Assembly: GCF_023650955.1 (NCBI RefSeq)
Contig: NZ_CP098039.1
Coordinates: 930,001-994,000, forward strand
DNA length: 64,000 nt
DNA from: Thermosynechococcus sp. HN-54
GTDB lineage: Bacteria > Cyanobacteriota > Cyanobacteriia > Thermosynechococcales > Thermosynechococcaceae
Reading direction: 5' to 3'
The notes under the pieces were generated by a model that was not told the origin of the DNA, made no database searches, and was given only the letters and a program-made list of their open reading frames with translations. This document shows, one piece after another, positions 1 to 64,000 of this stretch. The position numbers and the translations under genes were made by a program. Within the stretch, counting starts at the first letter, position 1. Each line of letters opens with the position of its first letter.

Positions 1-825
1 GAATAATGGCGGGATCGGCCAAGCCTGCGGATCCAGTTGTGCGGATTGCCCTTGACCCAAACAGCGGGGCAAATTTTCTGGCAGGCCACCGCCGGTGATG
101 TGAGCCATACCATGAATGGGAACCCCCTGCGCCAAAGCAGCACGAATGGGTTGGACATAAAGGCGGGTTGGTTCTAGGCACAGCTCGCCAAGGGGGGTAG
201 AGCCAAGGGGGGTATCCTGCCAACTGAGCTGGCGATCGCTGACAATTTTGCGCACTAAACTAAAGCCATTGCTGTGCAAGCCAGAACTGGCTAAGCCCAA
301 CACCACATCGCCCACCTGTACCTGAGTGCCATCAAGTACCTGATCCTGCTCAACCACACCGACACAGAAGCCCGCGAGGTCATAGACCCCTTCGGCATAA
401 AACCCCGGCATTTCCGCCGTCTCCCCCCCCAAGAGGGCACACCCCGCCGCCTCACATCCTTGGGCAATCCCCGCCACGACAGCGGTCATGATCTCTGGCG
501 CAAGACAACCACAGGCAATGTAGTCCAAGAGGAAGAGTGGCTCAGCACCACAGGTGAGGACATCGTTGACACACATGGCCACCAGATCAATGCCGACCGT
601 ATCGTGGCGATCAAGGGCTTGAGCCAGTTTTAGCTTGGTGCCCACCCCATCCGTTCCTGAGACCAACAGCGGCTGACGATAGCCCTTAGGAATTTGACAT
701 AAACCTGCAAATCCCCCCAGTCGTCCCACCACTTCGGGGCGTTGGGTGCGCTGCACCAAGGGGCGAATTTGCTCGACAAAGGCACGGCCAGCGGCCACAT
801 CCACACCAGCACTGCGATAGTCCAT
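1..825 (-). CDS. purM: Phosphoribosylformylglycinamidine cyclo-ligase, C-terminus outside window
   Basis: AIR synthase closes the imidazole ring of FGAM using ATP, the fifth step of purine synthesis, in the cytosol. The minus-strand frame is open from an ATG at 825 to the window edge (275 codons of about 340). The N-terminus [12 protein letters not shown], the segment [13 protein letters not shown], the motif [19 protein letters not shown] and the segment [11 protein letters not shown] are hallmarks of PurM. The start ATG shares one base with the stop of the upstream phosphatase gene (TGATG), which suggests translational coupling. The missing C-terminus lies to the left; nothing looks damaged in the visible part. 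Confidence 0.95.
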
Positions 826-1319
826 CAATGCTGCTCCTGTAATTGGGGATGGGTGGCCTTGAGATGCTCCAGTAGCCCCTCACAGGCATCGGTGAGCAGA
901 TCTAACACCTTCTCAAAACCTTGACGACCACCGTAATAGGGGTCTGGCACTTCCTTGGCGTTGTGGTGACGGCAAAAATCGCACATTAGCCGCACTTTAT
1001 CGCGGTATTTCCCCTCAGGGTCAAGGCGCAGAATATCGGCGTAGTTTTCCCGATCCATCGCCAAGATCAGATCAAATTCCTCAAAGTCGGCGGCATGGAA
1101 TTGGCGTGCCCGATGACTGAGGTGCAGTCCCCGTTGCCGTGCGGTCATCACCATGCGGGCATCCGGTGGATCGCCAACGTGGAAGTTGCTGGTGCCGGCA
1201 GAGTCACACTGAATCTCATGCTCTAGGCCGGCCTTTTTGACCAAGTCTTTCATAATCCCTTCGGCGGCAGGGGAACGGCAGATATTACCAAGACAAACAA
1301 AAAGGAGACGGATGGGCAT
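825..1319 (-). CDS. Low-molecular-weight protein-tyrosine phosphatase
   Basis: 164 residues, the normal size of the family. The phosphate-binding loop CLGNICRS (Cys9, Arg15, CX5R) sits at the N-terminus and the general-acid motif DPYYGG near residue 127, so both catalytic parts are present. Such enzymes dephosphorylate tyrosine kinases, often Wzc-type polysaccharide kinases, or small substrates; the target here is not visible from context. It is the middle gene of a minus-strand run, about 10 nt after murG and overlapping purM by one base. A Wzc homologue is encoded far away at 47.9-50.1 kb, so a functional link is only a guess. Confidence 0.92.
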
Positions 1320-1329
1320 AAGACATTTC

Positions 1330-2400
1330 CTAGGGGGTGGGAATCAGCGTACGAATGAGATCAGCAACCTGCTGACTACTGTTGGGCATGGCTAATTGGT
1401 GGGCATTCTCGGCCATGGCTTGTAATTTTTGCGGCTGCCCTAGCCATTCTAAAATGATCTGTCCGAGGCGATCGCTCGTCAATGCCGATTGGCGAATCAT
1501 CTCAGCCGCCCCAGCCGTAACCAAGACTTCGGCATTTACCGTTTGGTGATCTTCAGCAGCATAGGGGTAGGGAATCAACAACGCCGGGGTTCCTGTGAGT
1601 GTCAGTTCCGCCAAGGCACTAGCGCCGGCTCGGCTAATGACAATATCCGCCCGGTGCAGCAGCGGCCCCATGGGTTCAAAAAAGGGAAAGACGAGGTAGT
1701 GGGGATGCTGGACGCTCTGAGCATCGGGATCATTGTTGCCCGTGAGGTGCACCACCCAAGCCCCGGCCTCGAGCCAGCGGTGAACGGTTTCCCGCACAAG
1801 GCGATTGATAGCTACGGCGCCTTGACTCCCCCCCATCACCAAAATCAGGGGCACCTCCTTGGGAATCGGTAAATCCAACTGCGGCGGGTTGAGAATATCG
1901 GGGCGAACTGGTGTGCCGGTAACCCGCAGGTTCAGCTTCTTGGACTTGAGGTAAGCCAAGCTAGCGGGGGTACCCAGCGCCACTAATGTACACCACGGGG
2001 CCAGCCAGCGGGTGACTTTGCCGGGTAGGGCGTTGGATTCATGGAGGATGGCCACTCGTCCCAGACTGCGAGCCGCTAAAATGGCGGGGGCAGCAATGTA
2101 TCCCCCTGTGGTAAATACCCCCTGAAAGTGTCCCTGTTTCAAAAGCTGACGGGTTTGCCAAAAGGCACCCCAAAATTGCCAGAGGGGGCGCAGCCTTGCC
2201 CAAGGCGTTTTACCCTGCACGCCACTAAAGTTCACCGTATGCAGAGGGTAATGGGGCGGAATTAATTTCTGTTCAAGGCGATCGCGCACGCCCAACCAAT
2301 GAATCTCATACTCTGGTAGTTCAGCGGCCACAGCAAGGGCTGGAAACAGATGTCCTCCCGTACCACTGGCAGCAATCAAGAGTTTCCCCTGCTTCGCCAT
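1330..2400 (-). CDS. murG: UDP-GlcNAc:undecaprenyl-PP-MurNAc-pentapeptide GlcNAc transferase
   Basis: MurG adds GlcNAc to lipid I to make lipid II on the inner face of the plasma membrane, the last cytosolic step of peptidoglycan synthesis. The N-terminal glycine loop [16 protein letters not shown] and the C-domain segment [14 protein letters not shown] are the diagnostic G-loops of this GT28 family. The frame is open further upstream, but that part overlaps accC and is not MurG-like. The ATG at 2400 ([13 protein letters not shown]) gives 356 residues, the usual length. Start and accC stop share one base (TGATG), so it is probably translated by reinitiation after accC. Confidence 0.95.
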
Positions 2401-3761
2401 CAGACATTCCAGCCCAAGGTGGTCATGAGCTTGTCCACAAAGTTGGTATAGACAATGCCACTGCGGAACTCCGGCGTATCTAACACCTGCTGATGAAAGG
2501 GAATGGTGGTCGGCACCCCCATAATCGCACATTCGCGCAGCGCACGTTTCATGCGGGCAATGGCAGCGGCGCGATCGCTCCCCCACACGACCAACTTACC
2601 GATGAGCGAATCATAGTAGGGAGGGATTTCATAGTCGGTATACACATGGGAGTCCATCCGCACTCCAGGGCCACCGGGGGGCAAGTAACCACTAATGCGA
2701 CCGGGATGGGGACGGAAATTGCGCTCTGGGTCTTCCGCGTTGATGCGGCATTCAATGGCGTGTCCCCGCAACTGCACCTGCTCTTGGGTCAAGCTAAGGG
2801 GTTCCCCTTGGGCAATGCGAATTTGCTCCGCAATTAGATCTAGCCCCGTAATCATTTCCGTGACAGTGTGCTCCACCTGAATACGGGTATTCATCTCCAT
2901 AAAGTAGAAGTTGTTTTGACTGTCGAGGAGGAACTCAATGGTGCCAGCGCCCACATAGTTAATCGCCTTGGCGGCTGCCACTGCTGCTGCTCCCATCTTG
3001 GCACGCAGTTCTGGGGTGAGGGCGGGGCTGGGGGCTTCTTCGAGAAGCTTTTGGTGGCGGCGCTGCACTGAGCAGTCTCGTTCCCCTAAATGAATGACAT
3101 TGCCATAGCTATCCGCCAAAATTTGGAACTCAATGTGGCGGGGATTTTCAATAAATCGCTCTAGATAAACGCCAGGATTGCCAAAGGCCGCTTCCGCTTC
3201 CCCTTGGGCGGCACTCAGAGCACGCCCTAACTCCTCGGCAGAGCGCACCAAGCGCATGCCGCGACCACCCCCCCCAGCCGTGGCTTTAATCATCAGGGGA
3301 TAGCCAATTTTGCAGGCGATCGCCCGCGCGGTTTCTTCATCCTGAACCAGTCCATCACTGCCGGGAATCGTCGGCATCCCCACCTGTTGCATCGTCGCTT
3401 TGGCGGTGGATTTATCCCCCATGGCACGCATGGCAGCAGGACTCGGCCCAATAAAGGTAATTTTGTGGTCGGCGCAGATCTCGGCAAAGCGAGCGTTCTC
3501 TGCCAAAAAGCCATAGCCGGGGTGAATCGCCGAGACATGGCGGGTGAGGGCAGCGGCAATAATGTTGGGAATGTTGAGATAACTACGGCTACTGGGGGCT
3601 TCCCCAATGCACACCGCTTCGTCGGCCAATTGCACATGCAGGGCATGGCGATCCACCGTGGAATAAACAGCAACCGTCGCAATACCCAGTTCTTCGCAGG
3701 TGCGCAGAATCCGCAGGGCAATTTCGCCACGATTGGCAATCAAAATTTTCGTAAAGGCCAT
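2400..3761 (-). CDS. accC: Acetyl-CoA carboxylase, biotin carboxylase subunit
   Basis: Biotin carboxylase carboxylates biotin on AccB with ATP and bicarbonate, the first step of fatty-acid synthesis. The sequence shows the N-terminal fold ([15 protein letters not shown]), the ATP-grasp glycine loop [10 protein letters not shown], and the active-site stretch [16 protein letters not shown]. Starting from the ATG at 3761 gives 453 residues, as usual; an in-frame TTG three codons upstream is less likely. It heads a minus-strand run with murG, the phosphatase and purM. About 136 nt separate it from the divergent speA, so that gap must hold both promoters. Confidence 0.96.
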
Positions 3762-3897
3762 GGCGGTCAACGGTAGGGGAAGCGATCCCTAATGCTACCA
3801 TGCCAGCCGAACGCTTCTGAAAAGCTGAGCGGGGATTGCATTGGTACCACCGCCAAAAACAAGTTAGGATCAGCAGGGTTTTGTTTGGGAGAGCACT

Positions 3898-5832
3898 ATG
3901 GCTGCTGTGTCACCCACGATGGCATTAACCGTTACGAAAACCAGCAATTGGACAATTGAGGACAGCGAGCAGCTCTACCGCATTCAGGGTTGGGGCGAAC
4001 CCTACTTTGGCATCAATGCCGCCGGCCATGTCACCGTCTCTCCCAAGGGCGATCGCGGCGGATCATTGGATCTCTATGAACTGGTGCAGGCACTCCAGCA
4101 GCGCAACATTGGTTTACCCCTCCTTGTGCGATTCTCCGATATTTTGGAAGACCGGATTGAGCGACTCAATGCCTGCTTTGCCCGTGCCATTGCCCGCTAT
4201 GGCTATCAGGGCACCTACAAGGGGGTCTTTCCCGTCAAGTGCAACCAACAACGCCACATCATTGAAGCCTTAGTACGCTTTGGTCAGTCCCATCAGTTTG
4301 GCCTAGAGGCCGGATCAAAACCGGAACTGCTGATTGCCTTAGCCATGCTGACCACACCGGGGGCACTGCTGATTTGCAACGGTTACAAAGATCGCAGCTA
4401 CATTGAAACAGCCATTCTCGCCCGTCGCCTAGGTCACACGCCCATTATTGTTCTCGAACAGCCAGAGGAAGTGGCCGAAGTCATTGCCGTTAGTCAGGCA
4501 TTGGGGATTGAACCGATGGTGGGGGTACGGGCAAAACTGAGCACCCAAGGGGTAGGACGTTGGGGTACCTCCGCGGGCGATCGCGCCAAGTTTGGTTTGA
4601 CAGTGCCAGAAATCTTAGCTGCGGTTGAACAACTGCGAGAAGCGGGAATGCTCCACTCCCTGCAACTGTTGCACTTTCACATTGGCTCGCAAATTTCTGC
4701 CATTAGTGTCATCAAGGATGCCATTCGCGAGGCGGGACAAATCTACGGTGAACTGGTGCGCCTCGGTGCCAATATGCACTACCTGGATGTCGGTGGCGGC
4801 TTGGGCGTGGACTACGACGGCTCCAAAACCAACTTCCATGCCTCGAAAAACTACAGCATGCAAAACTATGCTAGTGATGTCGTGGCTGGCATTAAGGACG
4901 CTTGTCAGCAGCGGGGCATTCCCGATCCGATTCTCATTAGTGAAAGTGGCCGCGCTATTGCCTCCCATCAATCCGTGTTGATTTTTAATGTCCTAGGGGT
5001 CAGCGAAGTCCCTAAGGTGATCCCTGAACCTGCGAAAGAGGATGAGCACCTGATTATTCGCAACCTCTACGACACGTACCAAACCATTGATGAGAGCAAC
5101 TATCAAGAAGCCTACAATGATGCCCTGCAATTTAAGGGGGAAGCCATCAGTCTCTTTAACTTTGGCTACTTGAGTTTGCCAGAACGGGCACGGGCAGAGA
5201 GCCTCTTTTGGGCCTGTTGTGCCAAGATTTTAGAGATTGCTCGCCAGCAGGAATATGTGCCCGACGATCTTGAAGACCTTGAGAAAATCATGGCTTCGAT
5301 CTACTACATCAATCTATCGGTGTTTCAGTCGGTGCCCGATAACTGGGCGATCGATCAACTGTTTCCAATCATGCCGATCCACCGCCTCGATGAAGAACCG
5401 ACAGAACGGGGCATCCTTGCAGATCTTACCTGCGATAGCGACGGCAAAATTGACCAGTTTATTGACCTGCGGGATGTGAAATCCGTTCTCGAACTCCATC
5501 CTTTTCGGCCGGAGGAACCCTACTACCTTGGTCTCTTTCTCAATGGAGCCTATCAGGAAATCATGGGCAATCTCCACAATCTTTTTGGGGATACCAATGC
5601 TGTCCATATCCGTCTAACCCCTAAAGGCTATGAAATTGAGCATTTGGTGCGGGGCGATACAATGCAAGAAGTCTTGGGTTATGTGCAGTACCAAGGGGAT
5701 GCCCTGTTAGAAAAAATTCGCCGTCGCACTGAGGCAGCCCTTGCAGAACAACAAATTACGTTGGCAGAAGCGCAGCACCTGCTCGAAAACTATGAGCGGA
5801 GTTTGCGCAGCTACACTTACCTATCTTCCTAG
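3898..5832 (+). CDS. speA: Biosynthetic arginine decarboxylase
   Basis: PLP enzyme making agmatine from arginine, the entry to polyamine synthesis in cyanobacteria. At 644 residues it matches the large SpeA class. The PLP lysine lies in FPVKCNQQRH (Lys114), followed by LLHFHIGSQ and the glycine-rich phosphate-binding GGGLGVDYDGS; SESGRAI is the usual C-terminal phosphate contact. The ATG at 3898 follows a GGGAG ribosome site; a second in-frame ATG seven codons later is possible. It is divergent from accC and 8 nt ahead of a small SRPBCC gene, likely cotranscribed. Confidence 0.95.
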   Translation: MAAVSPTMALTVTKTSNWTIEDSEQLYRIQGWGEPYFGINAAGHVTVSPKGDRGGSLDLYELVQALQQRNIGLPLLVRFSDILEDRIERLNACFARAIARYGYQGTYKGVFPVKCNQQRHIIEALVRFGQSHQFGLEAGSKPELLIALAMLTTPGALLICNGYKDRSYIETAILARRLGHTPIIVLEQPEEVAEVIAVSQALGIEPMVGVRAKLSTQGVGRWGTSAGDRAKFGLTVPEILAAVEQLREAGMLHSLQLLHFHIGSQISAISVIKDAIREAGQIYGELVRLGANMHYLDVGGGLGVDYDGSKTNFHASKNYSMQNYASDVVAGIKDACQQRGIPDPILISESGRAIASHQSVLIFNVLGVSEVPKVIPEPAKEDEHLIIRNLYDTYQTIDESNYQEAYNDALQFKGEAISLFNFGYLSLPERARAESLFWACCAKILEIARQQEYVPDDLEDLEKIMASIYYINLSVFQSVPDNWAIDQLFPIMPIHRLDEEPTERGILADLTCDSDGKIDQFIDLRDVKSVLELHPFRPEEPYYLGLFLNGAYQEIMGNLHNLFGDTNAVHIRLTPKGYEIEHLVRGDTMQEVLGYVQYQGDALLEKIRRRTEAALAEQQITLAEAQHLLENYERSLRSYTYLSS

Positions 5833-5840
5833 GGAAAGCC

Positions 5841-6227
5841 ATGCTGGGAACATTTCAGTCAAGCCATTTGCGCATTGAGGTGCCGGCAACGGCAGAACAA
5901 CTGAGGGAGTATTTGACCCAGCCTGCTCAGTTACGGCAGTGGTTGTGGCCGCTACAGATCCAGACCACGGGCGATCGCCTGCAAGTCGGCGATACATTTA
6001 CCAGTGAATTCCTTTGGTTAAAGCTGGAACATCGCGTCGAACTATTGACGGCAGAGCGATTGGTACTGGTGCTGCGACAGGCCATTGAGGGCTGGCAGGA
6101 GTGGTCTTGGGGAGATGGCTGGGTACAGTCCTGTATTGAGGGGGTGACACCGCTGCCCTTGGAGTTGGGACAGACATTTCTACTATGGCGATTAAAATCC
6201 GTACTCAGCAAAGAGGTATCAAGTTGA
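5841..6227 (+). CDS. SRPBCC (START/cyclase-like) family protein
   Basis: 128-residue protein beginning MLGTFQSSHLRIEVPATAEQ. The layout fits the small helix-grip SRPBCC fold: an early hydrophobic strand, the LTQPAQLRQWLWP helix with tryptophans, and alternating strands such as HRVELLTAERLVLVLRQ. Family members bind hydrophobic ligands or act as cyclases; no catalytic residues can be named here. It begins 8 nt after speA with an AGGGA ribosome site and ends 13 nt before the SLH lipoprotein, so it belongs to the same run. The assignment is by pattern only and the function is unknown. Confidence 0.6.
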   Translation: MLGTFQSSHLRIEVPATAEQLREYLTQPAQLRQWLWPLQIQTTGDRLQVGDTFTSEFLWLKLEHRVELLTAERLVLVLRQAIEGWQEWSWGDGWVQSCIEGVTPLPLELGQTFLLWRLKSVLSKEVSS

Positions 6228-6240
6228 GGGCTGACAACCA

Positions 6241-7407
6241 TTGAAGCGATCGCGGGAATTGGGATTGATCTTATTCTTGAGTGCTCTGCTGCTGAGCAGT
6301 TGTGAGGGCAGTGGTTTACAAAATTGGTTTGCTGCCGATCCCAATGCTGATCAATGGGCGGGTCATCCCCCCACAGCGGCACCCACTCCGGAACCGACGA
6401 TCACCCTGCCAGAGAATTTACGGTTTCCCAATGCCACCCTTGTGACCACGCAGCCGCAACCGGGAGCACCCCAGACAATCGAAACCCGTTGGCAAGCAGC
6501 GGCGCCAGCAATCGCCATCCAGCAATTCTATACCCAGCAATTTCAACAGTCGGGCTGGCAACTGGTGGAGCAGCAGGTGGCTGATAATACGATCACCCTC
6601 AAGGGGCGCAGTCCAGAACTGGAAGTGAGCGTCACCATCAACACGGTGCCCGAAAATAACCTCACCCCGTTCACCGTCGCCTATACCCCTAGGAACAACC
6701 CAACCGCCACGGCAACACCCCAACCCACCCCCTCCTCCCCCCAAACGTTTGTTGATCTAGAGGAGGCTCCTACCCCCCTACAGCCGGCCATTCGCGATTT
6801 GGCCGACCTGGGAGTACTCAGCACCACGGGCGATCGCCTGCAACCCAACACCCCCATTCGCCGCGGTCAGTTTGTGCGTTGGCTGGTGACCACCTACAAC
6901 CGCTTTTATGCCGATCGCCCGGCTCGGCAAATCCGCTTGGGCAGCCGCAACGATACCCCCATCTTTCAAGATGTTCCCCGCGATCATCCTGAATTTCCCT
7001 ATATTCAGGGACTAGCGATGGCGGGATTTTTGCCCAGCCCCCTAACAGGAGAAACCAGCGCTCTCTTTCGCCCCGATGCTCCCCTCACCCGTGAAACCCT
7101 GTTGCAGTGGAAAGTGCCCCTCGATCAACAGGGACGGCTAAGTCCAAGTACAATTGACCGCATCCAGCACACATGGGGCTTCAAAGACAGTCAACGGATT
7201 GCCCCCCCCGCCATCAGTGCCGTGGCTGCTGACTATCTCGCGGGGGATCTCTCGAACATTCGCCGTGTGTGGGGAGAAACCCTCTTGCTCCAACCCCAAA
7301 AACCCGTCACCCACGCCGAAGCCGCAGCAGCCCTTTGGTATATCGGCAATGGCACCGAGGGACTCTCAGCAGCGATGGTGAAGCAGACACCGCCCTCCGC
7401 TTCCTAG
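6241..7407 (+). CDS. SLH-domain lipoprotein
   Basis: 388 residues from a TTG start preceded by GAGG. The N-terminus is a lipoprotein signal peptide with lipobox LSSC (Cys21), so the mature protein should be lipid-anchored. A Pro/Thr-rich linker (about residues 40-60 and 150-175) flanks a small domain. The C-terminal part, about residues 180-375, contains S-layer-homology repeats: AIRDLADLGVLS...PNTPIRRGQFVRWL and PYIQGLAMAGFLP...FRPDAPLTRETLLQW. SLH domains in cyanobacteria bind peptidoglycan-linked polymers and tether the outer membrane. The exact role is not known. It may be cotranscribed with speA and the SRPBCC gene. Confidence 0.75.
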   Translation: MKRSRELGLILFLSALLLSSCEGSGLQNWFAADPNADQWAGHPPTAAPTPEPTITLPENLRFPNATLVTTQPQPGAPQTIETRWQAAAPAIAIQQFYTQQFQQSGWQLVEQQVADNTITLKGRSPELEVSVTINTVPENNLTPFTVAYTPRNNPTATATPQPTPSSPQTFVDLEEAPTPLQPAIRDLADLGVLSTTGDRLQPNTPIRRGQFVRWLVTTYNRFYADRPARQIRLGSRNDTPIFQDVPRDHPEFPYIQGLAMAGFLPSPLTGETSALFRPDAPLTRETLLQWKVPLDQQGRLSPSTIDRIQHTWGFKDSQRIAPPAISAVAADYLAGDLSNIRRVWGETLLLQPQKPVTHAEAAAALWYIGNGTEGLSAAMVKQTPPSAS

Positions 7408-7466
7408 AACCTTGCTAGATTAGAAATTCGAGTGGATTTTTACGGTTTCATTACCTCTTGTTGCCT

Positions 7467-8291
7467 ATGCCTTGGCCCTTATCCCGTGGTTACCGTCGTC
7501 AAATTGCCCGCCTCGAAATTACGGGGGCGATCGCTGGGGGTACTCGCCGTCGTGTCCTCAAAGCCCTCAAAACCATTGAAGAACGGGGCTACCCGGCACT
7601 ACTGGTGCGCATTGATAGTCCCGGCGGTACCGTCGGGGATTCCCAAGAAATCTATGCAGCCCTCAAGCGTTTGCAGTCGAAAATGAAAATCGTTGCCAGT
7701 TTTGGCAATATCTCGGCCTCCGGGGGCGTCTATATTGGCATGGGGGCACAGTACATCATGGCCAATCCCGGCACCATTACCGGCAGTATTGGCGTCATCC
7801 TGCGCGGCAACAACCTGCAACGGCTCCTCGACAAAGTGGGGGTCTCATTCAAGGTGATCAAGTCTGGCCCCTACAAGGACATTCTTGCTTTTGATCGCGA
7901 CCTCACCGAGGAAGAAATCCGCATTCTCCAAGACCTCATTGACACTAGCTATCACCAATTTGTCCAAACCGTGGCCGAAGGCCGTCACCTTGACGTGGAA
8001 ACAGTGCGCAGTTTTGCCGATGGCCGTGTCTTTACCGGCGAGCAGGCCCTTGCTCTTGGACTCGTGGATCGCTTGGGAACCGAGGAGGATGCCCGCCGCT
8101 GGCTCGCCGAACTAGCAGGTCTAGACCCAGAAAAAACCAAGGTGCAAACGATTGAAGAACCCAAGTCTCCCTTGGCTCGTCTTTTGCCGCGTCAACAGGA
8201 ACGACTCCCCTTGCCATGGCAAGCGGGTTTGGATTGGTTGGAATTTGAAATAGCGACCAATGGACTTCCCCTATGGCTCTATCGCCCCTAA
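7467..8291 (+). CDS. sppA: Signal peptide peptidase, S49 family
   Basis: Serine-lysine membrane peptidase that degrades cleaved signal peptides. The single-domain architecture (274 residues) shows VRIDSPGGTVGDSQEIY, the nucleophile segment NISASGGVYIG, and the general-base segment IKSGPYKDIL; by analogy with Bacillus SppA the Ser and Lys there form the dyad. The ATG at 7467 (MPWPLSRGYRR) is chosen over a TTG three codons upstream. Unlike larger SppA proteins, no strong N-terminal membrane helix is visible, so it may be peripheral or cytosolic. It is followed 45 nt later by aroH. Confidence 0.9.
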   Translation: MPWPLSRGYRRQIARLEITGAIAGGTRRRVLKALKTIEERGYPALLVRIDSPGGTVGDSQEIYAALKRLQSKMKIVASFGNISASGGVYIGMGAQYIMANPGTITGSIGVILRGNNLQRLLDKVGVSFKVIKSGPYKDILAFDRDLTEEEIRILQDLIDTSYHQFVQTVAEGRHLDVETVRSFADGRVFTGEQALALGLVDRLGTEEDARRWLAELAGLDPEKTKVQTIEEPKSPLARLLPRQQERLPLPWQAGLDWLEFEIATNGLPLWLYRP

Positions 8292-8336
8292 GCTGGATAC
8301 AGTACCCTTGTGGCTTGATTGATGGAGGAGCACACT

Positions 8337-8753
8337 GTGGGCTGGCGCGTCCGAGCAATTCGTGGAGCAACTACCGCCACTGAAAATTCAATCCCCGCAA
8401 TCCGCGAGGCGGTTTTAGAACTCCTTGGCGAGATTGAGCGGCGCAATGCCCTTGATTTCTCGGAAGTGATTAGTGTCACCTTTTCTGTCACCCGTGACCT
8501 CGATCAGATCTTTCCGGCGGCGATCGCCCGTGAATGCCCCCATTGGCGCAATGTTCCCCTACTGGATGTCCAACAAATGCATGTGGAGGGGGGGCTACCC
8601 CGCTGTATCCGCTGCTTAATTTATTTCAACACCCCCAACCCCGATCAACCGATTTACCATGCCTACCTGCGCCATGCCCAGAGCCTGCGCCCCGATCTGG
8701 CGGTGAATAGCGACTGGCATCCCCTTGAACTGTCCTCTCATTCTCTAGGCTAA
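8337..8753 (+). CDS. aroH: Chorismate mutase, AroH class
   Basis: Monofunctional AroH-type enzyme converting chorismate to prephenate for Phe/Tyr synthesis. WRVRAIRGATTATENS is the characteristic N-terminus with its catalytic Arg, and CIRCLIYFNTP matches the region carrying the second active-site Arg. Two starts compete: ATG at 8322 and GTG at 8337. The GTG has an ideal GGAGGAG site 6 nt upstream and yields the family-typical N-terminus, so it was chosen (138 residues). The stop is 2 nt before the CBS gene, consistent with an operon. Confidence 0.93.
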   Translation: MGWRVRAIRGATTATENSIPAIREAVLELLGEIERRNALDFSEVISVTFSVTRDLDQIFPAAIARECPHWRNVPLLDVQQMHVEGGLPRCIRCLIYFNTPNPDQPIYHAYLRHAQSLRPDLAVNSDWHPLELSSHSLG

Positions 8754-8755
8754 CT

Positions 8756-9226
8756 ATGACCGCTCTCGTCCGTGATTACATGACCCCCAACCCCTTTACC
8801 ATTCGTGCCGATGCCGCGATTTCTGAAGCTGTTCGCCTCATGGAGGAAAAGCAGGTGCGCGGCCTACCCGTCGTGGATCAGCAAGGGAAATTGGTGGGAC
8901 TGGTCTCTGAAGCCGACCTGATTGTGCGGGAAGCCCCCCTAGAACCGCCGTTGTACATCACGTTCCTCGGCAGCATCATTTACTTTGAGTCGCCAGAATC
9001 CTTTCATCAGCATCTCAAGAAAACCCTTGGCCAACAGGTGCAAGATGTCATGACCCCCAACCCCCACACGATTAACGTGGATGCACCCATTTCCGAAGCG
9101 GCTCGTCTCATGGTCAACCACCACATTAGTCGCCTACCTGTTTTGAACGATCAAGGAGAATTGGTAGGCATTATTAGCCGCCATGATCTCTTGCAAGCCT
9201 TGCATACCCAAGAAGCCTCTGCGTGA
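8756..9226 (+). CDS. Tandem CBS-domain protein
   Basis: 156 residues consisting of two CBS motifs. The first is DYMTPNPFTIRADAAISEA...GLPVVDQQGKLVGLVSEADL (residues 6-60) and the second VMTPNPHTINVDAPISEA...RLPVLNDQGELVGIISRHDL (98-150). Between them is an extended linker with FLGSIIYFESPESFHQ. CBS pairs bind adenine nucleotides and sense energy state; stand-alone ones regulate unknown partners. It follows aroH by 2 nt, so the two are very probably cotranscribed, but a regulatory effect on chorismate mutase is speculation. Confidence 0.9.
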   Translation: MTALVRDYMTPNPFTIRADAAISEAVRLMEEKQVRGLPVVDQQGKLVGLVSEADLIVREAPLEPPLYITFLGSIIYFESPESFHQHLKKTLGQQVQDVMTPNPHTINVDAPISEAARLMVNHHISRLPVLNDQGELVGIISRHDLLQALHTQEASA

Positions 9227-9323
9227 CGTTTGTCAAATTGGCCTGACACTCACTTTCAAGATTAGTGGCTTCCCGTAGAATAACCACAGGTTCGCTCGCG
9301 ATCGCCTGAGGACAGGTTAAGTC

Positions 9324-10841
9324 ATGACAGCATCCCTTGATTTGATTTGGCAGCAGGCACGGCAGGGTCAAGCAGAAGCCATTGCCCATTTGATGAACCG
9401 TACACTTCAGGTCAAGGGGGTGCGTGCCCTTGTACGGCGGCGGGGGGACTGTTTGCAAATTATGTTTGAAGCCGCGCGATCGCTCCCGCCTCAGGCTTGT
9501 GTTCAGTTTGTCCGTCGAGGATTGAAGCAGTTGGCGCCCCAAGGGATTTTGCGGGTACGGCTCCATGGTCGCCTTGTCGGTGAAGAATGGCCGGAATGGA
9601 CACAGACCGTTGACTTACAGGAGACCTTACCGGCGGCTCCACCTGTTCAAGCAAGCTCAAATTCAGTCCCACCTGCCACCACCCCATCCCATCAGGCGGT
9701 CAGTGCTTTTGCCCTCAGTTTGCTGGCGATCGCGGGCACGGGGGCCGTTGCCCTCACTCTACAAAATCAACTCAGTGTCGATGCCCCGCCGAATGCAGAA
9801 CCCAGTCCAGCCATTACGACCCCTGAACCGGAGATTCCCCTTGTGCCCCCCCCACTCGCCCCGAGCGATCGCCGTTTGCGGATTAAGGCCGTTGGCGATA
9901 TTGTCCTTGGCACCAATTTTCCGAGTAACCGCTTGCCTGCGGATCCGCAAAAGCTCTTTGCCCAAGTGAAACCCTATCTTCAAGGGGCAGATCTCCTCTT
10001 TGGCAATTATGAAAGTACCCTCACTGATCATCCCCATCCCTTCAAAAACACCAGTAGTGGTCGCAGTTTTGCCTTTCGCTCACCACCCAGTTATGCCCAA
10101 GTATTGCGCCAAGCTGGTTTCAATGTCCTCAACATCGCCAACAACCACAGCTACGACTTTAATGAGCAGGGATTTCGCGATACGATTCGCCACATCAATG
10201 CCGCTGGCATGACCGCCATTGGTGATCTCAATCAAATTACCTACCTTGAAGCCAAGGGCCTGAAAACCGCATTTATCGGCTTTGCCACCTACTACGGCCA
10301 AAATCGCATTCAAGACCTCAAGGCCGGTGCCGCTCTTGTCCAAGAAGCCAAGAAAAACGCAGATATTGTGGTTGTCAGTTTCCACGGGGGCGCCGAAGGC
10401 AGCGATCAAATTCACACTCGCGATCGCACCGAGTACTTTTACGGCGAAGACCGGGGCAATGTCGTTCAGTTTGCCCGCACCATGATTGATAACGGTGCCG
10501 ATTTAATCTTGGGTCATGGCCCCCATGTCCCCCGTGCCCTTGAATTGTACAAAGGCCGCCTCATTGCCTATTCCTTGGGGAACTTTGTCGGCTATCAGAC
10601 CCTGAGTAGCCACGGCACCCTTGGCAAGTCGCTGATCCTCGATGTCGAACTCGACGGTTCTGGCCGCTTCATTCAAGGAAAAGTCATTCCTGTGCGCCTC
10701 GATGCCAAGGGAATTCCCCACATTGACCAAAACTTTGCCAGTGTGCAACTGATCCGCCGTTTAATTCAGTCTGACTTTCCCACCACCCCCCTACAGATTG
10801 AGCGCTTTGGCGAGATTGTTAGCACCGATTCCCAATCCTGA
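9324..10841 (+). CDS. CapA-like (PGA_cap) metallophosphatase-fold protein
   Basis: 505 residues in three parts. Residues 1-95 form a small domain (LDLIWQQARQGQAEAIAHLM) of a type found at the N-terminus of several cyanobacterial proteins. One hydrophobic segment follows (about 130-150, AFALSLLAIAGTGAVALTL) and then a Pro-rich linker. The C-terminal domain starts RLRIKAVGDIVLGTNFP and carries GNYESTL, NIANNHSYDF, VSFHGGAEG and GHGPHVPRALE, the metal-binding pattern of the CapA/PGA_cap family. CapA proteins work in poly-gamma-glutamate capsule assembly, but no capBC is near, so the substrate is unknown. A hairpin at 10898-10918 probably ends the transcript. Confidence 0.8.
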   Translation: MTASLDLIWQQARQGQAEAIAHLMNRTLQVKGVRALVRRRGDCLQIMFEAARSLPPQACVQFVRRGLKQLAPQGILRVRLHGRLVGEEWPEWTQTVDLQETLPAAPPVQASSNSVPPATTPSHQAVSAFALSLLAIAGTGAVALTLQNQLSVDAPPNAEPSPAITTPEPEIPLVPPPLAPSDRRLRIKAVGDIVLGTNFPSNRLPADPQKLFAQVKPYLQGADLLFGNYESTLTDHPHPFKNTSSGRSFAFRSPPSYAQVLRQAGFNVLNIANNHSYDFNEQGFRDTIRHINAAGMTAIGDLNQITYLEAKGLKTAFIGFATYYGQNRIQDLKAGAALVQEAKKNADIVVVSFHGGAEGSDQIHTRDRTEYFYGEDRGNVVQFARTMIDNGADLILGHGPHVPRALELYKGRLIAYSLGNFVGYQTLSSHGTLGKSLILDVELDGSGRFIQGKVIPVRLDAKGIPHIDQNFASVQLIRRLIQSDFPTTPLQIERFGEIVSTDSQS

Positions 10842-10897
10842 GCACTCTCTAGAGAAGATTCCTCATCCGCGGATCAGTTGATCTCCTTCACGTCTCA

Positions 10898-10918
10898 AGT
10901 TTGCCTTTCGGGCAAGCT
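10898..10918 (+). terminator. Probable rho-independent terminator after the CapA-like gene
   Basis: An 8-bp stem (10898-10905 with 10911-10918, one T-G wobble) closes a TTTCG loop. A run of six T follows at 10932-10937, about 13 nt after the stem rather than directly behind it, so efficiency is uncertain. The IS element has inserted within that T-rich stretch. Confidence 0.45.
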
Positions 10919-10929
10919 CTTCCATTCAT

Positions 10930-10938
10930 CCTTTTTTC
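10930..10938. repeat. Left copy of IS target-site duplication
   Basis: CCTTTTTTC stands directly left of the left inverted repeat and is repeated exactly at 12028-12036 to the right of the element. A 9-bp duplication is within the range for IS4-type elements and marks the insertion as young. Confidence 0.85.
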
Positions 10939-12027
10939 CAGAAGTGTTGAATTCTGCAACAAAACTTAACATCCTAAGTGACAAGTAGCTCTGGCTGCCA
11001 ATCAAAGCTCCAATGCACTATCGAGCAGCGGCGACTCAGTTCCAGTTGCAAATATCGCAATTTGTCTAATAGCTTCCTGCCAAAGTATTCAGGTATCTCC
11101 ATTAGCTCTAAAATTAAGTACCCAATCAAAACCATATAAATCTGATTTATCACCCCATTCAAACTCTTCGTAATCAGCTTGTCTAATGATAAATGCATCT
11201 TTAGAAACTTCCATAAGTTCTCAATCCCCCACCGATGCCGATACAGCTCACTCACTTCCTCATCACTTAGATGCATTAGATTCGTCGCAATACGAAACTC
11301 TGTTCCATGCTCATCAAAAAATTGAACCACTCGGTATCTCTCATGATTGAGCTTCATTCTCATGTTATTCTTGATACGCACAACAAATAAACACTTCCTC
11401 TCACTCAGCCGCTCTAAAAATCTCCAACTCGCAAACCCTCTATCCATGATGGCAACGGCATTCTCAGGGATCATTTCTAAAATCTCGTCTTGAAAGCTTA
11501 GGTCATGTCTCTCCCCAAAAGAGACTACTGCCTTACCCAGGATGTTCTCTGTTAAATCAAATCCTGTAATTAACTTCACTTGATGGTATTTGTAGAACCA
11601 AAAGAGCTTACTCGTCAGGGTAATGACGGTTGAATCAATAGGAAACAGCATCAGACTTGAACAACGATGTCTCTTGCGAGCTTGAGACATGAGATGAGTG
11701 TAAATCCTCTCAAATAAGGTGGTTGTTCGAGTTTTGTTCGCCTTGGAAAACGTGGACATATCCACTGTAATCCCCGAATGATTCAAGCGATAAAATAAGG
11801 CTCTCATGCTGGTTAATCCTTGGTCGAGAATGTAGGTCAACCAGATTTTGAAGAACAATTGAGAGTTGAGGACGGGGTAGTCGCAAGGGCTGAGCTGCTT
11901 GAGAATAGACTTGACAAGAACTGAAAAAGATGCCATAGTAAGCTGATTAATTTTTCTTCTTTTGAGGGAAGAATACGACATTTCTTCCCTTTTTTCTAGC
12001 CTCTTAAACTATCTTTCAACACTTCTG
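10939..12027 (-). mobile_element. IS4-type insertion sequence, complete
   Basis: 1,089 bp bounded by perfect 13-bp terminal inverted repeats, CAGAAGTGTTGAA at 10939-10951 and its complement at 12015-12027, with a 9-bp target duplication outside. One transposase gene fills it. Base composition is lower in GC than the flanks and HIP1 octamers are absent. Two degenerate relatives lie at 12853-12930 and 12965-13499, so the family has visited this locus repeatedly. Confidence 0.93.
10974..11981 (-). CDS. IS4-family DDE transposase
   Basis: 335 residues. The catalytic triad can be read as Asp116 (FPIDSTV), Asp180 (AIMDRGF) and Glu254. The last sits in a textbook YREK signature (Tyr247, Arg250, Glu254, Lys261: YRHRWGIENLWKFLK), which defines the IS4 group. 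It starts with MSYSSLKRRK and ends shortly inside the element. No frameshift or stop interrupts it, so it is probably still active. The truncated copy at 13214-13453 repeats its first 79 residues almost unchanged. Confidence 0.95.
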   Translation of the reverse strand: MSYSSLKRRKINQLTMASFSVLVKSILKQLSPCDYPVLNSQLFFKIWLTYILDQGLTSMRALFYRLNHSGITVDMSTFSKANKTRTTTLFERIYTHLMSQARKRHRCSSLMLFPIDSTVITLTSKLFWFYKYHQVKLITGFDLTENILGKAVVSFGERHDLSFQDEILEMIPENAVAIMDRGFASWRFLERLSERKCLFVVRIKNNMRMKLNHERYRVVQFFDEHGTEFRIATNLMHLSDEEVSELYRHRWGIENLWKFLKMHLSLDKLITKSLNGVINQIYMVLIGYLILELMEIPEYFGRKLLDKLRYLQLELSRRCSIVHWSFDWQPELLVT

Positions 12028-12036
12028 CCTTTTTTC
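12028..12036. repeat. Right copy of IS target-site duplication
   Basis: CCTTTTTTC, identical to 10930-10938, begins at the base after the right inverted repeat. Confidence 0.85.
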
Positions 12037-12083
12037 CTCACATAAGACTTCCCAAGTGGTTCAACACGCTGAGCCTTACTTAC

Positions 12084-12425
12084 TTAGTAAACATCTTCTA
12101 GGATGGTGATGACTCTACCGTTTAGGTTAGGATTACTAGCCCCATTAAGAGCGCATAGCTCGTGGCATCGCTGTTTAGCATATTCCCACGCCGAGAAACT
12201 TTCCCCCGCTGGCGGCGAGACAATGTACGGCTCTTTTCCATACAACGTGTATAACTTGAACAGCTTCTCTGCTGACATCCCCACTTGAAAGTACTCGGCC
12301 AAGTTCATGTCCACAAGTTGGCGAGCGGCTGCAACTGCTTCCGCCCAAGTCGAATGCTCGGAGTGGGTGTACGTCTCCTCTTCATCCATGTAATGGGAGT
12401 TATCAGCTACCCGTACAGTGAACAT
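12084..12425 (-). CDS. Conserved hypothetical protein
   Basis: 113 residues starting MFTVRVADNSHYMDEEETY. The pattern (an N-terminal strand, an acidic MDEEETYTHSE stretch, an AVAAARQLVDMNL helix, then GKEPYIVSPP) matches an uncharacterised small-protein family seen in many unrelated bacteria. No catalytic motif, membrane segment or signal peptide is visible. It lies between the intact IS and the IS remnants, with a start ATG at 12425. Such scattered distribution and the mobile setting would fit transfer, but this is inference. Confidence 0.7.
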   Translation of the reverse strand: MFTVRVADNSHYMDEEETYTHSEHSTWAEAVAAARQLVDMNLAEYFQVGMSAEKLFKLYTLYGKEPYIVSPPAGESFSAWEYAKQRCHELCALNGASNPNLNGRVITILEDVY

Positions 12426-12607
12426 CAGCTACACCCTCCCTCCAAAGCGTTATTCCTCTGTGAGATATTGATGGAGCGCCGCTAAAGCATCTACTTTGAT
12501 GCTATTAATGCCACAGAAATAGATGAGATTCTAGCATCTGTAATAAAACACCACATTCTGGGGATGGGGAACCCAACTTTCTGAATTTAGGGGCAATAAA
12601 ATAATGT

Positions 12608-12844
12608 TCAAACAGGTGGCTTTTTTTCAAGGGACATCCAGCGTAGTTGTCCACACTGTTTGCACCACACTAGCCTGCGCTGACTCACTGAACTCGCCTT
12701 GTAACGGATACCACCCAATTCCCACAGGGAGCGACTGGTCTGGCAACTAGGGCAAGAAAGTTGCCATGCTTCTGACTCTGCCCGAATGGCTTCTGCCCAT
12801 GACTTTGGCAGCAATGTGACTACTAATTGTTGAATAAGACTCAT
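12608..12844 (-). CDS. Small zinc-ribbon protein
   Basis: 78 residues from ATG 12844 (MSLIQQLVVTLLPKSWAEAI). A helical N-terminus is followed by two CxxC knuckles, CPSCQTS near residue 31 and CKQCGQL near residue 61, spaced as in a zinc ribbon. The frame is open 13 codons further upstream, but that part is IS-derived sequence. An old IS end begins only 9 nt before the start codon, so the original promoter and leader have been replaced. Function unknown; similar short proteins occur in other cyanobacteria. Confidence 0.65.
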   Translation of the reverse strand: MSLIQQLVVTLLPKSWAEAIRAESEAWQLSCPSCQTSRSLWELGGIRYKASSVSQRRLVWCKQCGQLRWMSLEKKPPV

Positions 12845-12852
12845 TGCTACAT

Positions 12853-12930
12853 CAGAAATTTTAAGCTCTGTAACAAAACCCAAGATTCTAGACTAGAAGC
12901 AGCTCTAGATGCCAATCAAAACTCTAAAAT
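12853..12930 (-). mobile_element. Decayed IS left end (remnant 1)
   Basis: About 75 bp that align by eye with the left end of the intact IS at 10939: CAGAA at the tip, AACAAAAC in the middle and TGCCAATCAAA further in, with many point changes between. No matching right end was found next to it, so it is a truncated or nested copy. Confidence 0.7.
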
Positions 12931-12964
12931 TTACTCCACCATAACCATAGTAACCGTGCTATCT

Positions 12965-13499
12965 CAAAAGTTTTGAATTCCCAAACAAAACTTAACATCT
13001 CAGGCAACCAGTAGCCCTAGCTACCACTAAAATCTCCAAATAAACAGAATCAATAAACACTTCCTTTCACGGGATTTGTCTAAAAATTTCCAACTCGCAA
13101 ACAACAGGATTCTCAGGGATCATTCCTAAAATCTCTTCCTAAAAGCTCAGGTCAGGTCTCTCCCCAAAAGAAATCACTGCCTCACCCGTAATGTTCTCTG
13201 TGTTTTGTTGGGTTTAGAATAATGTCGATATATCCACCTTAATCCCAACATGATTCAAGCGATAAAATAAAGCTCTCATGCTGGTTAACCCTTGGTCGAG
13301 AATGTAGGTCAACCAGATTTTGAAGAACAATTGAGAGTTGAGGACGGGGTAGTCACAAGGGCTGAGCTGCTTGAGAATGGACTTGACAAGAGTTGGAAAA
13401 GATGCCATAGTAAAATGACTGTTTTTTGTTCTTTTGAGGGAAGAATACGACATTTCTTCCCTTTTTTCTAGCCTCTCAAACTATCTTTCAACACTTCTG
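12965..13499 (-). mobile_element. Internally deleted IS copy (remnant 2)
   Basis: The left tip is degraded (GTTTTGAATTC, then AACAAAACTTAACATC as in the intact element). The right end is perfect: the 13-bp repeat at 13487-13499 is identical to that of the complete IS. Parts of the transposase gene can be recognised in between (for example around 13040-13100 and 13155-13200), but most of its middle is missing. At about 535 bp it is half the length of the active copy. No target duplication is visible. Confidence 0.85.
13214..13453 (-). pseudogene. Transposase N-terminal fragment
   Basis: 79 codons from MSYSSLKRTKNSHFTMASF, nearly identical to residues 1-75 of the intact transposase at 10974-11981, then a divergent tail VDISTLF and a stop at the deletion point. 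All catalytic residues are missing, so it cannot transpose, though it keeps the native start region and could in principle still be translated. Confidence 0.9.
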
Positions 13500-13579
13500 G
13501 GCTGTGCACTAACTTTCACAGTGTTACGAGTGTGCGATACTTGTGAAAAGGGCTGTGCTGCGATTCAAATCTTCAACCA

Positions 13580-13984
13580 GTGAAAAAGCGGGTCACATTG
13601 ACATTCCCCCGACGGACGATCCAAATGCCCGTCACCTATCGCTTGGCCAAGGACTTTAATATTGCCGCCAATATCATCCGCGCCCAAGTGGCTCCCAACC
13701 AAGTGGGCAAACTAGTTCTGGAGCTGGCAGGAGACATTGACCAAATGGAGGCGGCCCTAGAATGGTTGCGGCAGCAGAATATTGAAGTTTCCCTTGCTAG
13801 CCGTGAAATTGTGATTGATGAGCAGGCCTGTGTCCACTGTGGCCTCTGTACAGGGGTATGCCCCACTCAGGCGCTGACGCTCCATCCAGAGACGTTTCAA
13901 CTCCAATTTACCCGCTCCCGTTGCATTGTCTGTGAGCAATGTGTTGCCGCGTGCCCGATGGAGGCCATTCACACAAACTTTTGA
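13580..13984 (+). CDS. NIL-domain 4Fe-4S ferredoxin-like protein
   Basis: 134 residues from a GTG start. Residues 1-75 form a NIL domain (KRVTLTFPRRTIQMPVTYRL...), the small ACT-like domain otherwise found at the C-terminus of methionine ABC transporters. Residues 80-134 hold two classical cluster motifs, CVHCGLCTGVCP and CIVCEQCVAACP, so two 4Fe-4S clusters are expected. Such proteins occur in nearly all cyanobacteria; a role in sulfur or methionine metabolism has been proposed for relatives in other bacteria. It stands alone, after the IS scar and convergent to a Uma2 gene. Confidence 0.88.
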   Translation: MKKRVTLTFPRRTIQMPVTYRLAKDFNIAANIIRAQVAPNQVGKLVLELAGDIDQMEAALEWLRQQNIEVSLASREIVIDEQACVHCGLCTGVCPTQALTLHPETFQLQFTRSRCIVCEQCVAACPMEAIHTNF

Positions 13985-13997
13985 TGCAAGTCCTCAA

Positions 13998-14567
13998 CTA
14001 ATCCTCAAGAATCACGTCCTCATAGATGTCAGACAAGTGGCCTTGCCAGCCGATGCTCTTGAGTTCAACTGGGCTGTCTGGCGAGGTATAGGCCTGCCAA
14101 ACCCATAACCCTGCGGTGCTGCGATGAAAGGTCTCTAGCCGCTGCTGACGAGTATTGACAAGCACGTATTCTTTTAAAGTCTCAAGGCTTTGATAGTCAA
14201 GGAACTTATCGCCGCGATCAAAGGCCTCTGTTGAGGGAGAGAGCACCTCAATCACTAAGCAAGGGAAGGATTTATACAGTGGCGCTTGCTGATCCCGTGG
14301 GTCACAGGTCACCAATAAATCGGGATAGTAAAAGCAATTTCGCTGCTCAAGCCGTACTTTCATATCTGAAATGTAGAGACGACAGCCCCTTTGCCGCAAA
14401 GTGGGGCGTAGGAGGGTGGCCAAATTCAAGGCTAGGGTGACGTGGGCATCACTAGCTCCTGCCATTGCATATACTTGGCCGTTGATGTATTCGTGCTTAA
14501 CTCCACTTTGGGCTTCCCATTGCAAATAGTCTTGAGGACTCAGTTGCGGTGAAGGTTGCGTGCTCAT
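13998..14567 (-). CDS. Uma2-family (DUF820) putative endonuclease
   Basis: 189 residues with the PD-(D/E)XK-like core of the Uma2 family: PDLLVTCDPRD (Asp), then PCLVIEVLSPST (Glu) and DRGDKFLDYQ (Lys). Start ATG at 14567 gives the usual N-terminus (SPQDYLQWEAQSGVKHEYINGQVYAM is the typical opening; only part is quoted as family evidence). These proteins are greatly expanded in cyanobacteria, often near mobile DNA, and have no firmly known role. The stop lies 13 nt from the convergent NIL-ferredoxin gene. Confidence 0.9.
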   Translation of the reverse strand: MSTQPSPQLSPQDYLQWEAQSGVKHEYINGQVYAMAGASDAHVTLALNLATLLRPTLRQRGCRLYISDMKVRLEQRNCFYYPDLLVTCDPRDQQAPLYKSFPCLVIEVLSPSTEAFDRGDKFLDYQSLETLKEYVLVNTRQQRLETFHRSTAGLWVWQAYTSPDSPVELKSIGWQGHLSDIYEDVILED

Positions 14568-14629
14568 TGGCAGTCTGGAAGAGCCAGTGGTTATCTCGCT
14601 ACTATTGATCCTAGGGTACGAAGAAAATC

Positions 14630-15283
14630 ATGACCCAACAACACGGATATTCGGCACTGGCAACGTTGGCGGGGATAGTGTTCCTGATTGCCCCGGCCAA
14701 GGGAGTGCCTTCGGCTGTATTGCCAGAACGTTTTTATCGGGCGATCGCCAACCAAGACTGGGCAACAGCGGTGCAAATTCTTGATCAAGTCATTCGTACC
14801 CATCCCCAGCAGGCGCCAGCCCTTGCCAGCTATCGTCAAGAATTGCTACGGCTGCAACAACTGCCCCGAACTGCTGCTCCACCAATGGCAACAGTGATCA
14901 CCCAGCCCAGTGGCATTGTGCCCATCCTGCGGCGGCAAGGGGGGATTCCCGTTATCCAAGTTATGTTTAATCAACGGCTGCGGTTTGAGATGCTGGTGGA
15001 TTCAGGCGCCAGTATGACAGTGATTACCCGATCAATGGCACGCGCTTTAGGCATTACCCCTGCGCAAGTTGTGGAAAATCGCATTTTTCATACCGCCAAT
15101 GGTCAAGTGGTCTTACCAGTCGTGTATGTCCAATCAATCAGCGTCGGCGGCTTCCATCGTAAACAAGTGCCCGTTGCTGTGGCTGGGTCTGAAATGACTA
15201 TTGGCCTCTTGGGGCAAGATTTTCTCCAGCACTTTGATGTCAGTCTGCGGCAAGATCATATTCAGTTGCAACGTCGTCCTTAA
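14630..15283 (+). CDS. Retropepsin-like aspartic protease, probably exported
   Basis: 217 residues. The N-terminal 25 residues (ALATLAGIVFLIAPAKG) look like a signal peptide or anchor. Residues 25-80 are a helical segment with a TPR-like flavour (WATAVQILDQVIRTHPQQAPALASY). The rest is a clan-AA retropepsin fold with the active-site motif FEMLVDSGASMTVITR (Asp in DSGAS) and the C-terminal hydrophobic-hydrophobic-Gly element IGLLGQDFL. Such single-lobe proteases act as dimers. Substrate unknown. It ends 3 nt before rdgB, suggesting cotranscription. Confidence 0.83.
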   Translation: MTQQHGYSALATLAGIVFLIAPAKGVPSAVLPERFYRAIANQDWATAVQILDQVIRTHPQQAPALASYRQELLRLQQLPRTAAPPMATVITQPSGIVPILRRQGGIPVIQVMFNQRLRFEMLVDSGASMTVITRSMARALGITPAQVVENRIFHTANGQVVLPVVYVQSISVGGFHRKQVPVAVAGSEMTIGLLGQDFLQHFDVSLRQDHIQLQRRP

Positions 15284-15286
15284 GAA

Positions 15287-15871
15287 ATGCCCATCCTCGC
15301 CAAAGCCATCTTAGCTAGTCACAATGACGGTAAGGTCAAAGAGTTCCAAGGCTGGTTACAGCCGTGGATTGGTGAATTGCTACCCTTGCCCTCCACCATT
15401 GAGATCGCTGAAACCGCTGATTCCTTCTTGGGCAATGCCTGCTTGAAGGCCACCACAGCTGCCAAAGAGATGGGTGAGTGGGCGATCGCCGACGATTCGG
15501 GGCTAGCCGTTCATGCCCTTAAGGGGGCACCGGGGATTTATTCGGCTCGCTACGGTGCCACGGATGCTGAGCGCATTGAGCGTCTATTGCGGGAAATGGC
15601 CGGTGTGCGCGATCGCAGAGCTGAATTCATTTGTGTCATTGCCCTCGCGCGCCCCGATGGCACGATTGCCATTACAACGGAAGGACGTTGCACAGGCGAA
15701 ATTTTAAGCGCGCCCCGTGGCAGTGGCGGTTTTGGCTATGATCCCATTTTTTGGGTACCCAGCCAGCAGCGCACATTTGCGGAAATGAGTCCAATGGAAA
15801 AGCAACAAATCAGTCATCGCGGCCAAGCGCTGCAACAGCTTCAGGAGTATTTTCAAGCCTTGAGTCCGTAA
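15287..15871 (+). CDS. rdgB: Non-canonical purine NTP pyrophosphatase (RdgB/HAM1)
   Basis: Hydrolyses ITP, dITP and XTP to monophosphates to keep deaminated purines out of nucleic acids. The 194 residues carry all family blocks: LASHNDGKVKEF at the N-terminus, FLGNACLKA, the metal-binding WAIADDSGLAV, GAPGIYSARYG, GSGGFGYDPIF and the C-terminal SHRGQAL. The ATG at 15287 is 3 nt after the stop of the protease gene; no separate ribosome site is obvious, so coupled translation is likely. Confidence 0.96.
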   Translation: MPILAKAILASHNDGKVKEFQGWLQPWIGELLPLPSTIEIAETADSFLGNACLKATTAAKEMGEWAIADDSGLAVHALKGAPGIYSARYGATDAERIERLLREMAGVRDRRAEFICVIALARPDGTIAITTEGRCTGEILSAPRGSGGFGYDPIFWVPSQQRTFAEMSPMEKQQISHRGQALQQLQEYFQALSP

Positions 15872-16012
15872 ATTTACGGTTGTTGGCAGTCGGCTGTTAG
15901 CTTAGCCTAGCTAAAGATGGGGTTTCTCTAGGGAAACCTCGCTACAATGCAAGAGCTGGCTTAAGGTAACCCTACATTAGCAAATGCTCCTCATAGAAAA
16001 AACTAATCGGGA

Positions 16013-16018
16013 ATATAA
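16013..16018 (+). promoter_or_regulatory. Possible -10 element of the Tyr-repeat gene
   Basis: A consensus TATAAT 64 nt before the ATG at 16082, within a 210-nt gap. No convincing -35 box sits 16-18 nt upstream, so this is a weak assignment. Confidence 0.3.
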
Positions 16019-16081
16019 TGAAGATAGGTGAGGGTGTGCCCGAGGCTCGGTGGCTGGTTGCCGTGATTCAAAGCAAAGAGT

Positions 16082-17335
16082 ATGGGCGATCGCGAATTAA
16101 TTGAACAATTTATCAAAGACTTAATCCAGAAAAATTCGCGAATGCTCTCGAATCGGCACCTGCGCGTCGAAACCACCTTTGATGAAGTGCAGTTAATTTC
16201 CTATCGGGATGGCATTGTTGCTCGTGTCAAAACCGATGCCCCCACCCTTGCTATTGAAGTACGGGACACCTCTCCCTATCGGCCTCTCATTCAAGAGGTC
16301 ATGGTGGACTATGAGATTTTTCAGGTGAGTGTTTCCGCAACACCGGGATTTTTACGTTACGAACATCGCACCGTTCCTGAAGGCTACGTCATCCAATACA
16401 CCGAAGCAGGCGTACTCTGGAAAGACCGCTGGGCACGGGGTAAGCGCCGCGGTGCTCTTACGGGCGGCAACTCCCTCGGCATGGATGCGATGATTCTCTA
16501 TCGCGGAACTTGGTATCCGATTCAAAGCGTCAATGCTGCCAATGGCTTTGTAGCCATCCGTACCTTGGGGGGGGAAGCGACTTACAGTGCCTCCGACTTT
16601 CTTGTATGGCTGAAAAAAGAGGAAAAAGAGACCGCTGAGAGTCCCAGTCAGATCAGTGCCTACAAACGGGGAGAACGCATGGGAGACATTGACAGCGCCC
16701 CCACCCAAATCCTCGAGGCCACGGAAATTATGGCTGCCAAGGCCAGTGGCACCCCATCAACACCAATTGCCTCCCCTGCTGGCGAACTAGAGGAGGAGGA
16801 AGACCACGCTGTCATTTTGCCTGTAACTCCACCAGTCCCTGTGGTTGCAACAACCACCTCAACGTCCCCTGAACCTGCACAACCTGCTGAAGCCACTCAA
16901 GGGTATCCAGCGGCGAACTATGAACACTCGGTAGGCTATCCTCACCCCAGCTACAACTACTCCCAAGGGTATCCAGCGGCCAACTACGAGCACTCCGTCG
17001 GCTATCCCCACCCCCACTACGACTACTCCCAAGGGTATCCAGCGGCCAACTACGAGCACTCCGTCGGCTATTCCCATCCCCACTACGACTACTCCCAAGG
17101 ATATCCAGCGGCGAACTACGAGCATTCCGTTGGCTATGCTCATTCTAGCTATGGTCAGCCGTACCCGCCCCAAGCCTACCAGCACATTGATCCGAATATT
17201 CAGATGGCGCTAACCTATCTCCAATCTAGTTTGGCGTATCTGCTGCAAGTCGAGCCGAAAAATGCCAATATTCATGCAGCCATTCGCGCCACCAGTATGG
17301 CGATTCAAAATCTCCTCACCCTTCTCAATGCTTAA
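16082..17335 (+). CDS. Cyanobacterial hypothetical protein with Tyr-rich tandem repeats
   Basis: 417 residues, unrecognised. Residues 1-180 look like a folded mixed alpha/beta domain (MGDRELIEQFIKDLIQKNSR at the start, WKDRWARGKRRGA near 120). Residues 180-272 are a low-complexity linker rich in Glu, Pro and Thr. Residues 273-360 are four consecutive 22-residue repeats of the form QGYPAANYEHSVGYPHPxYxYS. The C-terminus (365-417) is helical, with YLQSSLAYLLQVEPKNANI. No signal peptide or membrane helix is evident, so it is probably cytosolic. A good -10 (TATAAT, 16013-16018) lies 64 nt upstream. Its stop overlaps the convergent GT2 gene by 4 nt. Confidence 0.75.
   Translation: MGDRELIEQFIKDLIQKNSRMLSNRHLRVETTFDEVQLISYRDGIVARVKTDAPTLAIEVRDTSPYRPLIQEVMVDYEIFQVSVSATPGFLRYEHRTVPEGYVIQYTEAGVLWKDRWARGKRRGALTGGNSLGMDAMILYRGTWYPIQSVNAANGFVAIRTLGGEATYSASDFLVWLKKEEKETAESPSQISAYKRGERMGDIDSAPTQILEATEIMAAKASGTPSTPIASPAGELEEEEDHAVILPVTPPVPVVATTTSTSPEPAQPAEATQGYPAANYEHSVGYPHPSYNYSQGYPAANYEHSVGYPHPHYDYSQGYPAANYEHSVGYSHPHYDYSQGYPAANYEHSVGYAHSSYGQPYPPQAYQHIDPNIQMALTYLQSSLAYLLQVEPKNANIHAAIRATSMAIQNLLTLLNA
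16898..17161 (+). repeat. Four 66-bp in-frame tandem repeats
   Basis: Four contiguous 66-bp units encode the 22-residue repeats of the protein at 16082-17335. Units 2 and 3 differ at only two bases, both C to T, pointing to a recent duplication; units 1 and 4 are more diverged. There are no spacers, so this is not a CRISPR. Confidence 0.93.
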
Positions 17336-19551
17336 CGGCTCTCGGCGAGGGGATGCAGGCGAAAGACACTCTGAATCATCGCCCAAGCCGTTTTAATTTC
17401 GGGAACGCGCACCTCATCCCATTGACCCGGTTGACAGTAGAGATAACGAATGAGACGGCGGCGCTTTGGCAATGAGAAGGGAAGGAACTGGACACCGATT
17501 TCAACGGCTTGGCTAGAACGCGAGCGTGCCCAGCGAATTTGAATCGGCAACGTCAGGTGAACTAGAGGGCTAGGCTCTGTAAATCGCAGTTCAGCTAATC
17601 CTTCGGCAAAAGGGATAGGGGGGGTAGCCGCAAGACGGATGCCTGCCCCCTCCTCTGATAAATTGAGTGTCTGCCCTTGATAGCGATCGCCCCCAAGTAT
17701 CAATTCACAAGGTTCCGAACGACAAAATCGCGGGTGCCGCCGCTGAGGGACATCAATGGCCACGAGAACGCACACCAGTAAAACTGCCAAGTTATAGGCA
17801 GACCAAATCATATTAATCAGAAGGCTATCGGGGTTGACAATCGTATCCTGCAAGAAAGAACTGCGCCAGATCAGGCCAACAATCGAGAGTATGGCAATGA
17901 GGACGAGGGGGCGAATCAATGGCCAGTTGATATTGATGTGGTGAGGATCAACGATACCTTTGGGCGTTACTTTGAAGGGCTTACCCTTGGGACTAATAAA
18001 TGTCCGTATCACTGTGATTGCCATCGGCAGGGCAATAATCGTTTCGTAAACATCTGACCAAAAGGCAGAGCGGCGGCCTTCGGTAAGCCACGAAAAGGCC
18101 ATCACATTGCCAAGGTAGTAGGGTAGGTAAAAGTAGAGGATCTCGTTAATGGTTGCCCGCAGCGGCGCAAGACCAAAGAGCAAAAAGGCCAAGGGAGCCA
18201 AGAGAAAAATGACGCGGGGAATGGAGAGCAGCCAATAGAGCACACCCAAGCTATGGTAAAAACGCTGCAACAAGTTCAGGTTGGGAATCGTCAAGAAATT
18301 GGACTTCAAAAAGAGCATCTGCAACGTCCCCTGCCCCCAGCGCAGCCGTTGGTTGATGTAGGCACCGATTGTTTCTGGAGACATGCCAGCAGAGAGGGCT
18401 TCGTTGAGGTACTTCACTCGATAGCCGCGCCCTTGGAGGTACATGGAGGTCAAGTAATCTTCGGTAATGCTGTCGGTGGGAATGCCGCCAATTTCATCGA
18501 GGGCACTACGGCGAATGACAAAGCACGTCCCACAGCAGATAACGGCATCAAAAAAGTCGCGACTAGGTTGAATAAACCGAAAAAAGAGCGTTTGCTCATT
18601 GTTGAGGATGCCTTCAAGACCGAGATTCACCGTTATTGGATCCTCGTTGAAAAAGTGTTGCGGTGTCTGCACCATCGCCGTGTTCGGGTCTTGGAAAAAG
18701 CCGACGGTACGGGTAAGGAAGTTGCGGCTGGGCACAAAATCCGCATCAAAGACTGCAATTAACTCGCCCCTGAGCGTAGGTAAAGCATGGTTAATGTTGC
18801 CGGCTTTGGCATGGCGGTTGTCGGGGCGATCGCGATATTCACAGCCGAGTTCTGCGGCAAGGGCACGCACCGCCGGACGACGGGTATCATCGAGCAGGTA
18901 AATACGCTTGTGGGGATAGTCCATGGCTTGGCAGGCAATGACTGAGCGGCGCAGAATCTCGACATCTTCGTTGTAGGTGGGCAAGATCACATCCACCCAA
19001 GGCAAATACTCACCGCGAATTACAGCTTGACTCAGGCGATCGGCCTCAGGGCTACGGTTTTTGGAAAAGATACACAGGGCAAAGAAGCAAATGGTGTTCG
19101 TCAGGGTCAGCAGTTCAGCAATGAATAAAAGAATCGAAATCGTGCCATTGAGGGGATCATCCAAGTTGAGGCTGTTAAAAAAACGCCAGAGAATGTACCG
19201 CAACGCCAACAGGGTCAACCCCAAACTGACAATGAGGCGTGACCAGAAATTGGGCTTGGGGGAAATCTCTTTCAGAAAAAACGTAATAGCAATCCAGACC
19301 AGTGTGGGCAATAGGAGTGCTTGTAGCGTTGTTCCCTCAGCCCGCAGCAGTGCCTTGCCAGCATACCAACAGCCCACCAAGTTGGGGAAAAGATTGCGCC
19401 AGTCCAGTTGAGCCACCACTACGGCAAGGAACGTAGCATACCCCAACAGCAAGAACCAAGCATCGGTGGCGGTTCGTTTGAAGGTAAGGAGGGCAACAGG
19501 GAGATGTTTTCGGGCAAGGGGCGAGATTTTTTTTGTAATCACACTCGTCAT
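17332..19551 (-). CDS. Cellulose-synthase-like GT2 glycosyltransferase with PilZ domain (copy 1)
   Basis: 739 residues from ATG 19551 (MTSVITKKIS); an in-frame extension of 11 codons is less likely. N-terminal membrane helices surround residues 30-160. The processive GT2 core follows: LLDDTRRP (Asp221-222), FDADF (269-271), TEDYLT (363-365) and QRLRW (401-405), the D,D,D,QxxRW set of cellulose synthases. After more helices comes a PilZ domain with RRHPR (about 604-608) and NLSEEGAG (about 630), the c-di-GMP contacts. It should polymerise a beta-glucan across the plasma membrane under c-di-GMP control. No BcsB is near. It is a close paralogue of copy 2, with its own 546-bp upstream gap. Confidence 0.9.
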   Translation of the reverse strand: MTSVITKKISPLARKHLPVALLTFKRTATDAWFLLLGYATFLAVVVAQLDWRNLFPNLVGCWYAGKALLRAEGTTLQALLLPTLVWIAITFFLKEISPKPNFWSRLIVSLGLTLLALRYILWRFFNSLNLDDPLNGTISILLFIAELLTLTNTICFFALCIFSKNRSPEADRLSQAVIRGEYLPWVDVILPTYNEDVEILRRSVIACQAMDYPHKRIYLLDDTRRPAVRALAAELGCEYRDRPDNRHAKAGNINHALPTLRGELIAVFDADFVPSRNFLTRTVGFFQDPNTAMVQTPQHFFNEDPITVNLGLEGILNNEQTLFFRFIQPSRDFFDAVICCGTCFVIRRSALDEIGGIPTDSITEDYLTSMYLQGRGYRVKYLNEALSAGMSPETIGAYINQRLRWGQGTLQMLFLKSNFLTIPNLNLLQRFYHSLGVLYWLLSIPRVIFLLAPLAFLLFGLAPLRATINEILYFYLPYYLGNVMAFSWLTEGRRSAFWSDVYETIIALPMAITVIRTFISPKGKPFKVTPKGIVDPHHININWPLIRPLVLIAILSIVGLIWRSSFLQDTIVNPDSLLINMIWSAYNLAVLLVCVLVAIDVPQRRHPRFCRSEPCELILGGDRYQGQTLNLSEEGAGIRLAATPPIPFAEGLAELRFTEPSPLVHLTLPIQIRWARSRSSQAVEIGVQFLPFSLPKRRRLIRYLYCQPGQWDEVRVPEIKTAWAMIQSVFRLHPLAESR

Positions 19552-20097
19552 TTTTGATACGCAGGGAAACACACTAAAGCTCAAATATCGCTTGAGGAAT
19601 ACTCAAAACAGGAATTTAGGCAACAAAAACCAAGGCAGAAATCTTTGAAGAGTTTCTAATTTTTTGAAGGGCTTTTTAAGGATTTTTAGGAATTGGATCA
19701 AATCTAGAACTTCTCTACTGGAATCAACCAACAGAGGAGTATTTTTGAGCTTAAGAAAAAACTAATTTCGGGTCTTAGCCCCTCGAAAAACTTGCCTTTT
19801 AGTCTCCAAGGATAGTAGGCAGATCAGCAAAGAAAAAGAGCCTTGCTGTTTTACTTGCAGACAATTGTTTTTTGCCATAGGATATCTCTATTGAGCAAGA
19901 AACCTATTCTTTAGTTTAGCTGAAAGCCCGGAAAGAATAAAAGTGATACGTGATACGTAGAGCTGACGTTTGTCCCAAAGACTAAGGACAGAAAGAATTC
20001 TTGCCCATTAAGTCAGGAGGATAGCCAGAAATGCTGCCCAGCCCAACAGCAAGAGCCAAATACCAACAACACCCGGACTTTTTTGAGTCGCAAGGGC
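19552..20097. other. AT-rich intergenic gap between the two GT2-PilZ genes
   Basis: 546 bp with no credible gene. It is clearly richer in A and T than its neighbours and must contain the promoter of copy 1. The part next to copy 2 (20034-20097) continues copy 2's reading frame past its stop and encodes a hydrophobic stretch, discussed as a finding. No terminator hairpin was recognised. Confidence 0.6.
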
Positions 20098-22305
20098 CTA
20101 CCGGCTTTCGGCAAGGGGATGCAGGCGAAAGACACTTTGAATCATTGCCCAAGCGGTCTTAATTTCAGGAACACGAATTTCATCCCATTGCCCCGGTTGG
20201 CAGTAGAGGTAGGGGATCAAGCGACGTTGTTCTGCCAAGGATAAGTCCACAAAGCGAATCCGCATTTCAACGGGTTGACTACTCCCCCCCTGCTGAAGCT
20301 GCATCAAGCGTTCTTGATCGTGCCAGCGTAGCTCCGCTGAAATCCATAGATCTGCGAGTTCACTGGGGGGCAAGAGGCGAAATTGGGCACTGTAGGTTCG
20401 CAATCCCTGCGGCGAAGGATGGTTTTCCCGACAGGTATCACAGCGGCGGATTTGCAAGCGGGCACCCTCTTCAGAAATATCCACAGTTTGCCCGATATAG
20501 CGATCGCCCCCAACGATGAGTTCACAGGGTTCAGCCCGCAGAAAGCGAGTAAAACGGCGCTGGGGGACATCAATGGCCACCAGCATACAGACCAATAGCA
20601 GCGACAAGTTATAGATTGACCAGACGACATTCACCGCCAAGCTATCGGGGTTGACAATTGTATCTTGGAGAGGGGAACTACGCCAGATCAGGCCGACAAT
20701 CGTCAAAATGGCAATAATCATCAGGGGGCGAATCAGGGGCCAGTTGATATTGATGCGATGGGGATCCACGATACCTTTGGGGGTGACTTTGAAGGTTTTG
20801 CCCTTAGGACGAATGAGCGTGCGGATGACGGTAATGGCCATCGGAAAGGCGATGATGGTTTCATAGACATCGGACCAAAAAGCAGAGCGGCGACCCTCTG
20901 TCAGCCATGAGAACGCCATGATATTCCCCAAGTAGTAAGGAAAGTAAAAGTAAAGAATCTCGTTGACTGTGGCGCGCAAAGGGGCAATACCAAAGAGCAA
21001 GAAGGCCAAGGGAGCCAAAAGAAAGATCACCCGTGGAATGGAAAGCAGCCAGTAGATGATACTCAGGGAATGGGAGAGGCGCTGCGTCAGCCACAGATTG
21101 GGCGCTGTGAAGAAATTCCCCCCCAGAAAGAGCATTTGCAGTGTGCCCTGCCCCCAGCGCAGCCGTTGGTTAATGTAGGCACTAATGGTCTCCGGCGACA
21201 TGCCAGCGGCCAAGGCTTCATTGAGGTATTTGACGCGATAGCCAAGGCTTTGCAGCTTAATGGTTGTCATGTAGTCTTCGGTGATACTGTCTGTGGGAAT
21301 GCCACCAATTTCATCGAGGGCACTACGACGAATCACAAAACAGGTGCCACAGCAGACAACGGAGTCCCAGTAGTCACGGCAGGGTTGAATAAAGCGAAAG
21401 AAAAGCGTTTGCTCATTGTTGAGGATGCCCTCTAGTCCTAGATTGACGGCGATGGGGTCTTCATTGAAAAAATGCTGCGGCGTCTGCACCATTGCCGTCT
21501 TGGGATCTTGGAAAAAGCCAACGGTGCGGGTGAGGAAGTTGCGCGTGGGCACGAAGTCGGCATCAAAGACGGTAATCAACTCCCCGGTGAGGGTGGGAAG
21601 CGCGTGGTTAATATTGCCCGCTTTAGCATGGCGGTTGTCGGGGCGATCGCGATACTCACAGCCGAGTTCTGCTGCCAAGGCACGCACTGCTGGCCGACGG
21701 GTATCATCGAGCAGGTAAACCCGCTTGTGGGGGTAGTCCATGGCTTGGCAGGCAATCACCGAACGCCGCAAAATATCTACCCCTTCGTTGTAGGTCGGTA
21801 AGATCACATCCACCCAAGGCAGATACTCACTGCGAATCACTGCTTGACTGAGGCGATCGGCTTCGGGTGTGCGGTCAATGGAGAAAATACAGTGAAAGAA
21901 AAAGGCCACGCTATTGAGAACCGTCAGCAGTTCCGCCAAAAAGAGGACGATGGAGATCGTGCCATTAAGGGGATCATCGAGATTCAAGCTGCCAAAAAAG
22001 CGCCACAGTTCATAGCGAATCCCTAGGAGGGCAATGCCGACACTAACGATGAGCCGTGACCAAAAAGTGGGTTTGGGGGAGAGTTCCTTGAGTAAAAACG
22101 TGATCGCTAGCCAAACAAAGGCGGGCAGTAGCAGTGCTTCAAGGGTTGTCCCTTGGGGGCGCATGATGGCTTGTCCCCCATGCCAAAAACCCACCAAATT
22201 GGGCAATAGATCCCGCCAGTCCACTTGCCAAAGCAACACCCCTAGGAGGGCGAGAATACCTAGGAGGACAAGCCAACCATCGGTTTGCAACAACTTGCGA
22301 CCCAT
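20098..22305 (-). CDS. Cellulose-synthase-like GT2 glycosyltransferase with PilZ domain (copy 2)
   Basis: 735 residues from ATG 22305, which lies 4 nt after the stop of the HlyD-like gene; a GTG at 22350 inside that gene is the alternative. It has the same architecture as copy 1: N-terminal helices, then LLDDTRRP, FDADF, TEDYMT and QRLRW, further helices, and a PilZ domain (RRFTR, DISEEGARL). The last 40 residues are almost identical to copy 1, while the PilZ segment is longer. With the HlyD-like protein it resembles the Xcs type of cyanobacterial cellulose machinery, in which an HlyD-like protein replaces BcsB. The polymer made is not proven by sequence. Confidence 0.9.
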   Translation of the reverse strand: MGRKLLQTDGWLVLLGILALLGVLLWQVDWRDLLPNLVGFWHGGQAIMRPQGTTLEALLLPAFVWLAITFLLKELSPKPTFWSRLIVSVGIALLGIRYELWRFFGSLNLDDPLNGTISIVLFLAELLTVLNSVAFFFHCIFSIDRTPEADRLSQAVIRSEYLPWVDVILPTYNEGVDILRRSVIACQAMDYPHKRVYLLDDTRRPAVRALAAELGCEYRDRPDNRHAKAGNINHALPTLTGELITVFDADFVPTRNFLTRTVGFFQDPKTAMVQTPQHFFNEDPIAVNLGLEGILNNEQTLFFRFIQPCRDYWDSVVCCGTCFVIRRSALDEIGGIPTDSITEDYMTTIKLQSLGYRVKYLNEALAAGMSPETISAYINQRLRWGQGTLQMLFLGGNFFTAPNLWLTQRLSHSLSIIYWLLSIPRVIFLLAPLAFLLFGIAPLRATVNEILYFYFPYYLGNIMAFSWLTEGRRSAFWSDVYETIIAFPMAITVIRTLIRPKGKTFKVTPKGIVDPHRININWPLIRPLMIIAILTIVGLIWRSSPLQDTIVNPDSLAVNVVWSIYNLSLLLVCMLVAIDVPQRRFTRFLRAEPCELIVGGDRYIGQTVDISEEGARLQIRRCDTCRENHPSPQGLRTYSAQFRLLPPSELADLWISAELRWHDQERLMQLQQGGSSQPVEMRIRFVDLSLAEQRRLIPYLYCQPGQWDEIRVPEIKTAWAMIQSVFRLHPLAESR

Positions 22306-22309
22306 GATT

Positions 22310-23560
22310 TTAGGTTCCAAAAACCACTTCGACGCTTTGGCCGACGCCACAGAAACGCTCGGCGCTTAAGTCCTCGGGTAGGTTGTTCAGTTGAACGTCA
22401 ACCGCCAGTTCGTTGCGAACAAGATCGGGAGGGGGCACGGCCACGTTTTCCCCCACTTCGACTTTACCTGGCCCACCACGAATGGCGCGGACAATGCCCT
22501 TTAGCCGGCGATCGCTCCCATCCAGTAAACGCACGGTAGCCTCCTGTCCGATCCGCAGGCGCGGATTATCTCGCTCCGCCACCAATGCCGTTGCCCAGAC
22601 ATCATTACAATCTAGAACCTTAACGATTGGATCGCCGGCAGTGAGCGGAATGCCTAAATCCCCCGTTTTGTGGATCACAGACCAAACGACTGCAGTCGTC
22701 GGTGCTTTCACTGGGGCAACTCGTTGCAGGGAGAGTTGCTGTTTGATATTGGCAATTTCACGGCGTAGCTCCCCAATGGTGGTGGCCACTGCCAAAAGTT
22801 CAACATCAATGTCAACGAGTTCAAGTTGTAAATCAATCAGGCGGATTTGGGGAAAGCTAAATGTGCGCGAAGCATCCAGTTGTAGTCCTTGGCGAGCCGC
22901 TTGTAGGGCAGTTCGTTGACGGCGTAGTTCGGCTTGTTTACTCTCAACAAATTTCGCCGCTTGCTTGGCACGGGAAACCGCTTCATCGGCTAATTGGCGC
23001 GCCACAGCTCCTGTTTCCACTAAGCTGGTGTAGCGATCGGCCTCAATGCGGGCAATGGCAAGGGCTTCCTGGGCTTGGCGGAGTTCCCCTAGGGTGCGCT
23101 GCACTGCTTCTTGGGCAAAGCGAATTTCGAGAGCTTGCTGACTCTGTTGATAGCGATCGAGCTGGTTGATGAGAGCCATGCGGCTATTGCGTTTCTGTTG
23201 GAGTCCCTGCTGCTGCGAAAGGGCAACATTGAGTCGAGTTTCCAGATTTTGGCGATCGGTTTCCAGTTGGGGATTGCGATCGTTGCGGATGGTACCAATT
23301 TCCGTGCCTGCACTCAGGAGTTCGCCGGGGCGCAGTGGTTCTAGGGTTAAGGTACCGGGAATCGTCGCATAGAGGGTAATGACTGTGCCATTGAGATAGC
23401 CTACCCGACTGACCACATTCCGCTGTCGCCACCAGAGGAGATAGACAGCTAAGCCAATGAGCGTCACCCCTAGGCCAATCCGAACCACCCGAAAAATGCG
23501 GCGCCGTGTCTCAGTTTGTGGGGGTTTGTTCGCAACTGCACTCGAAGATGAGGTATTCAT
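22310..23560 (-). CDS. HlyD-like membrane adaptor of the glucan synthase operon
   Basis: 416 residues from ATG 23560. A single N-terminal membrane helix (VVRIGLGVTLIGLAVYLLWW, about residues 25-45) precedes a periplasmic part. A biotinyl-lipoyl-like half (TIPGTLTLEPLRPGELLSAG) is followed by a long alpha-helical hairpin with heptads (residues 95-260), then the returning barrel with VKAPTTAVVWSVIHKTGDLG. This is the adaptor architecture used to bridge inner-membrane transporters to outer-membrane ducts. Its ATG overlaps the stop of the frameshifted upstream gene (ATGA), and copy 2 of the GT2 gene starts 4 nt behind its stop, so all three form one operon. No TolC-like partner is nearby. Confidence 0.87.
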   Translation of the reverse strand: MNTSSSSAVANKPPQTETRRRIFRVVRIGLGVTLIGLAVYLLWWRQRNVVSRVGYLNGTVITLYATIPGTLTLEPLRPGELLSAGTEIGTIRNDRNPQLETDRQNLETRLNVALSQQQGLQQKRNSRMALINQLDRYQQSQQALEIRFAQEAVQRTLGELRQAQEALAIARIEADRYTSLVETGAVARQLADEAVSRAKQAAKFVESKQAELRRQRTALQAARQGLQLDASRTFSFPQIRLIDLQLELVDIDVELLAVATTIGELRREIANIKQQLSLQRVAPVKAPTTAVVWSVIHKTGDLGIPLTAGDPIVKVLDCNDVWATALVAERDNPRLRIGQEATVRLLDGSDRRLKGIVRAIRGGPGKVEVGENVAVPPPDLVRNELAVDVQLNNLPEDLSAERFCGVGQSVEVVFGT

Positions 23561-24023
23561 ATTTTTTGTCTCCACTCCCCCGCCTCAGCAATGTACGCCG
23601 CGGGAAGTCCGTGTTCCTCTGCCCCCTTGAGGATTGTCTCGAGATAATCGCCTGCCGGCAACAGGGTCTGATCAATGAAATCCTCCCCTGCCCCATAGGC
23701 CAAGGCTGTCATGGTCTGCCCTGTGGACGCGATGACTTTGACAAATGCATGGCGGTAGTGTCCGCCCCTTCATCATAATAATCTAGTCGTTCAATCTCTG
23801 CTGCCGTACAGGAGTAAATGCCCCCCCAGACGGAATGGTTAGGATGGGGGACGAGATTAGCTTTGCCAGTGCCATCCTCACTGCGTTTGTTAAAGACAAG
23901 ACGATAGCTGCATAGTTGAGCAATTGCCGCCTCCGGCACCCTACCTAAGCGACGTTTTTTTGGGGCAGTACAGAGGTTGCTGCCGTAGGCAAAGTACCTA
24001 AGAAAGTGCCTAATCGTACTCAC
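23557..24023 (-). pseudogene. Gamma-glutamylcyclotransferase-like gene, frameshifted
   Basis: The first 85 codons, from a GTG at 24023, encode RYFAYGSNLC and a typical GGCT-fold sequence up to EIERLDYYDEG. There the frame runs out into an unrelated tail ending at 23709. In the next frame the missing half continues without gap: HYRHAFVKVIASTGQ, then GAGEDFIDQTLLPAGDYLETI and a stop at 23557 that overlaps the HlyD start as ATGA. One extra G in the G4 run (23765-23768 on the plus strand reads CCCC) restores a complete protein of about 155 residues. It is either a fresh mutation, a sequencing error in a homopolymer, or slippage. Confidence 0.85.
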
Positions 24024-24047
24024 CCTATTCTGCTTGCTTATTGAGAC

Positions 24048-24548
24048 TTATTGAGAGGTCAAGTGTATTTTACTTTGAGCCAGAGAAGGGTTAGTGGAGT
24101 AGTGCAGTTGCCGATAGGCTTCCATCAGGGCGATCGCCACCGAGGCCGAAAGGTTCAAACTGCGCACCGCCGGCTGCCACATGGGAATTTTTAAGAAGGC
24201 ATCACAGGTGGCCAAGACATCGGCGGGGATGCCATCGGGTTCACTGCCAAAGACCAGCCAATCGCTCTCAGCAAAGCTAAAGTCCCAGTAAATCTGCTGT
24301 GCCGAAGGTTCAAAGGCAACAAGGCGTCCGCCGCTATGGGTGGTTTTTAGAAATGTCGGCCAGTCAGGGTGGCAGTACAGAGTGACATACGGCCAATAAT
24401 CCAGACCTGCCCGCTTGAGGTAGCGATCGCTCAGCTCAAACCCCAAGGGTTCAATCAGATGCAGGGGGGTCTGGGTGGCAGCACAGGTACGGGCAATATT
24501 ACCTGTATTGGGGGGAATCTGGGGATGGACAAGTACCACAGCAGGCAT
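24048..24548 (-). CDS. trmL: tRNA (cytidine/uridine-2'-O-)-methyltransferase, SPOUT family
   Basis: Methylates the 2'-O of the wobble nucleotide (position 34) in certain leucine tRNAs. At 166 residues from ATG 24548 (MPAVVLVHPQIPPNTGN) it is the short stand-alone form. The three SPOUT motifs can be read: HPQIPPNTGNIARTC, LVFGSEPDGIP, and IPMWQPAVRSLNLSASVAIAL with the AdoMet-binding knot. An upstream extension of 18 codons exists but is not conserved in character. It lies 31 nt behind lpxA and may be the last gene of that operon. Confidence 0.93.
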   Translation of the reverse strand: MPAVVLVHPQIPPNTGNIARTCAATQTPLHLIEPLGFELSDRYLKRAGLDYWPYVTLYCHPDWPTFLKTTHSGGRLVAFEPSAQQIYWDFSFAESDWLVFGSEPDGIPADVLATCDAFLKIPMWQPAVRSLNLSASVAIALMEAYRQLHYSTNPSLAQSKIHLTSQ

Positions 24549-24579
24549 CGTCTTGGTTTTGGAGGCATCAACAGGAGAC

Positions 24580-25389
24580 TTAATCAGTGGTCGATCGAGC
24601 ACTAGGGGTTAAGCCCCGCCGTCCCTCTTCGCGGGCATAGGTCAAAAAGCGCTGGAGATGTTCCAAGTGCTCTGAAGGAGGCAGTGTTGCCAATTGGGCG
24701 ATCGCCTGAGCCAAGGGCAAGTCACGGCGATAGAGAATCCGAAAGGCTTCCTTGAGGTCTCGCATTTCTGCCTCTGTCACCCCTGCCCGCCGCAGTCCCA
24801 CCTGATTCAGTGCCCGAACCCGTGCCGGGTGACCTTCCACCAGCATATAGGGAGGTACATCGCGATCCACCCGTGCCATTGCCCCCACCATCGCCAAGCG
24901 ACCAATGTGCACAAACTGGTGAATGCCCACCATACCGCCAATGCGGGCTTTCGACTCAATGCAAACATGACCAGCGATCGAAGCGGCATTCGTAATGACC
25001 ACCTGATCCTCAATCACACAATCATGAGCCACATGGACATAGGCCAGCAGTAGATTATGGTTACCAATGATCGTCGCATCCCCTTCACCATTGGCGCGGT
25101 TAATTGTCACAAACTCGCGAATCGTGTTGTAATCACCAATGCGTAGGGCACTGTTGGCACCCGTATATTTTTGATCCTGAGAGGCCGTACCGATAATTGC
25201 TCCCGAAAAGATGCGATTGCCGACCCCCACTTCCGTTGGCCCTTCAATAATCACATGGGCGCCAATTTCCGTATGGGCACCGACGCGCACGTGTTCGCCA
25301 ATCACGGCATAGGGGCCGACCCGAACTGTGGGATGCAGTTCAGCACTGGGGTGAATGACAGCAGTGGGATGGATGAGCGTTTGCATCAT
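24580..25389 (-). CDS. lpxA: UDP-N-acetylglucosamine acyltransferase
   Basis: First acyl transfer of lipid A synthesis: a hydroxyacyl chain from ACP to the 3-OH of UDP-GlcNAc. The N-terminal two thirds are hexapeptide repeats of a left-handed beta helix (IHPTAVIHPSAELHPTVRVG...). The catalytic region TIREFVTINRANGEGDATIIGNHN is present, of which HDCVIEDQVVI with its active-site His follows. 269 residues is normal. It is the last core gene of bamA-lpxC-fabZ-lpxA, 9 nt behind fabZ. Confidence 0.95.
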   Translation of the reverse strand: MMQTLIHPTAVIHPSAELHPTVRVGPYAVIGEHVRVGAHTEIGAHVIIEGPTEVGVGNRIFSGAIIGTASQDQKYTGANSALRIGDYNTIREFVTINRANGEGDATIIGNHNLLLAYVHVAHDCVIEDQVVITNAASIAGHVCIESKARIGGMVGIHQFVHIGRLAMVGAMARVDRDVPPYMLVEGHPARVRALNQVGLRRAGVTEAEMRDLKEAFRILYRRDLPLAQAIAQLATLPPSEHLEHLQRFLTYAREEGRRGLTPSARSTTD

Positions 25390-25398
25390 CGCTTGTCA

Positions 25399-25860
25399 CT
25401 AGTCCACCAGCGAGAACATCATCTCGCCCTCACAGACCAATTGGCCATTCACCTCAGCCCGTCCTTGCATTTTGCCAATACGCTGCTGTTTAACGACGAG
25501 AAGTTCCGCCCGCAGGATCAACTGATCCCCCGGCACCACGGGACGGCGAAAGCGTACTTTATCAATGCCCGCAAAGACAGAGAGCTTATCCTTTGCCCAA
25601 TTCATTTGCATTAGGACAACGCCTCCCACTTGGGCAAGGGCTTCAACAATGAGCACCCCCGGCATAATCGGACGGCCGGGAAAATGCCCCTGAAAAAAGG
25701 GTTCGTTGATGGTCACGTTTTTTAGCCCCACGGCATACTTTTCTGGCACGTAGTCAATGATGCGATCCACCAGCAGAAAGGGATAGCGATGGGGAAGCAA
25801 TTGTTGGAGATCAGTCACCGTCAGCACAGAAGTGGGTGGGCAGTCAGTCAACGTTGGCAT
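25399..25860 (-). CDS. fabZ: 3-hydroxyacyl-ACP dehydratase
   Basis: Removes water from 3-hydroxyacyl-ACP in fatty-acid elongation. The hot-dog fold signature is complete: [14 protein letters not shown], then [22 protein letters not shown] with the catalytic His and Glu. ATG at 25860 gives 153 residues, the usual size; a GTG at 25896 would add 12 residues and cannot be excluded. Position between lpxC and lpxA is the classic arrangement, balancing acyl supply between membrane lipids and lipid A. Confidence 0.95.
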
Positions 25861-25923
25861 AGGAGTCGGGGTCAGCTTCACATCAAAGATATACACAAAA
25901 TCATAGGGGAGAATGGTTGCTGA

Positions 25924-26781
25924 CTAAACCATCTGTCGCGCGATCGCCCGTGCCAATTGGGTATGCAGATGATGGCTCGCCCGGTAGGCCACATAATGTG
26001 CGATGGGCGGTGTCCCGAGGAGGGCTAAATCTCCCCAAAAATCCAGTAACTTGTGGCGAACAGGTTCATCGGCAAAGCGTAACGGCGGGTTGACCCAACC
26101 ACTGGCACTGCACACAAGGGCATTCTCTAAACTTCCCCCCTGAATCAGGCCTTGGCTGCGCAAATACTCCACTTGTTCGGCAAAACCAAAGGTGCGAGCA
26201 GGGGCAACGGCTAGCGCCAGTTCTGAAGGGGTAAAGCTACACCACTGACGCCCAATGGCCGCGTAAGGGAAGTCAATGCCATAGCTCAAGCGCAACTCAG
26301 GAGCAGGAATGGCACTGACAAAGGCTTCCCCTTGATAAACAGTAACGGGTTCCGCCAAAGAGACGACGGAGCGGGGAGCCTCCTGAGCCACCACCCCCAC
26401 TGCTTGAATGCCCTCTAACCAAGGTTGCGCCGAGCCATCGAGCACTGGTACCTCAGCCCCTCTCATCTCAATCGTGACATTATCTATGCCGGCGATCGCC
26501 AGTGCCGCCAAGAGATGTTCAACCGTGCGCACACTGGCACCATTGGCCACCAACTCCGTAGCCAACTGAGTGGATTTCACAGCCTCAATCTGAGCAGGAA
26601 TCACGGGGTGTCCCTCAAGGTCAAGGCGCACAAACTGTCGCCCCGTGTTGGCGGGTGCTGGCCGTAGAGTCACCTCAACCCATTGCCCGGAATGCAAGCC
26701 CAGCCCCGACCACTGGGAAGCTCCGCCAAGGGTCTGTTGCATCGTTGCCACTAAGGCTGTTGGTGCGGAGGCTGTTGTCAT
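25924..26781 (-). CDS. lpxC: UDP-3-O-acyl-N-acetylglucosamine deacetylase
   Basis: Zinc hydrolase and committed step of lipid A synthesis. Zinc ligands are readable in VEHLLAALAIAGIDN and in HKLLDFWGDLALLG (His and Asp); RTFGFAEQVEYLRSQGLI is another conserved block. 285 residues, slightly shorter than in enterobacteria but normal for cyanobacteria. It starts 12 nt behind bamA and is surely cotranscribed. Confidence 0.96.
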   Translation of the reverse strand: MTTASAPTALVATMQQTLGGASQWSGLGLHSGQWVEVTLRPAPANTGRQFVRLDLEGHPVIPAQIEAVKSTQLATELVANGASVRTVEHLLAALAIAGIDNVTIEMRGAEVPVLDGSAQPWLEGIQAVGVVAQEAPRSVVSLAEPVTVYQGEAFVSAIPAPELRLSYGIDFPYAAIGRQWCSFTPSELALAVAPARTFGFAEQVEYLRSQGLIQGGSLENALVCSASGWVNPPLRFADEPVRHKLLDFWGDLALLGTPPIAHYVAYRASHHLHTQLARAIARQMV

Positions 26782-26792
26782 CCGTCTTTCTC

Positions 26793-28820
26793 CTAAAAGC
26801 GCTCGCCAATGCCAAAGCTAAAGGCACTGCCCCCTTCATTGTTCCAGCCAAAGTCAATGCGGATATTGCCTAAGGGGGTATTGACCCGCAGGCCGCCGCC
26901 ATAGCCTAGCCCCTCGCCGGGTTTACCGCGCACAATCCCTGGCTGGCCGGGCACACTGCGTTGGGTACCGAGCAAACTGGCCCCATCGACAAAGAGTGCG
27001 CCACCAACAATGTTGAAAATTGGGAAGCGGTACTCTATTGTCCCTTGCACAAAGGCACGTCCGGAGCCGATCGCCCCCTCTTCCCAACCGCGCACCGAGT
27101 TAGCACCCCCAATCGTAAAGGATTCATAGGGGGGCAAATCGCCAAAAATGTTGCCCGCTTGGATATTAAAGGCAAAGGTTTGCGGCCCCTCAATGCGCAG
27201 AAACTTCACTGGGATATAGAAGCTATAACTGCCCCGCACCCGGTTCATTAAGATATTCCCGGCACCAATAGGAATGGATTGATCCACACCTAGGCGAATC
27301 ACTTGGCCACTCGTCGGCCGCAGGGGATCATTGCGCAAGTCCCGCAGGATTGCTGCTTGCACGGTAAAGAGGTCATTGTAGCCCCGACAGACCCCATTGT
27401 CTGGGAAGGTTAAACAATTGCCCAGAAAATCGGTTGCTACGCGGTCAAAGGAGGCATCCGTGGAGGTGACCCGCTGATATTGCAGACCAAGGGAACCGGT
27501 CCAAGCGGTGCGAATCAAATCCCGATCTTTGGTAAAGGGGCGCGTAAAGAAGACGGCACCCCCCAAGCGGTTAATACGGGGTAAATCGCCATTGGCTAGG
27601 GGCACATTGATGGGGCCATTGCTGAATGTAAACGGCACAGTTAAGCGGTTAAAGGCACTCACGGTGTAGGAGGTGCGATAGGGATCCCCCTTAATCCAAG
27701 GGTCGGTAAAGTTAATGTCAAAGAGAAATTCCCCTTCAGTCCCCCCTTGGGCTTCCACACCAAATTTCCAGTTGCGACCAAAAAGGTTATTTTGCTGGAA
27801 GGCAACGGTGCCAAATAGACCTGAGGCAGAACTATACCCCGCCCCAGCAGAAATACTGCCCGTATTGCGCTCTTTGATATTCAGAATCAGGTTAACTTTA
27901 CGGGGATCTTGACCGGGTTCAAGGGCAACTTGCACATCCTCAAACAACCCCAGTTCAAAGAGGCGTCGCAAATCCGCTTGCACTGTCTTTTGGTTAAGAA
28001 CCACGCCGGGTTGGGTGTCCATTTCACGGCTAATGACAAAGTCGCGGGTACGCTGTTTCGTTGGTTCTCCTTCTTTGTTGAGGAAGCGATAGGTGACCTG
28101 TTCAACCACTCCCTCAGCCACCTGCAATGTGACAACGCCGTCGGGATCGATTTGAGGTGTGCCGACCACTTGCCCCAAAATGTAGCCATTGTCCTTGTAG
28201 AACGTGTTGATTTTCTCAATGCCGGACTGTAGCTCCCTCAGGTTTAGAATGCGGCCAATTTGCGGGGCAAAAATCTCATTGACTTTTTCTTGGGTAAGCA
28301 CTTGGTTACCAGCGACTTGCACGGCTCGCAGCACAGGGTAGGGGCGCACGACAAAGGTAATCCGCACCCCGAGGGGGGTATCGCTGGGCACAGCATTGAC
28401 ATCAGCAAAAAAGCCCGTGGCAAAGATGGCATTGGTATCCTGTTGTAGTTGGGTGCGGGTAGTGGTACTGCCGGGTCGAGTGCTAATGACCTGATAAACC
28501 AATTGCTCCAGTTCAGGAGTGGCGCCTTCAACCACCACTTCGGCAATCAACACTTGGGGTTCATCAGCAGGGGGCTGACTCACCGGCGGGGGGGTGGGGG
28601 GTGCCGCTGGGGGGCTTTCAGGCACAGGCTTTGCCGATGGTGGTGTTGGGGATGCTGGAGTTTCGGCTGGTTGGTTTTCAGGAGGCGTGGGGGCTTCTTG
28701 GCTACGGCTGGGACTCAAAGGACCGAGGGCGATCGCTACGGTTGCCATTGCCACTGCTACCGTTTTCAAGGCAGCCCCCATTGGCTGCATTCGCACTGGC
28801 GAAAAAAGTTGGTTATTCAC
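26793..28820 (-). CDS. bamA: Omp85/BamA outer-membrane assembly protein
   Basis: Inserts beta-barrel proteins into the outer membrane and is the ancestor-type of chloroplast Toc75. 675 residues from a GTG start with an AGGTG site. A signal peptide (VAVAMATVAIALGPLSPSRS) is followed by a Pro-rich stretch (about 45-90). Three POTRA domains follow, at about residues 90-330, which is the usual cyanobacterial number. The C-terminal 16-strand barrel has the lid-loop motif VRGWEEGAIGSGRAF and ends in Phe, as Omp85 proteins do. It heads the lpxC-fabZ-lpxA operon. Confidence 0.95.
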   Translation of the reverse strand: MNNQLFSPVRMQPMGAALKTVAVAMATVAIALGPLSPSRSQEAPTPPENQPAETPASPTPPSAKPVPESPPAAPPTPPPVSQPPADEPQVLIAEVVVEGATPELEQLVYQVISTRPGSTTTRTQLQQDTNAIFATGFFADVNAVPSDTPLGVRITFVVRPYPVLRAVQVAGNQVLTQEKVNEIFAPQIGRILNLRELQSGIEKINTFYKDNGYILGQVVGTPQIDPDGVVTLQVAEGVVEQVTYRFLNKEGEPTKQRTRDFVISREMDTQPGVVLNQKTVQADLRRLFELGLFEDVQVALEPGQDPRKVNLILNIKERNTGSISAGAGYSSASGLFGTVAFQQNNLFGRNWKFGVEAQGGTEGEFLFDINFTDPWIKGDPYRTSYTVSAFNRLTVPFTFSNGPINVPLANGDLPRINRLGGAVFFTRPFTKDRDLIRTAWTGSLGLQYQRVTSTDASFDRVATDFLGNCLTFPDNGVCRGYNDLFTVQAAILRDLRNDPLRPTSGQVIRLGVDQSIPIGAGNILMNRVRGSYSFYIPVKFLRIEGPQTFAFNIQAGNIFGDLPPYESFTIGGANSVRGWEEGAIGSGRAFVQGTIEYRFPIFNIVGGALFVDGASLLGTQRSVPGQPGIVRGKPGEGLGYGGGLRVNTPLGNIRIDFGWNNEGGSAFSFGIGERF

Positions 28821-28938
28821 TGCTCACACCTAAAAAACAAATCGCGTCAATACAGCCAAACCCATTGGCATTGATATAACAGTAGGTTAACGACTCAAAA
28901 GCGGCAATAAAAGTGCCCCTCTCTGTGCCTTTCCAACA

Positions 28939-29520
28939 TTAGCCGTAATAGGCGGGTTCATTCCCCGGTTTCCATTTGATATTACAGCCGAGACTTGGTT
29001 TTTGATCTTCGCTGGGGGTTTGACCGGCTAAGACGGCATCAATGGCAGCCCGCAAGTCTTTCCCAGTCACCGGTAAGCCATTCTGGGGACGGCTGTCATC
29101 GAGTTGTCCGCGATAGACAAGCTTGCGATCGCCATCAAAGAGGAAGAAGTCCGGTGTACAGGCTGCCGTGTAGGCCTTGGCCGTTTCTTGGCTCTCGTCG
29201 TAACAAAGCGGAAATGTAAACCCTAGTTCGATGGCCATCGCCTTCAGGGACTCTGGGGCATCATCGGGATAGTTGGCGGCGTCATTGGCACTCATGGCAA
29301 CAATCCCTAAGCCTGTGTCTTTGTAGTCGCGCCCTAGCTTCGCCAGTTCCTCTTGGACGTGTTTCACATAGGGACAGTGGCGACAAATAAACATCACCAG
29401 TAGGGCTTTCTTGTCGGCAAAGCTACTGAGGGAAATCGTTTGCCCACTCACCACATCGGGCAGTTGAAAATCGGGAGCAACAGTACCAAGAGCAAGCATC
29501 GTGGACTCTGTCCGCGCCAT
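28939..29520 (-). CDS. Thioredoxin-fold redoxin with CxxC
   Basis: 193 residues from ATG 29520, chosen because a perfect AGGAGG lies 5 nt upstream; a 40-codon extension has no such site. The AhpC/TSA-type fold opens with LGTVAPDFQLPDVVSG and has the redox motif CRHCPYVKHVQ (Cys at about 46 and 49) and the cis-Pro loop CTPDFFLFD. It belongs to the thioredoxin-family proteins with a C-x-H-C-P-Y motif found in many bacteria, probably disulfide reductases or peroxiredoxin-like. No signal peptide, so cytosolic. Confidence 0.88.
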   Translation of the reverse strand: MARTESTMLALGTVAPDFQLPDVVSGQTISLSSFADKKALLVMFICRHCPYVKHVQEELAKLGRDYKDTGLGIVAMSANDAANYPDDAPESLKAMAIELGFTFPLCYDESQETAKAYTAACTPDFFLFDGDRKLVYRGQLDDSRPQNGLPVTGKDLRAAIDAVLAGQTPSEDQKPSLGCNIKWKPGNEPAYYG

Positions 29521-29707
29521 AAAACCTCCTGAGAACGCTGGCAAGAGTGTTACAAATAGTAATATCGTCCCTAGTGTACTCTGTTGCGATCGTTCCTCAA
29601 AGTGGTGAGATGAGATGATGTGCTGTGCTAACGAATGCAAAAAGCAGCAAGATCACTGCTGCTTAGGGATTATAAGCTTTGATTTTTGAGCACAGAGGAA
29701 AATGGCT

Positions 29708-29944
29708 TTAGCCAATATAACTTTGACGGGAGACGTGCTTCTCGAAGTTGGCTTGGGTTTGATGGAGAAGTTGCTCGCGGCTGTCGCCCGTGTGTTTCAG
29801 CGCAGGCACCAAATTGCGCGCCTGAAGTGCCATGTGCAGTTGCAAATGGGCAACGTATTCGCTAAGGTCTTCACGGAGTAACGGATGACTTTGATGCACA
29901 GACACAGTGTTCTCCTTCAACTGATGGTTCAGTAGGCGTTGCAT
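29708..29944 (-). CDS. Small hypothetical helical protein
   Basis: 78 residues from ATG 29944 with an AGGA site 5 nt upstream. The sequence is almost wholly helical in character (LSEYVAHLQLHMALQARNLV, then SREQLLHQTQANFEKHV) and rich in His and Gln, with no Cys, membrane segment or signal peptide. Not recognised. It stands alone between the redoxin gene and the divergent surE. The clear ribosome site and protein-like composition support a real gene. Confidence 0.6.
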   Translation of the reverse strand: MQRLLNHQLKENTVSVHQSHPLLREDLSEYVAHLQLHMALQARNLVPALKHTGDSREQLLHQTQANFEKHVSRQSYIG

Positions 29945-30124
29945 AGATCCTGTTAATTCCCAAAAATGGTCATGTCAGGAATGGTGCATTCAAACTGTTC
30001 GGCAGGGTGGGTCATGCAGTGCGCCACTTGACCCTTTTAGAGGTTAACATTTCTCAGGGAGTGTGCTGCGATTTGCAATCAACTGTAATGTTTTGCCAAT
30101 ACTTGACGATTCAGGGGGCAGGAA

Positions 30125-30928
30125 ATGCGGTTACTCATTGCCAATGATGATGGGGTCTTTGCCCCCGGTATTCGGGCGTTGGCAGACACGCTGGCGATCG
30201 CTGGTCATGAAGTCGTGGTCGTGTGTCCGGATCGCGAACGCTCCGCTACAGGGCATAGCCTCACTGTTTTTGATCCGATTCGCGCCGAAGTCGTTGGCGA
30301 TCGCTTTCACCCCAGTATTAAGGCGTGGGCTTGCTCCGGTACCCCCTCCGACTGTGTCAAACTCGCCCTTGGTGCCCTCCTAGAGGAACCTCCCGATTTT
30401 GTTGTTTCTGGGATTAACCAAGGCTCCAACCTCGGCACAGATATTCTCTACTCCGGCACGGTGTCTGCTGCGATGGAGGGGGTGATTGAGGGAATTCCTA
30501 GTATTGCCATTAGCCTCACCAGTTTCACAGTTCATGACTTTCAGCCGGCCGCTGACTTTGCCAGTCGTCTCCTCAAAGCGCTGGAAACCGCCCCCCTTCC
30601 CCCAAAGATGCTCCTCAATGTGAATGTACCTGCCCTGCCTGCCAGTGAAATTGCTGGCGTTGTCATTACACGCCAGGGGATTCGGCGCTACCATGACCTG
30701 TTCCAGAAGCGCATTGACCCTCGCGGCAAAACTTACTACTGGCTCGCCGGTGAAGTGGTTGAAGAATATCCCCAAGACCCCAATCAAGCACCCACGGATG
30801 TGGAAGCGATCGCCCAAAATCTGATTAGTATTACGCCGCTGACCTTTGATCTCACCTACGGCCAAGGGGTTCAGAGTTTAACTGAGTGGCTGCGCCAACC
30901 CACTGTACAGCCCCTATTCAATCTCTAG
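30125..30928 (+). CDS. surE: 5'/3'-nucleotidase SurE
   Basis: Metal-dependent nucleoside monophosphatase linked to stationary-phase survival. The N-terminal motif [14 protein letters not shown] carries the metal-binding Asp pair, and [28 protein letters not shown] are the remaining family blocks. 267 residues is standard. ATG 30125 is preceded by GGGGGCAGGAA. Its last 15 nt overlap the convergent xthA gene. Confidence 0.95.
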
Positions 30929-31699
30929 GATCACGGGTGCATGGTCACTGGGCTTGGGTAAGCGCCGCGGGGCAATATCAATGTGACAGTTGCAGGCCCG
31001 GGCTTTGACAGCGGGAGTAATGTAGAGGTGATCAATACGCCAGCCATGATTGCGACGAAAGGCACCCGCCCGATAATCCCACCAAGAGTAGTGCCCCGGC
31101 GCCTCAGTAAAATGGCGAAAGGCATCGTGGAAGCCAAGGTCACGAATGGCCGCTAAAAGGTTGCGTTCGGCATCGGTGGCTCCCACTTTTGTGGCGCGAT
31201 CGCTGGCATCAAACAGGTCTTTATCCTCAGGGGCAATATTAAAATCACCACAGAGAATCACTTCCCCTTGGGCAGTGAGCTGATCGAGATAGACATGGAG
31301 GATTTTTAACCAGTGCAGCTTGTAGTGGTATTTCTCACTGTCGTACGCTCCGCCATTGGGAATATAGACATTCACCAAGATCACATCAGGGGCTAATTGG
31401 GCGCGAATCAGCCGTTTTTGCGTATCCAAGTCACTGTGGGCAGGCAACTGCGGTGCAAAGCCAGCTTCTACCCCCACAAGGGGCTGACGGCTGAGAATGG
31501 CTACCCCGTTATAGGCCTTTTGACCACTACAATAAACATGATACCCACGAACCAGAAAGGGCTGACGCGGGAACTCAGCATCAGTAACTTTGGTCTCCTG
31601 AAGACAGAGATAGTCCACCCCAGTGCTATCCAACCATTGGCACACATGGTCAAGGCGGGTGCGAATTGAGTTGACGTTCCAAGTAGCAATTTTTGGCAT
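30914..31699 (-). CDS. xthA: Exodeoxyribonuclease III / AP endonuclease
   Basis: Cuts DNA at abasic sites and degrades 3' ends in base-excision repair. Family blocks are intact: [24 protein letters not shown] with the metal-binding Glu, [13 protein letters not shown], and the C-terminal RIDHLYIT and PSDHAPVI with the catalytic Asp-His. 261 residues. It is convergent to surE (15-nt overlap) and divergent from the DUF3084 gene. Confidence 0.95.
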
Positions 31700-31801
31700 C
31701 GGTTGATTTCAGTCAAAGTGATTTGCCCAAACCGTTATCGGGGGCAGCATCGGCACATACTGTAGAAAGTATAGTTGGGGAGTGGCAGCAGTACCCGAAA
31801 T

Positions 31802-33241
31802 ATGGCTGGGTATGTTTTGGTCTTGGCCGTGATTATTCTTGGGGGCGCGATCGCGACAGTGGGCGATCGCCTTGGCTCAAAAGTGGGCAAAGCCCGATTG
31901 AGTTGGTTTAATTTGCGGCCTCGACAGACAGCTGTCCTGATTACTATTCTCACAGGCAGCTTAATTTCTGCCTCAACCCTCGCCATCCTCTTTGCCCTCA
32001 GTCGGGAGTTGCGCGATGGCGTGCTGCGCATTGGTGCGATCCGTCGTCAACAAGCGGCTGCTGAACAAGAACTCGCGGAAACCCGTGCCCAAAAGGATGA
32101 AATTGAAGCGGAACTCGCACAGTCCCAAATTGAACTGGCCAACATTCGCCAACGCCTCAGTCAAACCAACCAAGTCCTAGAGCAGGCCGTCAATCGTCAA
32201 ACCCTCACGGAAGCAGAACTCAAGCAACTCCAAGACCGCTACACCCAAGCCCAAAAAGACCTCGAAAACTTTGAAGCCCAAGGGGCACGCCTGCGGCAAG
32301 AAATTCAGCGTTTGCAACGGGAGCGACAAGCCATCCAAGGCCGCCTCGAGGATGTGGCTGGCCAAAAAGCAGCCCTAGAAACCGCCATTCGCACGGCTCA
32401 ACAGCGCCTTGCCGAAGTTGAAGGTCAAAAGGATCGTCTCCAAGCAGAGATTGATCGCATTCAGGATCAACTGGCCGTTGCCAATCGGCAGCAGCAGGTG
32501 TTACGCAATCAACAGCGCAGTCTTCAGCAGGAAATTGCTGCCCTTGAGGCCAGTCGCCAACGCCTTGAGGAAAATGTGAGCATCCTGTTGTTGGGACTAC
32601 GGCGGGGGACGATCGCCATTCGCACGGGGCAAGTCTTGGCATCTGCTGTGATTCAAAATGTCAAGGAGCCGGCTCAGGCCACCCAAGTTATTGAAGAACT
32701 CCTGCGGGAAGCACGTCGCAATGCCATTGTTCTCAACAATCCTCAAAATCTAAAACCGACGGATCAGGTGATTCAAATTACCACCGAAGACGTGAATCGC
32801 CTGCGCAGCCAAATTAGTGATGGCCAACCCTATGTGGTGCGGATTTTAGCGGCAGCTAATTATCTACAGGGGGAAAGCAACATTCTTGTGGTGCCCCAAG
32901 TGGCGCGCAATCAAGAAGTTTTCCGCGAGGGTGAGAATCTGGCCACCATCTCCTTGGATCCCAGCCAGATGACCGATGAGCAAATTTTGCAACGCTTGGA
33001 TCAGTTGTTTACGATCAGTAATCAGCGGGCGATCGCCTCCGGTGTCCTCCCTGATCCTGTGACTGGCAGTGTTGGCTCCTTTCGCCAAATTGAACTAGTG
33101 AAATTTGTCTTAGATCTTAAAGATCACCAAGGAACAATTGATATTAGTGCCGTCACACCCACTCCCGTTTATACGGCTGGTCCTTTGACCCTTTCCCTCG
33201 TCGCCCGCCAAAATCAGCGAGTGATCCTCCGCAGTGGCTAG
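31802..33241 (+). CDS. DUF3084 membrane-anchored coiled-coil protein
   Basis: 479 residues from ATG 31802 (MAGYVLVLAVIILGG). Two membrane helices (residues 3-23 and about 42-65) enclose the RLGSKVGKARLSWFNLRPRQT loop typical of DUF3084. A heptad-rich coiled coil spans about 85-270 (QQAAAEQELAETRAQKDEIE and further). The C-terminal 200 residues look globular. The family is common in cyanobacteria and of unknown function; the layout suggests a structural or scaffold role at the membrane. It stands alone between xthA and cax. Confidence 0.85.
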   Translation: MAGYVLVLAVIILGGAIATVGDRLGSKVGKARLSWFNLRPRQTAVLITILTGSLISASTLAILFALSRELRDGVLRIGAIRRQQAAAEQELAETRAQKDEIEAELAQSQIELANIRQRLSQTNQVLEQAVNRQTLTEAELKQLQDRYTQAQKDLENFEAQGARLRQEIQRLQRERQAIQGRLEDVAGQKAALETAIRTAQQRLAEVEGQKDRLQAEIDRIQDQLAVANRQQQVLRNQQRSLQQEIAALEASRQRLEENVSILLLGLRRGTIAIRTGQVLASAVIQNVKEPAQATQVIEELLREARRNAIVLNNPQNLKPTDQVIQITTEDVNRLRSQISDGQPYVVRILAAANYLQGESNILVVPQVARNQEVFREGENLATISLDPSQMTDEQILQRLDQLFTISNQRAIASGVLPDPVTGSVGSFRQIELVKFVLDLKDHQGTIDISAVTPTPVYTAGPLTLSLVARQNQRVILRSG

Positions 33242-33338
33242 GCACTACCCCTATTTCTCCCTGCTTGGGATGGAAAACTCAAACCGCAGGCTAGGATAGA
33301 GGAGATTTTTCTCCTTTCACCATGTAAGGGGTATCCCC

Positions 33339-34406
33339 ATGAAGCGACTGGTTTCGATTGGTTTTTTGGTGTTTATTCCTCTCTCCATCGCTGCTGAGAA
33401 ATTGGAATGGGGGGCACTTGCGGTCTTTATCTTGGCTGCTCTCGCCATTGTGCCTTTAGCGATTTGGTTGAGCACAGCAACAGAGGAGGTAGCCCTTGCC
33501 ACTGGACCCACCATTGGGGGTCTCTTGAATGCCCTTTTTGGCAATGCAACAGAACTCATTATTGCCATTGTGGCGCTGCAAGCGGGTTTAGTGGATATTG
33601 TCAAAGCCAGTATTACGGGAACCCTGATGGCAAACCTTTTGCTAGTGATGGGGTTATCCATGCTGTTAGGGGGCATTCGCTACAAGGAGCAATCCTTTGC
33701 CCCAGTGGTGGCGCGGGTGAATGCTTCCTCGATGACAGTGGCGATCGCTGCCATTCTTTTACCGGCGATGGTGATTTACACTTCCAATAGTGTGCCGCAA
33801 GCAGCTATTTCCAAAATGTCAGTCGTGGCCGCGATCATTTTGATTCTGGTCTATGGGCTAACGTTACTCTTTTCTTTGAAAACCCACAGCTATCTTTACG
33901 ACGTCAGTCAGGTGGAGCTAGCGGACGAAGAGGGACACCACGAAAAGCCCAACTTGCCCCTGTGGATCACGGTGCTGATGATAGCCACACTTGGGGTGGC
34001 CTTTGAATCAGAAATTTTTGTCGGTGCCGTTGAGGCAGCAACGGAGGGGCTGGGTCTGACACCCCTTTTTACTGGAGTCATCCTCTTGCCATTGGTGGGG
34101 GGAGCAGCAGAGTATGTGACCGCTGTGGGGGTTGCCCTGAAAAACAACATGGATTTGTCGGTGTCTATTGCCCTTGGTTCCTCGCTCTTGGTGGCGCTCT
34201 TGGTGGCACCGGTGCTGGTGCTTATTGGCCAGTTGATTGGTCAACCCATGGATCTAAACTTTAGTCTATTTGAGGTGGTGACCGTCATTATTGCTGTGGT
34301 CATTGCCAATGTGATTAGTCTCGATGGCCGCTCGAACTGGCTAGAGGGGGCACTGCTGTTGGCGACCTACGGGATTTTGGGCACGGCCTTTTTCTTCCAC
34401 ACTTAG
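33339..34406 (+). CDS. cax: Calcium/proton exchanger
   Basis: 355 residues with about 11 membrane helices in two homologous halves. The CAX signature repeats carry the ion-binding acid: GGLLNALFGNATELIIAIVAL in the first half and GGAAEYVTAVGVALKN in the second. An acidic loop (ELADEEGHHEKPN, about 190-205) joins the halves. It should export cytosolic Ca2+ in exchange for H+. It stands alone, and its stop overlaps the convergent transglutaminase gene by 4 nt. Confidence 0.93.
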   Translation: MKRLVSIGFLVFIPLSIAAEKLEWGALAVFILAALAIVPLAIWLSTATEEVALATGPTIGGLLNALFGNATELIIAIVALQAGLVDIVKASITGTLMANLLLVMGLSMLLGGIRYKEQSFAPVVARVNASSMTVAIAAILLPAMVIYTSNSVPQAAISKMSVVAAIILILVYGLTLLFSLKTHSYLYDVSQVELADEEGHHEKPNLPLWITVLMIATLGVAFESEIFVGAVEAATEGLGLTPLFTGVILLPLVGGAAEYVTAVGVALKNNMDLSVSIALGSSLLVALLVAPVLVLIGQLIGQPMDLNFSLFEVVTVIIAVVIANVISLDGRSNWLEGALLLATYGILGTAFFFHT

Positions 34407-35248
34407 GCGAGTCGCTGAATTTGCAGTTGGTAGGTCATCGTTGAGGTGACTCCTTGACCCCGCAGTGTCCCTTGAATTGGGGCTGTATCTGCTGCCTCTG
34501 CTGCGGCCACAAGGGCAATGTGGCGATCGCTCACTGCTAAGCCATGGGTCGGGTCATAACCCCGCCAGCCAGCTCCCGGTAAATACACTTCAACCCACGC
34601 ATGGAGATGTCGTTCAGGATTATCCAAGTCTCCTTCCTGATAGCCACTGACAAACCGTGCTGCTAAACCCACAGCCCGACAGGCATGGATAAACAACACC
34701 GCCGTATCCCGACAGGAACCCATTTGGTTAGCCCAAGTCACACAGGGAGGCCAAGGGGCACCAGTTTCGCGAATCTGGTGCTGACAGGTTCGGTAAATTT
34801 TGTTATTGAGATCACTGAGAAATGTGAGGACACTGCCATCGCCCTTGGCTAACGTTGTCCACGCCAGTTCATAGGCCACAGGATCCACTGGCGCCGAGAG
34901 ATAGGGATGCAAACTGGTCGCTAGCCGCTGCGGATAGTTAAAAGGGAGTGTGGTTGCCCACGAGTCAAGCAAATAGTTAAAGGGATTGTCACAATAGGTT
35001 TCTACTTCAGACGTGACTTGAATCATCAGGGAGGTGGTGGGCTGTGGTGACCACCAGTAGCGCTGAATGTGATTGCCATAGACATCGAGAACCGTACTTT
35101 GGCCTTGGGGTGTCGGTAAAATCTGTATGGAGAGCGATCGCAGGCGTTGGTGGCCATCACTGCGCGGGATCAACCGCAGATCGTGGGAAGCAAGGGCAAC
35201 CGGGTCACTGTAGGTGTAAGTGGTTTGGTGGCAGATGCGGTATTCCAT
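34403..35248 (-). CDS. Transglutaminase-like family protein
   Basis: 281 residues. The N-terminal beta domain (YRICHQTTYTYSDPVALASHDLRL is the family-typical opening) is followed by the Cys protease-like core. The triad can be read as Cys in MGSCRDTAVLFIHACR, His in LHAWVEVYLPG and Asp in GYDPTHGLAV. This bacterial group often sits with alpha-E and circularly permuted ATP-grasp genes, but those are not present here. It may be a peptidase or amide-forming enzyme; substrate unknown. No signal peptide. Confidence 0.9.
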   Translation of the reverse strand: MEYRICHQTTYTYSDPVALASHDLRLIPRSDGHQRLRSLSIQILPTPQGQSTVLDVYGNHIQRYWWSPQPTTSLMIQVTSEVETYCDNPFNYLLDSWATTLPFNYPQRLATSLHPYLSAPVDPVAYELAWTTLAKGDGSVLTFLSDLNNKIYRTCQHQIRETGAPWPPCVTWANQMGSCRDTAVLFIHACRAVGLAARFVSGYQEGDLDNPERHLHAWVEVYLPGAGWRGYDPTHGLAVSDRHIALVAAAEAADTAPIQGTLRGQGVTSTMTYQLQIQRLA

Positions 35249-35353
35249 TCTAATGGGTTAAAAAATCAGTATTTCTACGGGTTGACTTTATCATTTCTTG
35301 GCAGTAGCTTCATGCTATTCCTCACACTCTTCGCATAGAATTTGGTAACAATT

Positions 35354-36391
35354 ATGATTCCATTCTTGTTTCTTGGAGCAGCGATTGCTGGTTTAGTCGG
35401 TATAGAGGCTGCTGCCGACGGCTTGCGCAAACAGAAAGAAGCGAAAGAAAAACGTGAAACCGCTAAAAAACGCTACGAATCTGCTAAAGAATGCTATGAA
35501 TCTGCCTAAAGTCGCTATCACTCTAAGAAAGCACATGTCAAGTATGCCGAAGATCAAACTGAAACGCTATACAAAGATTTGCGAAAATACATCTTGGAAC
35601 GTATCTTGGAACGTACAGAAGGTACAGTGAGCGGTTTTTTGAGGCTTACTGAGGAATTGAAACAAAAGTATTCACTCTCTGATCTAGAGCTTGGTGAAGT
35701 AATGTTACGTGCTCTGGAGCTTCGGGAGGTAGGATTTGAGGGGCTGAATAAGTACCCGCAAACGGTGGACGCAGATATTAATCCAGAGACAGTTCTCGGA
35801 GGCATTTTACTAGGTGGTAGTGCAGGAGGTATAGCCGGTGAATTAGCTGGTGGTTTGCTACTAGGAGGTGTTGTTGGAGGTGCTGTTATTGGTTCTATCC
35901 TTGTAGGACTTAGTCTATCAGCAGAAGGAGAAAAAGCTCTCACTGAAGCAGAAAAGAAACTCACCAGAGCAAAAGAATATGTTGCAGAAATAGATGAAAA
36001 AATCACCACGATGGCTGCTTACATCAGATACCTAAAAGACGGTGTTCAACGACGGATTCAAGAGCTAGAGTCAGTTCTCAAGAATCTTGATCAGCGTTGT
36101 CAGAGAGCGCTCAACGAGTTAGAAGTGGCTATTAAACAAGGGTTCGATATCCAGCGGGAAGAGGATGTTCAGAAGTTTCAGAAAGCATTGCTTTTAGTCA
36201 AAGCACTACGAGAGATTATCCGCACACCGCTCCTTGATCGCGACGGCAACTTGAATCCTGAACACACACGATTGCTAGCAGCCTATCGGCAGAGCGCAAG
36301 TCTCTCTAGGAGGAGAAAGTGTTTTACAATCAACTTTCGGAAAAAGCTCTCCTCAGTGGAGCAACAGGAGCAACAATCGTTCTCAATTTAG
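35354..36391 (+). pseudogene. Coiled-coil / glycine-zipper protein with in-frame stop
   Basis: The frame from ATG 35354 gives MIPFLFLGAAIAGLVGIEAA and a Lys/Glu-rich helix, then meets TAA at 35507-35509 (codon 52). It continues in the same frame for another 294 codons. The repeats around the stop (KRYESAKECYESA, then stop, SRYHSKK) suggest it arose from a Lys AAA codon. The rest is a coiled coil, then a glycine-rich membrane-like segment (about 150-195, LGGILLGGSAGG...GGVVGGAVIG), then another coiled coil (200-290). Translation could restart at TTG 35579. The family is unrecognised; the coil-Gly zipper-coil layout resembles helical membrane-inserting proteins. AT-rich, HIP1-free and probably acquired. 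Confidence 0.65.
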
Positions 36392-36771
36392 TCCATTCTC
36401 TTGTTGAAAGCTACCAGCAGGAAATCACGAACCAAGTTCGAGAGCAGGAAATTACGAAGCAGGTCCAAGAACAAGAGATTACGAAGGGCCAGCAAATCGA
36501 GGCACGGAAGCAAGAAAGGCTTGCAGAGATCAACGCGACACAAGAGCTTCTCATCGGCCACCTCAATCCTTCCTTTGAGGAGCGGGCGCAGGCTTTTCAA
36601 AAATTCTTTGAGCAGATCGATGGAGCAATTACCCGTGGAGACAATACTCAACTGGCGCTGCTTCTGGATGCTGTGGTCAAATACGCTCAGACAAGTCCCT
36701 TTAGCCAGTTAGCTGACTTGGCACAGGTACAGGCCAATTTGAGCAATCCTAACCACGTTTGGGAGTTGTAG
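36319..36771 (+). CDS. Hypothetical protein, second gene of the AT-rich cassette
   Basis: 150 residues from a GTG with AGGAGGAGAAA just upstream, a very strong ribosome site. Its first 25 codons overlap the end of the preceding frame by 73 nt. A short hydrophobic segment (ALLSGATGATIVLNLVHSL) is followed by three 9-residue repeats (EITNQVREQ, EITKQVQEQ, EITKGQQIE) in a charged helix, then a helical C-domain (NPSFEERAQAFQKFFEQIDG...). Not recognised. The pairing with an upstream coil-glycine-zipper protein suggests a two-part module. It is convergent to the Yfr1 candidate. Confidence 0.65.
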   Translation: MFYNQLSEKALLSGATGATIVLNLVHSLVESYQQEITNQVREQEITKQVQEQEITKGQQIEARKQERLAEINATQELLIGHLNPSFEERAQAFQKFFEQIDGAITRGDNTQLALLLDAVVKYAQTSPFSQLADLAQVQANLSNPNHVWEL

Positions 36772-36782
36772 CCCTCCACCCA

Positions 36783-36858
36783 ATAAGGAAGCCGCCCGAA
36801 CGATTGACTGTCCAGGCGGGGTGTGGTGTGAGGAGTGAACGGAAACGTGCGTCTCCGC
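36783..36858 (-). ncRNA. yfr1: Yfr1 small RNA
   Basis: On the minus strand the region reads as the conserved cyanobacterial Yfr1 design. A 5' hairpin covers 36857-36840 (7-bp stem, GCAC loop). It is followed by an unpaired stretch holding the ultraconserved ACTCCTCACACC (36836-36825). Last comes a 10-bp terminator hairpin (36819-36792, G-U pairs inside) and a pyrimidine-rich tail. The predicted length is about 75 nt. A TACAAT -10 box sits at 36871-36866. Yfr1 regulates outer-membrane porin mRNAs by pairing through this motif in marine picocyanobacteria. Ends are estimated, not mapped. Confidence 0.87.
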
Positions 36859-36865
36859 TATTTCT

Positions 36866-36871
36866 ATTGTA
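36866..36871 (-). promoter_or_regulatory. -10 element of Yfr1
   Basis: TACAAT on the minus strand, ending 7-8 nt before the predicted 5' hairpin, which is the expected distance to a start site. The -35 region (about 36888-36893) shows no clear TTGACA. Confidence 0.6.
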
Positions 36872-37011
36872 GGGGACAGTTTCCAAATTGCCATAAGTAA
36901 ATGGCGCAAAAAGATCAAATCCTTTGCACCCCAGCGTCTATTGCCCTCAACAGCAAAAAGAGCCAGAAGCAACTCCTGACTCCTCTAAAATCGGTGTTTG
37001 TCAAAAACAGC

Positions 37012-37317
37012 CTAGCGGGTAGTGGCTGCCATTTTCTCTTCTGCAAGTTCCCTTAGGCTAGGGAATAAAAAGTGATTTTCTTCAACGTACTGCGCACCAA
37101 ATAAGCCTTTTTCTGCCCAGAAGTAGCGATCGGTGGTGTGCTCATTCCGCTTAACAAGGAGTAAAGCGGGCGGGGTGATCCCCTTGGCCTGAATGAATTT
37201 TCGTGCCGCTGTCACAGGTTTATCTTCGCCACTTTCGATGCTATATTGAGGTACGCACTCAAGAATTTTGCGTCCTTCGAGACGCCGCCGGCTCTTCCGC
37301 TTCCGTCTTCTGGCCAA
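37012..37317 (-). CDS. DUF3155 protein
   Basis: 101 residues starting ARRRKRKSRRRLEGRKILE, a very basic N-terminus typical of DUF3155, followed by a compact domain with FIQAKGITPPALLLVKRNEH and FWAEKGLFGAQYVEENHFLF. The start is a TTG with GGAGG 9 nt upstream. The family is nearly universal in cyanobacteria and unstudied; the Arg/Lys cluster would fit nucleic-acid contact, which is inference. It is transcribed in the same direction as Yfr1 and lies upstream of it. Confidence 0.88.
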   Translation of the reverse strand: MARRRKRKSRRRLEGRKILECVPQYSIESGEDKPVTAARKFIQAKGITPPALLLVKRNEHTTDRYFWAEKGLFGAQYVEENHFLFPSLRELAEEKMAATTR

Positions 37318-37460
37318 GTTGCCTTACCTCCTTTGCCTTAAAAGAACTGTTATTGAGTTTACAAAAGTCGCCCTTTAGTATATCTGGTGTGTCGTAGAAT
37401 TTCAACTTTCGTTAATTTATCGAAACACGATTTATTGACTGGACAACGATCTCCCCCTTA

Positions 37461-37481
37461 GGATCAAGGCTTTATTGATCC
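37461..37481. repeat. Inverted repeat in the 37.4-kb gap
   Basis: GGATCAA and TTGATCC form a perfect 7-bp dyad with a 7-nt loop. It lies about 120 nt before the small gene at 37600 and could be an operator or an RNA hairpin. Role unknown. Confidence 0.4.
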
Positions 37482-37507
37482 CAATGCCCCCACTATAGCA
37501 AATTGTG

Positions 37508-37523
37508 CCACTTGAGAAAGTGG
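37508..37523 (+). other. Hairpin with GAGA tetraloop
   Basis: CCACTT-GAGA-AAGTGG, a perfect 6-bp stem with a GNRA-type loop, 77 nt before the ATG at 37600. It is not followed by a T run, so it is probably not a terminator; it may be part of the 5' leader of the small gene and transporter. Confidence 0.4.
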
Positions 37524-37599
37524 TTCTGTGGATTAGCGCCTAAGGCAATGGGCTACCCTAGAGAACAGTGATTCAAGTTGCCAAAAGCCCAGAAAGCCT

Positions 37600-37773
37600 A
37601 TGATGATTCAACGCTTGGTTCAGCGGGTTCTTGAAACCCAAGTTTTAACGTCGGCGATTGAGAACCAAATTTCCCAGTTGCTGTGGAAACGGGAATACGA
37701 CGGTGAAGACATTGCTGCCCTTGGGGAACTGCTCGACGCCTTGGAGGCCAAGAAAATTCAAACCCAACAGTAA
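37600..37773 (+). CDS. 57-residue cyanobacterial small protein
   Basis: MMIQRLVQRVLETQVLTS opens a 57-residue helical protein with AIENQISQLLWKREYD and DIAALGELLDALEAKKI. The sequence is amphipathic and protein-like, without Cys, signal or membrane helix. The stop TAA is directly followed by the GTG of the anion transporter with no gap, so translation of the two must be coupled. Unrecognised by name, although short proteins of this appearance are common in cyanobacteria. Confidence 0.72.
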   Translation: MMIQRLVQRVLETQVLTSAIENQISQLLWKREYDGEDIAALGELLDALEAKKIQTQQ

Positions 37774-38976
37774 GTGCTGCGGTTTATTCTCCAACTCCTG
37801 ATCCTCGCCCTCAGCTATGGTGCCTTAGCCCTAGGGAGTGTACCGGGGCTGCGCATGAATCGTGCCACGATCGCCCTTGTGAGTGCGGCTCTTTTGATTG
37901 CCCTAGGCGTAATTGATCTACCAGCCGCATGGCAAGCCATTGATCCTCAAACCATCGTGTTTCTGCTGAGCATGATGATTGTCAATGCCTATCTAGGCTA
38001 CAGTGGCTTTTTTCAGCTGGCCATGGTAGGGGTGGTGCGCTTTAGTGGCAGTCCTTTGGGGTTGCTGGTGTTTCTCACTGTGGCTACGGGAATGTTGTCG
38101 GCGGTCTTTCTCAACGATACCCTTGCTCTTGTCACGACGCCTTTAACACTGCGCATTACCCATGTCTTGGGTTTGAATCCAGTGCCCTACCTGCTGGCGA
38201 TCGCTGGTGCAACCAATATTGGCTCAGTGGCCACCCTCAGCGGCAACCCCCAAAATATTCTCGTGGGATCATTTTCAGGGTTAGGTTATCTCCAGTTTGC
38301 CCAAGTGATGGTCCCTGTAGCGGTACTAGGTTTAGCTCTTCAAGTGGCTTGGTTGTGGTGGCTCTACCCAGAGGTGCGATCGCGCCAACCCTGCACTCTA
38401 GCGACTCTGCAACCGACTCGGATCCAAAAAGGGCTACTTCACAAAACCCTCATTGTCTCCGGGTTAATGTTCTTGGCATTTCTGCTGGGCTTTCCTTTGG
38501 CAGAATCTTCCCTATTGGCGGCAGCGGCTTTACTAGTCACCCGTCGTCTCAAGCCAGAGCGGGTTCTTGCTCAGGTGGATTGGTCACTACTGGTTCTTTT
38601 TGCAGGTCTGTTTATTCTCACCCGCTGTATTCAAAACTTTGATTTATTAGCTGCTTTACGCCCTTGGGTGAATCAGCCGTTACCTTTGGTGCTGATCACG
38701 GCACTGCTGTCGAACTTCATCTCTAATGTGCCCACCGTCTTGCTGTTAGCCCAGTTTATCCCCCAAGAAGCCGATCAACTCTGGTACCTGCTGGCAGCCA
38801 CGAGTACTCTTGCCGGTAATCTCACGCTCTTTGGCGCTGTAGCCAACTTAATTACCGTTGAGGCCGCTGCTAGCTCCGGACAGCGGTTTTCGTTTTGGCA
38901 GCACTTGCGCTTTGGTGCACCGCTCACAGTGTTGACGCTGGCGATCGCCTACGCTTGGATCGTGAGTCAGACCTAG
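37774..38976 (+). CDS. Anion transporter, ArsB/NhaD-DASS superfamily
   Basis: 400 residues with about 11 membrane helices. Two inverted-repeat signatures are visible: GATNIGSVATLSGNPQNILVG in the first half and STLAGNLTLFGAVANLITVEAA in the second, the Ser-Asn-Thr-type substrate sites of the DASS/ArsB group. FLNDTLALVTTPLTL and NFISNVPTVLLLAQF are the paired helices before them. Substrate may be arsenite, sulfate, a dicarboxylate or Na+/H+; it cannot be told from sequence. GTG start immediately after the 57-residue gene. The stop overlaps the convergent gene by 4 nt (CTAG). Confidence 0.85.
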   Translation: MLRFILQLLILALSYGALALGSVPGLRMNRATIALVSAALLIALGVIDLPAAWQAIDPQTIVFLLSMMIVNAYLGYSGFFQLAMVGVVRFSGSPLGLLVFLTVATGMLSAVFLNDTLALVTTPLTLRITHVLGLNPVPYLLAIAGATNIGSVATLSGNPQNILVGSFSGLGYLQFAQVMVPVAVLGLALQVAWLWWLYPEVRSRQPCTLATLQPTRIQKGLLHKTLIVSGLMFLAFLLGFPLAESSLLAAAALLVTRRLKPERVLAQVDWSLLVLFAGLFILTRCIQNFDLLAALRPWVNQPLPLVLITALLSNFISNVPTVLLLAQFIPQEADQLWYLLAATSTLAGNLTLFGAVANLITVEAAASSGQRFSFWQHLRFGAPLTVLTLAIAYAWIVSQT

Positions 38977-39251
38977 GGGCTAAAGGTTGGAGTTGTTGCT
39001 CCAGAGGGACTCTCAAAGTAAGCCACGTCAGACATGATGACAGGCGCATCAGACTCAGGAAGGGACTGCCCTTGACTGAGATAGCCGACACAGCCATTCA
39101 TCAGGCTATAGACAAAAATCACACCTCCCGCTGAGATGGCCACGAGGCCGCTGGCCAGCAGTAAGGAAAAATCCCGAAGGCGATAGGCACCGTGGAGGAG
39201 TCGCACCGACCACAGCACCAATGCCAGTACCAGTAGAAGTAAGATAGCCAT
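38973..39251 (-). CDS. Small membrane protein, hypothetical
   Basis: 92 residues with two membrane helices (MAILLLLVLALVLWSVRLL, then LLLASGLVAISAGGVIFVYSLM) and a polar C-terminal tail. The C-terminus is shared, on opposite strands, with the last codon of the transporter gene. No family recognised. The hydrophobic design, clear ATG and lack of any overlapping gene support it. Confidence 0.6.
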   Translation of the reverse strand: MAILLLLVLALVLWSVRLLHGAYRLRDFSLLLASGLVAISAGGVIFVYSLMNGCVGYLSQGQSLPESDAPVIMSDVAYFESPSGATTPTFSP

Positions 39252-39319
39252 ATGTAAACTATCTTAACAACTCTCAGGATTTTCCTCATCAATCTTTAGA
39301 TTCTTCTAATGAATTCTTG

Positions 39320-39535
39320 CTAGCACAGTGCCCGTGTTCGCTCTATGGTGCAAGTGAGGTTGGCACCATACTGACCCACATGGGTAATTTCAGGCGTGTA
39401 GGCCTCTAGTACCCGTCCTGTGCGATCGCACATCGTTAGGACATAGTCACAGTGGGGACACTGGGTGTGACTGACGGAGCCATAGCGTTGGCGAAGGGCT
39501 AATTTACCACAGTGAGGACAGTGAATCGTTTGCAT
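39320..39535 (-). CDS. Small zinc-ribbon protein
   Basis: 71 residues from ATG 39535: MQTIHCPHCGKLALRQRY, then TQCPHCDYVLTMCDRTGRVLEAY. Two CPHC knuckles form a zinc ribbon. Orthologues in cyanobacteria are often labelled as PriA helicase, which is a propagated error: the protein is far too short and has no helicase motif. Function unknown. A longer frame upstream (48 codons) lacks zinc-ribbon character and a ribosome site. Confidence 0.72.
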   Translation of the reverse strand: MQTIHCPHCGKLALRQRYGSVSHTQCPHCDYVLTMCDRTGRVLEAYTPEITHVGQYGANLTCTIERTRALC

Positions 39536-40045
39536 TGTAACCATAGTTAAATAATCCTTAAATTCTTTTTGATGTGTACGAACTTGTGATAGAAGGAGTT
39601 GCGCAAACTTGCGTTTCAAAATAACAAGACCAAAGAAATAGTATTGCGCAACATTAAGGAAATTTATGAGAGAGGACACTTTTCATTATGGGTGGATTTT
39701 CTAGAGATGGCAATGATCCCAATGTTAAAAAATATGCTACTTCAGCGGGGATCAACGAATTCTATAAATGCCCTTAGCGAAACTCTCTTTACTTTCCTGA
39801 GTGGTGATTGACCTTTATAACCCTTTCACAAAGATGAAATAGGCTCAAACTAGACAAAACGACTCTAGGAAAGATTACATCCCCTTTACGTCCTCCTTGT
39901 TTCAGAAAAGAAAGAGCTATGTCTTACTTGTGCTTTTGTTCAGAGCTGTGAACTCAACGTAATGGTTTGTAAACTCTCATCATTGACAACTGAAGAGTAA
40001 TAATCTGAAGAAAATATTAAGAAGTTGAGTGTATGGGGGTAGCAA
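39536..40045. other. AT-rich intergenic region upstream of the amidase gene
   Basis: 510 bp without a convincing gene. It must carry the divergent promoters of the zinc-ribbon and amidase genes. Two overlapping short plus-strand frames (39599-39811 and a 29-codon one at 39688-39777) lack ribosome sites and are judged unlikely. No hairpin terminator or known RNA was recognised. Confidence 0.55.
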
Positions 40046-41779
40046 GTGAAGGGGTTCAGCCTTGGTCTTTTAGGTGGATTCTTCCTTGGCCCAATGACAT
40101 CAGCAGTAGCCCAAGGTTCTCTACAAGTGGTTTATCCGCCGCGAGAGCACACGACTAGTGCACCCCAGATTTTCTTTATTGGTACCGCACCGCCGCAAGT
40201 TGTCGTTACCCTCAATGGGCGGGTGGTTGGCGATCGCTCCCCCGCGGGACACTTTGCCCCCAGTATTCCCCTGCAACCCGGATTGAATCGCCTCACCCTC
40301 CAAGCAGGGGATCAGCGCCTTGACTTTGCCATTACCCGCACTGTGCCCCAAGTACCGACCACACTACAACCCCTAGAGCCAACGGCCGATTTAGTGCGCC
40401 TGCCCAATGAAATTGTTTGCTTTACCGCTGCCGCCCCCCGCGATCGCGCCGTTCAAGTCCAAGTCGGTCAGCGTATTCTGCCCCTAAAACCCCTACCGCT
40501 CCAAGTGCAACTGCCCTCTAATCTGGCTGCGCTGATTCAGCAAGCGGATGTGACGACTCCTCAGCCGCCTCTCTACCGCAACTGCCTCCAACTGACCCAA
40601 GTGGGCGACTATGGTTCGATTCAGTGGCAATTGGAAACTCAACGCCAAGTAGGTGCGCGCATTCGTGTGGCTGAGCCGACGCAATTACCCGTTGTTGAGG
40701 TCACCCGCTCCCTTGGGGGGGTGGCACGCACGGGCCCTAGCACCGATTATTCGCGGCTGACACCACTGCCAGTGGGAACGCGAGCACGGGTACGCGGACA
40801 GACGGGGGATTGGCTGCATTTAGACTATGGGGGTTGGATCCGCGCCAATGAAGTGCGCTTCCTCTCCAGTGCTCTGCCGACAACGGCCACCATCCGCAGT
40901 ATTACCAGCCGCCAGCTTGCCGGTTGGACAGAAATTCGCTTTCCTTTGGATGTGCCGGTGCCCATTTCGATTCAGCAGGGCGATCGCCAGTTCACGCTGA
41001 CGCTCCATAACACCATTCCCCAAACGGATATTATTCGTCTCGACGCCGATCCAGTCATCCAACGCCTTGATTGGTATCCCCTTGATCAAGAACGGGTGGA
41101 GTATCGTTTTACGCTTCATCATCGCCAACAGTGGGGCTACCGCGTCGCCTATGAGGGCAATCGGCTAGTGCTGCAACTGCGTCATCCACCGCAACTCCAA
41201 CGGGGGTCACGCCCCTTAGCAGGTATCAAAATTCTCCTTGATCCCGGTCATGGCGGACCTGAGGACTTGGGGGCACGCGGCCCAGATGGCACACCAGAAA
41301 AGGTCGTCACCTTGGCACTGGCGAAAAGGCTGGCACCCGAGCTAGAACGCCTTGGGGCAGCGGTCATTTTGACGCGCACAGAGGATATTGATCTGGACTT
41401 GCCCGATCGCATTCTTGCCATTGAATCAGCACAGCCTACTCTTGCCCTGAGCTTGCACTACAATGCCCTTCCCGATGGAGGTGATGCCCGCAACACGCAA
41501 GGGATCGGCACGTTTTGGTATCACCCCCAAAGCCATGATCTGGCTCTTTTCCTTGAGGGTTATTTGAGTCGGCAACTGCGGCGGCAGCGGTACGGTGTGT
41601 TTTGGAATAATCTTGCCCTGACTCGTCCGACAATTGCCCCTGCGGTCCTGCTGGAACTGGGCTTCATGATTCACCCCGAAGAGTTTGAGTGGATTGTCAA
41701 CCCCCAAGCCCAAGCCGAGCTTGCCCGTACCTTGGCTCAAGGCATTCTGGAATGGTTGCAGCAGGCCACGTCGGACTAA
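40046..41779 (+). CDS. N-acetylmuramoyl-L-alanine amidase (AmiC-type) with SH3-like domain
   Basis: Cleaves the peptide stem from MurNAc, for cell separation. 577 residues with a signal peptide (SLGLLGGFFLGPMTSAVAQG). An Ig-like domain (about 30-95) and an SH3-like domain near residues 215-280 (GPSTDYSRLTPLPVGTRARVRG) follow. An AMIN-like segment at 290-385 comes next. The zinc amidase_3 domain (390-575) shows ILLDPGHGG, PEKVVTLALAKRL, LSLHYNA and LLELGF, giving the zinc His-Glu-His and catalytic Glu. Start GTG. Acts in the periplasm. Confidence 0.92.
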   Translation: MKGFSLGLLGGFFLGPMTSAVAQGSLQVVYPPREHTTSAPQIFFIGTAPPQVVVTLNGRVVGDRSPAGHFAPSIPLQPGLNRLTLQAGDQRLDFAITRTVPQVPTTLQPLEPTADLVRLPNEIVCFTAAAPRDRAVQVQVGQRILPLKPLPLQVQLPSNLAALIQQADVTTPQPPLYRNCLQLTQVGDYGSIQWQLETQRQVGARIRVAEPTQLPVVEVTRSLGGVARTGPSTDYSRLTPLPVGTRARVRGQTGDWLHLDYGGWIRANEVRFLSSALPTTATIRSITSRQLAGWTEIRFPLDVPVPISIQQGDRQFTLTLHNTIPQTDIIRLDADPVIQRLDWYPLDQERVEYRFTLHHRQQWGYRVAYEGNRLVLQLRHPPQLQRGSRPLAGIKILLDPGHGGPEDLGARGPDGTPEKVVTLALAKRLAPELERLGAAVILTRTEDIDLDLPDRILAIESAQPTLALSLHYNALPDGGDARNTQGIGTFWYHPQSHDLALFLEGYLSRQLRRQRYGVFWNNLALTRPTIAPAVLLELGFMIHPEEFEWIVNPQAQAELARTLAQGILEWLQQATSD

Positions 41780-42798
41780 TCTTCTAGCAAATGATGCAGG
41801 GCTGCCGCCATCTCTGCCGTGGAGGTTGTCGCGGTACCAAAGCGGCGCACCACAATACTGGCAGCCAAGTTTCCTAAAACAGCTGCCTCCCAAAGACTCG
41901 CACCCGCCACAAGGGCAAGGGTTAAAGCAGCCACAACCGTATCGCCTGCCCCAGTCACATCAAAGACATCCGTGCGGTTAAAGGCGGGTAAATGGTAGGG
42001 CGCAGCTTCACGGCTAAACAGACTCATCCCCGCATCCCCTCGCGTAATCAGGATGTATTTTGCTGCTGTCAACTCCAGCAAATCTTCCCCAGCTCGCAGT
42101 ACCTCGGCCTCCGTGCGAATCGGATAGCCCACCGCTGCCTCTGCTTCTGGCAGGTTGGGAGTAAACAAGAAGGCACCGCGATAACGGGCTAAATCCCGTT
42201 GGGTATCCACAATTGTCCGCTCATGCTCTAGGGCAGCCGCAATCACAGGGGGGGTAAAGACGCCATCCCCATAGTCCGAACAAACCACGGCATCGGCAGT
42301 CCCCACCTGCTGACGAATAAAGGTCGCTAACGCCTCTTGGAGCGCCGGGGCAGGCAGATCATCGGACTTGCGATCCACCCGCACAATTTGCTGCGTCACC
42401 GACTGGCGGGCATGGCCAGAAATACGGGTTTTCGTCACGGTGGGGCGATCGCGATCCCTGAAAATTCCTTGAGTATCAATTCCAGCCGCTTGAAAAATCT
42501 CACACAGAGCTTGACCTTGAGGATCCTCACCCACCAGACCAACCGCCTGCACTTGAGCACCCAACTTGGCCAAATTGTAGATGGCATTGGCACCGCCCCC
42601 CGGAACTTGGCGGGTAAATTCATGGCGCAAAATGAGAACAGGGGCTTCGCGCGAGAGGCGCTCCACCTGACCCGTGAGAAACTCATCAAGGGTGAGATCT
42701 CCCACCACCAGTACCCGTGCTGAAGGAAAGGACTCTAGAAGATGCAGGAGTCGCCCTTGGGATAATTGCAATTGCTGTCGCAGGTCGGGTGGTAACAT
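41776..42798 (-). CDS. PfkB carbohydrate kinase, heptose-7-phosphate kinase type (RfaE1/HldE domain)
   Basis: 340 residues from ATG 42798; the frame is open 22 codons upstream and ATG 42831 is a rival. VLVVGDLTLDEFL and PGGGANAIYNLAKLGA are the N-terminal sugar-kinase blocks, and DVTGAGDTVVAALTLAL the C-terminal PfkB signature with the catalytic Asp. The arrangement matches the kinase half of HldE, which phosphorylates heptose-7-P for LPS core. The adenylyltransferase half is missing. Cyanobacteria have atypical LPS, so the true substrate may differ. Confidence 0.82.
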   Translation of the reverse strand: MLPPDLRQQLQLSQGRLLHLLESFPSARVLVVGDLTLDEFLTGQVERLSREAPVLILRHEFTRQVPGGGANAIYNLAKLGAQVQAVGLVGEDPQGQALCEIFQAAGIDTQGIFRDRDRPTVTKTRISGHARQSVTQQIVRVDRKSDDLPAPALQEALATFIRQQVGTADAVVCSDYGDGVFTPPVIAAALEHERTIVDTQRDLARYRGAFLFTPNLPEAEAAVGYPIRTEAEVLRAGEDLLELTAAKYILITRGDAGMSLFSREAAPYHLPAFNRTDVFDVTGAGDTVVAALTLALVAGASLWEAAVLGNLAASIVVRRFGTATTSTAEMAAALHHLLED

Positions 42799-42981
42799 CT
42801 TGCTTTGCCTCAATTCCCGCTGATCCAGCATACGTCTGCGGGGGGGCACTGATGCGCGGGGCAAGGTTCGCAGAGGTGATATAGTCCAAAAAGGGTGAAT
42901 AAATGTAAAGAATCGTCTCCTGCATAGCCAAGGAGATCGACTAGAAAATAGTGAGTGTTGGTGTGGCGTGAGGAATCAATC

Positions 42982-44352
42982 ATGACTGGGCAGCAGCCGA
43001 TTCGGTTTGGTACCGATGGCATTCGCGGACGTGCGGGAGAGTTACTAACCCCCAACTTGGCTTTGAGCTTGGGATATTGGGTGGGAGAAGTCCTACGGCA
43101 AACGACGGATACCCCCCACCGTCCCTTTATTATTGGCCAAGATTCTCGCAACTCCAGTGATATGTTGGCCACAGCCTTGGCCGCAGGGCTAACCGCCGCT
43201 GGTTTTGAGGTGTGGAATGTGGGCTTGTGTCCGACGCCCTGTATTGCCTACTTGACCGCCACCACAGAGGCGATTGGCGGTGCCATGATTTCCGCGAGTC
43301 ACAATCCCCCCGCCGATAACGGCATTAAAATTTTTGGCAGTGATGGCAGCAAGCTCAGCTCTGATCTGCAAAAACAAATTGAAGCCCACCTAAATGCTGG
43401 ACTCTCCCTCCCCTCTACCCAACAGTGGGGACATTTGCGCCATCGTCCGGAACTGCTCCAGCGTTATCGCCATGCGGTGCAAGCCCCCCTTCAGGATCGT
43501 CAACCGCTGCGGGGACTGCGGGTGGTGTTGGATTTGGCTTGGGGGTCTGCGGTAGCGGTGGCACCGACGGTGTTCCATGCCCTAGGGGCTGAGGTGATTG
43601 CCCTTCACGATCGCGCCGATGGCGATCGCATCAATGTGAACTGTGGCTCCACCCATCTGGACCCCCTGCAGCAGGCGGTGCGTGAAACTCGGGCAGCCAT
43701 GGGGTTTGCTTTTGATGGCGATGCCGATCGCGTGCTAGCGGTAGATAGTCAAGGGCGGGTCGTGGATGGTGACCACATCCTCTATTTCTGGGGGCAAAAG
43801 CTCCAGTCGCAGGCACAACTGCCCAAGGACATGATTGTGGCCACTGTGATGTCTAATCTTGGTTTTGAGCGGGCGTGGCAAGCGCGGGGAGGACAACTGG
43901 TGCGGGCTGCTGTGGGCGATCAATACGTCCATGCGGAAATGCTGCGCCACGGCGCCATGCTGGGGGGAGAACAGTCCGGACACATCCTCTGCCGTCACTA
44001 TGGTGTGGGTGGTGATGGCCTGCTCACAGCCGTTCACTTAGCGACCCTAGTTCAGGATTCCCGTCTATCCCTAGCACAATTGCGAGACCAAAGTTTTACC
44101 GCCTATCCGCAAATTCTCCGCAATGTCCGTGTTGAAGATCGAAAGCGACGACTCCACTGGCAAGAATGTGAGCCTCTGCAACAGATGATTACCAAAGCCC
44201 AGCTGGATATGGGCGATCGCGGGCGAGTCTTGGTGCGTGCCTCTGGGACAGAACCCGTTATCCGCGTCATGGTGGAAGCCGAGCAGCAAAATGTTGCCGA
44301 TTATTGGACAGAAACCCTCGTGCAAATGGTGACCGTTCATTTAGCGGCCTAG
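42982..44352 (+). CDS. glmM: Phosphoglucosamine mutase
   Basis: Converts glucosamine-6-P to glucosamine-1-P for UDP-GlcNAc, peptidoglycan and lipid A. 456 residues from ATG 42982 with GAGGAA upstream. The opening [14 protein letters not shown], the phosphoserine loop [12 protein letters not shown] (Ser106), the Mg site [11 protein letters not shown], the sugar loop GGEQSGH and the C-terminal phosphate loop [12 protein letters not shown] are all intact. It stands alone. Confidence 0.96.
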
Positions 44353-44692
44353 CAGAGATCCTGCTCAGATATTTCGGCAATTAATTGTTACTCGCAAATT
44401 TTTGTGACTGAGGGAACCAACAACCACAGCCTTTTTCGCAAGACTTCCATCCCCTGAGCAGAACAGCAAAATGACTGTGCACCCCTATAATACTGGCAGT
44501 GCTGCAGCCCAAATCCCCGCCAAGTTGGTCACCCTTGGTTCTATGTTGGAACTAAAAACTGTTAAAGGTACCTAATATTTCTGCTTTTGGGGAGTTTGAT
44601 CGCTAGACGGCATTGGTTTGCCAAAAAGGCTTGCTGCCTTGCCCGCTGCATTCAATTGTGCCGGAATCATTGGGCAAAAGGCGATATGATAA
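44353..44692. other. Intergenic region with long-range inverted repeat and TATAAT box
   Basis: 340 bp before the metF-like gene. AGCAG (44351-44355) can pair with CTGCT (44361-44365), or CTGCTCAG (44361-44368) with CTGAGCAG (44454-44461) 85 nt on. A consensus TATAAT lies at 44486-44491 with no clear -35. No gene and no known riboswitch were recognised. Confidence 0.5.
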
Positions 44693-45652
44693 TTGCCTAG
44701 TCGCGCTCTAGCCATTTCCTTGTCAGTCTCGCGTTTTCAAGCTGCCTGTGAGCAGGGTGAGTTTCTCATCACCGCAGAGGTGTGCCCCCCTAAGGGTAGA
44801 GATGCCAGTACAATGTTGCGCCAAGCAGCCCATCTCAAGGGGCGAGTTCATGCTGTCAATGTCACCGATGGCAGTCGCGCCGTGTTGCGCATGAGTTCTT
44901 GGGCAGCCGCTTATTTGTTGCAACAGCAGGGGTTTGAACCCATTTGTCAAATGGCCTGTCGCGATCGCAACCGCATTGCCCTACAGGCGGATCTCATGGG
45001 CATTGCCGCTCTAGGTTTACACAACATTTTGGCACTCACGGGAGACCCCGTCAAATCCGGTGATCATCCCCAAGCCAAGCCTGTCTTTGATTTGGAGTCC
45101 GTACGGCTACTGCGCATGATTGGCCAGCTGAATCAAGGGGTGGATAGCGAGGATCGTCCCTTACCCGATGGAGCCACTCAATTTTTTGCCGGCGCTGCCG
45201 TTGATCCCCAGTCTGCCAGTTGGTCAGGCCTGCAACAACGCTTTGAACGCAAATTGGCTGCGGGTGCCCAGTTTTTCCAAACGCAGTTGATTACAGATTT
45301 CGATCGGCTAGCCAAGTTTATGGATCAGATTGCGGCGGGCTGTGGTCGGCCGATTCTGGCGGGAATTTTTCTTCTCAAGTCTGCTAAAAATGCCATGTTT
45401 ATCAACCGCGCCGTGCCGGGGGCACTCATTCCCCAGCACCTTATTGATCGCCTTGCAGCGGCGACTGATCCCTTGGATGAAGGGATTACGATTGCGGCTG
45501 AGCAGGTACAACAGGCGCGGGAACTCTGTCAGGGGGTGCACTTAATGGCGGTGCGCCGTGAAGATTTGATTCCTGAAATTCTTGACCGAGCGGGGATTGC
45601 CCCCCTTAGCGCGTCACCTGTACCCCTCGCCAAAACGCCACATAGCCCTTGA
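44693..45652 (+). CDS. Methylenetetrahydrofolate reductase family protein
   Basis: Reduces 5,10-methylene-THF to 5-methyl-THF for methionine synthesis. The TIM-barrel sequence shows FLITAEVCPPKGRDAS, VNVTDGSRAVLRMSS, MACRDRNRIALQADLMG and LALTGDPVKSGDHPQAKPVFD, the family blocks for flavin and folate binding. 319 residues if the TTG at 44693 is used; a second TTG at 44720 would give 310. No clear ribosome site decides this. The last 47 nt overlap the convergent DUF427 gene. Confidence 0.85.
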   Translation: MPSRALAISLSVSRFQAACEQGEFLITAEVCPPKGRDASTMLRQAAHLKGRVHAVNVTDGSRAVLRMSSWAAAYLLQQQGFEPICQMACRDRNRIALQADLMGIAALGLHNILALTGDPVKSGDHPQAKPVFDLESVRLLRMIGQLNQGVDSEDRPLPDGATQFFAGAAVDPQSASWSGLQQRFERKLAAGAQFFQTQLITDFDRLAKFMDQIAAGCGRPILAGIFLLKSAKNAMFINRAVPGALIPQHLIDRLAAATDPLDEGITIAAEQVQQARELCQGVHLMAVRREDLIPEILDRAGIAPLSASPVPLAKTPHSP

Positions 45653-45890
45653 TATTTGCCGCCGCAGGCTTGGGATCAGGGTAGTACCATGCAGCATCAC
45701 GATTCACTTCACCATTGACAACAACGTGGTAGTAGCTAGCTGTGCCTTTCCAACCACAAACTGTGTGGGTATCGCTGGGCTGAAAATACGCCGAATTGAG
45801 TGCCTCGGGCGGAAAATAAACATTGCCTTCGACCACTTCGTAGCGATCGCTCTCGGCCAAGGTCGCGCCTTTCCAAACTGCTTTTGCCAT
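45606..45890 (-). CDS. DUF427 protein
   Basis: 94 residues with the DUF427 pattern: AVWKGATLAESDRYEVVEGNVYFPPEAL, of which VCGWKGTASYYHVVVNG and AAWYYPDPKPAAANIKGYVAFW are the most telling blocks. The family is small, beta-rich and of unknown function, and is common in cyanobacteria. Its 3' end is antisense to the last 15 codons of the metF-like gene. Confidence 0.9.
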   Translation of the reverse strand: MAKAVWKGATLAESDRYEVVEGNVYFPPEALNSAYFQPSDTHTVCGWKGTASYYHVVVNGEVNRDAAWYYPDPKPAAANIKGYVAFWRGVQVTR

Positions 45891-45916
45891 TACTTTTTTC
45901 TCAGGTGTTCCCCTTC

Positions 45917-46639
45917 TTAAGATAAAACAGGTGCCGTCAGCGGGCTAGGCACATTGGGGCGATCGGCACGAATTTGACCATCGCGAAACTGAATAATGCG
46001 GTGGGTGACAGCCGCCACATCGGCTTCATGGGTCACCATAATTACCGTCATTCCAGCCTCATTGAGTTGCCCAAAAATAGCCAGAATTTCCGCAGTGGTA
46101 TGGCTATCGAGGGCACCCGTGGGTTCATCGGCGAGGAGCAGTAGGGGCTGATTGACAATGGCGCGGGCGATCGCCACCCGTTGTTGCTGTCCTCCCGACA
46201 GTTGAGTGGGACGATTGTCAAGGCGGTGACCCAAGCCCACCTGTTCCAATGCTGCCACAGCGCGATCGCGCCGTTCCTTGGGGGGCACTTGGGCATAGAC
46301 CATGGGCAGCATCACATTTTCCAGTGCCGTTAGTTGCCCTAGCAGGTAGAACTGTTGAAAGACAAAGCCAATCTTGGCATTGCGAATATGGGCAAGTTCA
46401 TCATCGCTGAGACACGCCACATCCTGCCCATCGAGAAAGTAGCGGCCAGAGGTTGGACGATCCAAACAGCCAATAATATTCATCATTGTGGACTTTCCTG
46501 ACCCCGAAGCCCCCATAATTGCACAGTACTCCCCTCGCTGAATTTGTAGATTCACATCCTTGAGGGCGTGAACTTCGGTTTCCCCCTGGCCGTAAACCTT
46601 AGAAATGTGTTGTAGGCAAATGAGTGGCTGATCGAGCAT
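45917..46639 (-). CDS. ABC transporter ATPase, MacB/LolD type
   Basis: 240 residues. Walker A GASGSGKST, Q-loop FVFQQFYLL, signature LSGGQQQRVAIARA, Walker B LLLLADEPTGALD and the switch His (VTHEAD) are intact, so it should hydrolyse ATP. The MacB/LolD subgroup works in extrusion of lipoproteins, peptides or drugs together with an FtsX-fold permease, but no permease gene is adjacent. It is divergent from the wza-like gene (112 nt between the starts). Confidence 0.92.
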   Translation of the reverse strand: MLDQPLICLQHISKVYGQGETEVHALKDVNLQIQRGEYCAIMGASGSGKSTMMNIIGCLDRPTSGRYFLDGQDVACLSDDELAHIRNAKIGFVFQQFYLLGQLTALENVMLPMVYAQVPPKERRDRAVAALEQVGLGHRLDNRPTQLSGGQQQRVAIARAIVNQPLLLLADEPTGALDSHTTAEILAIFGQLNEAGMTVIMVTHEADVAAVTHRIIQFRDGQIRADRPNVPSPLTAPVLS

Positions 46640-46750
46640 TACAATTAGGTGACAAGGTCATTTGCACTCATTCTAAAGCCTTTTTTCATGACCTTGGTTG
46701 CGACTAGATCGCATATGGTAGAACAAACAAGTGAGTGAGGAGAATGAACT

Positions 46751-47872
46751 ATGGGGTGCAGAGCATTGCCAAAGCTACACAACACCGTCATCACGCTGGC
46801 GATCGCTAGTGGATTGACCCTTGGGGCAACACTGATGGCACCCCGCTCGGCCACTGCTCAGCCGATGCCCGTCAGCGCAAGCTCCTATAGTTTTACCAGC
46901 ATTAACCCCCTTCAGGACTATCTTTTGGGTGCAGGGGATGTACTTTTCATTGAGGTTGTCAACCTTCCCTCAACAGTCACTAATCAACGACAATTTAGTG
47001 TTAATCTTGATGGCTCATTAACTTTACCTTTGGCAGGGCGCGTCATGGTGGGCGGCTTAACCCTACCCCAAGCAGAGCAGGTCATTCTCAAGGCCTATAG
47101 TAAGGTCATGCGCTTTCCAGCAGTGACTGTTACATTACAAACCCCGCGCCCCATGAAGATTCTGGTGGCGGGTGAAGTCACCCGTCCAGGGTCTTACATT
47201 GTCCCTTTTACTTCTGTGTCAACTTCTGCCCCTGGTATTGGCCTCTCAGGTGGATTAACATGGCCTCGTCTTAGCCAAGTACTGGCTCAAAGCGGTGGAA
47301 TTACCCAAGAGGCCGATATTCGCAACATTGAGGTACGCCGTCAACTGGGAAATGGCCAAACAGCCGTAACCAGAATTAATCTTTGGGAGATGATTCAATC
47401 GGGGGAGGCGAACCAAGATATTACACTGCGCAGTGATGATGTGATTGTGGTGCCCAAGGCGAAGGAAATCAATGCGGCTGAAGCAGTACGGGTTGCCTCT
47501 GCAACGTTTTCGCCGCAGGTGATCCGAGTGCAGGTTGTCGGGGAAGTGGCGCGACCGGGTTTTGTCGAAGTGCCAGCCAATGCCACGCTTACTCAAGGAA
47601 TTGGGGCGGCTGGCGGATTTAATGTGCAACGTGCCAATATGTCTAGGGTAACGCTGGTGCGACTCAATCGGGATGGCACGGTCAGTCGGCGACGGATTCC
47701 CTTTAGCTTGGCGGCTCAACCCAATGCAAATAATAATCCTGTGTTGCAACAGGGGGATGTGATTGTTGTCGAACGGTCAGGGCTGACGCAGGTGGGAGAC
47801 ACGATTGGCAATGCGTTACGGCCTTTGGGGGCATTGGGAACCCTAGGATTCTTTATCAATCTATTCGACTAG
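46751..47872 (+). CDS. Polysaccharide export protein, Wza-like (OPX)
   Basis: 373 residues with a signal peptide (VITLAIASGLTLGATLMAP...ATAQ). DYLLGAGDVLFIEVVNLP is the Poly_export domain, followed by two SLBB domains (KILVAGEVTRPGSYIVPF and IRVQVVGEVARPGFVEVPA). The C-terminus shows no membrane-spanning amphipathic helix as in E. coli Wza. It should be the periplasmic/outer-membrane part of a capsule or EPS channel and is 24 nt ahead of its usual partner, the Wzc-like gene. Ribosome site GAGGAG. Confidence 0.9.
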   Translation: MGCRALPKLHNTVITLAIASGLTLGATLMAPRSATAQPMPVSASSYSFTSINPLQDYLLGAGDVLFIEVVNLPSTVTNQRQFSVNLDGSLTLPLAGRVMVGGLTLPQAEQVILKAYSKVMRFPAVTVTLQTPRPMKILVAGEVTRPGSYIVPFTSVSTSAPGIGLSGGLTWPRLSQVLAQSGGITQEADIRNIEVRRQLGNGQTAVTRINLWEMIQSGEANQDITLRSDDVIVVPKAKEINAAEAVRVASATFSPQVIRVQVVGEVARPGFVEVPANATLTQGIGAAGGFNVQRANMSRVTLVRLNRDGTVSRRRIPFSLAAQPNANNNPVLQQGDVIVVERSGLTQVGDTIGNALRPLGALGTLGFFINLFD

Positions 47873-47896
47873 CTATTGATTAGGTATGTGCTACTA

Positions 47897-50122
47897 ATGT
47901 CCCTCCCACAAAAGGTACCCAATTTACGGGTCGTTGATCGCCAGCGAAATCCACTGCGGTTCAGCACCACCAAGAGTTCTCAAAAGGGTGGGCTGCAAGC
48001 TTTTAGCGATCGCTGTCGGCGACGGTGGCGACTGCTCTCTGGCACAGCCTTACTGTCATTTTTGGTCATGGGGGGGTATGTCCTCTGGCAACCCCAAATG
48101 TATGAGGCTTATTTTCGCCTCTTGATGGAGCCGGTGAGTGAAGCACAGCCTCCGCCAACGCCGAACCCGCGTGGTGGTATTGCAGGTACGCTCCCTCCGG
48201 AGTCTCTGCCGGCTCCACCGCCAACCCCACTGCCTCAAGTGGATGTGGGGTCACAGATTCTGGTTCTGGAAAGTGACAAAATCCTAGCCCCTATTGCCCA
48301 GAAACTGCAACGGCAGTATCCCCATTTGACCACACGGGTCTTGGCCGAGCATCTGGAAATTCGGCCAGTGGTTAGTTCCGCCACAGAGCAACTGCTGACA
48401 CAAACAAAAGTGCTAGAAGTGGCCTATCGCGATCGCCAGCCAGAAATCGTGACCGCAGTATTAAGGGCCGTGGCAGAGGCATTTGTTGACTACAGTCAGC
48501 GCGATCGCCAAGAACAACTCAATCGCACCCTAGAGCAACTGGACAAAGACATCAATCAGCACCTTACAGAATTAGAGCAACTCCAGCAGCAACTCCAAGC
48601 GAGCCAACCCGCAGGCACCAGCCTACAACCCTCAGAACAACTGCGCTTTTTGACAGAACAGTATCGTAAAATCCACAGTCTTCGCCAAGCGGCTCGCCTC
48701 AAGGCCGTGGAGGCCTATGGTCGTTTTCAAGGCCTGCAGGAACAACTGAAGATGACGCCAGCCGAGGCTCTAGCGGCAGCCAATTTGAGTACCTCTCCCG
48801 CTTATCAGCAACAACTGGCACGCATTCAAGAACTGGATCAAGAAATTGCCAAGAATCTAGCCATTTTTCGGGAAGGGACACCCGTCATCCAAGCCCTAGA
48901 GGAACAGCGGCGCGTCTTGGTGGAGCAATTGCAGGCGATCGCCAGCCAAGTGATTGGTGAGCAGTATCAAGTGGACAACCCCACGGCTCTAGGCTTTCAA
49001 GGAACAGTGTCACAAACGCTGATTACCAACTACATTACGGCGTGGATTGAATACGAAAACCAGCGGCGCTATGATGCTGAGCTTGCTGCCCCCCAAGCGG
49101 CGGTTGCCCAACAATTACAACAACTGAGTAGCCAACTTCCCGCCATCGATCGCCTTGAAAATCGGATTCGGACAGCCAATCTCTCCCTCGAGATGCTCAA
49201 TCAAGCGCGGCAAGCCGTGCAACTGCAACTAGCGCAGAACAATTTTGCTTGGCAAGTATTGACGGATCTAGAGAATCCCGCTGTCCAACCCACCTTTCCC
49301 CGCTTACTGCTGTTGGTAGTGGGGGCGATCGCCAGCCTTTTGTTGGGGGTTCTGGCTATTTATTTAGCAGATGCTGCCGCCAATACGTTTGTCAGTCCAG
49401 CCCAAGTGGAAGATACCCTCGGTTTGCCCCTCCTCGGCACAATTCCCAAGGCAACTCCCCAAACCAATCTCCGCTTAGAGCGCGTGGTGAAGGGCAATTC
49501 AGGGCTGTGGCAGGTGACCCAAGTCCTACCCTCTGTCGGGGAATGGGTGAAGTTTCAGGAAACCTTTCACCATCTGGTGGCCAACCTCCAGGCAGTGGGT
49601 CTAGGTCATTCATTGGCAGTCATTTCAGCCCTACCCGCCGATGGACGGACAACAATTGCCCTCAATCTTGCCCTTGCCGCTGCCGGCACGGGTCAGCGCG
49701 TTCTGCTCATTGATGGGGATTTGCGGCGACCTCAGATTCACCGCTATCTCGGACTCACAAATGAACAGGGCTTGGCGGATTGGTTAGTTCAGCGGCGGTA
49801 CTGGTACAGCGTTGCGCAAGCGAGGCAAGGCCTTGCGATTTTAACCGCCGGCGAGTTGCGGCAGCAGCCAATGCGATTCCTCAGCCAAGACACCCTCAAA
49901 CAGTTCATGGCGCACCTCAAAAACTACTTTGATCTGGTGATTGTGGATACCCCACCCTTGGCCAACTTTGCTGATGCCAAACTCTGGTCTGGTCTAGTGG
50001 ATCAGACACTCGTGGTCGTTAATTTGCAGGCACCCCAGCAACCTGTGCGCCTAGCCTTGGCAGATTACAGTTTGGGAAATGCCGGTGCCCTAGGGGTTGT
50101 GGTCAATCTTGGCTTAAGGTAG
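47897..50122 (+). CDS. Wzc-like polysaccharide co-polymerase with ATPase domain
   Basis: 741 residues from ATG 47897. N-terminal membrane helix (about 43-62, LLSGTALLSFLVMGGYVLW). A Pro-rich loop (80-120) and a long periplasmic coiled coil (about 170-440) follow, then a second helix (LLLLVVGAIASLLLGVLAIY). The cytosolic BY-kinase-like domain is at 500-741. Walker A' (VLLIDGDLRRP) and B (LVIVDTPPL) are normal, but Walker A reads ALPADGRTT, with Arg584 where the catalytic Lys is expected. The C-terminus lacks a tyrosine cluster. It probably controls chain length but may not be an active kinase. Confidence 0.88.
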   Translation: MSLPQKVPNLRVVDRQRNPLRFSTTKSSQKGGLQAFSDRCRRRWRLLSGTALLSFLVMGGYVLWQPQMYEAYFRLLMEPVSEAQPPPTPNPRGGIAGTLPPESLPAPPPTPLPQVDVGSQILVLESDKILAPIAQKLQRQYPHLTTRVLAEHLEIRPVVSSATEQLLTQTKVLEVAYRDRQPEIVTAVLRAVAEAFVDYSQRDRQEQLNRTLEQLDKDINQHLTELEQLQQQLQASQPAGTSLQPSEQLRFLTEQYRKIHSLRQAARLKAVEAYGRFQGLQEQLKMTPAEALAAANLSTSPAYQQQLARIQELDQEIAKNLAIFREGTPVIQALEEQRRVLVEQLQAIASQVIGEQYQVDNPTALGFQGTVSQTLITNYITAWIEYENQRRYDAELAAPQAAVAQQLQQLSSQLPAIDRLENRIRTANLSLEMLNQARQAVQLQLAQNNFAWQVLTDLENPAVQPTFPRLLLLVVGAIASLLLGVLAIYLADAAANTFVSPAQVEDTLGLPLLGTIPKATPQTNLRLERVVKGNSGLWQVTQVLPSVGEWVKFQETFHHLVANLQAVGLGHSLAVISALPADGRTTIALNLALAAAGTGQRVLLIDGDLRRPQIHRYLGLTNEQGLADWLVQRRYWYSVAQARQGLAILTAGELRQQPMRFLSQDTLKQFMAHLKNYFDLVIVDTPPLANFADAKLWSGLVDQTLVVVNLQAPQQPVRLALADYSLGNAGALGVVVNLGLR

Positions 50123-50141
50123 CACGGTTAATTGGCAGGAA

Positions 50142-51212
50142 TTATTCCTCAAAGAACCATAGTTCTTTGTTAATACTCTCATCTAACACTTGGGGGGGGC
50201 GCAGGACAAGCAGCAGTTGGCCGAGAATTGGGGTTGTTGGCGGTTCAGGAAACCAAGCGAGTCGGACAGTGTCGCCGGGGGCAGGGCTAATCAGGAGATA
50301 GCGATCGCGATCCCATTCTTGAAGACCACGATCCACAATCAGGAGCACCTGTTCAATGGGGAGTCCCTCAGGCGTTGGCGGTAATTCTGTGGGTAAGTCT
50401 GCCACCGGCCAAAGCACCGCCACTGGATCAAGGGCATTCAGGAGAACCTGCCAACTGGGGAGAGCCACTAGGCTCATGGGTTGGGGGACAGAGACTAGTT
50501 GAAAGGCGCCTGTAGAAGTTAACTGGGGTACTTGATTAAAGGCTGCGGCAGTGAGGGGGGCTGTTCCTGCGACGGGAACGAGGTAGGGCAAGTCTTCAGC
50601 GGAATCCAAGCGGTAAAGGGGGAGTCGGGGTTGGCTAGCAGCGGGGACAACGGTAAAGTCCGTTAGCAGCTTTTCAAGCGCTTGGCGACCTGTGGTGGAT
50701 TCAACAAAGCGAAAGCCCTGGGCAATGAGGCGCGATCGCTGAGCGAGATCTCGTTGCTGCCGCGCCAGTTGCCAATAATAGCGACCAATGCGATCGCCGA
50801 CGCTGTCACCAAAACCTTCACTGTCATCCTTTTGATAGCTCACCACCTTGAGGGCACGACACACCTCATGAACGGCAGTGACATCCAGTTGTTTCTCGAC
50901 AATGAGGGTTGCTGCTGCAAGGCGATCGCTCGCCGACAACACCCGCAGTTCATAGAGCAGATCACTGCCGCGCGTTTGAAAATAGGCACGCACAGGTTCC
51001 GGTGCCTCCCGCAGGCTCTGGCTCACTTGCAGGGCAATGATGAGTTGATTTTGGTGGATCGGTTCAATCCCAGTTGCCTCAAAAATCGCTTGGGGAGATA
51101 GCCCCTGTTTTTGTAGTTGCTGGCATCCTGCTCCCCAATCTTGCCAAGTTCCCTCTTTGCGACGTAGGCGTTGAATCACTTCCGTTGTCAGAGCATCCTG
51201 TTCTTGACTCAT
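50142..51212 (-). CDS. raf1: Rubisco accumulation factor 1
   Basis: Assembly chaperone that binds RbcL dimers after chaperonin release. 356 residues: an N-terminal helix-turn-helix-like alpha domain (GTWQDWGAGCQQLQKQGLSP...), a linker near 200, and a beta domain (about 215-340). The C-terminal block DRYLLISPAPGDTVRLAW and the ending NKELWFFEE match Raf1. It is the last gene of the lysA-cdaA-uppS-upp-thrB-raf1 run, 40 nt behind thrB, and convergent to the Wzc-like gene (19 nt between). Confidence 0.92.
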   Translation of the reverse strand: MSQEQDALTTEVIQRLRRKEGTWQDWGAGCQQLQKQGLSPQAIFEATGIEPIHQNQLIIALQVSQSLREAPEPVRAYFQTRGSDLLYELRVLSASDRLAAATLIVEKQLDVTAVHEVCRALKVVSYQKDDSEGFGDSVGDRIGRYYWQLARQQRDLAQRSRLIAQGFRFVESTTGRQALEKLLTDFTVVPAASQPRLPLYRLDSAEDLPYLVPVAGTAPLTAAAFNQVPQLTSTGAFQLVSVPQPMSLVALPSWQVLLNALDPVAVLWPVADLPTELPPTPEGLPIEQVLLIVDRGLQEWDRDRYLLISPAPGDTVRLAWFPEPPTTPILGQLLLVLRPPQVLDESINKELWFFEE

Positions 51213-51252
51213 TAAACCACCTCCTAGCAGCAGGGAAGCATTTTATTGATTT

Positions 51253-52158
51253 CTAGCGATCGCGCACCGTTGTGCCTTGGCGTTGAATGGCTAACACTTC
51301 CACCCGTGCCTGTACACCAAAGGTTGCCCATGTTTCCTGCAAAGCAGTGGCAATGCCCGAAGCAGTAACGGGATCGCCAAGAGCTAAGAGGGTTGGCCCT
51401 GCCCCACTAATCACAAGACCATGGGCACCCGCCGCCAGAGCCGCTCTGTGCAGAGCGGCATAGCCCTTAATCAAGCTTTGGCGGTAGGGTTGATGCAGGC
51501 GATCGCCCAAGGCCAGTTGCAGCCATTCCCGTTGCCCGGTTTCCAATCCCCGCAGCAATGCCCCCAAGTGACTGATATTAAAGACGGCATCAGCGTAGGT
51601 ACAGTGGGCAGGCAGCACTTGACGTGCTGTTTCCGTGGCTAGCTCAAAGTCTGGAATTGCCACAATCGGCACCACATCCTGATCCCAAGGAATTTCTAGC
51701 CAATGCCATCCCCCTGTACCCTCTTGGACCGCAAGGCGACAGCCACCTAGCAAGGCAGGTACCACATTATCGGGGTGGCCTTCCATTTCAATCGCCAGTT
51801 CTAGAACCTCGGTATGACTGAGGGGAAAGCCGGCTAACCGATTCGCCCCCACCAAGCCACCAATAATTGCTGTGGCTGAACTGCCGAGGCCGCGGGCAAG
51901 GGGAACCCCTAGATCTATTTCTAGATACACGGGCGGCGCTTCACGCCCTAGATATTCATAGAGACGGGTGTAGGCACGATAGGCCAAATTGTCGGTGCTA
52001 CTACTGACCGCCGCGGCCTCAGTACCCCTAATGCTGACATGGGGGCGATCGCTCCAAGAAAACGTAAAGGTATTCGTTAGGGTCAGAGCCGCCCCAAGGC
52101 AATCAAACCCAGGCCCCAAATTGGCCGTTGTTGCCGGCACAGTGACTACTGTCATCAT
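51253..52158 (-). CDS. thrB: Homoserine kinase
   Basis: GHMP kinase that phosphorylates homoserine for threonine synthesis. VPATTANLGPGFDCLG is the substrate motif, VPLARGLGSSATAIIGG the ATP-binding Pro-x3-Gly-Leu-Gly-Ser-Ser-Ala loop, and GLVISGAGPTLLAL the third motif. 301 residues, normal. It starts 3 nt behind the stop of upp, so the two are translationally close. Confidence 0.96.
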   Translation of the reverse strand: MMTVVTVPATTANLGPGFDCLGAALTLTNTFTFSWSDRPHVSIRGTEAAAVSSSTDNLAYRAYTRLYEYLGREAPPVYLEIDLGVPLARGLGSSATAIIGGLVGANRLAGFPLSHTEVLELAIEMEGHPDNVVPALLGGCRLAVQEGTGGWHWLEIPWDQDVVPIVAIPDFELATETARQVLPAHCTYADAVFNISHLGALLRGLETGQREWLQLALGDRLHQPYRQSLIKGYAALHRAALAAGAHGLVISGAGPTLLALGDPVTASGIATALQETWATFGVQARVEVLAIQRQGTTVRDR

Positions 52159-52161
52159 GGG

Positions 52162-52824
52162 TTAGCTTTCCTCCCCAGTGCCAAAGGCGCGATCGCCCGC
52201 ATCTCCCAAACCGGGCACAATAAAGCCCTGCTCATTCAATGTCTCATCAATCGTGGCCGCATAAACTTGCACTGCGGGAAAATGGGCACCGAGTTTCTGC
52301 AACGCTGGCGGAGCAGTGACAACGGAAATAATTCGCACCAAGGCTGGGTCAATCCCCCGCTGCACCAATTCCTGCATTGCTGTCATGATTGAACCTCCCG
52401 TCGCCAGCATCGGCTCACTAATGAGCACACGGGTTTGCGGGTCAAACTGCGGGGGCAACCTATTGAGATAGCAACTGGGTTCAAGGGTGGCCTCATCCCG
52501 CACAATCCCTAGGTGGTAGGTTTTTGCCGTTGGTAAAACCCCTTGGGCACCATCCAGCAAGGCCAAACCCGCCCGCAGAATCGGTACGACCACGACGGGT
52601 ACTTGGGGATTCACCACCAGCGCTGCGCAGGGAGCAAGGGGCGTTTCCACCACTGTTTCCGCCGTTGGCAACCATTCCCGTGCCGCCTCATAGGCCAGCC
52701 ATCGCCCCAGTTCTGTCATGGCCACCCGAAATAAGGGGGTGGGCGTGTTGCGATCGCGAGCCACCGTCAGCCAATGTTGAATTAAGGGATGGGGGGGGAC
52801 ATAAATGCGCAATTGGGGAGTCAC
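52162..52824 (-). CDS. upp: Uracil phosphoribosyltransferase
   Basis: Salvages uracil to UMP using PRPP. 220 residues from a GTG. VPILRAGLALLDGAQ, ISEPMLATGGSIMTAMQELV and the C-terminal VPGLGDAGDRAFGT are the standard PRTase and uracil-binding blocks. The catalytic loop Glu-Pro replaces the usual Asp-Pro in the PRPP motif (SEPMLATGGS), as in some cyanobacterial homologues. Fourth gene of the lysA operon. Confidence 0.92.
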   Translation of the reverse strand: MTPQLRIYVPPHPLIQHWLTVARDRNTPTPLFRVAMTELGRWLAYEAAREWLPTAETVVETPLAPCAALVVNPQVPVVVVPILRAGLALLDGAQGVLPTAKTYHLGIVRDEATLEPSCYLNRLPPQFDPQTRVLISEPMLATGGSIMTAMQELVQRGIDPALVRIISVVTAPPALQKLGAHFPAVQVYAATIDETLNEQGFIVPGLGDAGDRAFGTGEES

Positions 52825-52883
52825 ACTATCGCTCCAACGTGTACCCAGCAGGCTTTCCTATTCTCCACCGAAACAGCTCCCTT

Positions 52884-53633
52884 TTAGACACGGCCAAATC
52901 GCCGCTGTCGCTGTTGGTAATCCCGCAGAGCTTCGTGGAAAGCAGCGCGGTCAAAATCGGGCCAGAGGGTCTTGGTGACGTAAATTTCTGAATAGGCCAC
53001 CTGCCACAGCAAAAAGTTACTGACGCGCAGCTCACCACTGGTGCGAATGAGCAAATCGGGATCTGGGAGGCCACCCGTGTACAAATGCCGCTCAAAAAGC
53101 ACTTCATCAATATCGGCTGGATCCAGCAAACCCGCTTTCACTTGGGCGGCAATCGAACGGCAAGCGTGGATGATTTCCCGTCGCCCACCATAGTTCGTGG
53201 CCACGACAAATTTAATTTTTTGGTTATTGGCCGTAGCGGCCATTGCCCGCTCAATTTCCGCTTGGAGGGACGGGGGTAAACAGGCCAAATCCCCCACGAA
53301 GTGGATCTGCACCCCCTCGGCCACCATTTCCTCTAGCTCCCGCCGCAGCACCCGCTCAAAGAGGGTCATCAGAAAGTCCACCTCCGGCAGGGGGCGACCC
53401 CAGTTTTCTGTGGAGAAGGCGTAGGCGGTCAGGGCTTCGATCCCCCAATCTTTGCAACAGCGCAGTAGATCCTTGAGGGTGTCCACCCCCCGTTGATGCC
53501 CCATAATGCGCGGTAAATTGCGTTGCTTTGCCCAGCGGCCATTGCCATCCATAATCACCGCTACATGCCGCGGCAGGCGATCGCGATCCAAATCCTCGGG
53601 TAACTCAATGAGTGAATGGGGCTGTAGCGTCAT
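52884..53633 (-). CDS. uppS: Undecaprenyl diphosphate synthase
   Basis: cis-Prenyltransferase making the C55 lipid carrier for peptidoglycan and polysaccharide. 249 residues from ATG 53633 (a GTG two codons upstream is possible). The Mg-binding loop [20 protein letters not shown], the segment [13 protein letters not shown] and the C-terminal [18 protein letters not shown] with RTSGE are intact. It lies 22 nt behind cdaA. Confidence 0.96.
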
Positions 53634-53655
53634 GGACACATCCTATTGACGGAAA

Positions 53656-54534
53656 TTAGCGCAGTGGCCATACCATTTTCCAGAATTTTAAGCTGTGGCG
53701 ACGTTGGCTAGGCTGTGAAGTTCCTGTCCTAGGACTCTGCACGTATTGCCGTAACAACTCTCCTAGTTTACTGCTTGTGAGGGGACGTTGAAGCTCCCCC
53801 TTAAAGGCAAGGGAAATTGACCCCGTTTCCTCAGAGACCACCACACAGACACAGTGGCTAATGCGTTCGGTAATCCCTAGGGCAGCCCGATGGCGAGTCC
53901 CCAACTGCCAAGGCCCCGTGCGATCCGAGAGGGGCAAGATCAATTTTGCCGCGATCACCTCGCTACCCCGTACCCAAATTGCCCCATCATGGAGGGGCGA
54001 ACTGACCTGAAAAATTGACGTGATGAGTTCCGGAGAGAGGCGAGCATTCAGGGGAATCCCCGCATGGGTAAAATCTTGGGGGGTGAGTTTTGTATGGGTT
54101 TCCAGCAAAATGAGTGCCCCTGTGCGATCTTGAGACAAGCCCTTCACTGCCGTCACAATCAGGTCAACGGCATCATTGGTGAGACTAGATTCCGCCACAG
54201 GTTGCATCAAGCCAAAAAATTGCCCCCGTCCCAGTTGCTCAAGAAAAATGCGAATCTCCGATTGCAGAATGACGGCTAAGGCCACCGCAGAGCCAATCAC
54301 TAAGTTGTGAAGAACAAAGCTCAAAAACTGTAGCTCAATGGCACGACTGAGGGAGGTCGCCAAAAGCAGGAAGATAAAGCCCCGTACCATCCACAGGGTG
54401 CGCCGCTCGGCCACAAGCCGCAAAATAGCGTAGGTTAAGGCCAAGACCAAAACCACATCCACCACTGTTCGCACCTTGGCCAGTGTCTCCGAGGACAGCA
54501 GCAGCCATGGCAAGTTACCTAGGAGACTCATCAT
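53656..54534 (-). CDS. cdaA: Diadenylate cyclase, CdaA type
   Basis: Makes c-di-AMP from two ATP. Three N-terminal membrane helices (about 23-43, 48-68 and 73-92) are followed by the DAC domain. The two catalytic motifs are intact: SSPLHDGAIW (Asp-Gly-Ala, 183-185) and LGTRHRAALG (Arg-His-Arg, 214-216). 292 residues. In Gram-positive bacteria CdaA sits with cdaR and glmM; here it lies between lysA and uppS and CdaR is not adjacent. c-di-AMP in cyanobacteria is linked to osmolarity and night survival. Confidence 0.94.
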   Translation of the reverse strand: MMSLLGNLPWLLLSSETLAKVRTVVDVVLVLALTYAILRLVAERRTLWMVRGFIFLLLATSLSRAIELQFLSFVLHNLVIGSAVALAVILQSEIRIFLEQLGRGQFFGLMQPVAESSLTNDAVDLIVTAVKGLSQDRTGALILLETHTKLTPQDFTHAGIPLNARLSPELITSIFQVSSPLHDGAIWVRGSEVIAAKLILPLSDRTGPWQLGTRHRAALGITERISHCVCVVVSEETGSISLAFKGELQRPLTSSKLGELLRQYVQSPRTGTSQPSQRRHSLKFWKMVWPLR

Positions 54535-54554
54535 CCCATCGTGCTCGTCACCTC

Positions 54555-55913
54555 CTAGGGGGCAGGAGTGCTCAAGCGTAGCGGTAAGACATCGTGAGCC
54601 ACCAAATCAGCGTAGGTTTCCCGTTGCAGGATCAGGTTGGCTTCCCCCTCACAGACGATCACCGCCGCCGGCCGAGGAACCCGATTGTAGTTGGAGGCCA
54701 TGCTGTAGTTGTAGGCACCCGTACTGGCCACCACCAAAATATCATTAGCTTGCAGGGGAGGGAGGGTGACTTCTGGTAGCAGAATATCGCCCGATTCACA
54801 GTGCTTACCGGCTATGCGCACGGTTTCTGTAGCCGCAGTGGTCATGCGATTGGCACACACCGCTGTATATTGTGCCTGATAGGTAATGGGGCGTGGATTA
54901 TCGGACATCCCCCCATCCACTGCAATGTAGGTGCGCAGCTCAGGAATCACCTTACGGCCGCCCACAGTGTAGGCAGTCACTGCCGCAGGTCCCACGATGG
55001 AGCGACCCGGCTCGCAGATGAGTTTTGGTAAGGGAAGATGGCGTTGCCGACAGGCTTGGCTCAGTTGATGGCCAATGGCCTTTGTCCAGTGGGCGATCGC
55101 CGGCGGGTTATCGGAGTCTACATAGCGAATGCCAAGGCCGCCGCCCACGTTCAGTTCTCGCATCGGTAGCAGAGCCTCACGGGCTTGAGCCAGCCAATCC
55201 ACAAGGACATCGCATAGGTCTAAATGGGGTTGTTCCTCAAAAATCTGTGAGCCGATGTGGGCATGCAGTCCCACCCAATCCAGTTCAGGATGCGCCTTAG
55301 CAAACTGAAGCAACTCTGGAAACTGTTGGGGGTCAAAGCCAAACTTACTGTCTAGATGTCCAGTGCGGATATATTCGTGGGTGTGACATTCAATCCCCGG
55401 TGTCAACCGCAACATAACGCGAGGGGGGGTCGAGAGATCATGCTCTTCAACGTAGGCAACAAGGCGCTCCAGTTCCAGCCAGTTATCCGCAACAATGATG
55501 CAGTTGACCTCAAGGGCATAGAGGAGTTCTTGGGGGGACTTATTGTTGCCATGGAAGTAAATTTTGCTCGCAGGGACACCTGCACTCAAAGCAGTGTAGA
55601 GTTCACCCCCTGAGGCCACATCAATCCCCAAGCCTTCGCTGTGGGCAAGGGCGCAGGTGGCTAGGCAGTTCCATGCTTTTGAGGCATAGAGCACTAGGAA
55701 TTCACCGCCATAGGTCTGTTGGAGCGTGTCATGGTATTGACGGCAGGCGGTGCGAAAGGTGAATTCATCGAGGATGTAGAGGGGAGAGCCAAACTGTGCC
55801 ACTAGCTCCACCACATCGCAGCCACCAATCGTGAGATGGCCGCGGGCATTGATTTCAGCAGTCAGGGGTAAAATCTGTTGATTGGCAGCAAGGGGGACAG
55901 GGGTGGAGATCAT
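54555..55913 (-). CDS. lysA: Diaminopimelate decarboxylase
   Basis: PLP enzyme converting meso-DAP to lysine. The sequence has the PLP Lys in VLYASKAWNC, the HIGSQ motif, LNVGGGLGIRY, the substrate loop ICEPGRSIVG and the C-terminal CESGDIL with the catalytic Cys, then ASTGAYNYSMASNYN. 452 residues. First gene of a six-gene minus-strand run, preceded by about 130 nt of non-coding DNA that should hold the promoter. Consuming DAP next to a cell-wall precursor gene and a c-di-AMP synthase is a suggestive arrangement. Confidence 0.95.
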   Translation of the reverse strand: MISTPVPLAANQQILPLTAEINARGHLTIGGCDVVELVAQFGSPLYILDEFTFRTACRQYHDTLQQTYGGEFLVLYASKAWNCLATCALAHSEGLGIDVASGGELYTALSAGVPASKIYFHGNNKSPQELLYALEVNCIIVADNWLELERLVAYVEEHDLSTPPRVMLRLTPGIECHTHEYIRTGHLDSKFGFDPQQFPELLQFAKAHPELDWVGLHAHIGSQIFEEQPHLDLCDVLVDWLAQAREALLPMRELNVGGGLGIRYVDSDNPPAIAHWTKAIGHQLSQACRQRHLPLPKLICEPGRSIVGPAAVTAYTVGGRKVIPELRTYIAVDGGMSDNPRPITYQAQYTAVCANRMTTAATETVRIAGKHCESGDILLPEVTLPPLQANDILVVASTGAYNYSMASNYNRVPRPAAVIVCEGEANLILQRETYADLVAHDVLPLRLSTPAP

Positions 55914-56046
55914 GGGTCAATATCGGCAGAAATCGGGGAATAAAAGAACAAATCGCTATTCTCAATTCTAGGGGGATTTGGGCGATCGCTCCCTTTCCGC
56001 TGTTGAGTCTGTCGATTATTGAAGTGTCCCTCAGCTATTTTTTATT

Positions 56047-56886
56047 TTATTTTTCTGCTGTGCCCGTCCAATTGAGCAAAAAGGGGGGCAGCCCCTCTTG
56101 GCCATTGATCACAATCACTTGGGGGACTTGGGCACCGCCTTCACGCCATGCCTCAATGGCTTCCTTTTGTAGCACTAACTGTCCACCGGGAGCTTTCAGG
56201 GTTTCGGCAAGGAGGCGCTGGGCTTCTGCTTTGCCTTGGGCACGATTGATTTCAGCTTGGGCTTGCTGAGCTGCTTCTTGGGCAATATAGACCGCCCGTT
56301 GTGCCCGCTGCTCAGCAATTTGCTTATCCTCGACTGCTTTGGAGAATTCCTCAGAAAAGTCAAGGTTGACCACACTGGTGTCCAGCACCAGAATGTGATA
56401 TTTGGACAAGCGATCGCTGAGGGCGTGATCAAAATCCTCCTTTAGCTCATCCCGCTTGGTAATCGCTTCCTCAGCCGTGCGGCGAGCCGCAGCAATTTTG
56501 AAGGCTTCTTGGGTTTGGGGCGCGATAATTTTGGCCACGATATTCTCCAGTGTGCCTTGGGTGCGGCGCACATCCACGATCGCCATTGGATCTAGGCGAA
56601 AGTTAATCGCAAAACTGGCCTTAATATCTTGCAGATCTTTGGTGGCACTTTCAGCTGGCACTTCAAACTTTTGAACGGTTACATCATAGACATCCACACT
56701 GGCAATAAACGGCGGTTTCCAGTGAATACCCTCGAGGAGGGGGGTATCCTGAGCTTTGCCCAAAATACTCAGCACCCCTGCTTGGCCGGGATTAATAATC
56801 ACCACGGCATTCAAAAGGACAACCAGCAAGACAATGGCGATCGCCACCACTGAGGAGGCGAGCCGCGAACTGAAGAGTTGATTCAT
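56047..56886 (-). CDS. Prohibitin-family (SPFH/band 7) protein
   Basis: 279 residues from ATG 56886. One N-terminal membrane helix (VVAIAIVLLVVLLNAVVII) is followed by the SPFH domain (NPGQAGVLSILGKAQDTPLLEG) and a long Ala/Glu-rich helix (about 180-250, AEQRAQRAVYIAQEAAQQAQAE is within it). The C-terminus has the prohibitin ending with LPPFLLNW. It should form ring complexes on the membrane that scaffold proteases such as FtsH; cyanobacterial prohibitin 1 is the likely orthologue. Divergent from clpR. Confidence 0.9.
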   Translation of the reverse strand: MNQLFSSRLASSVVAIAIVLLVVLLNAVVIINPGQAGVLSILGKAQDTPLLEGIHWKPPFIASVDVYDVTVQKFEVPAESATKDLQDIKASFAINFRLDPMAIVDVRRTQGTLENIVAKIIAPQTQEAFKIAAARRTAEEAITKRDELKEDFDHALSDRLSKYHILVLDTSVVNLDFSEEFSKAVEDKQIAEQRAQRAVYIAQEAAQQAQAEINRAQGKAEAQRLLAETLKAPGGQLVLQKEAIEAWREGGAQVPQVIVINGQEGLPPFLLNWTGTAEK

Positions 56887-56992
56887 GCCCAAAGAATTGG
56901 ATTTCTGCTTTGATTATAGGCGGTGCTTCCCGCCGATCCTGAAGGCAATTCCTTGCTAGAGTACAGATAGTCTGTCATTTGCTGAGCGTCCT

Positions 56993-57649
56993 ATGCGGTT
57001 GCCCATTACTGCTGCCCAAGCGGCCTACTATGGTGATGCCTACTATCGCACACCACCTCCTGATCTCCCTTCACTGCTGTTGAAGGAGCGGATTGTCTAT
57101 TTAGGTATGCCTCTGGTGCCAGCGGTCACGGAGCTGATCATTGCGGAACTGCTCTATCTGCAATACGACGATCCTGAAAAACCCATCCGCATTTACATTA
57201 ACTCAACGGGAACCTCCCGCTACGATGGCGAACCTATTGGCTTTGAAACGGAAGCCTTTGCCATCTGCGACACCATGCGCTACATTAAGCCCCCTGTGCA
57301 TACGATCTGCATTGGTCAAGCGATGGGGATGGCAGCCATGTTGCTCTCTGCCGGTACCAAGGGGTGTCGCGCCAGCTTACCCCACGCCACGATTGTCCTG
57401 CACCAAACTAAGAGCTATGCCCAAGGGCAGGCCACCGATATCCAAATTCGTGCCAAGGAAGTACTGGCCAATAAGGCGATGATGGTGGAAATTTTGGCGC
57501 AAAATACCGGTCAACCCCCCGAACGCATTACTCGCGATATGGATCGGCTGCTCTATATGACGCCTCAAATGGCCAAGGAATACGGCATTATTGACCGCAT
57601 CCTCGAACCCGAAGTGGCGACCAAGAAACTGCCCGCAACGCTGACCTAG
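56993..57649 (+). CDS. clpR: Clp protease inactive subunit ClpR
   Basis: 218 residues of ClpP fold, but the nucleophile Ser is replaced: GQAMGMAAML has Gly112 where ClpP has Ser. The His of the triad remains (VLHQ, His137). The extra segment STGTSRYDGEPIGFETEAFA is typical of cyanobacterial ClpR. ClpR forms mixed rings with ClpP3, the essential proteolytic core partnered with ClpC. Its active partner gene is not next to it here. The stop overlaps the convergent LCP gene by 4 nt. Confidence 0.93.
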   Translation: MRLPITAAQAAYYGDAYYRTPPPDLPSLLLKERIVYLGMPLVPAVTELIIAELLYLQYDDPEKPIRIYINSTGTSRYDGEPIGFETEAFAICDTMRYIKPPVHTICIGQAMGMAAMLLSAGTKGCRASLPHATIVLHQTKSYAQGQATDIQIRAKEVLANKAMMVEILAQNTGQPPERITRDMDRLLYMTPQMAKEYGIIDRILEPEVATKKLPATLT

Positions 57650-59007
57650 TGCAACACGGCCGCCCAGTCACGGCCAATGCGAATGGTGATGTCGGAGGAA
57701 AGAACGCCAGTGGAGTTGGCAGATACTCGCCCCATGCCAAGGACAGAACGAATCATTTGCGCAGCTCCAATATCCCCTTGCTGGGCCACAATCTCTGTTT
57801 CGGGGGTTTGCTGATACCACTCTTCACTGATGATCACATTGGTATAGCCGTGGTGGGTGAGGAAATCCGCCATGTCTTGGGCAGCGTCACTGCTACCGGA
57901 GGCATTTTGCAGAGCAATGCGCAGCGTGCCTGTTTCACGCCACGTATGGTCAACCAGCTTCGAGGGGCGATCGCTAAAGTGCTCGGCAACCACTCGATCA
58001 ATCCGTTCATAATCAGGAAGCCAGTAGCTCGCTTCATAGCCATCGCCACTAAAGCGTCCCGGCAGCAGGATCAAACGCAGGTTGTCTGGCTCGATGCGCA
58101 GACTAAATTGGGCGATCGCCATCAGTTCGGCAAAGGTTAAATCCGTATCCACATATTTTTGGAGGACGCTGTAGATTTTCGGCAACTGAGTCAGCATGAC
58201 AGGATTGGCCAGTTTCTTTTGCAACGCCTTGATCAGCATTTGCTGGCGTTGGGCACGGCCAATATCCCCCAGTTCATCGTAACGAAAACGAACAAAGCCC
58301 TCCGCTTGCTCCCCATTCAGCGTTTGCAGCCCTGGCTGAAGATCAATGTAGAGTTTCTGGGTGTGATCGGTATAGACCATCCGCTTGGGGACATTAACCT
58401 CGACACCGCCCACCAGATCGACGAGTTCACGAAATGCCCCTGTATCAATGCGAATGTAGCGATCCACGGGAGTATAGTTGAGGGTTTGACTGACCACTCG
58501 CACCGTTAGATCCACGTCCCCATAGACATTGGCGGCATTAATTTTGTCGATGCCGTAGCCGGGAATGTTAACGCGGGTATCGCGGGGAATACTCAGAACC
58601 GTAATCGTGCCGTTTTCCGGATTAAATCGGGCCAATAGCATCGTGTCGGTGCGGCCGCGAAACCGTTGAGGGGATCCTTCAGGGGCATCCAAAACTCTAT
58701 CGACTCCGAGTACCAAGAGGTTCACGGGTCGACTCATGCCATACTGGAACCCCCGTGCCATCATTTCTAGCCAAGAGGCATCCCCTTGGCCACGAGAGGT
58801 GGCGCTCTGAAAGGGGGATATCAAGACAAAGGTCATGCCGGCAAAAGCCGAGACCAAGGACACTCCCCCAAAAGCGACAATCCAGCCAAGGGTGCGCCAC
58901 GGTGAAGGGCGCGATCGCTGAGCCCTGCTTTTTTGAGATACCTTTTGCCTTCCCCGACCACCCACAGTTGAACTCACTGGTTTACGCTGTTTGACGCCTC
59001 GTGCCAC
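57646..59007 (-). CDS. LytR-CpsA-Psr family cell-wall ligase
   Basis: 453 residues from GTG 59007, chosen because GGGGAG stands 7 nt upstream; a TTG five codons earlier is less likely. A basic N-terminal tail precedes one membrane helix (LGWIVAFGGVSLVSAFAGMTFVL). The LCP domain (about 95-250) has NLLVLGVDR, RTDTMLLARFNP, SIPRDTRVNIPGYG and the Arg-rich FVRFRYDELGDIGRAQRQQ, which bind the polyprenyl-phosphate glycan. A second domain (LytR_C, about 340-453) follows. LCP proteins attach secondary polymers to peptidoglycan. Confidence 0.92.
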   Translation of the reverse strand: MARGVKQRKPVSSTVGGRGRQKVSQKSRAQRSRPSPWRTLGWIVAFGGVSLVSAFAGMTFVLISPFQSATSRGQGDASWLEMMARGFQYGMSRPVNLLVLGVDRVLDAPEGSPQRFRGRTDTMLLARFNPENGTITVLSIPRDTRVNIPGYGIDKINAANVYGDVDLTVRVVSQTLNYTPVDRYIRIDTGAFRELVDLVGGVEVNVPKRMVYTDHTQKLYIDLQPGLQTLNGEQAEGFVRFRYDELGDIGRAQRQQMLIKALQKKLANPVMLTQLPKIYSVLQKYVDTDLTFAELMAIAQFSLRIEPDNLRLILLPGRFSGDGYEASYWLPDYERIDRVVAEHFSDRPSKLVDHTWRETGTLRIALQNASGSSDAAQDMADFLTHHGYTNVIISEEWYQQTPETEIVAQQGDIGAAQMIRSVLGMGRVSANSTGVLSSDITIRIGRDWAAVLH

Positions 59008-59187
59008 AAATTCACTCCCCAAATAAAAACGAACTGTGGGCTAGTCGGGTGGACGCAACCCCTATGTCCAGTGTAGGAGATTGACTGCCAATCCCGCACT
59101 TATACCTATTTGACTGTCCTAGACAATTCTTGTTTCTATTTTTTCGTCCCATTCAGCGGATTTATGCGCTGGGCATTGGGTTTATCG

Positions 59188-60159
59188 TTAGTACAGGCGC
59201 TCAAGGACATAATCCGTCAACTGACTCAGGGCTTGACGCGGCTCCGAAGGGGGCAACACTTCAAGGGCAGGCAGGGCAGCTTCAGCATACTGTTTTGCCA
59301 GTTGGCGTGCCTCCTCAATGGCACTACTTTGGCGCACTAGGTTGAGGGCGGTTTCTAAATCGCCTTCTTCACTGAACTCGCGCTCGATGAGGGTGTGCAG
59401 ATAGGGGGCTTTGGGTAGGGCAAAAAGGACGGGTGCCGTTAGGTTGCCATCCCGCAGATCTGAGCCAGCGGGTTTCCCTAGTTCTGCGGTGGAGCGGGTG
59501 AAGTCGAGGATGTCATCGACGATTTGAAAGGCCAAGCCCAAATTTTTGCCGTAGGTGTACATGGCTTCGATGGTTTCTGGGGGTGCTTCACTAAGAACTG
59601 CTGCGGCCTTGGCACTGTTGGCAATGAGGGAAGCCGTCTTGTAGTAGGTTTTCAGTAGATAATCATCTAGGGTGATGCTGGTGTCAAAGCGGTTAAAGCC
59701 TTGGCGAATTTCCCCTTCAGCAAAGTCTTTGATCACTTGGGAGAGGAGTTTCACCACTTGTAGGTTATCCAAATCCGCTAAGTACCAAGAGGCTTGGGCA
59801 AAGAGAAAGTCTCCCGCTTGAATGGCCACCCGATTGCCAAAGACACTGTTGACGGTGGGCACACCGCGCCGCAGTTGGGCTTGATCCACCACATCATCGT
59901 GAAAGAGACTGGCGGTATGAATCATTTCCGTAATTTCTGCCAAGCGGCAGTGCCGGGGAGTAATCCCCTGATCGGGCAGCGTGGCTCGCGACACTAAAAA
60001 GACAATGGCGGGTCGGATGCGCTTGCCACTGGCAGCAAAAAGATGTTCGGCGGCAGCAGAGAGTACGGCGTGTTGTGCTCCAATCAGTGCCTTGAGGTTC
60101 TCTGTCAGTACGCAGAGATCCGCTTCGACAGGGGAGAAAAGAGAGGTTACCGAAGTCAT
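59188..60159 (-). CDS. Long-chain polyprenyl diphosphate synthase
   Basis: 323 residues with both Asp-rich motifs: LFHDDVVDQAQLRRG (first) and FQIVDDILDFT (second). AASGKRIRPAIVFLVSRA is the typical opening and KTASLIANSAKAAAVLS the mid segment. The residues before the first motif (TASLFHDD) are bulky only at Phe, which fits a long product such as solanesyl diphosphate for plastoquinone. Product length is inferred. It stands apart from the LCP gene by 180 nt. Confidence 0.88.
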   Translation of the reverse strand: MTSVTSLFSPVEADLCVLTENLKALIGAQHAVLSAAAEHLFAASGKRIRPAIVFLVSRATLPDQGITPRHCRLAEITEMIHTASLFHDDVVDQAQLRRGVPTVNSVFGNRVAIQAGDFLFAQASWYLADLDNLQVVKLLSQVIKDFAEGEIRQGFNRFDTSITLDDYLLKTYYKTASLIANSAKAAAVLSEAPPETIEAMYTYGKNLGLAFQIVDDILDFTRSTAELGKPAGSDLRDGNLTAPVLFALPKAPYLHTLIEREFSEEGDLETALNLVRQSSAIEEARQLAKQYAEAALPALEVLPPSEPRQALSQLTDYVLERLY

Positions 60160-60253
60160 GGACGGGCTGGCCGCATAAGTTACGAAATTTTACAGAATCC
60201 TAGTTGTATTCTAAGCGAAGCCTCCAATCTTAGGTAAGGGTTCCGATGAATTT

Positions 60254-61327
60254 TCAGGAAGGCTCAAAATTGAGAGCTGCCCCGGTCGTGGAGTCAAAAA
60301 GATAAAGATGGCTAGCCTGCAACTGGAGAGGGTCACCCATTTGAGGAATTTGGTGACGCGGAGCAAGCCACAGGAGTTCTTGAGGGCTATTCCTCAGGCG
60401 GCAGCGGACAATGGCTTCACGGCCAAGGGGTTCGACCAAGGTGGCGATCGCCCCCAATCCCGTTTCTCCAAGCTGTAAATGCTCTGGGCGAATTCCCACA
60501 GTAACCGCCTGATCAGGTTGCAGCGGCCAACGCTGGCTATTGGCACACGGCAGGGACTGTTGCTCTAGCCAAAGCTGGGTGCCATCCCAACGCGCGGGCA
60601 GTAAGTTCATTGGTGGTGTCCCCAAAAATCGCGCCACCATTGTATTGGCCGGTGCGGCATAAAGATCAGCGGGGGTGCCAATTTGCTGAATCTGGCCACG
60701 ATCCAGCACCACAATTCGATCGCCAAGGGTCATGGCCTCCACTTGATCGTGGGTGACATAGAGGGTGGTAATGCCTAGTTGTTGATGCAATTGTTTCAGT
60801 TCAGCACGGGTTTGCTCCCGCAATTGGGCATCAAGGTTAGAGAGGGGTTCATCGAGGAGAAACACTTGGGGCGATCGTGCCAAGGCTCTTCCCAAGGCCA
60901 CCCGCTGCTGTTGACCACCGGAGAGTTGACGCGGTTTGCGCTGCAGCAGGGACTCAATCCCCAGAAGCTTAGCCACTTGAAGTACCCGTTGCTGCCGTGT
61001 GGCCGGATCAACCCCACGCATTTTTAAGCCAAAGCCAAGGTTTTCAGCAACGGTCATGTGGGGGTAGAGGGCATAGTTCTGAAAGACCATGGCCACATCG
61101 CGATCGCGCCCACTCAGACCATTGACACAGGTATCGCCAATGTAAATCTCTCCACTGGTGGGCTGCTCCAAGCCAGCAATGAGGCGTAACAGCGTGGATT
61201 TACCACAACCAGAAGGGCCGACAATCACCCAAAGCGCCCCTGCGGGCACGGTTAGAGAGAGTGGGCCAATTCCCACCCCTAGGGCAAATCGCCGCGTGAC
61301 TCCCTCTAAGCGCAGTGTTGCCGTCAC
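60254..61327 (-). CDS. ABC transporter ATPase, MalK/UgpC (CUT1) type
   Basis: 357 residues from a GTG. Walker A GPSGCGKST, Q-loop FQNYALYPHMTVAENLGFG, signature LSGGQQQRVALGRA, Walker B FLLDEPLSNLD and switch His (VTHDQVEA) are complete. Residues 235-357 are the TOBE-type regulatory domain (GIRPEHLQLGE). In other cyanobacteria such ATPases serve sugar or compatible-solute transporters whose permeases are encoded elsewhere; none is near. It starts 3 nt after the Hlip gene stop. Confidence 0.92.
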   Translation of the reverse strand: MTATLRLEGVTRRFALGVGIGPLSLTVPAGALWVIVGPSGCGKSTLLRLIAGLEQPTSGEIYIGDTCVNGLSGRDRDVAMVFQNYALYPHMTVAENLGFGLKMRGVDPATRQQRVLQVAKLLGIESLLQRKPRQLSGGQQQRVALGRALARSPQVFLLDEPLSNLDAQLREQTRAELKQLHQQLGITTLYVTHDQVEAMTLGDRIVVLDRGQIQQIGTPADLYAAPANTMVARFLGTPPMNLLPARWDGTQLWLEQQSLPCANSQRWPLQPDQAVTVGIRPEHLQLGETGLGAIATLVEPLGREAIVRCRLRNSPQELLWLAPRHQIPQMGDPLQLQASHLYLFDSTTGAALNFEPS

Positions 61328-61330
61328 AAC

Positions 61331-61489
61331 CTATCGCAAGCCCAGCCACGTAAAGAAATCTTGGCCAGTCACCCACTCCAGCACCAGCAGCGCGACAAAG
61401 CCAATCATGGCAAAGCGGCCATTGATCAGCTCCGCATAGCGCGACCAACCGAATTGAGGAGTCAAATCATCGGGCGTCGGTTCACTCAT
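61331..61489 (-). CDS. High-light-inducible one-helix protein (Hlip)
   Basis: 52 residues, start ATG at 61489, stop TAG at 61331. The chlorophyll a/b-binding motif is complete: AELINGRFAMIGFVALL (Glu, Asn and Arg ligands), in a single membrane helix with the tail WVTGQDFFTWLGLR. Hlips bind chlorophyll and carotenoid and protect photosystem assembly. The 3-nt distance to the ABC ATPase gene means one transcript. It has no recognisable high-light promoter motif in the 70-nt upstream gap. Confidence 0.92.
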   Translation of the reverse strand: MSEPTPDDLTPQFGWSRYAELINGRFAMIGFVALLVLEWVTGQDFFTWLGLR

Positions 61490-61560
61490 GGCGTTAGGAA
61501 TGCAAAACAACTTCTTTAGATTGGCATAAGGCGCTTAGCATTTCATCCCCTTTCTGTATC

Positions 61561-62550
61561 TCATATTTTAGAAGCGGGCTGTTTCTGCTGTAGGGCGGTG
61601 ATCACTGCCTTAATTTGCGCTTGACCGGCAGACTTTTCAAATCGCAGCGGAAACTTGCCGCGCCGCAATAACCGCCAGCCTAAAGGGGCAAGGCTCACAA
61701 CTCCACCGAGATCTCGAAAGCGATTGCCCACCACCCGTAGGCCAAATTGCCGCTCATCCACCCAGCCCCCTTCTTTCACCAGTGCCAAGAGCACTTGCCG
61801 ATGGCGCAAAGCACGGTCTTGATTGCGAGTTGCTGTTGTTGAGCGTGCTAAGATTGCCTGCTTGATCTCACTAATGCGATCGAGGGGTTGCACGCCCACG
61901 GGACACACCGTATTGCAATTAAAACAGCGGGTACAGCCCCACACACCGCTGGTGGCACTGTTGTATTGGTCTAGGCGTTGGTCAGTTTCGCTATCGCGAG
62001 TATCAGCCACAAGGCGAGCTGCTTTGGCAAGGGCATGGGGACCGACAAAGTTGGGATTCACTTCCACCGCATTGCAGGCACCGTAACAAGCCCCGCAGAG
62101 AATACAGTTACCCGAGGCATTGAGCTTGGCGCGATCGCTGGGGGATTGCAGAAACTCCCGCTCAGGCACTTGTCGTGCCGCGGTGCTGACGTAAGGGTTA
62201 ATGGCTGAGAGCTTTTGCCAAAAATCACTCATGTCCACGACAAGGTCTTTGAGGACAGCCAAATTCCCCAAGGGGGCGATCGCAATTTGGTTGGGCACAG
62301 AACTATTGGCCAACTCAGCACGAATGCTTTGCTGACAGGCAAGAGCAGAACGCCCATTAATGGTCATGGCGCAACTGCCGCAAATCGTGTTTCGGCAATT
62401 TTTGCGAAAGCTGAGGCTACCGTCGTGGTATCCCTTGATCTGAATGAGGGCATCAAGGATCGTCAGGGAAGGATCAATGTCTAACTCAAAGGTTTGCCAG
62501 TATGCGCTCCTCTCAGGTGTTTGGCGACGAATCGTAAACTGAATTGACAT
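61561..62550 (-). CDS. sdhB: Succinate dehydrogenase/fumarate reductase iron-sulfur subunit
   Basis: 329 residues, longer than the 240-260 usual for SdhB because of a C-terminal extension (about 240-329). The N-terminal ferredoxin domain has the 2Fe-2S ligands CRNTICGSCAM...ACQQ. The C-terminal domain has CILCGACYGACNAV and CTRCFNCNTVCPVGVQP for the 4Fe-4S and 3Fe-4S clusters. It passes electrons from succinate to plastoquinone in the thylakoid membrane. As usual in cyanobacteria sdhA is not adjacent. Confidence 0.92.
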   Translation of the reverse strand: MSIQFTIRRQTPERSAYWQTFELDIDPSLTILDALIQIKGYHDGSLSFRKNCRNTICGSCAMTINGRSALACQQSIRAELANSSVPNQIAIAPLGNLAVLKDLVVDMSDFWQKLSAINPYVSTAARQVPEREFLQSPSDRAKLNASGNCILCGACYGACNAVEVNPNFVGPHALAKAARLVADTRDSETDQRLDQYNSATSGVWGCTRCFNCNTVCPVGVQPLDRISEIKQAILARSTTATRNQDRALRHRQVLLALVKEGGWVDERQFGLRVVGNRFRDLGGVVSLAPLGWRLLRRGKFPLRFEKSAGQAQIKAVITALQQKQPASKI

Positions 62551-62676
62551 ATCTTGACGTCAGCCCAATGTAGTTTCCAGTTTATAGCAAGCCTTTTGTC
62601 AAGGATGGAGGATTGATCAATTGAACCATGGTAAACTCCCCCATCCACAAAGGAATGCCATTTCTTGGAGGATTTT

Positions 62677-62985
62677 ATGAAAATGGTGAAATCCTTACTG
62701 GAGCTGGGGGGAGCTTATCTGGTATGGCTCTGGCTGCGCCAGCACAAGAGCATTTGGTATGCCTTAGCAGGAGCAGTTGTACTCTTTCTCTATGGCATGG
62801 TACCGACGCTTCAACCCGCACATTTCGGTCGTGTTCAGGCTGCCTATAGTGGCATTTTCCTGCTCGTGGCTCTGTTGTGGAGATGGGGAATTGATAAAGT
62901 GCGCCCCGATAAATTTGATCTGCTGGGTGCTGGGGTTGCCCTACTGGGAATGCTCATTATTATGTATGCGCCAAGGAGCCATTGA
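62677..62985 (+). CDS. YnfA/UPF0060 family small membrane protein
   Basis: 102 residues from ATG 62677, with GGAGG 7 nt upstream. Four membrane helices with the family hallmarks: [17 protein letters not shown] at the first helix and [20 protein letters not shown] before the last. It has the size and layout of the small multidrug-resistance-like YnfA group. Function is uncertain. An in-frame TTG four codons earlier is not preferred. Confidence 0.9.
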
Positions 62986-63014
62986 GGGGGTTGCGATCGC
63001 CCTAAGGTCATTTT

Positions 63015-63029
63015 ATAAGTTGAGCTTAT
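63015..63029. promoter_or_regulatory. Perfect dyad, possible LysR-type operator for sbtA
   Basis: ATAAG-TTGAG-CTTAT, a perfect 15-nt dyad about 225 nt before the sbtA start, with the T-N11-A form typical of LysR-type sites. sbtA in other cyanobacteria is controlled by such regulators (NdhR/CcmR, CmpR), but this exact sequence is not a known site. Confidence 0.35.
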
Positions 63030-63140
63030 CTAAGCTATTTGAAAGTAATGTTTATTAAATTATGTGTTTTGCTCAAGAATTTGCTATAGACTAAGTCAAG
63101 CAAATGAAAAAGCTTGAATAGATAAAAGGCTATGTTTTGC

Positions 63141-63165
63141 TTGCGCCGTTGAGCAACGGATGCAA
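63141..63165 (+). promoter_or_regulatory. Hairpin in the sbtA leader
   Basis: TTGC/GCAA (63141-63144 with 63162-63165) enclose CCGTT-GAGC-AACGG, giving 9 base pairs with a small internal loop. It lies about 90 nt before the start codon, without a T run behind it. It could be a leader structure that affects mRNA stability. Confidence 0.4.
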
Positions 63166-63252
63166 TGCTGGCGATCGCCCAATAGTCTTCTATCAACTTC
63201 AACCTCTACAGCCCCATGGATAGCCCCTGATAATTTAAGGAGGAATAGTACT

Positions 63253-64000
63253 GTGGATTTTCTCGGTCAGTTTTTGCAGGATTTTGTCAAGCAGTTACAG
63301 TCACCTACCCTTGGTTTCCTAATTGGTGGCATGGTGATTGCAGCCCTAGGTAGCCAACTCCAGATTCCCGATGCCATCTATAAGTTCATTATTTTTATGT
63401 TGCTCATGAAGGTTGGCCTCAGCGGTGGCATTGCGATTCGCAGTTCCAACTTGCAGGAGATGCTCTTGCCAGCACTTTTTGCTGTGGTCATGGGTATTCT
63501 TATTGTCTTTATTGGCCGTTATACCTTAGCCAAGCTACCGAAGGTCAAAACCGTTGACGCGATCGCCACCGCAGGCCTATTTGGGGCTGTAAGTGGTTCG
63601 ACGATGGCAGCAGCGGTGACGGCTCTGGAGGCGCAGAAAATTAGCTACGAACCTTGGGCCCCCGCACTGTATCCGTTTATGGATATTCCTGCCTTGGTGA
63701 CAGCGATTGTCGTTGCCAGCATTTACCTCAAGAAAAAACAGGAGAAAAAGGCGCCGGCTTCCCTCAGTGCCGTTGGTGCCTATGCCGGTTCAGGGAGCGC
63801 CACAGGTTATGCCAGTAGCACGAGTGAGTACCCCACCACTGCCAGTGAATACCGCAGTCAACAAAGCAAACGAGTCAGAATCTGGCCGATTGTCAAAGAG
63901 AGTCTGCAAGGGGCAGCCCTTTCGGCACTCCTTCTAGGGCTTGCTTTGGGTATCTTTACCCGTCCCGACAGTGTCTATGAGAGTTTTTACAACCCTCTGT
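63253..64000 (+). CDS. sbtA: Sodium-dependent bicarbonate transporter SbtA, C-terminus outside window
   Basis: High-affinity Na+/HCO3- symporter of the CO2-concentrating mechanism. The GTG start has AAGGAGG 10 nt upstream. 249 codons are visible. The N-terminal five membrane helices (LGFLIGGMVIAALGSQL, FIIFMLLMKVGLSGGIAI, AGLFGAVSGSTMAAAVTAL and so on) are followed by the cytosolic loop (KKKQEKKAPASLSAVG, SSTSEYPTT, YRSQQSKR) typical of SbtA. The helices of the second half begin at 63900 and run off the edge. Usually cotranscribed with the PII-like sbtB, which would lie to the right. Confidence 0.95.
   Translation, partial: MDFLGQFLQDFVKQLQSPTLGFLIGGMVIAALGSQLQIPDAIYKFIIFMLLMKVGLSGGIAIRSSNLQEMLLPALFAVVMGILIVFIGRYTLAKLPKVKTVDAIATAGLFGAVSGSTMAAAVTALEAQKISYEPWAPALYPFMDIPALVTAIVVASIYLKKKQEKKAPASLSAVGAYAGSGSATGYASSTSEYPTTASEYRSQQSKRVRIWPIVKESLQGAALSALLLGLALGIFTRPDSVYESFYNPL

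Follow-up and report, generated by a model that had tools for sequence, protein, structure and literature searches.

A small RNA gene, yfr1, lies on the minus strand of the window (the whole 64-kb stretch of DNA analysed here), downstream of a gene for a DUF3155 protein and convergent to an AT-rich gene pair, beyond which a transglutaminase-like gene is found (Table 1). The first-pass annotation, a reading of the raw sequence, had found a genuine small RNA and placed it correctly. The -10 box, the 5' hairpin, the unpaired 12-nt motif and the 10-bp terminator hairpin were all recovered where it had placed them on the minus strand, and the 3' end of the RNA does face the last gene of the pair. 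A weak -35-like hexamer is found 17 nt upstream of the -10 box.

Table 1. Features at the yfr1 locus and the candidate target gene (window positions unless a genome handle is given).
Feature	Position	Strand	Basis or remark
Yfr1, whole covariance-model match	36789..36858	-	likely transcript ~36859 to ~36783
-10 box TACAAT	36866..36871	-	pattern scan; found independently of the fold
Upstream promoter box TTTTGCGCC-ATTTACTTATGGCAATTTGG, including weak -35-like ATGGCA	36872..36912	-	near-invariant in 11 genomes
5' hairpin, 9 bp	36838..36859	-	RNAfold
Ultraconserved ACUCCUCACACC / 12-mer ACTCCTCACACC, unpaired linker	36825..36836	-	fold, motif search
Terminator hairpin, 10 bp	36792..36819	-	RNAfold and pattern scan; tail CTTCCTTATT
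DUF3155 protein gene, upstream of yfr1	37012..37317	-	PF11352, E 2.8e-51
Second gene of pair	36319..36771	+	~20 bp separate its stop from the Yfr1 terminator stem (3' end)
First gene of pair	35354..36391	+	in-frame TAA at 35507-35509, absent from relatives
Transglutaminase-like gene, beyond the pair	34403..35248	-	PF08379 and PF01841
LmeA-like gene	G000 1518584-1519330	-	outside the window; loci L050, L098, L104

Yfr1 is a small regulatory RNA of nearly all cyanobacteria. The covariance-model search proposed in the first-pass annotation bears out its identification: in a cmscan of the 64-kb window against Rfam, the Yfr1 model (RF01116) was matched over its full length (positions 1-59) and scored 49.3 bits against a gathering score of 38, and this was the sole Rfam match over any cut-off. 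E-values were 9.5e-7 for the window and 9.7e-9 for the genome. Within the 2.71-Mb genome a single copy exceeds the cut-off; a better Yfr1 elsewhere was searched for and none was found, the runner-up reaching 17.2 bits. In the RNAfold structure an open linker of 18 nt containing ACUCCUCACACC separates the 9-bp from the 10-bp hairpin, and the fold energy of -28.8 kcal/mol compares with a mean of -16.9 for shuffled sequences (z = -4.6; none of 200 shuffles as good). The exact 12-mer ACTCCTCACACC occurs once in the window, and sequences that differ from it at one or two positions are no commoner than expected by chance. Yfr1 is defined by an unpaired linker of 16-20 nt with ACUCCUCACAC between two stem-loops, and the family trait is an abundant transcript of 54-69 nt (PMC2190773). 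The linker and stem-loops of the window copy agree with this definition, and the genome with the family rule of one copy per genome; the two hairpins, the unpaired ACUCCUCACACC and a promoter of its own are likewise common to Yfr1 of other cyanobacteria. We regard the element as confirmed to be an ordinary, bona fide Yfr1.

Exactly one Yfr1 above the cut-off was found in 38 of 39 relatives. The RNA barely varies across the 11 Thermosynechococcus genomes, and its ACUCCUCACACC not at all. The -10 box is also kept in all 11 (as TAAAAT in G001, G003 and G005). The promoter box upstream of it stays near-invariant despite differing neighbour genes, two of the 11 genomes having wholly or partly different neighbours, and its TATGGCAATT persists in the nearest other genus (G012, locus L021). 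The alignment of G002 to the window covers only ~143 bp around yfr1, and beyond a unit of ~125 bp the sequence is wholly different. The 30-40 bp conserved upstream of the -10 box exceed the needs of a core promoter, and a site for a regulator may be located there.

Outside the genus yfr1 occupies a different address. Of ten yfr1 loci in the family's other genera, the nine with clearly readable ORFs show guaB, yfr1 and trxA in this order and orientation, and the tenth has guaB upstream. The window copy, in contrast to this guaB-yfr1-trxA arrangement of other cyanobacteria, has neither guaB upstream nor trxA downstream. Such a neighbourhood is not required of Yfr1, T. elongatus and others being known exceptions (Voss et al. 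2007, PMC2190773). Nine genomes of the genus share the order DUF3155, yfr1, transglutaminase, with the convergent pair between the last two either present or absent; the DUF3155 gene adjoins yfr1 in nine of the ten other genus genomes and is 97-100% identical there. G010 combines the DUF3155 gene and yfr1 with a convergent prepilin-peptidase-like gene, and G002 has the same prepilin-peptidase-like gene but a transporter permease-like gene upstream of yfr1 (both names are from our own reading of the ORFs). In the transglutaminase gene tree G002 and G010 stand together outside the rest (98% support), which, along with their differing neighbours, indicates that yfr1 has had its neighbours replaced on either flank, on different occasions. 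The comparison of the locus across Thermosynechococcus, suggested by the first-pass annotation, yields a relocated yfr1 with variable neighbours. In this genus yfr1 has left the ancestral guaB-trxA site, carrying ~125 bp of promoter and gene. Promoter and RNA travel together as one compact unit, amid neighbours that have been rearranged, gained and lost, and this speaks for a Yfr1 that does not require any given neighbour.

Two observations concern the transglutaminase-like gene itself. Where the pair is missing in G004 (L038) and G008 (L042), its start codon follows the yfr1 terminator by ~15-25 bp; this leaves no room for a promoter of its own, so the gene may be transcribed there by read-through from yfr1. 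In G006 (L040, 1-623) the gene beside yfr1 seems to be split over several frames.

The unusual convergent address has been in print since 2007 for T. elongatus BP-1, and the yfr1 finding, correct as it is, is to this extent largely known. Table 2 of Voss et al. 2007 (PMC2190773) lists the T. elongatus locus as tlr1779-> yfr1-> <-tll1780, and Yfr1 was detected in BP-1 by Northern blot in the same study. Among our genomes, G005 carries a plus-strand yfr1 at 1,862,773; the DUF3155 gene precedes it, and the second gene of the pair converges on it. We infer that G005 is T. elongatus BP-1, and the gene order at yfr1 agrees. The DUF3155 gene of the window is probably the equivalent of tlr1779, and tll1780 is most likely a relative of the second gene of the pair. 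BP-1 thus has the same RNA, the same orientation of the upstream gene and the same convergent downstream gene. As judged from G005, it differs from the window in being another species (flanks ~85-88% identical in DNA), in a second pair gene with 55% protein identity and in the first gene, which is interrupted in the window.

The convergent pair had been described as AT-rich and probably transferred. Its AT-richness stands (45.6% GC against 52.8% for the window), whereas a recent private acquisition does not: the pair or its remains lie beside yfr1 in six of the nine genomes with the common neighbourhood. Since five other genomes have the pair, or what is left of it, at this site, a recent transfer into this strain alone is rejected. 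It is near full length in the window genome, G007, G009 and G005, reduced to a 3' remnant of the second gene in G001 and G003, and absent from G004, G008 and G006; G010 has a related pair at another site, adjoining a DnaJ-domain gene. The in-frame stop in the first gene of the window copy is possibly an assembly error. Protein identity of the second gene to its relatives is 55-60%, against mostly ~86-100% for the flanking genes. The flanking-DNA tree joins G006 to G009 and G001/G003 to G005, each at 100%, and its deeper nodes are weak (35-72%). On the simplest history the ancestor of the clade would have had the pair, which was later lost at least twice and partly deleted once. The gene tree likewise favours one old arrival with repeated loss and fast divergence; separate arrivals at this position are a less likely alternative. 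Integration directed to the 3' end of yfr1 was considered and rejected: the stretches compared held no direct or inverted repeats of at least 6 bp between the two ends of the pair, the pair contains no integrase, and nothing points to site-specific insertion.

As to what the pair encodes, the intact first gene of G010 (L080) matches the candidate phage-defence model PDC-M09A of PADLOC with an E-value of 8.1e-30. The fragment in the window, with its premature in-frame stop, matches the same model weakly (E 1.2e-4). No model gave a convincing match to the second gene. Its relatives were found in 16 of the 194 cyanobacterial genomes sampled, as well as on a single plasmid, from Leptolyngbya; a search for the first protein in phages returned none. 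The window segment 35354-36771 thus holds a pair apparently related to the candidate defence protein PDC-M09A and decaying at the yfr1 site across the genus.

Three other readings of the locus deserve attention. Chance hairpins combined with a chance 12-mer, and thus no gene at all, might be considered, as the 12-mer is short and ACTCCTCACAC is found four times in the genome, three of them unrelated to yfr1. The covariance-model score, the z-score, the single best match in the genome and the strict conservation of both RNA and promoter across 11 genomes all speak against this reading; conservation and the covariance-model match together refute it, and its probability is practically nil. None of the three unrelated copies is a further Yfr1 or Yfr10 gene. 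One, just downstream of a trxA-like gene, is coding (apparently thiS-like) and conserved in most genomes of the genus; another is the complement of the start region of the LmeA-like gene; the third has no conserved context. The Yfr1-like ATTCCTCACACT upstream of the pair (35317-35328) has two mismatches and is at chance level, and in viral contigs two matches to a 16-mer were found, neither in a Yfr1 context. An RNA of the Yfr10 type, which has the same motif in a different structure, would account for the motif, since this is common to Yfr10 (PMC6778093), and for a position that does not adjoin trxA. It is nevertheless extremely improbable, because the full Yfr1 model is matched from 1 to 59 with both hairpins and standard spacing, and no better Yfr1 was found in the genome.

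The remaining alternative is functional and starts from the bona fide Yfr1. Messenger RNA of the pair would run into yfr1 as antisense RNA and lower or tune Yfr1, by which a defence-like pair would affect the Yfr1 regulon. A pattern scan found no plus-strand terminator-like site in the short gap between the second gene and yfr1, the nearest downstream one being weak and located at 37018-37030, so that read-through onto Yfr1 is physically possible. The same convergence is seen in G007, G009 and G005, and an artificial full antisense RNA reduced Yfr1 function in Nostoc (PMC6974561). Against this stands the Northern detection of Yfr1 in BP-1 with apparently the same layout (PMC2190773). Moreover, the pair is broken in the window and lost or deleted in five of the nine clade genomes while yfr1 is unchanged, which argues that Yfr1 is independent of the pair. 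We consider antisense control by the pair very unlikely, and it is likewise very unlikely that switching on the pair would lower Yfr1 and thereby release Yfr1-repressed envelope genes.

A single-copy, functional yfr1 that was relocated as a unit and is passively convergent with its neighbours explains the locus as a whole, and we hold this explanation with high confidence. One point against it is the interrupted U-tract of the terminator (CUUCCUUAUU). The gene's own promoter would drive transcription of a minus-strand RNA of ~70-77 nt. Having moved from the guaB-trxA site as a ~125 bp unit of promoter and RNA, yfr1 lies in this clade between the DUF3155 and transglutaminase genes, its 3' end facing a fast-decaying, defence-like pair. 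This convergence most likely arose passively, from the positions at which the rearrangement and the pair happened to settle, and the pair itself would be functionally neutral for Yfr1.

According to published work, the conserved motif of Yfr1 pairs with mRNAs, for the most part where translation starts, and most of these mRNAs serve envelope and peptidoglycan functions (PMC6974561). Yfr1 is sequestered by Yfr2 (PMC6778093), a family reported in Thermosynechococcus (PMC2662882). By comparison with Prochlorococcus and Nostoc, the unpaired ACUCCUCACACC most likely pairs here with translation starts of mRNAs, many of them for envelope proteins, and would mostly repress them, and Yfr2 would sequester the RNA.

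One candidate for such a target was found outside the window. The sequence GTGTGAGGAG occurs at seven places in the genome, and just one of these lies directly upstream of the start of a recognisable gene. This gene is LmeA-like (PF11209, E 4.6e-31; formerly DUF2993), and GTGTGAGGAGT, located 4 nt before its ATG, is perfectly complementary to Yfr1. In the collection of papers searched, none links Yfr1 with DUF2993. In the readable genomes from other genera of the family the site was not seen. As a control, the longest such complement to the Yfr1 linker was 8 nt (three cases) in 55 ORFs of the window and 6 nt in 107 ORFs of related loci. All 11 genomes of the genus, in comparison, have a stretch of 8-12 nt ahead of the LmeA-like start (in the other ten within ~25 nt of it) that is perfectly complementary to the linker, a conservation which is inflated by the relatedness of these genomes. 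We tentatively propose the LmeA-like envelope gene, on the grounds of this complementarity, as a possible target of Yfr1, which offers one testable Yfr1 target in a manipulable thermophile. In G002 and G010 the predicted pairing is in a shifted register, GTGGTGTGAG.
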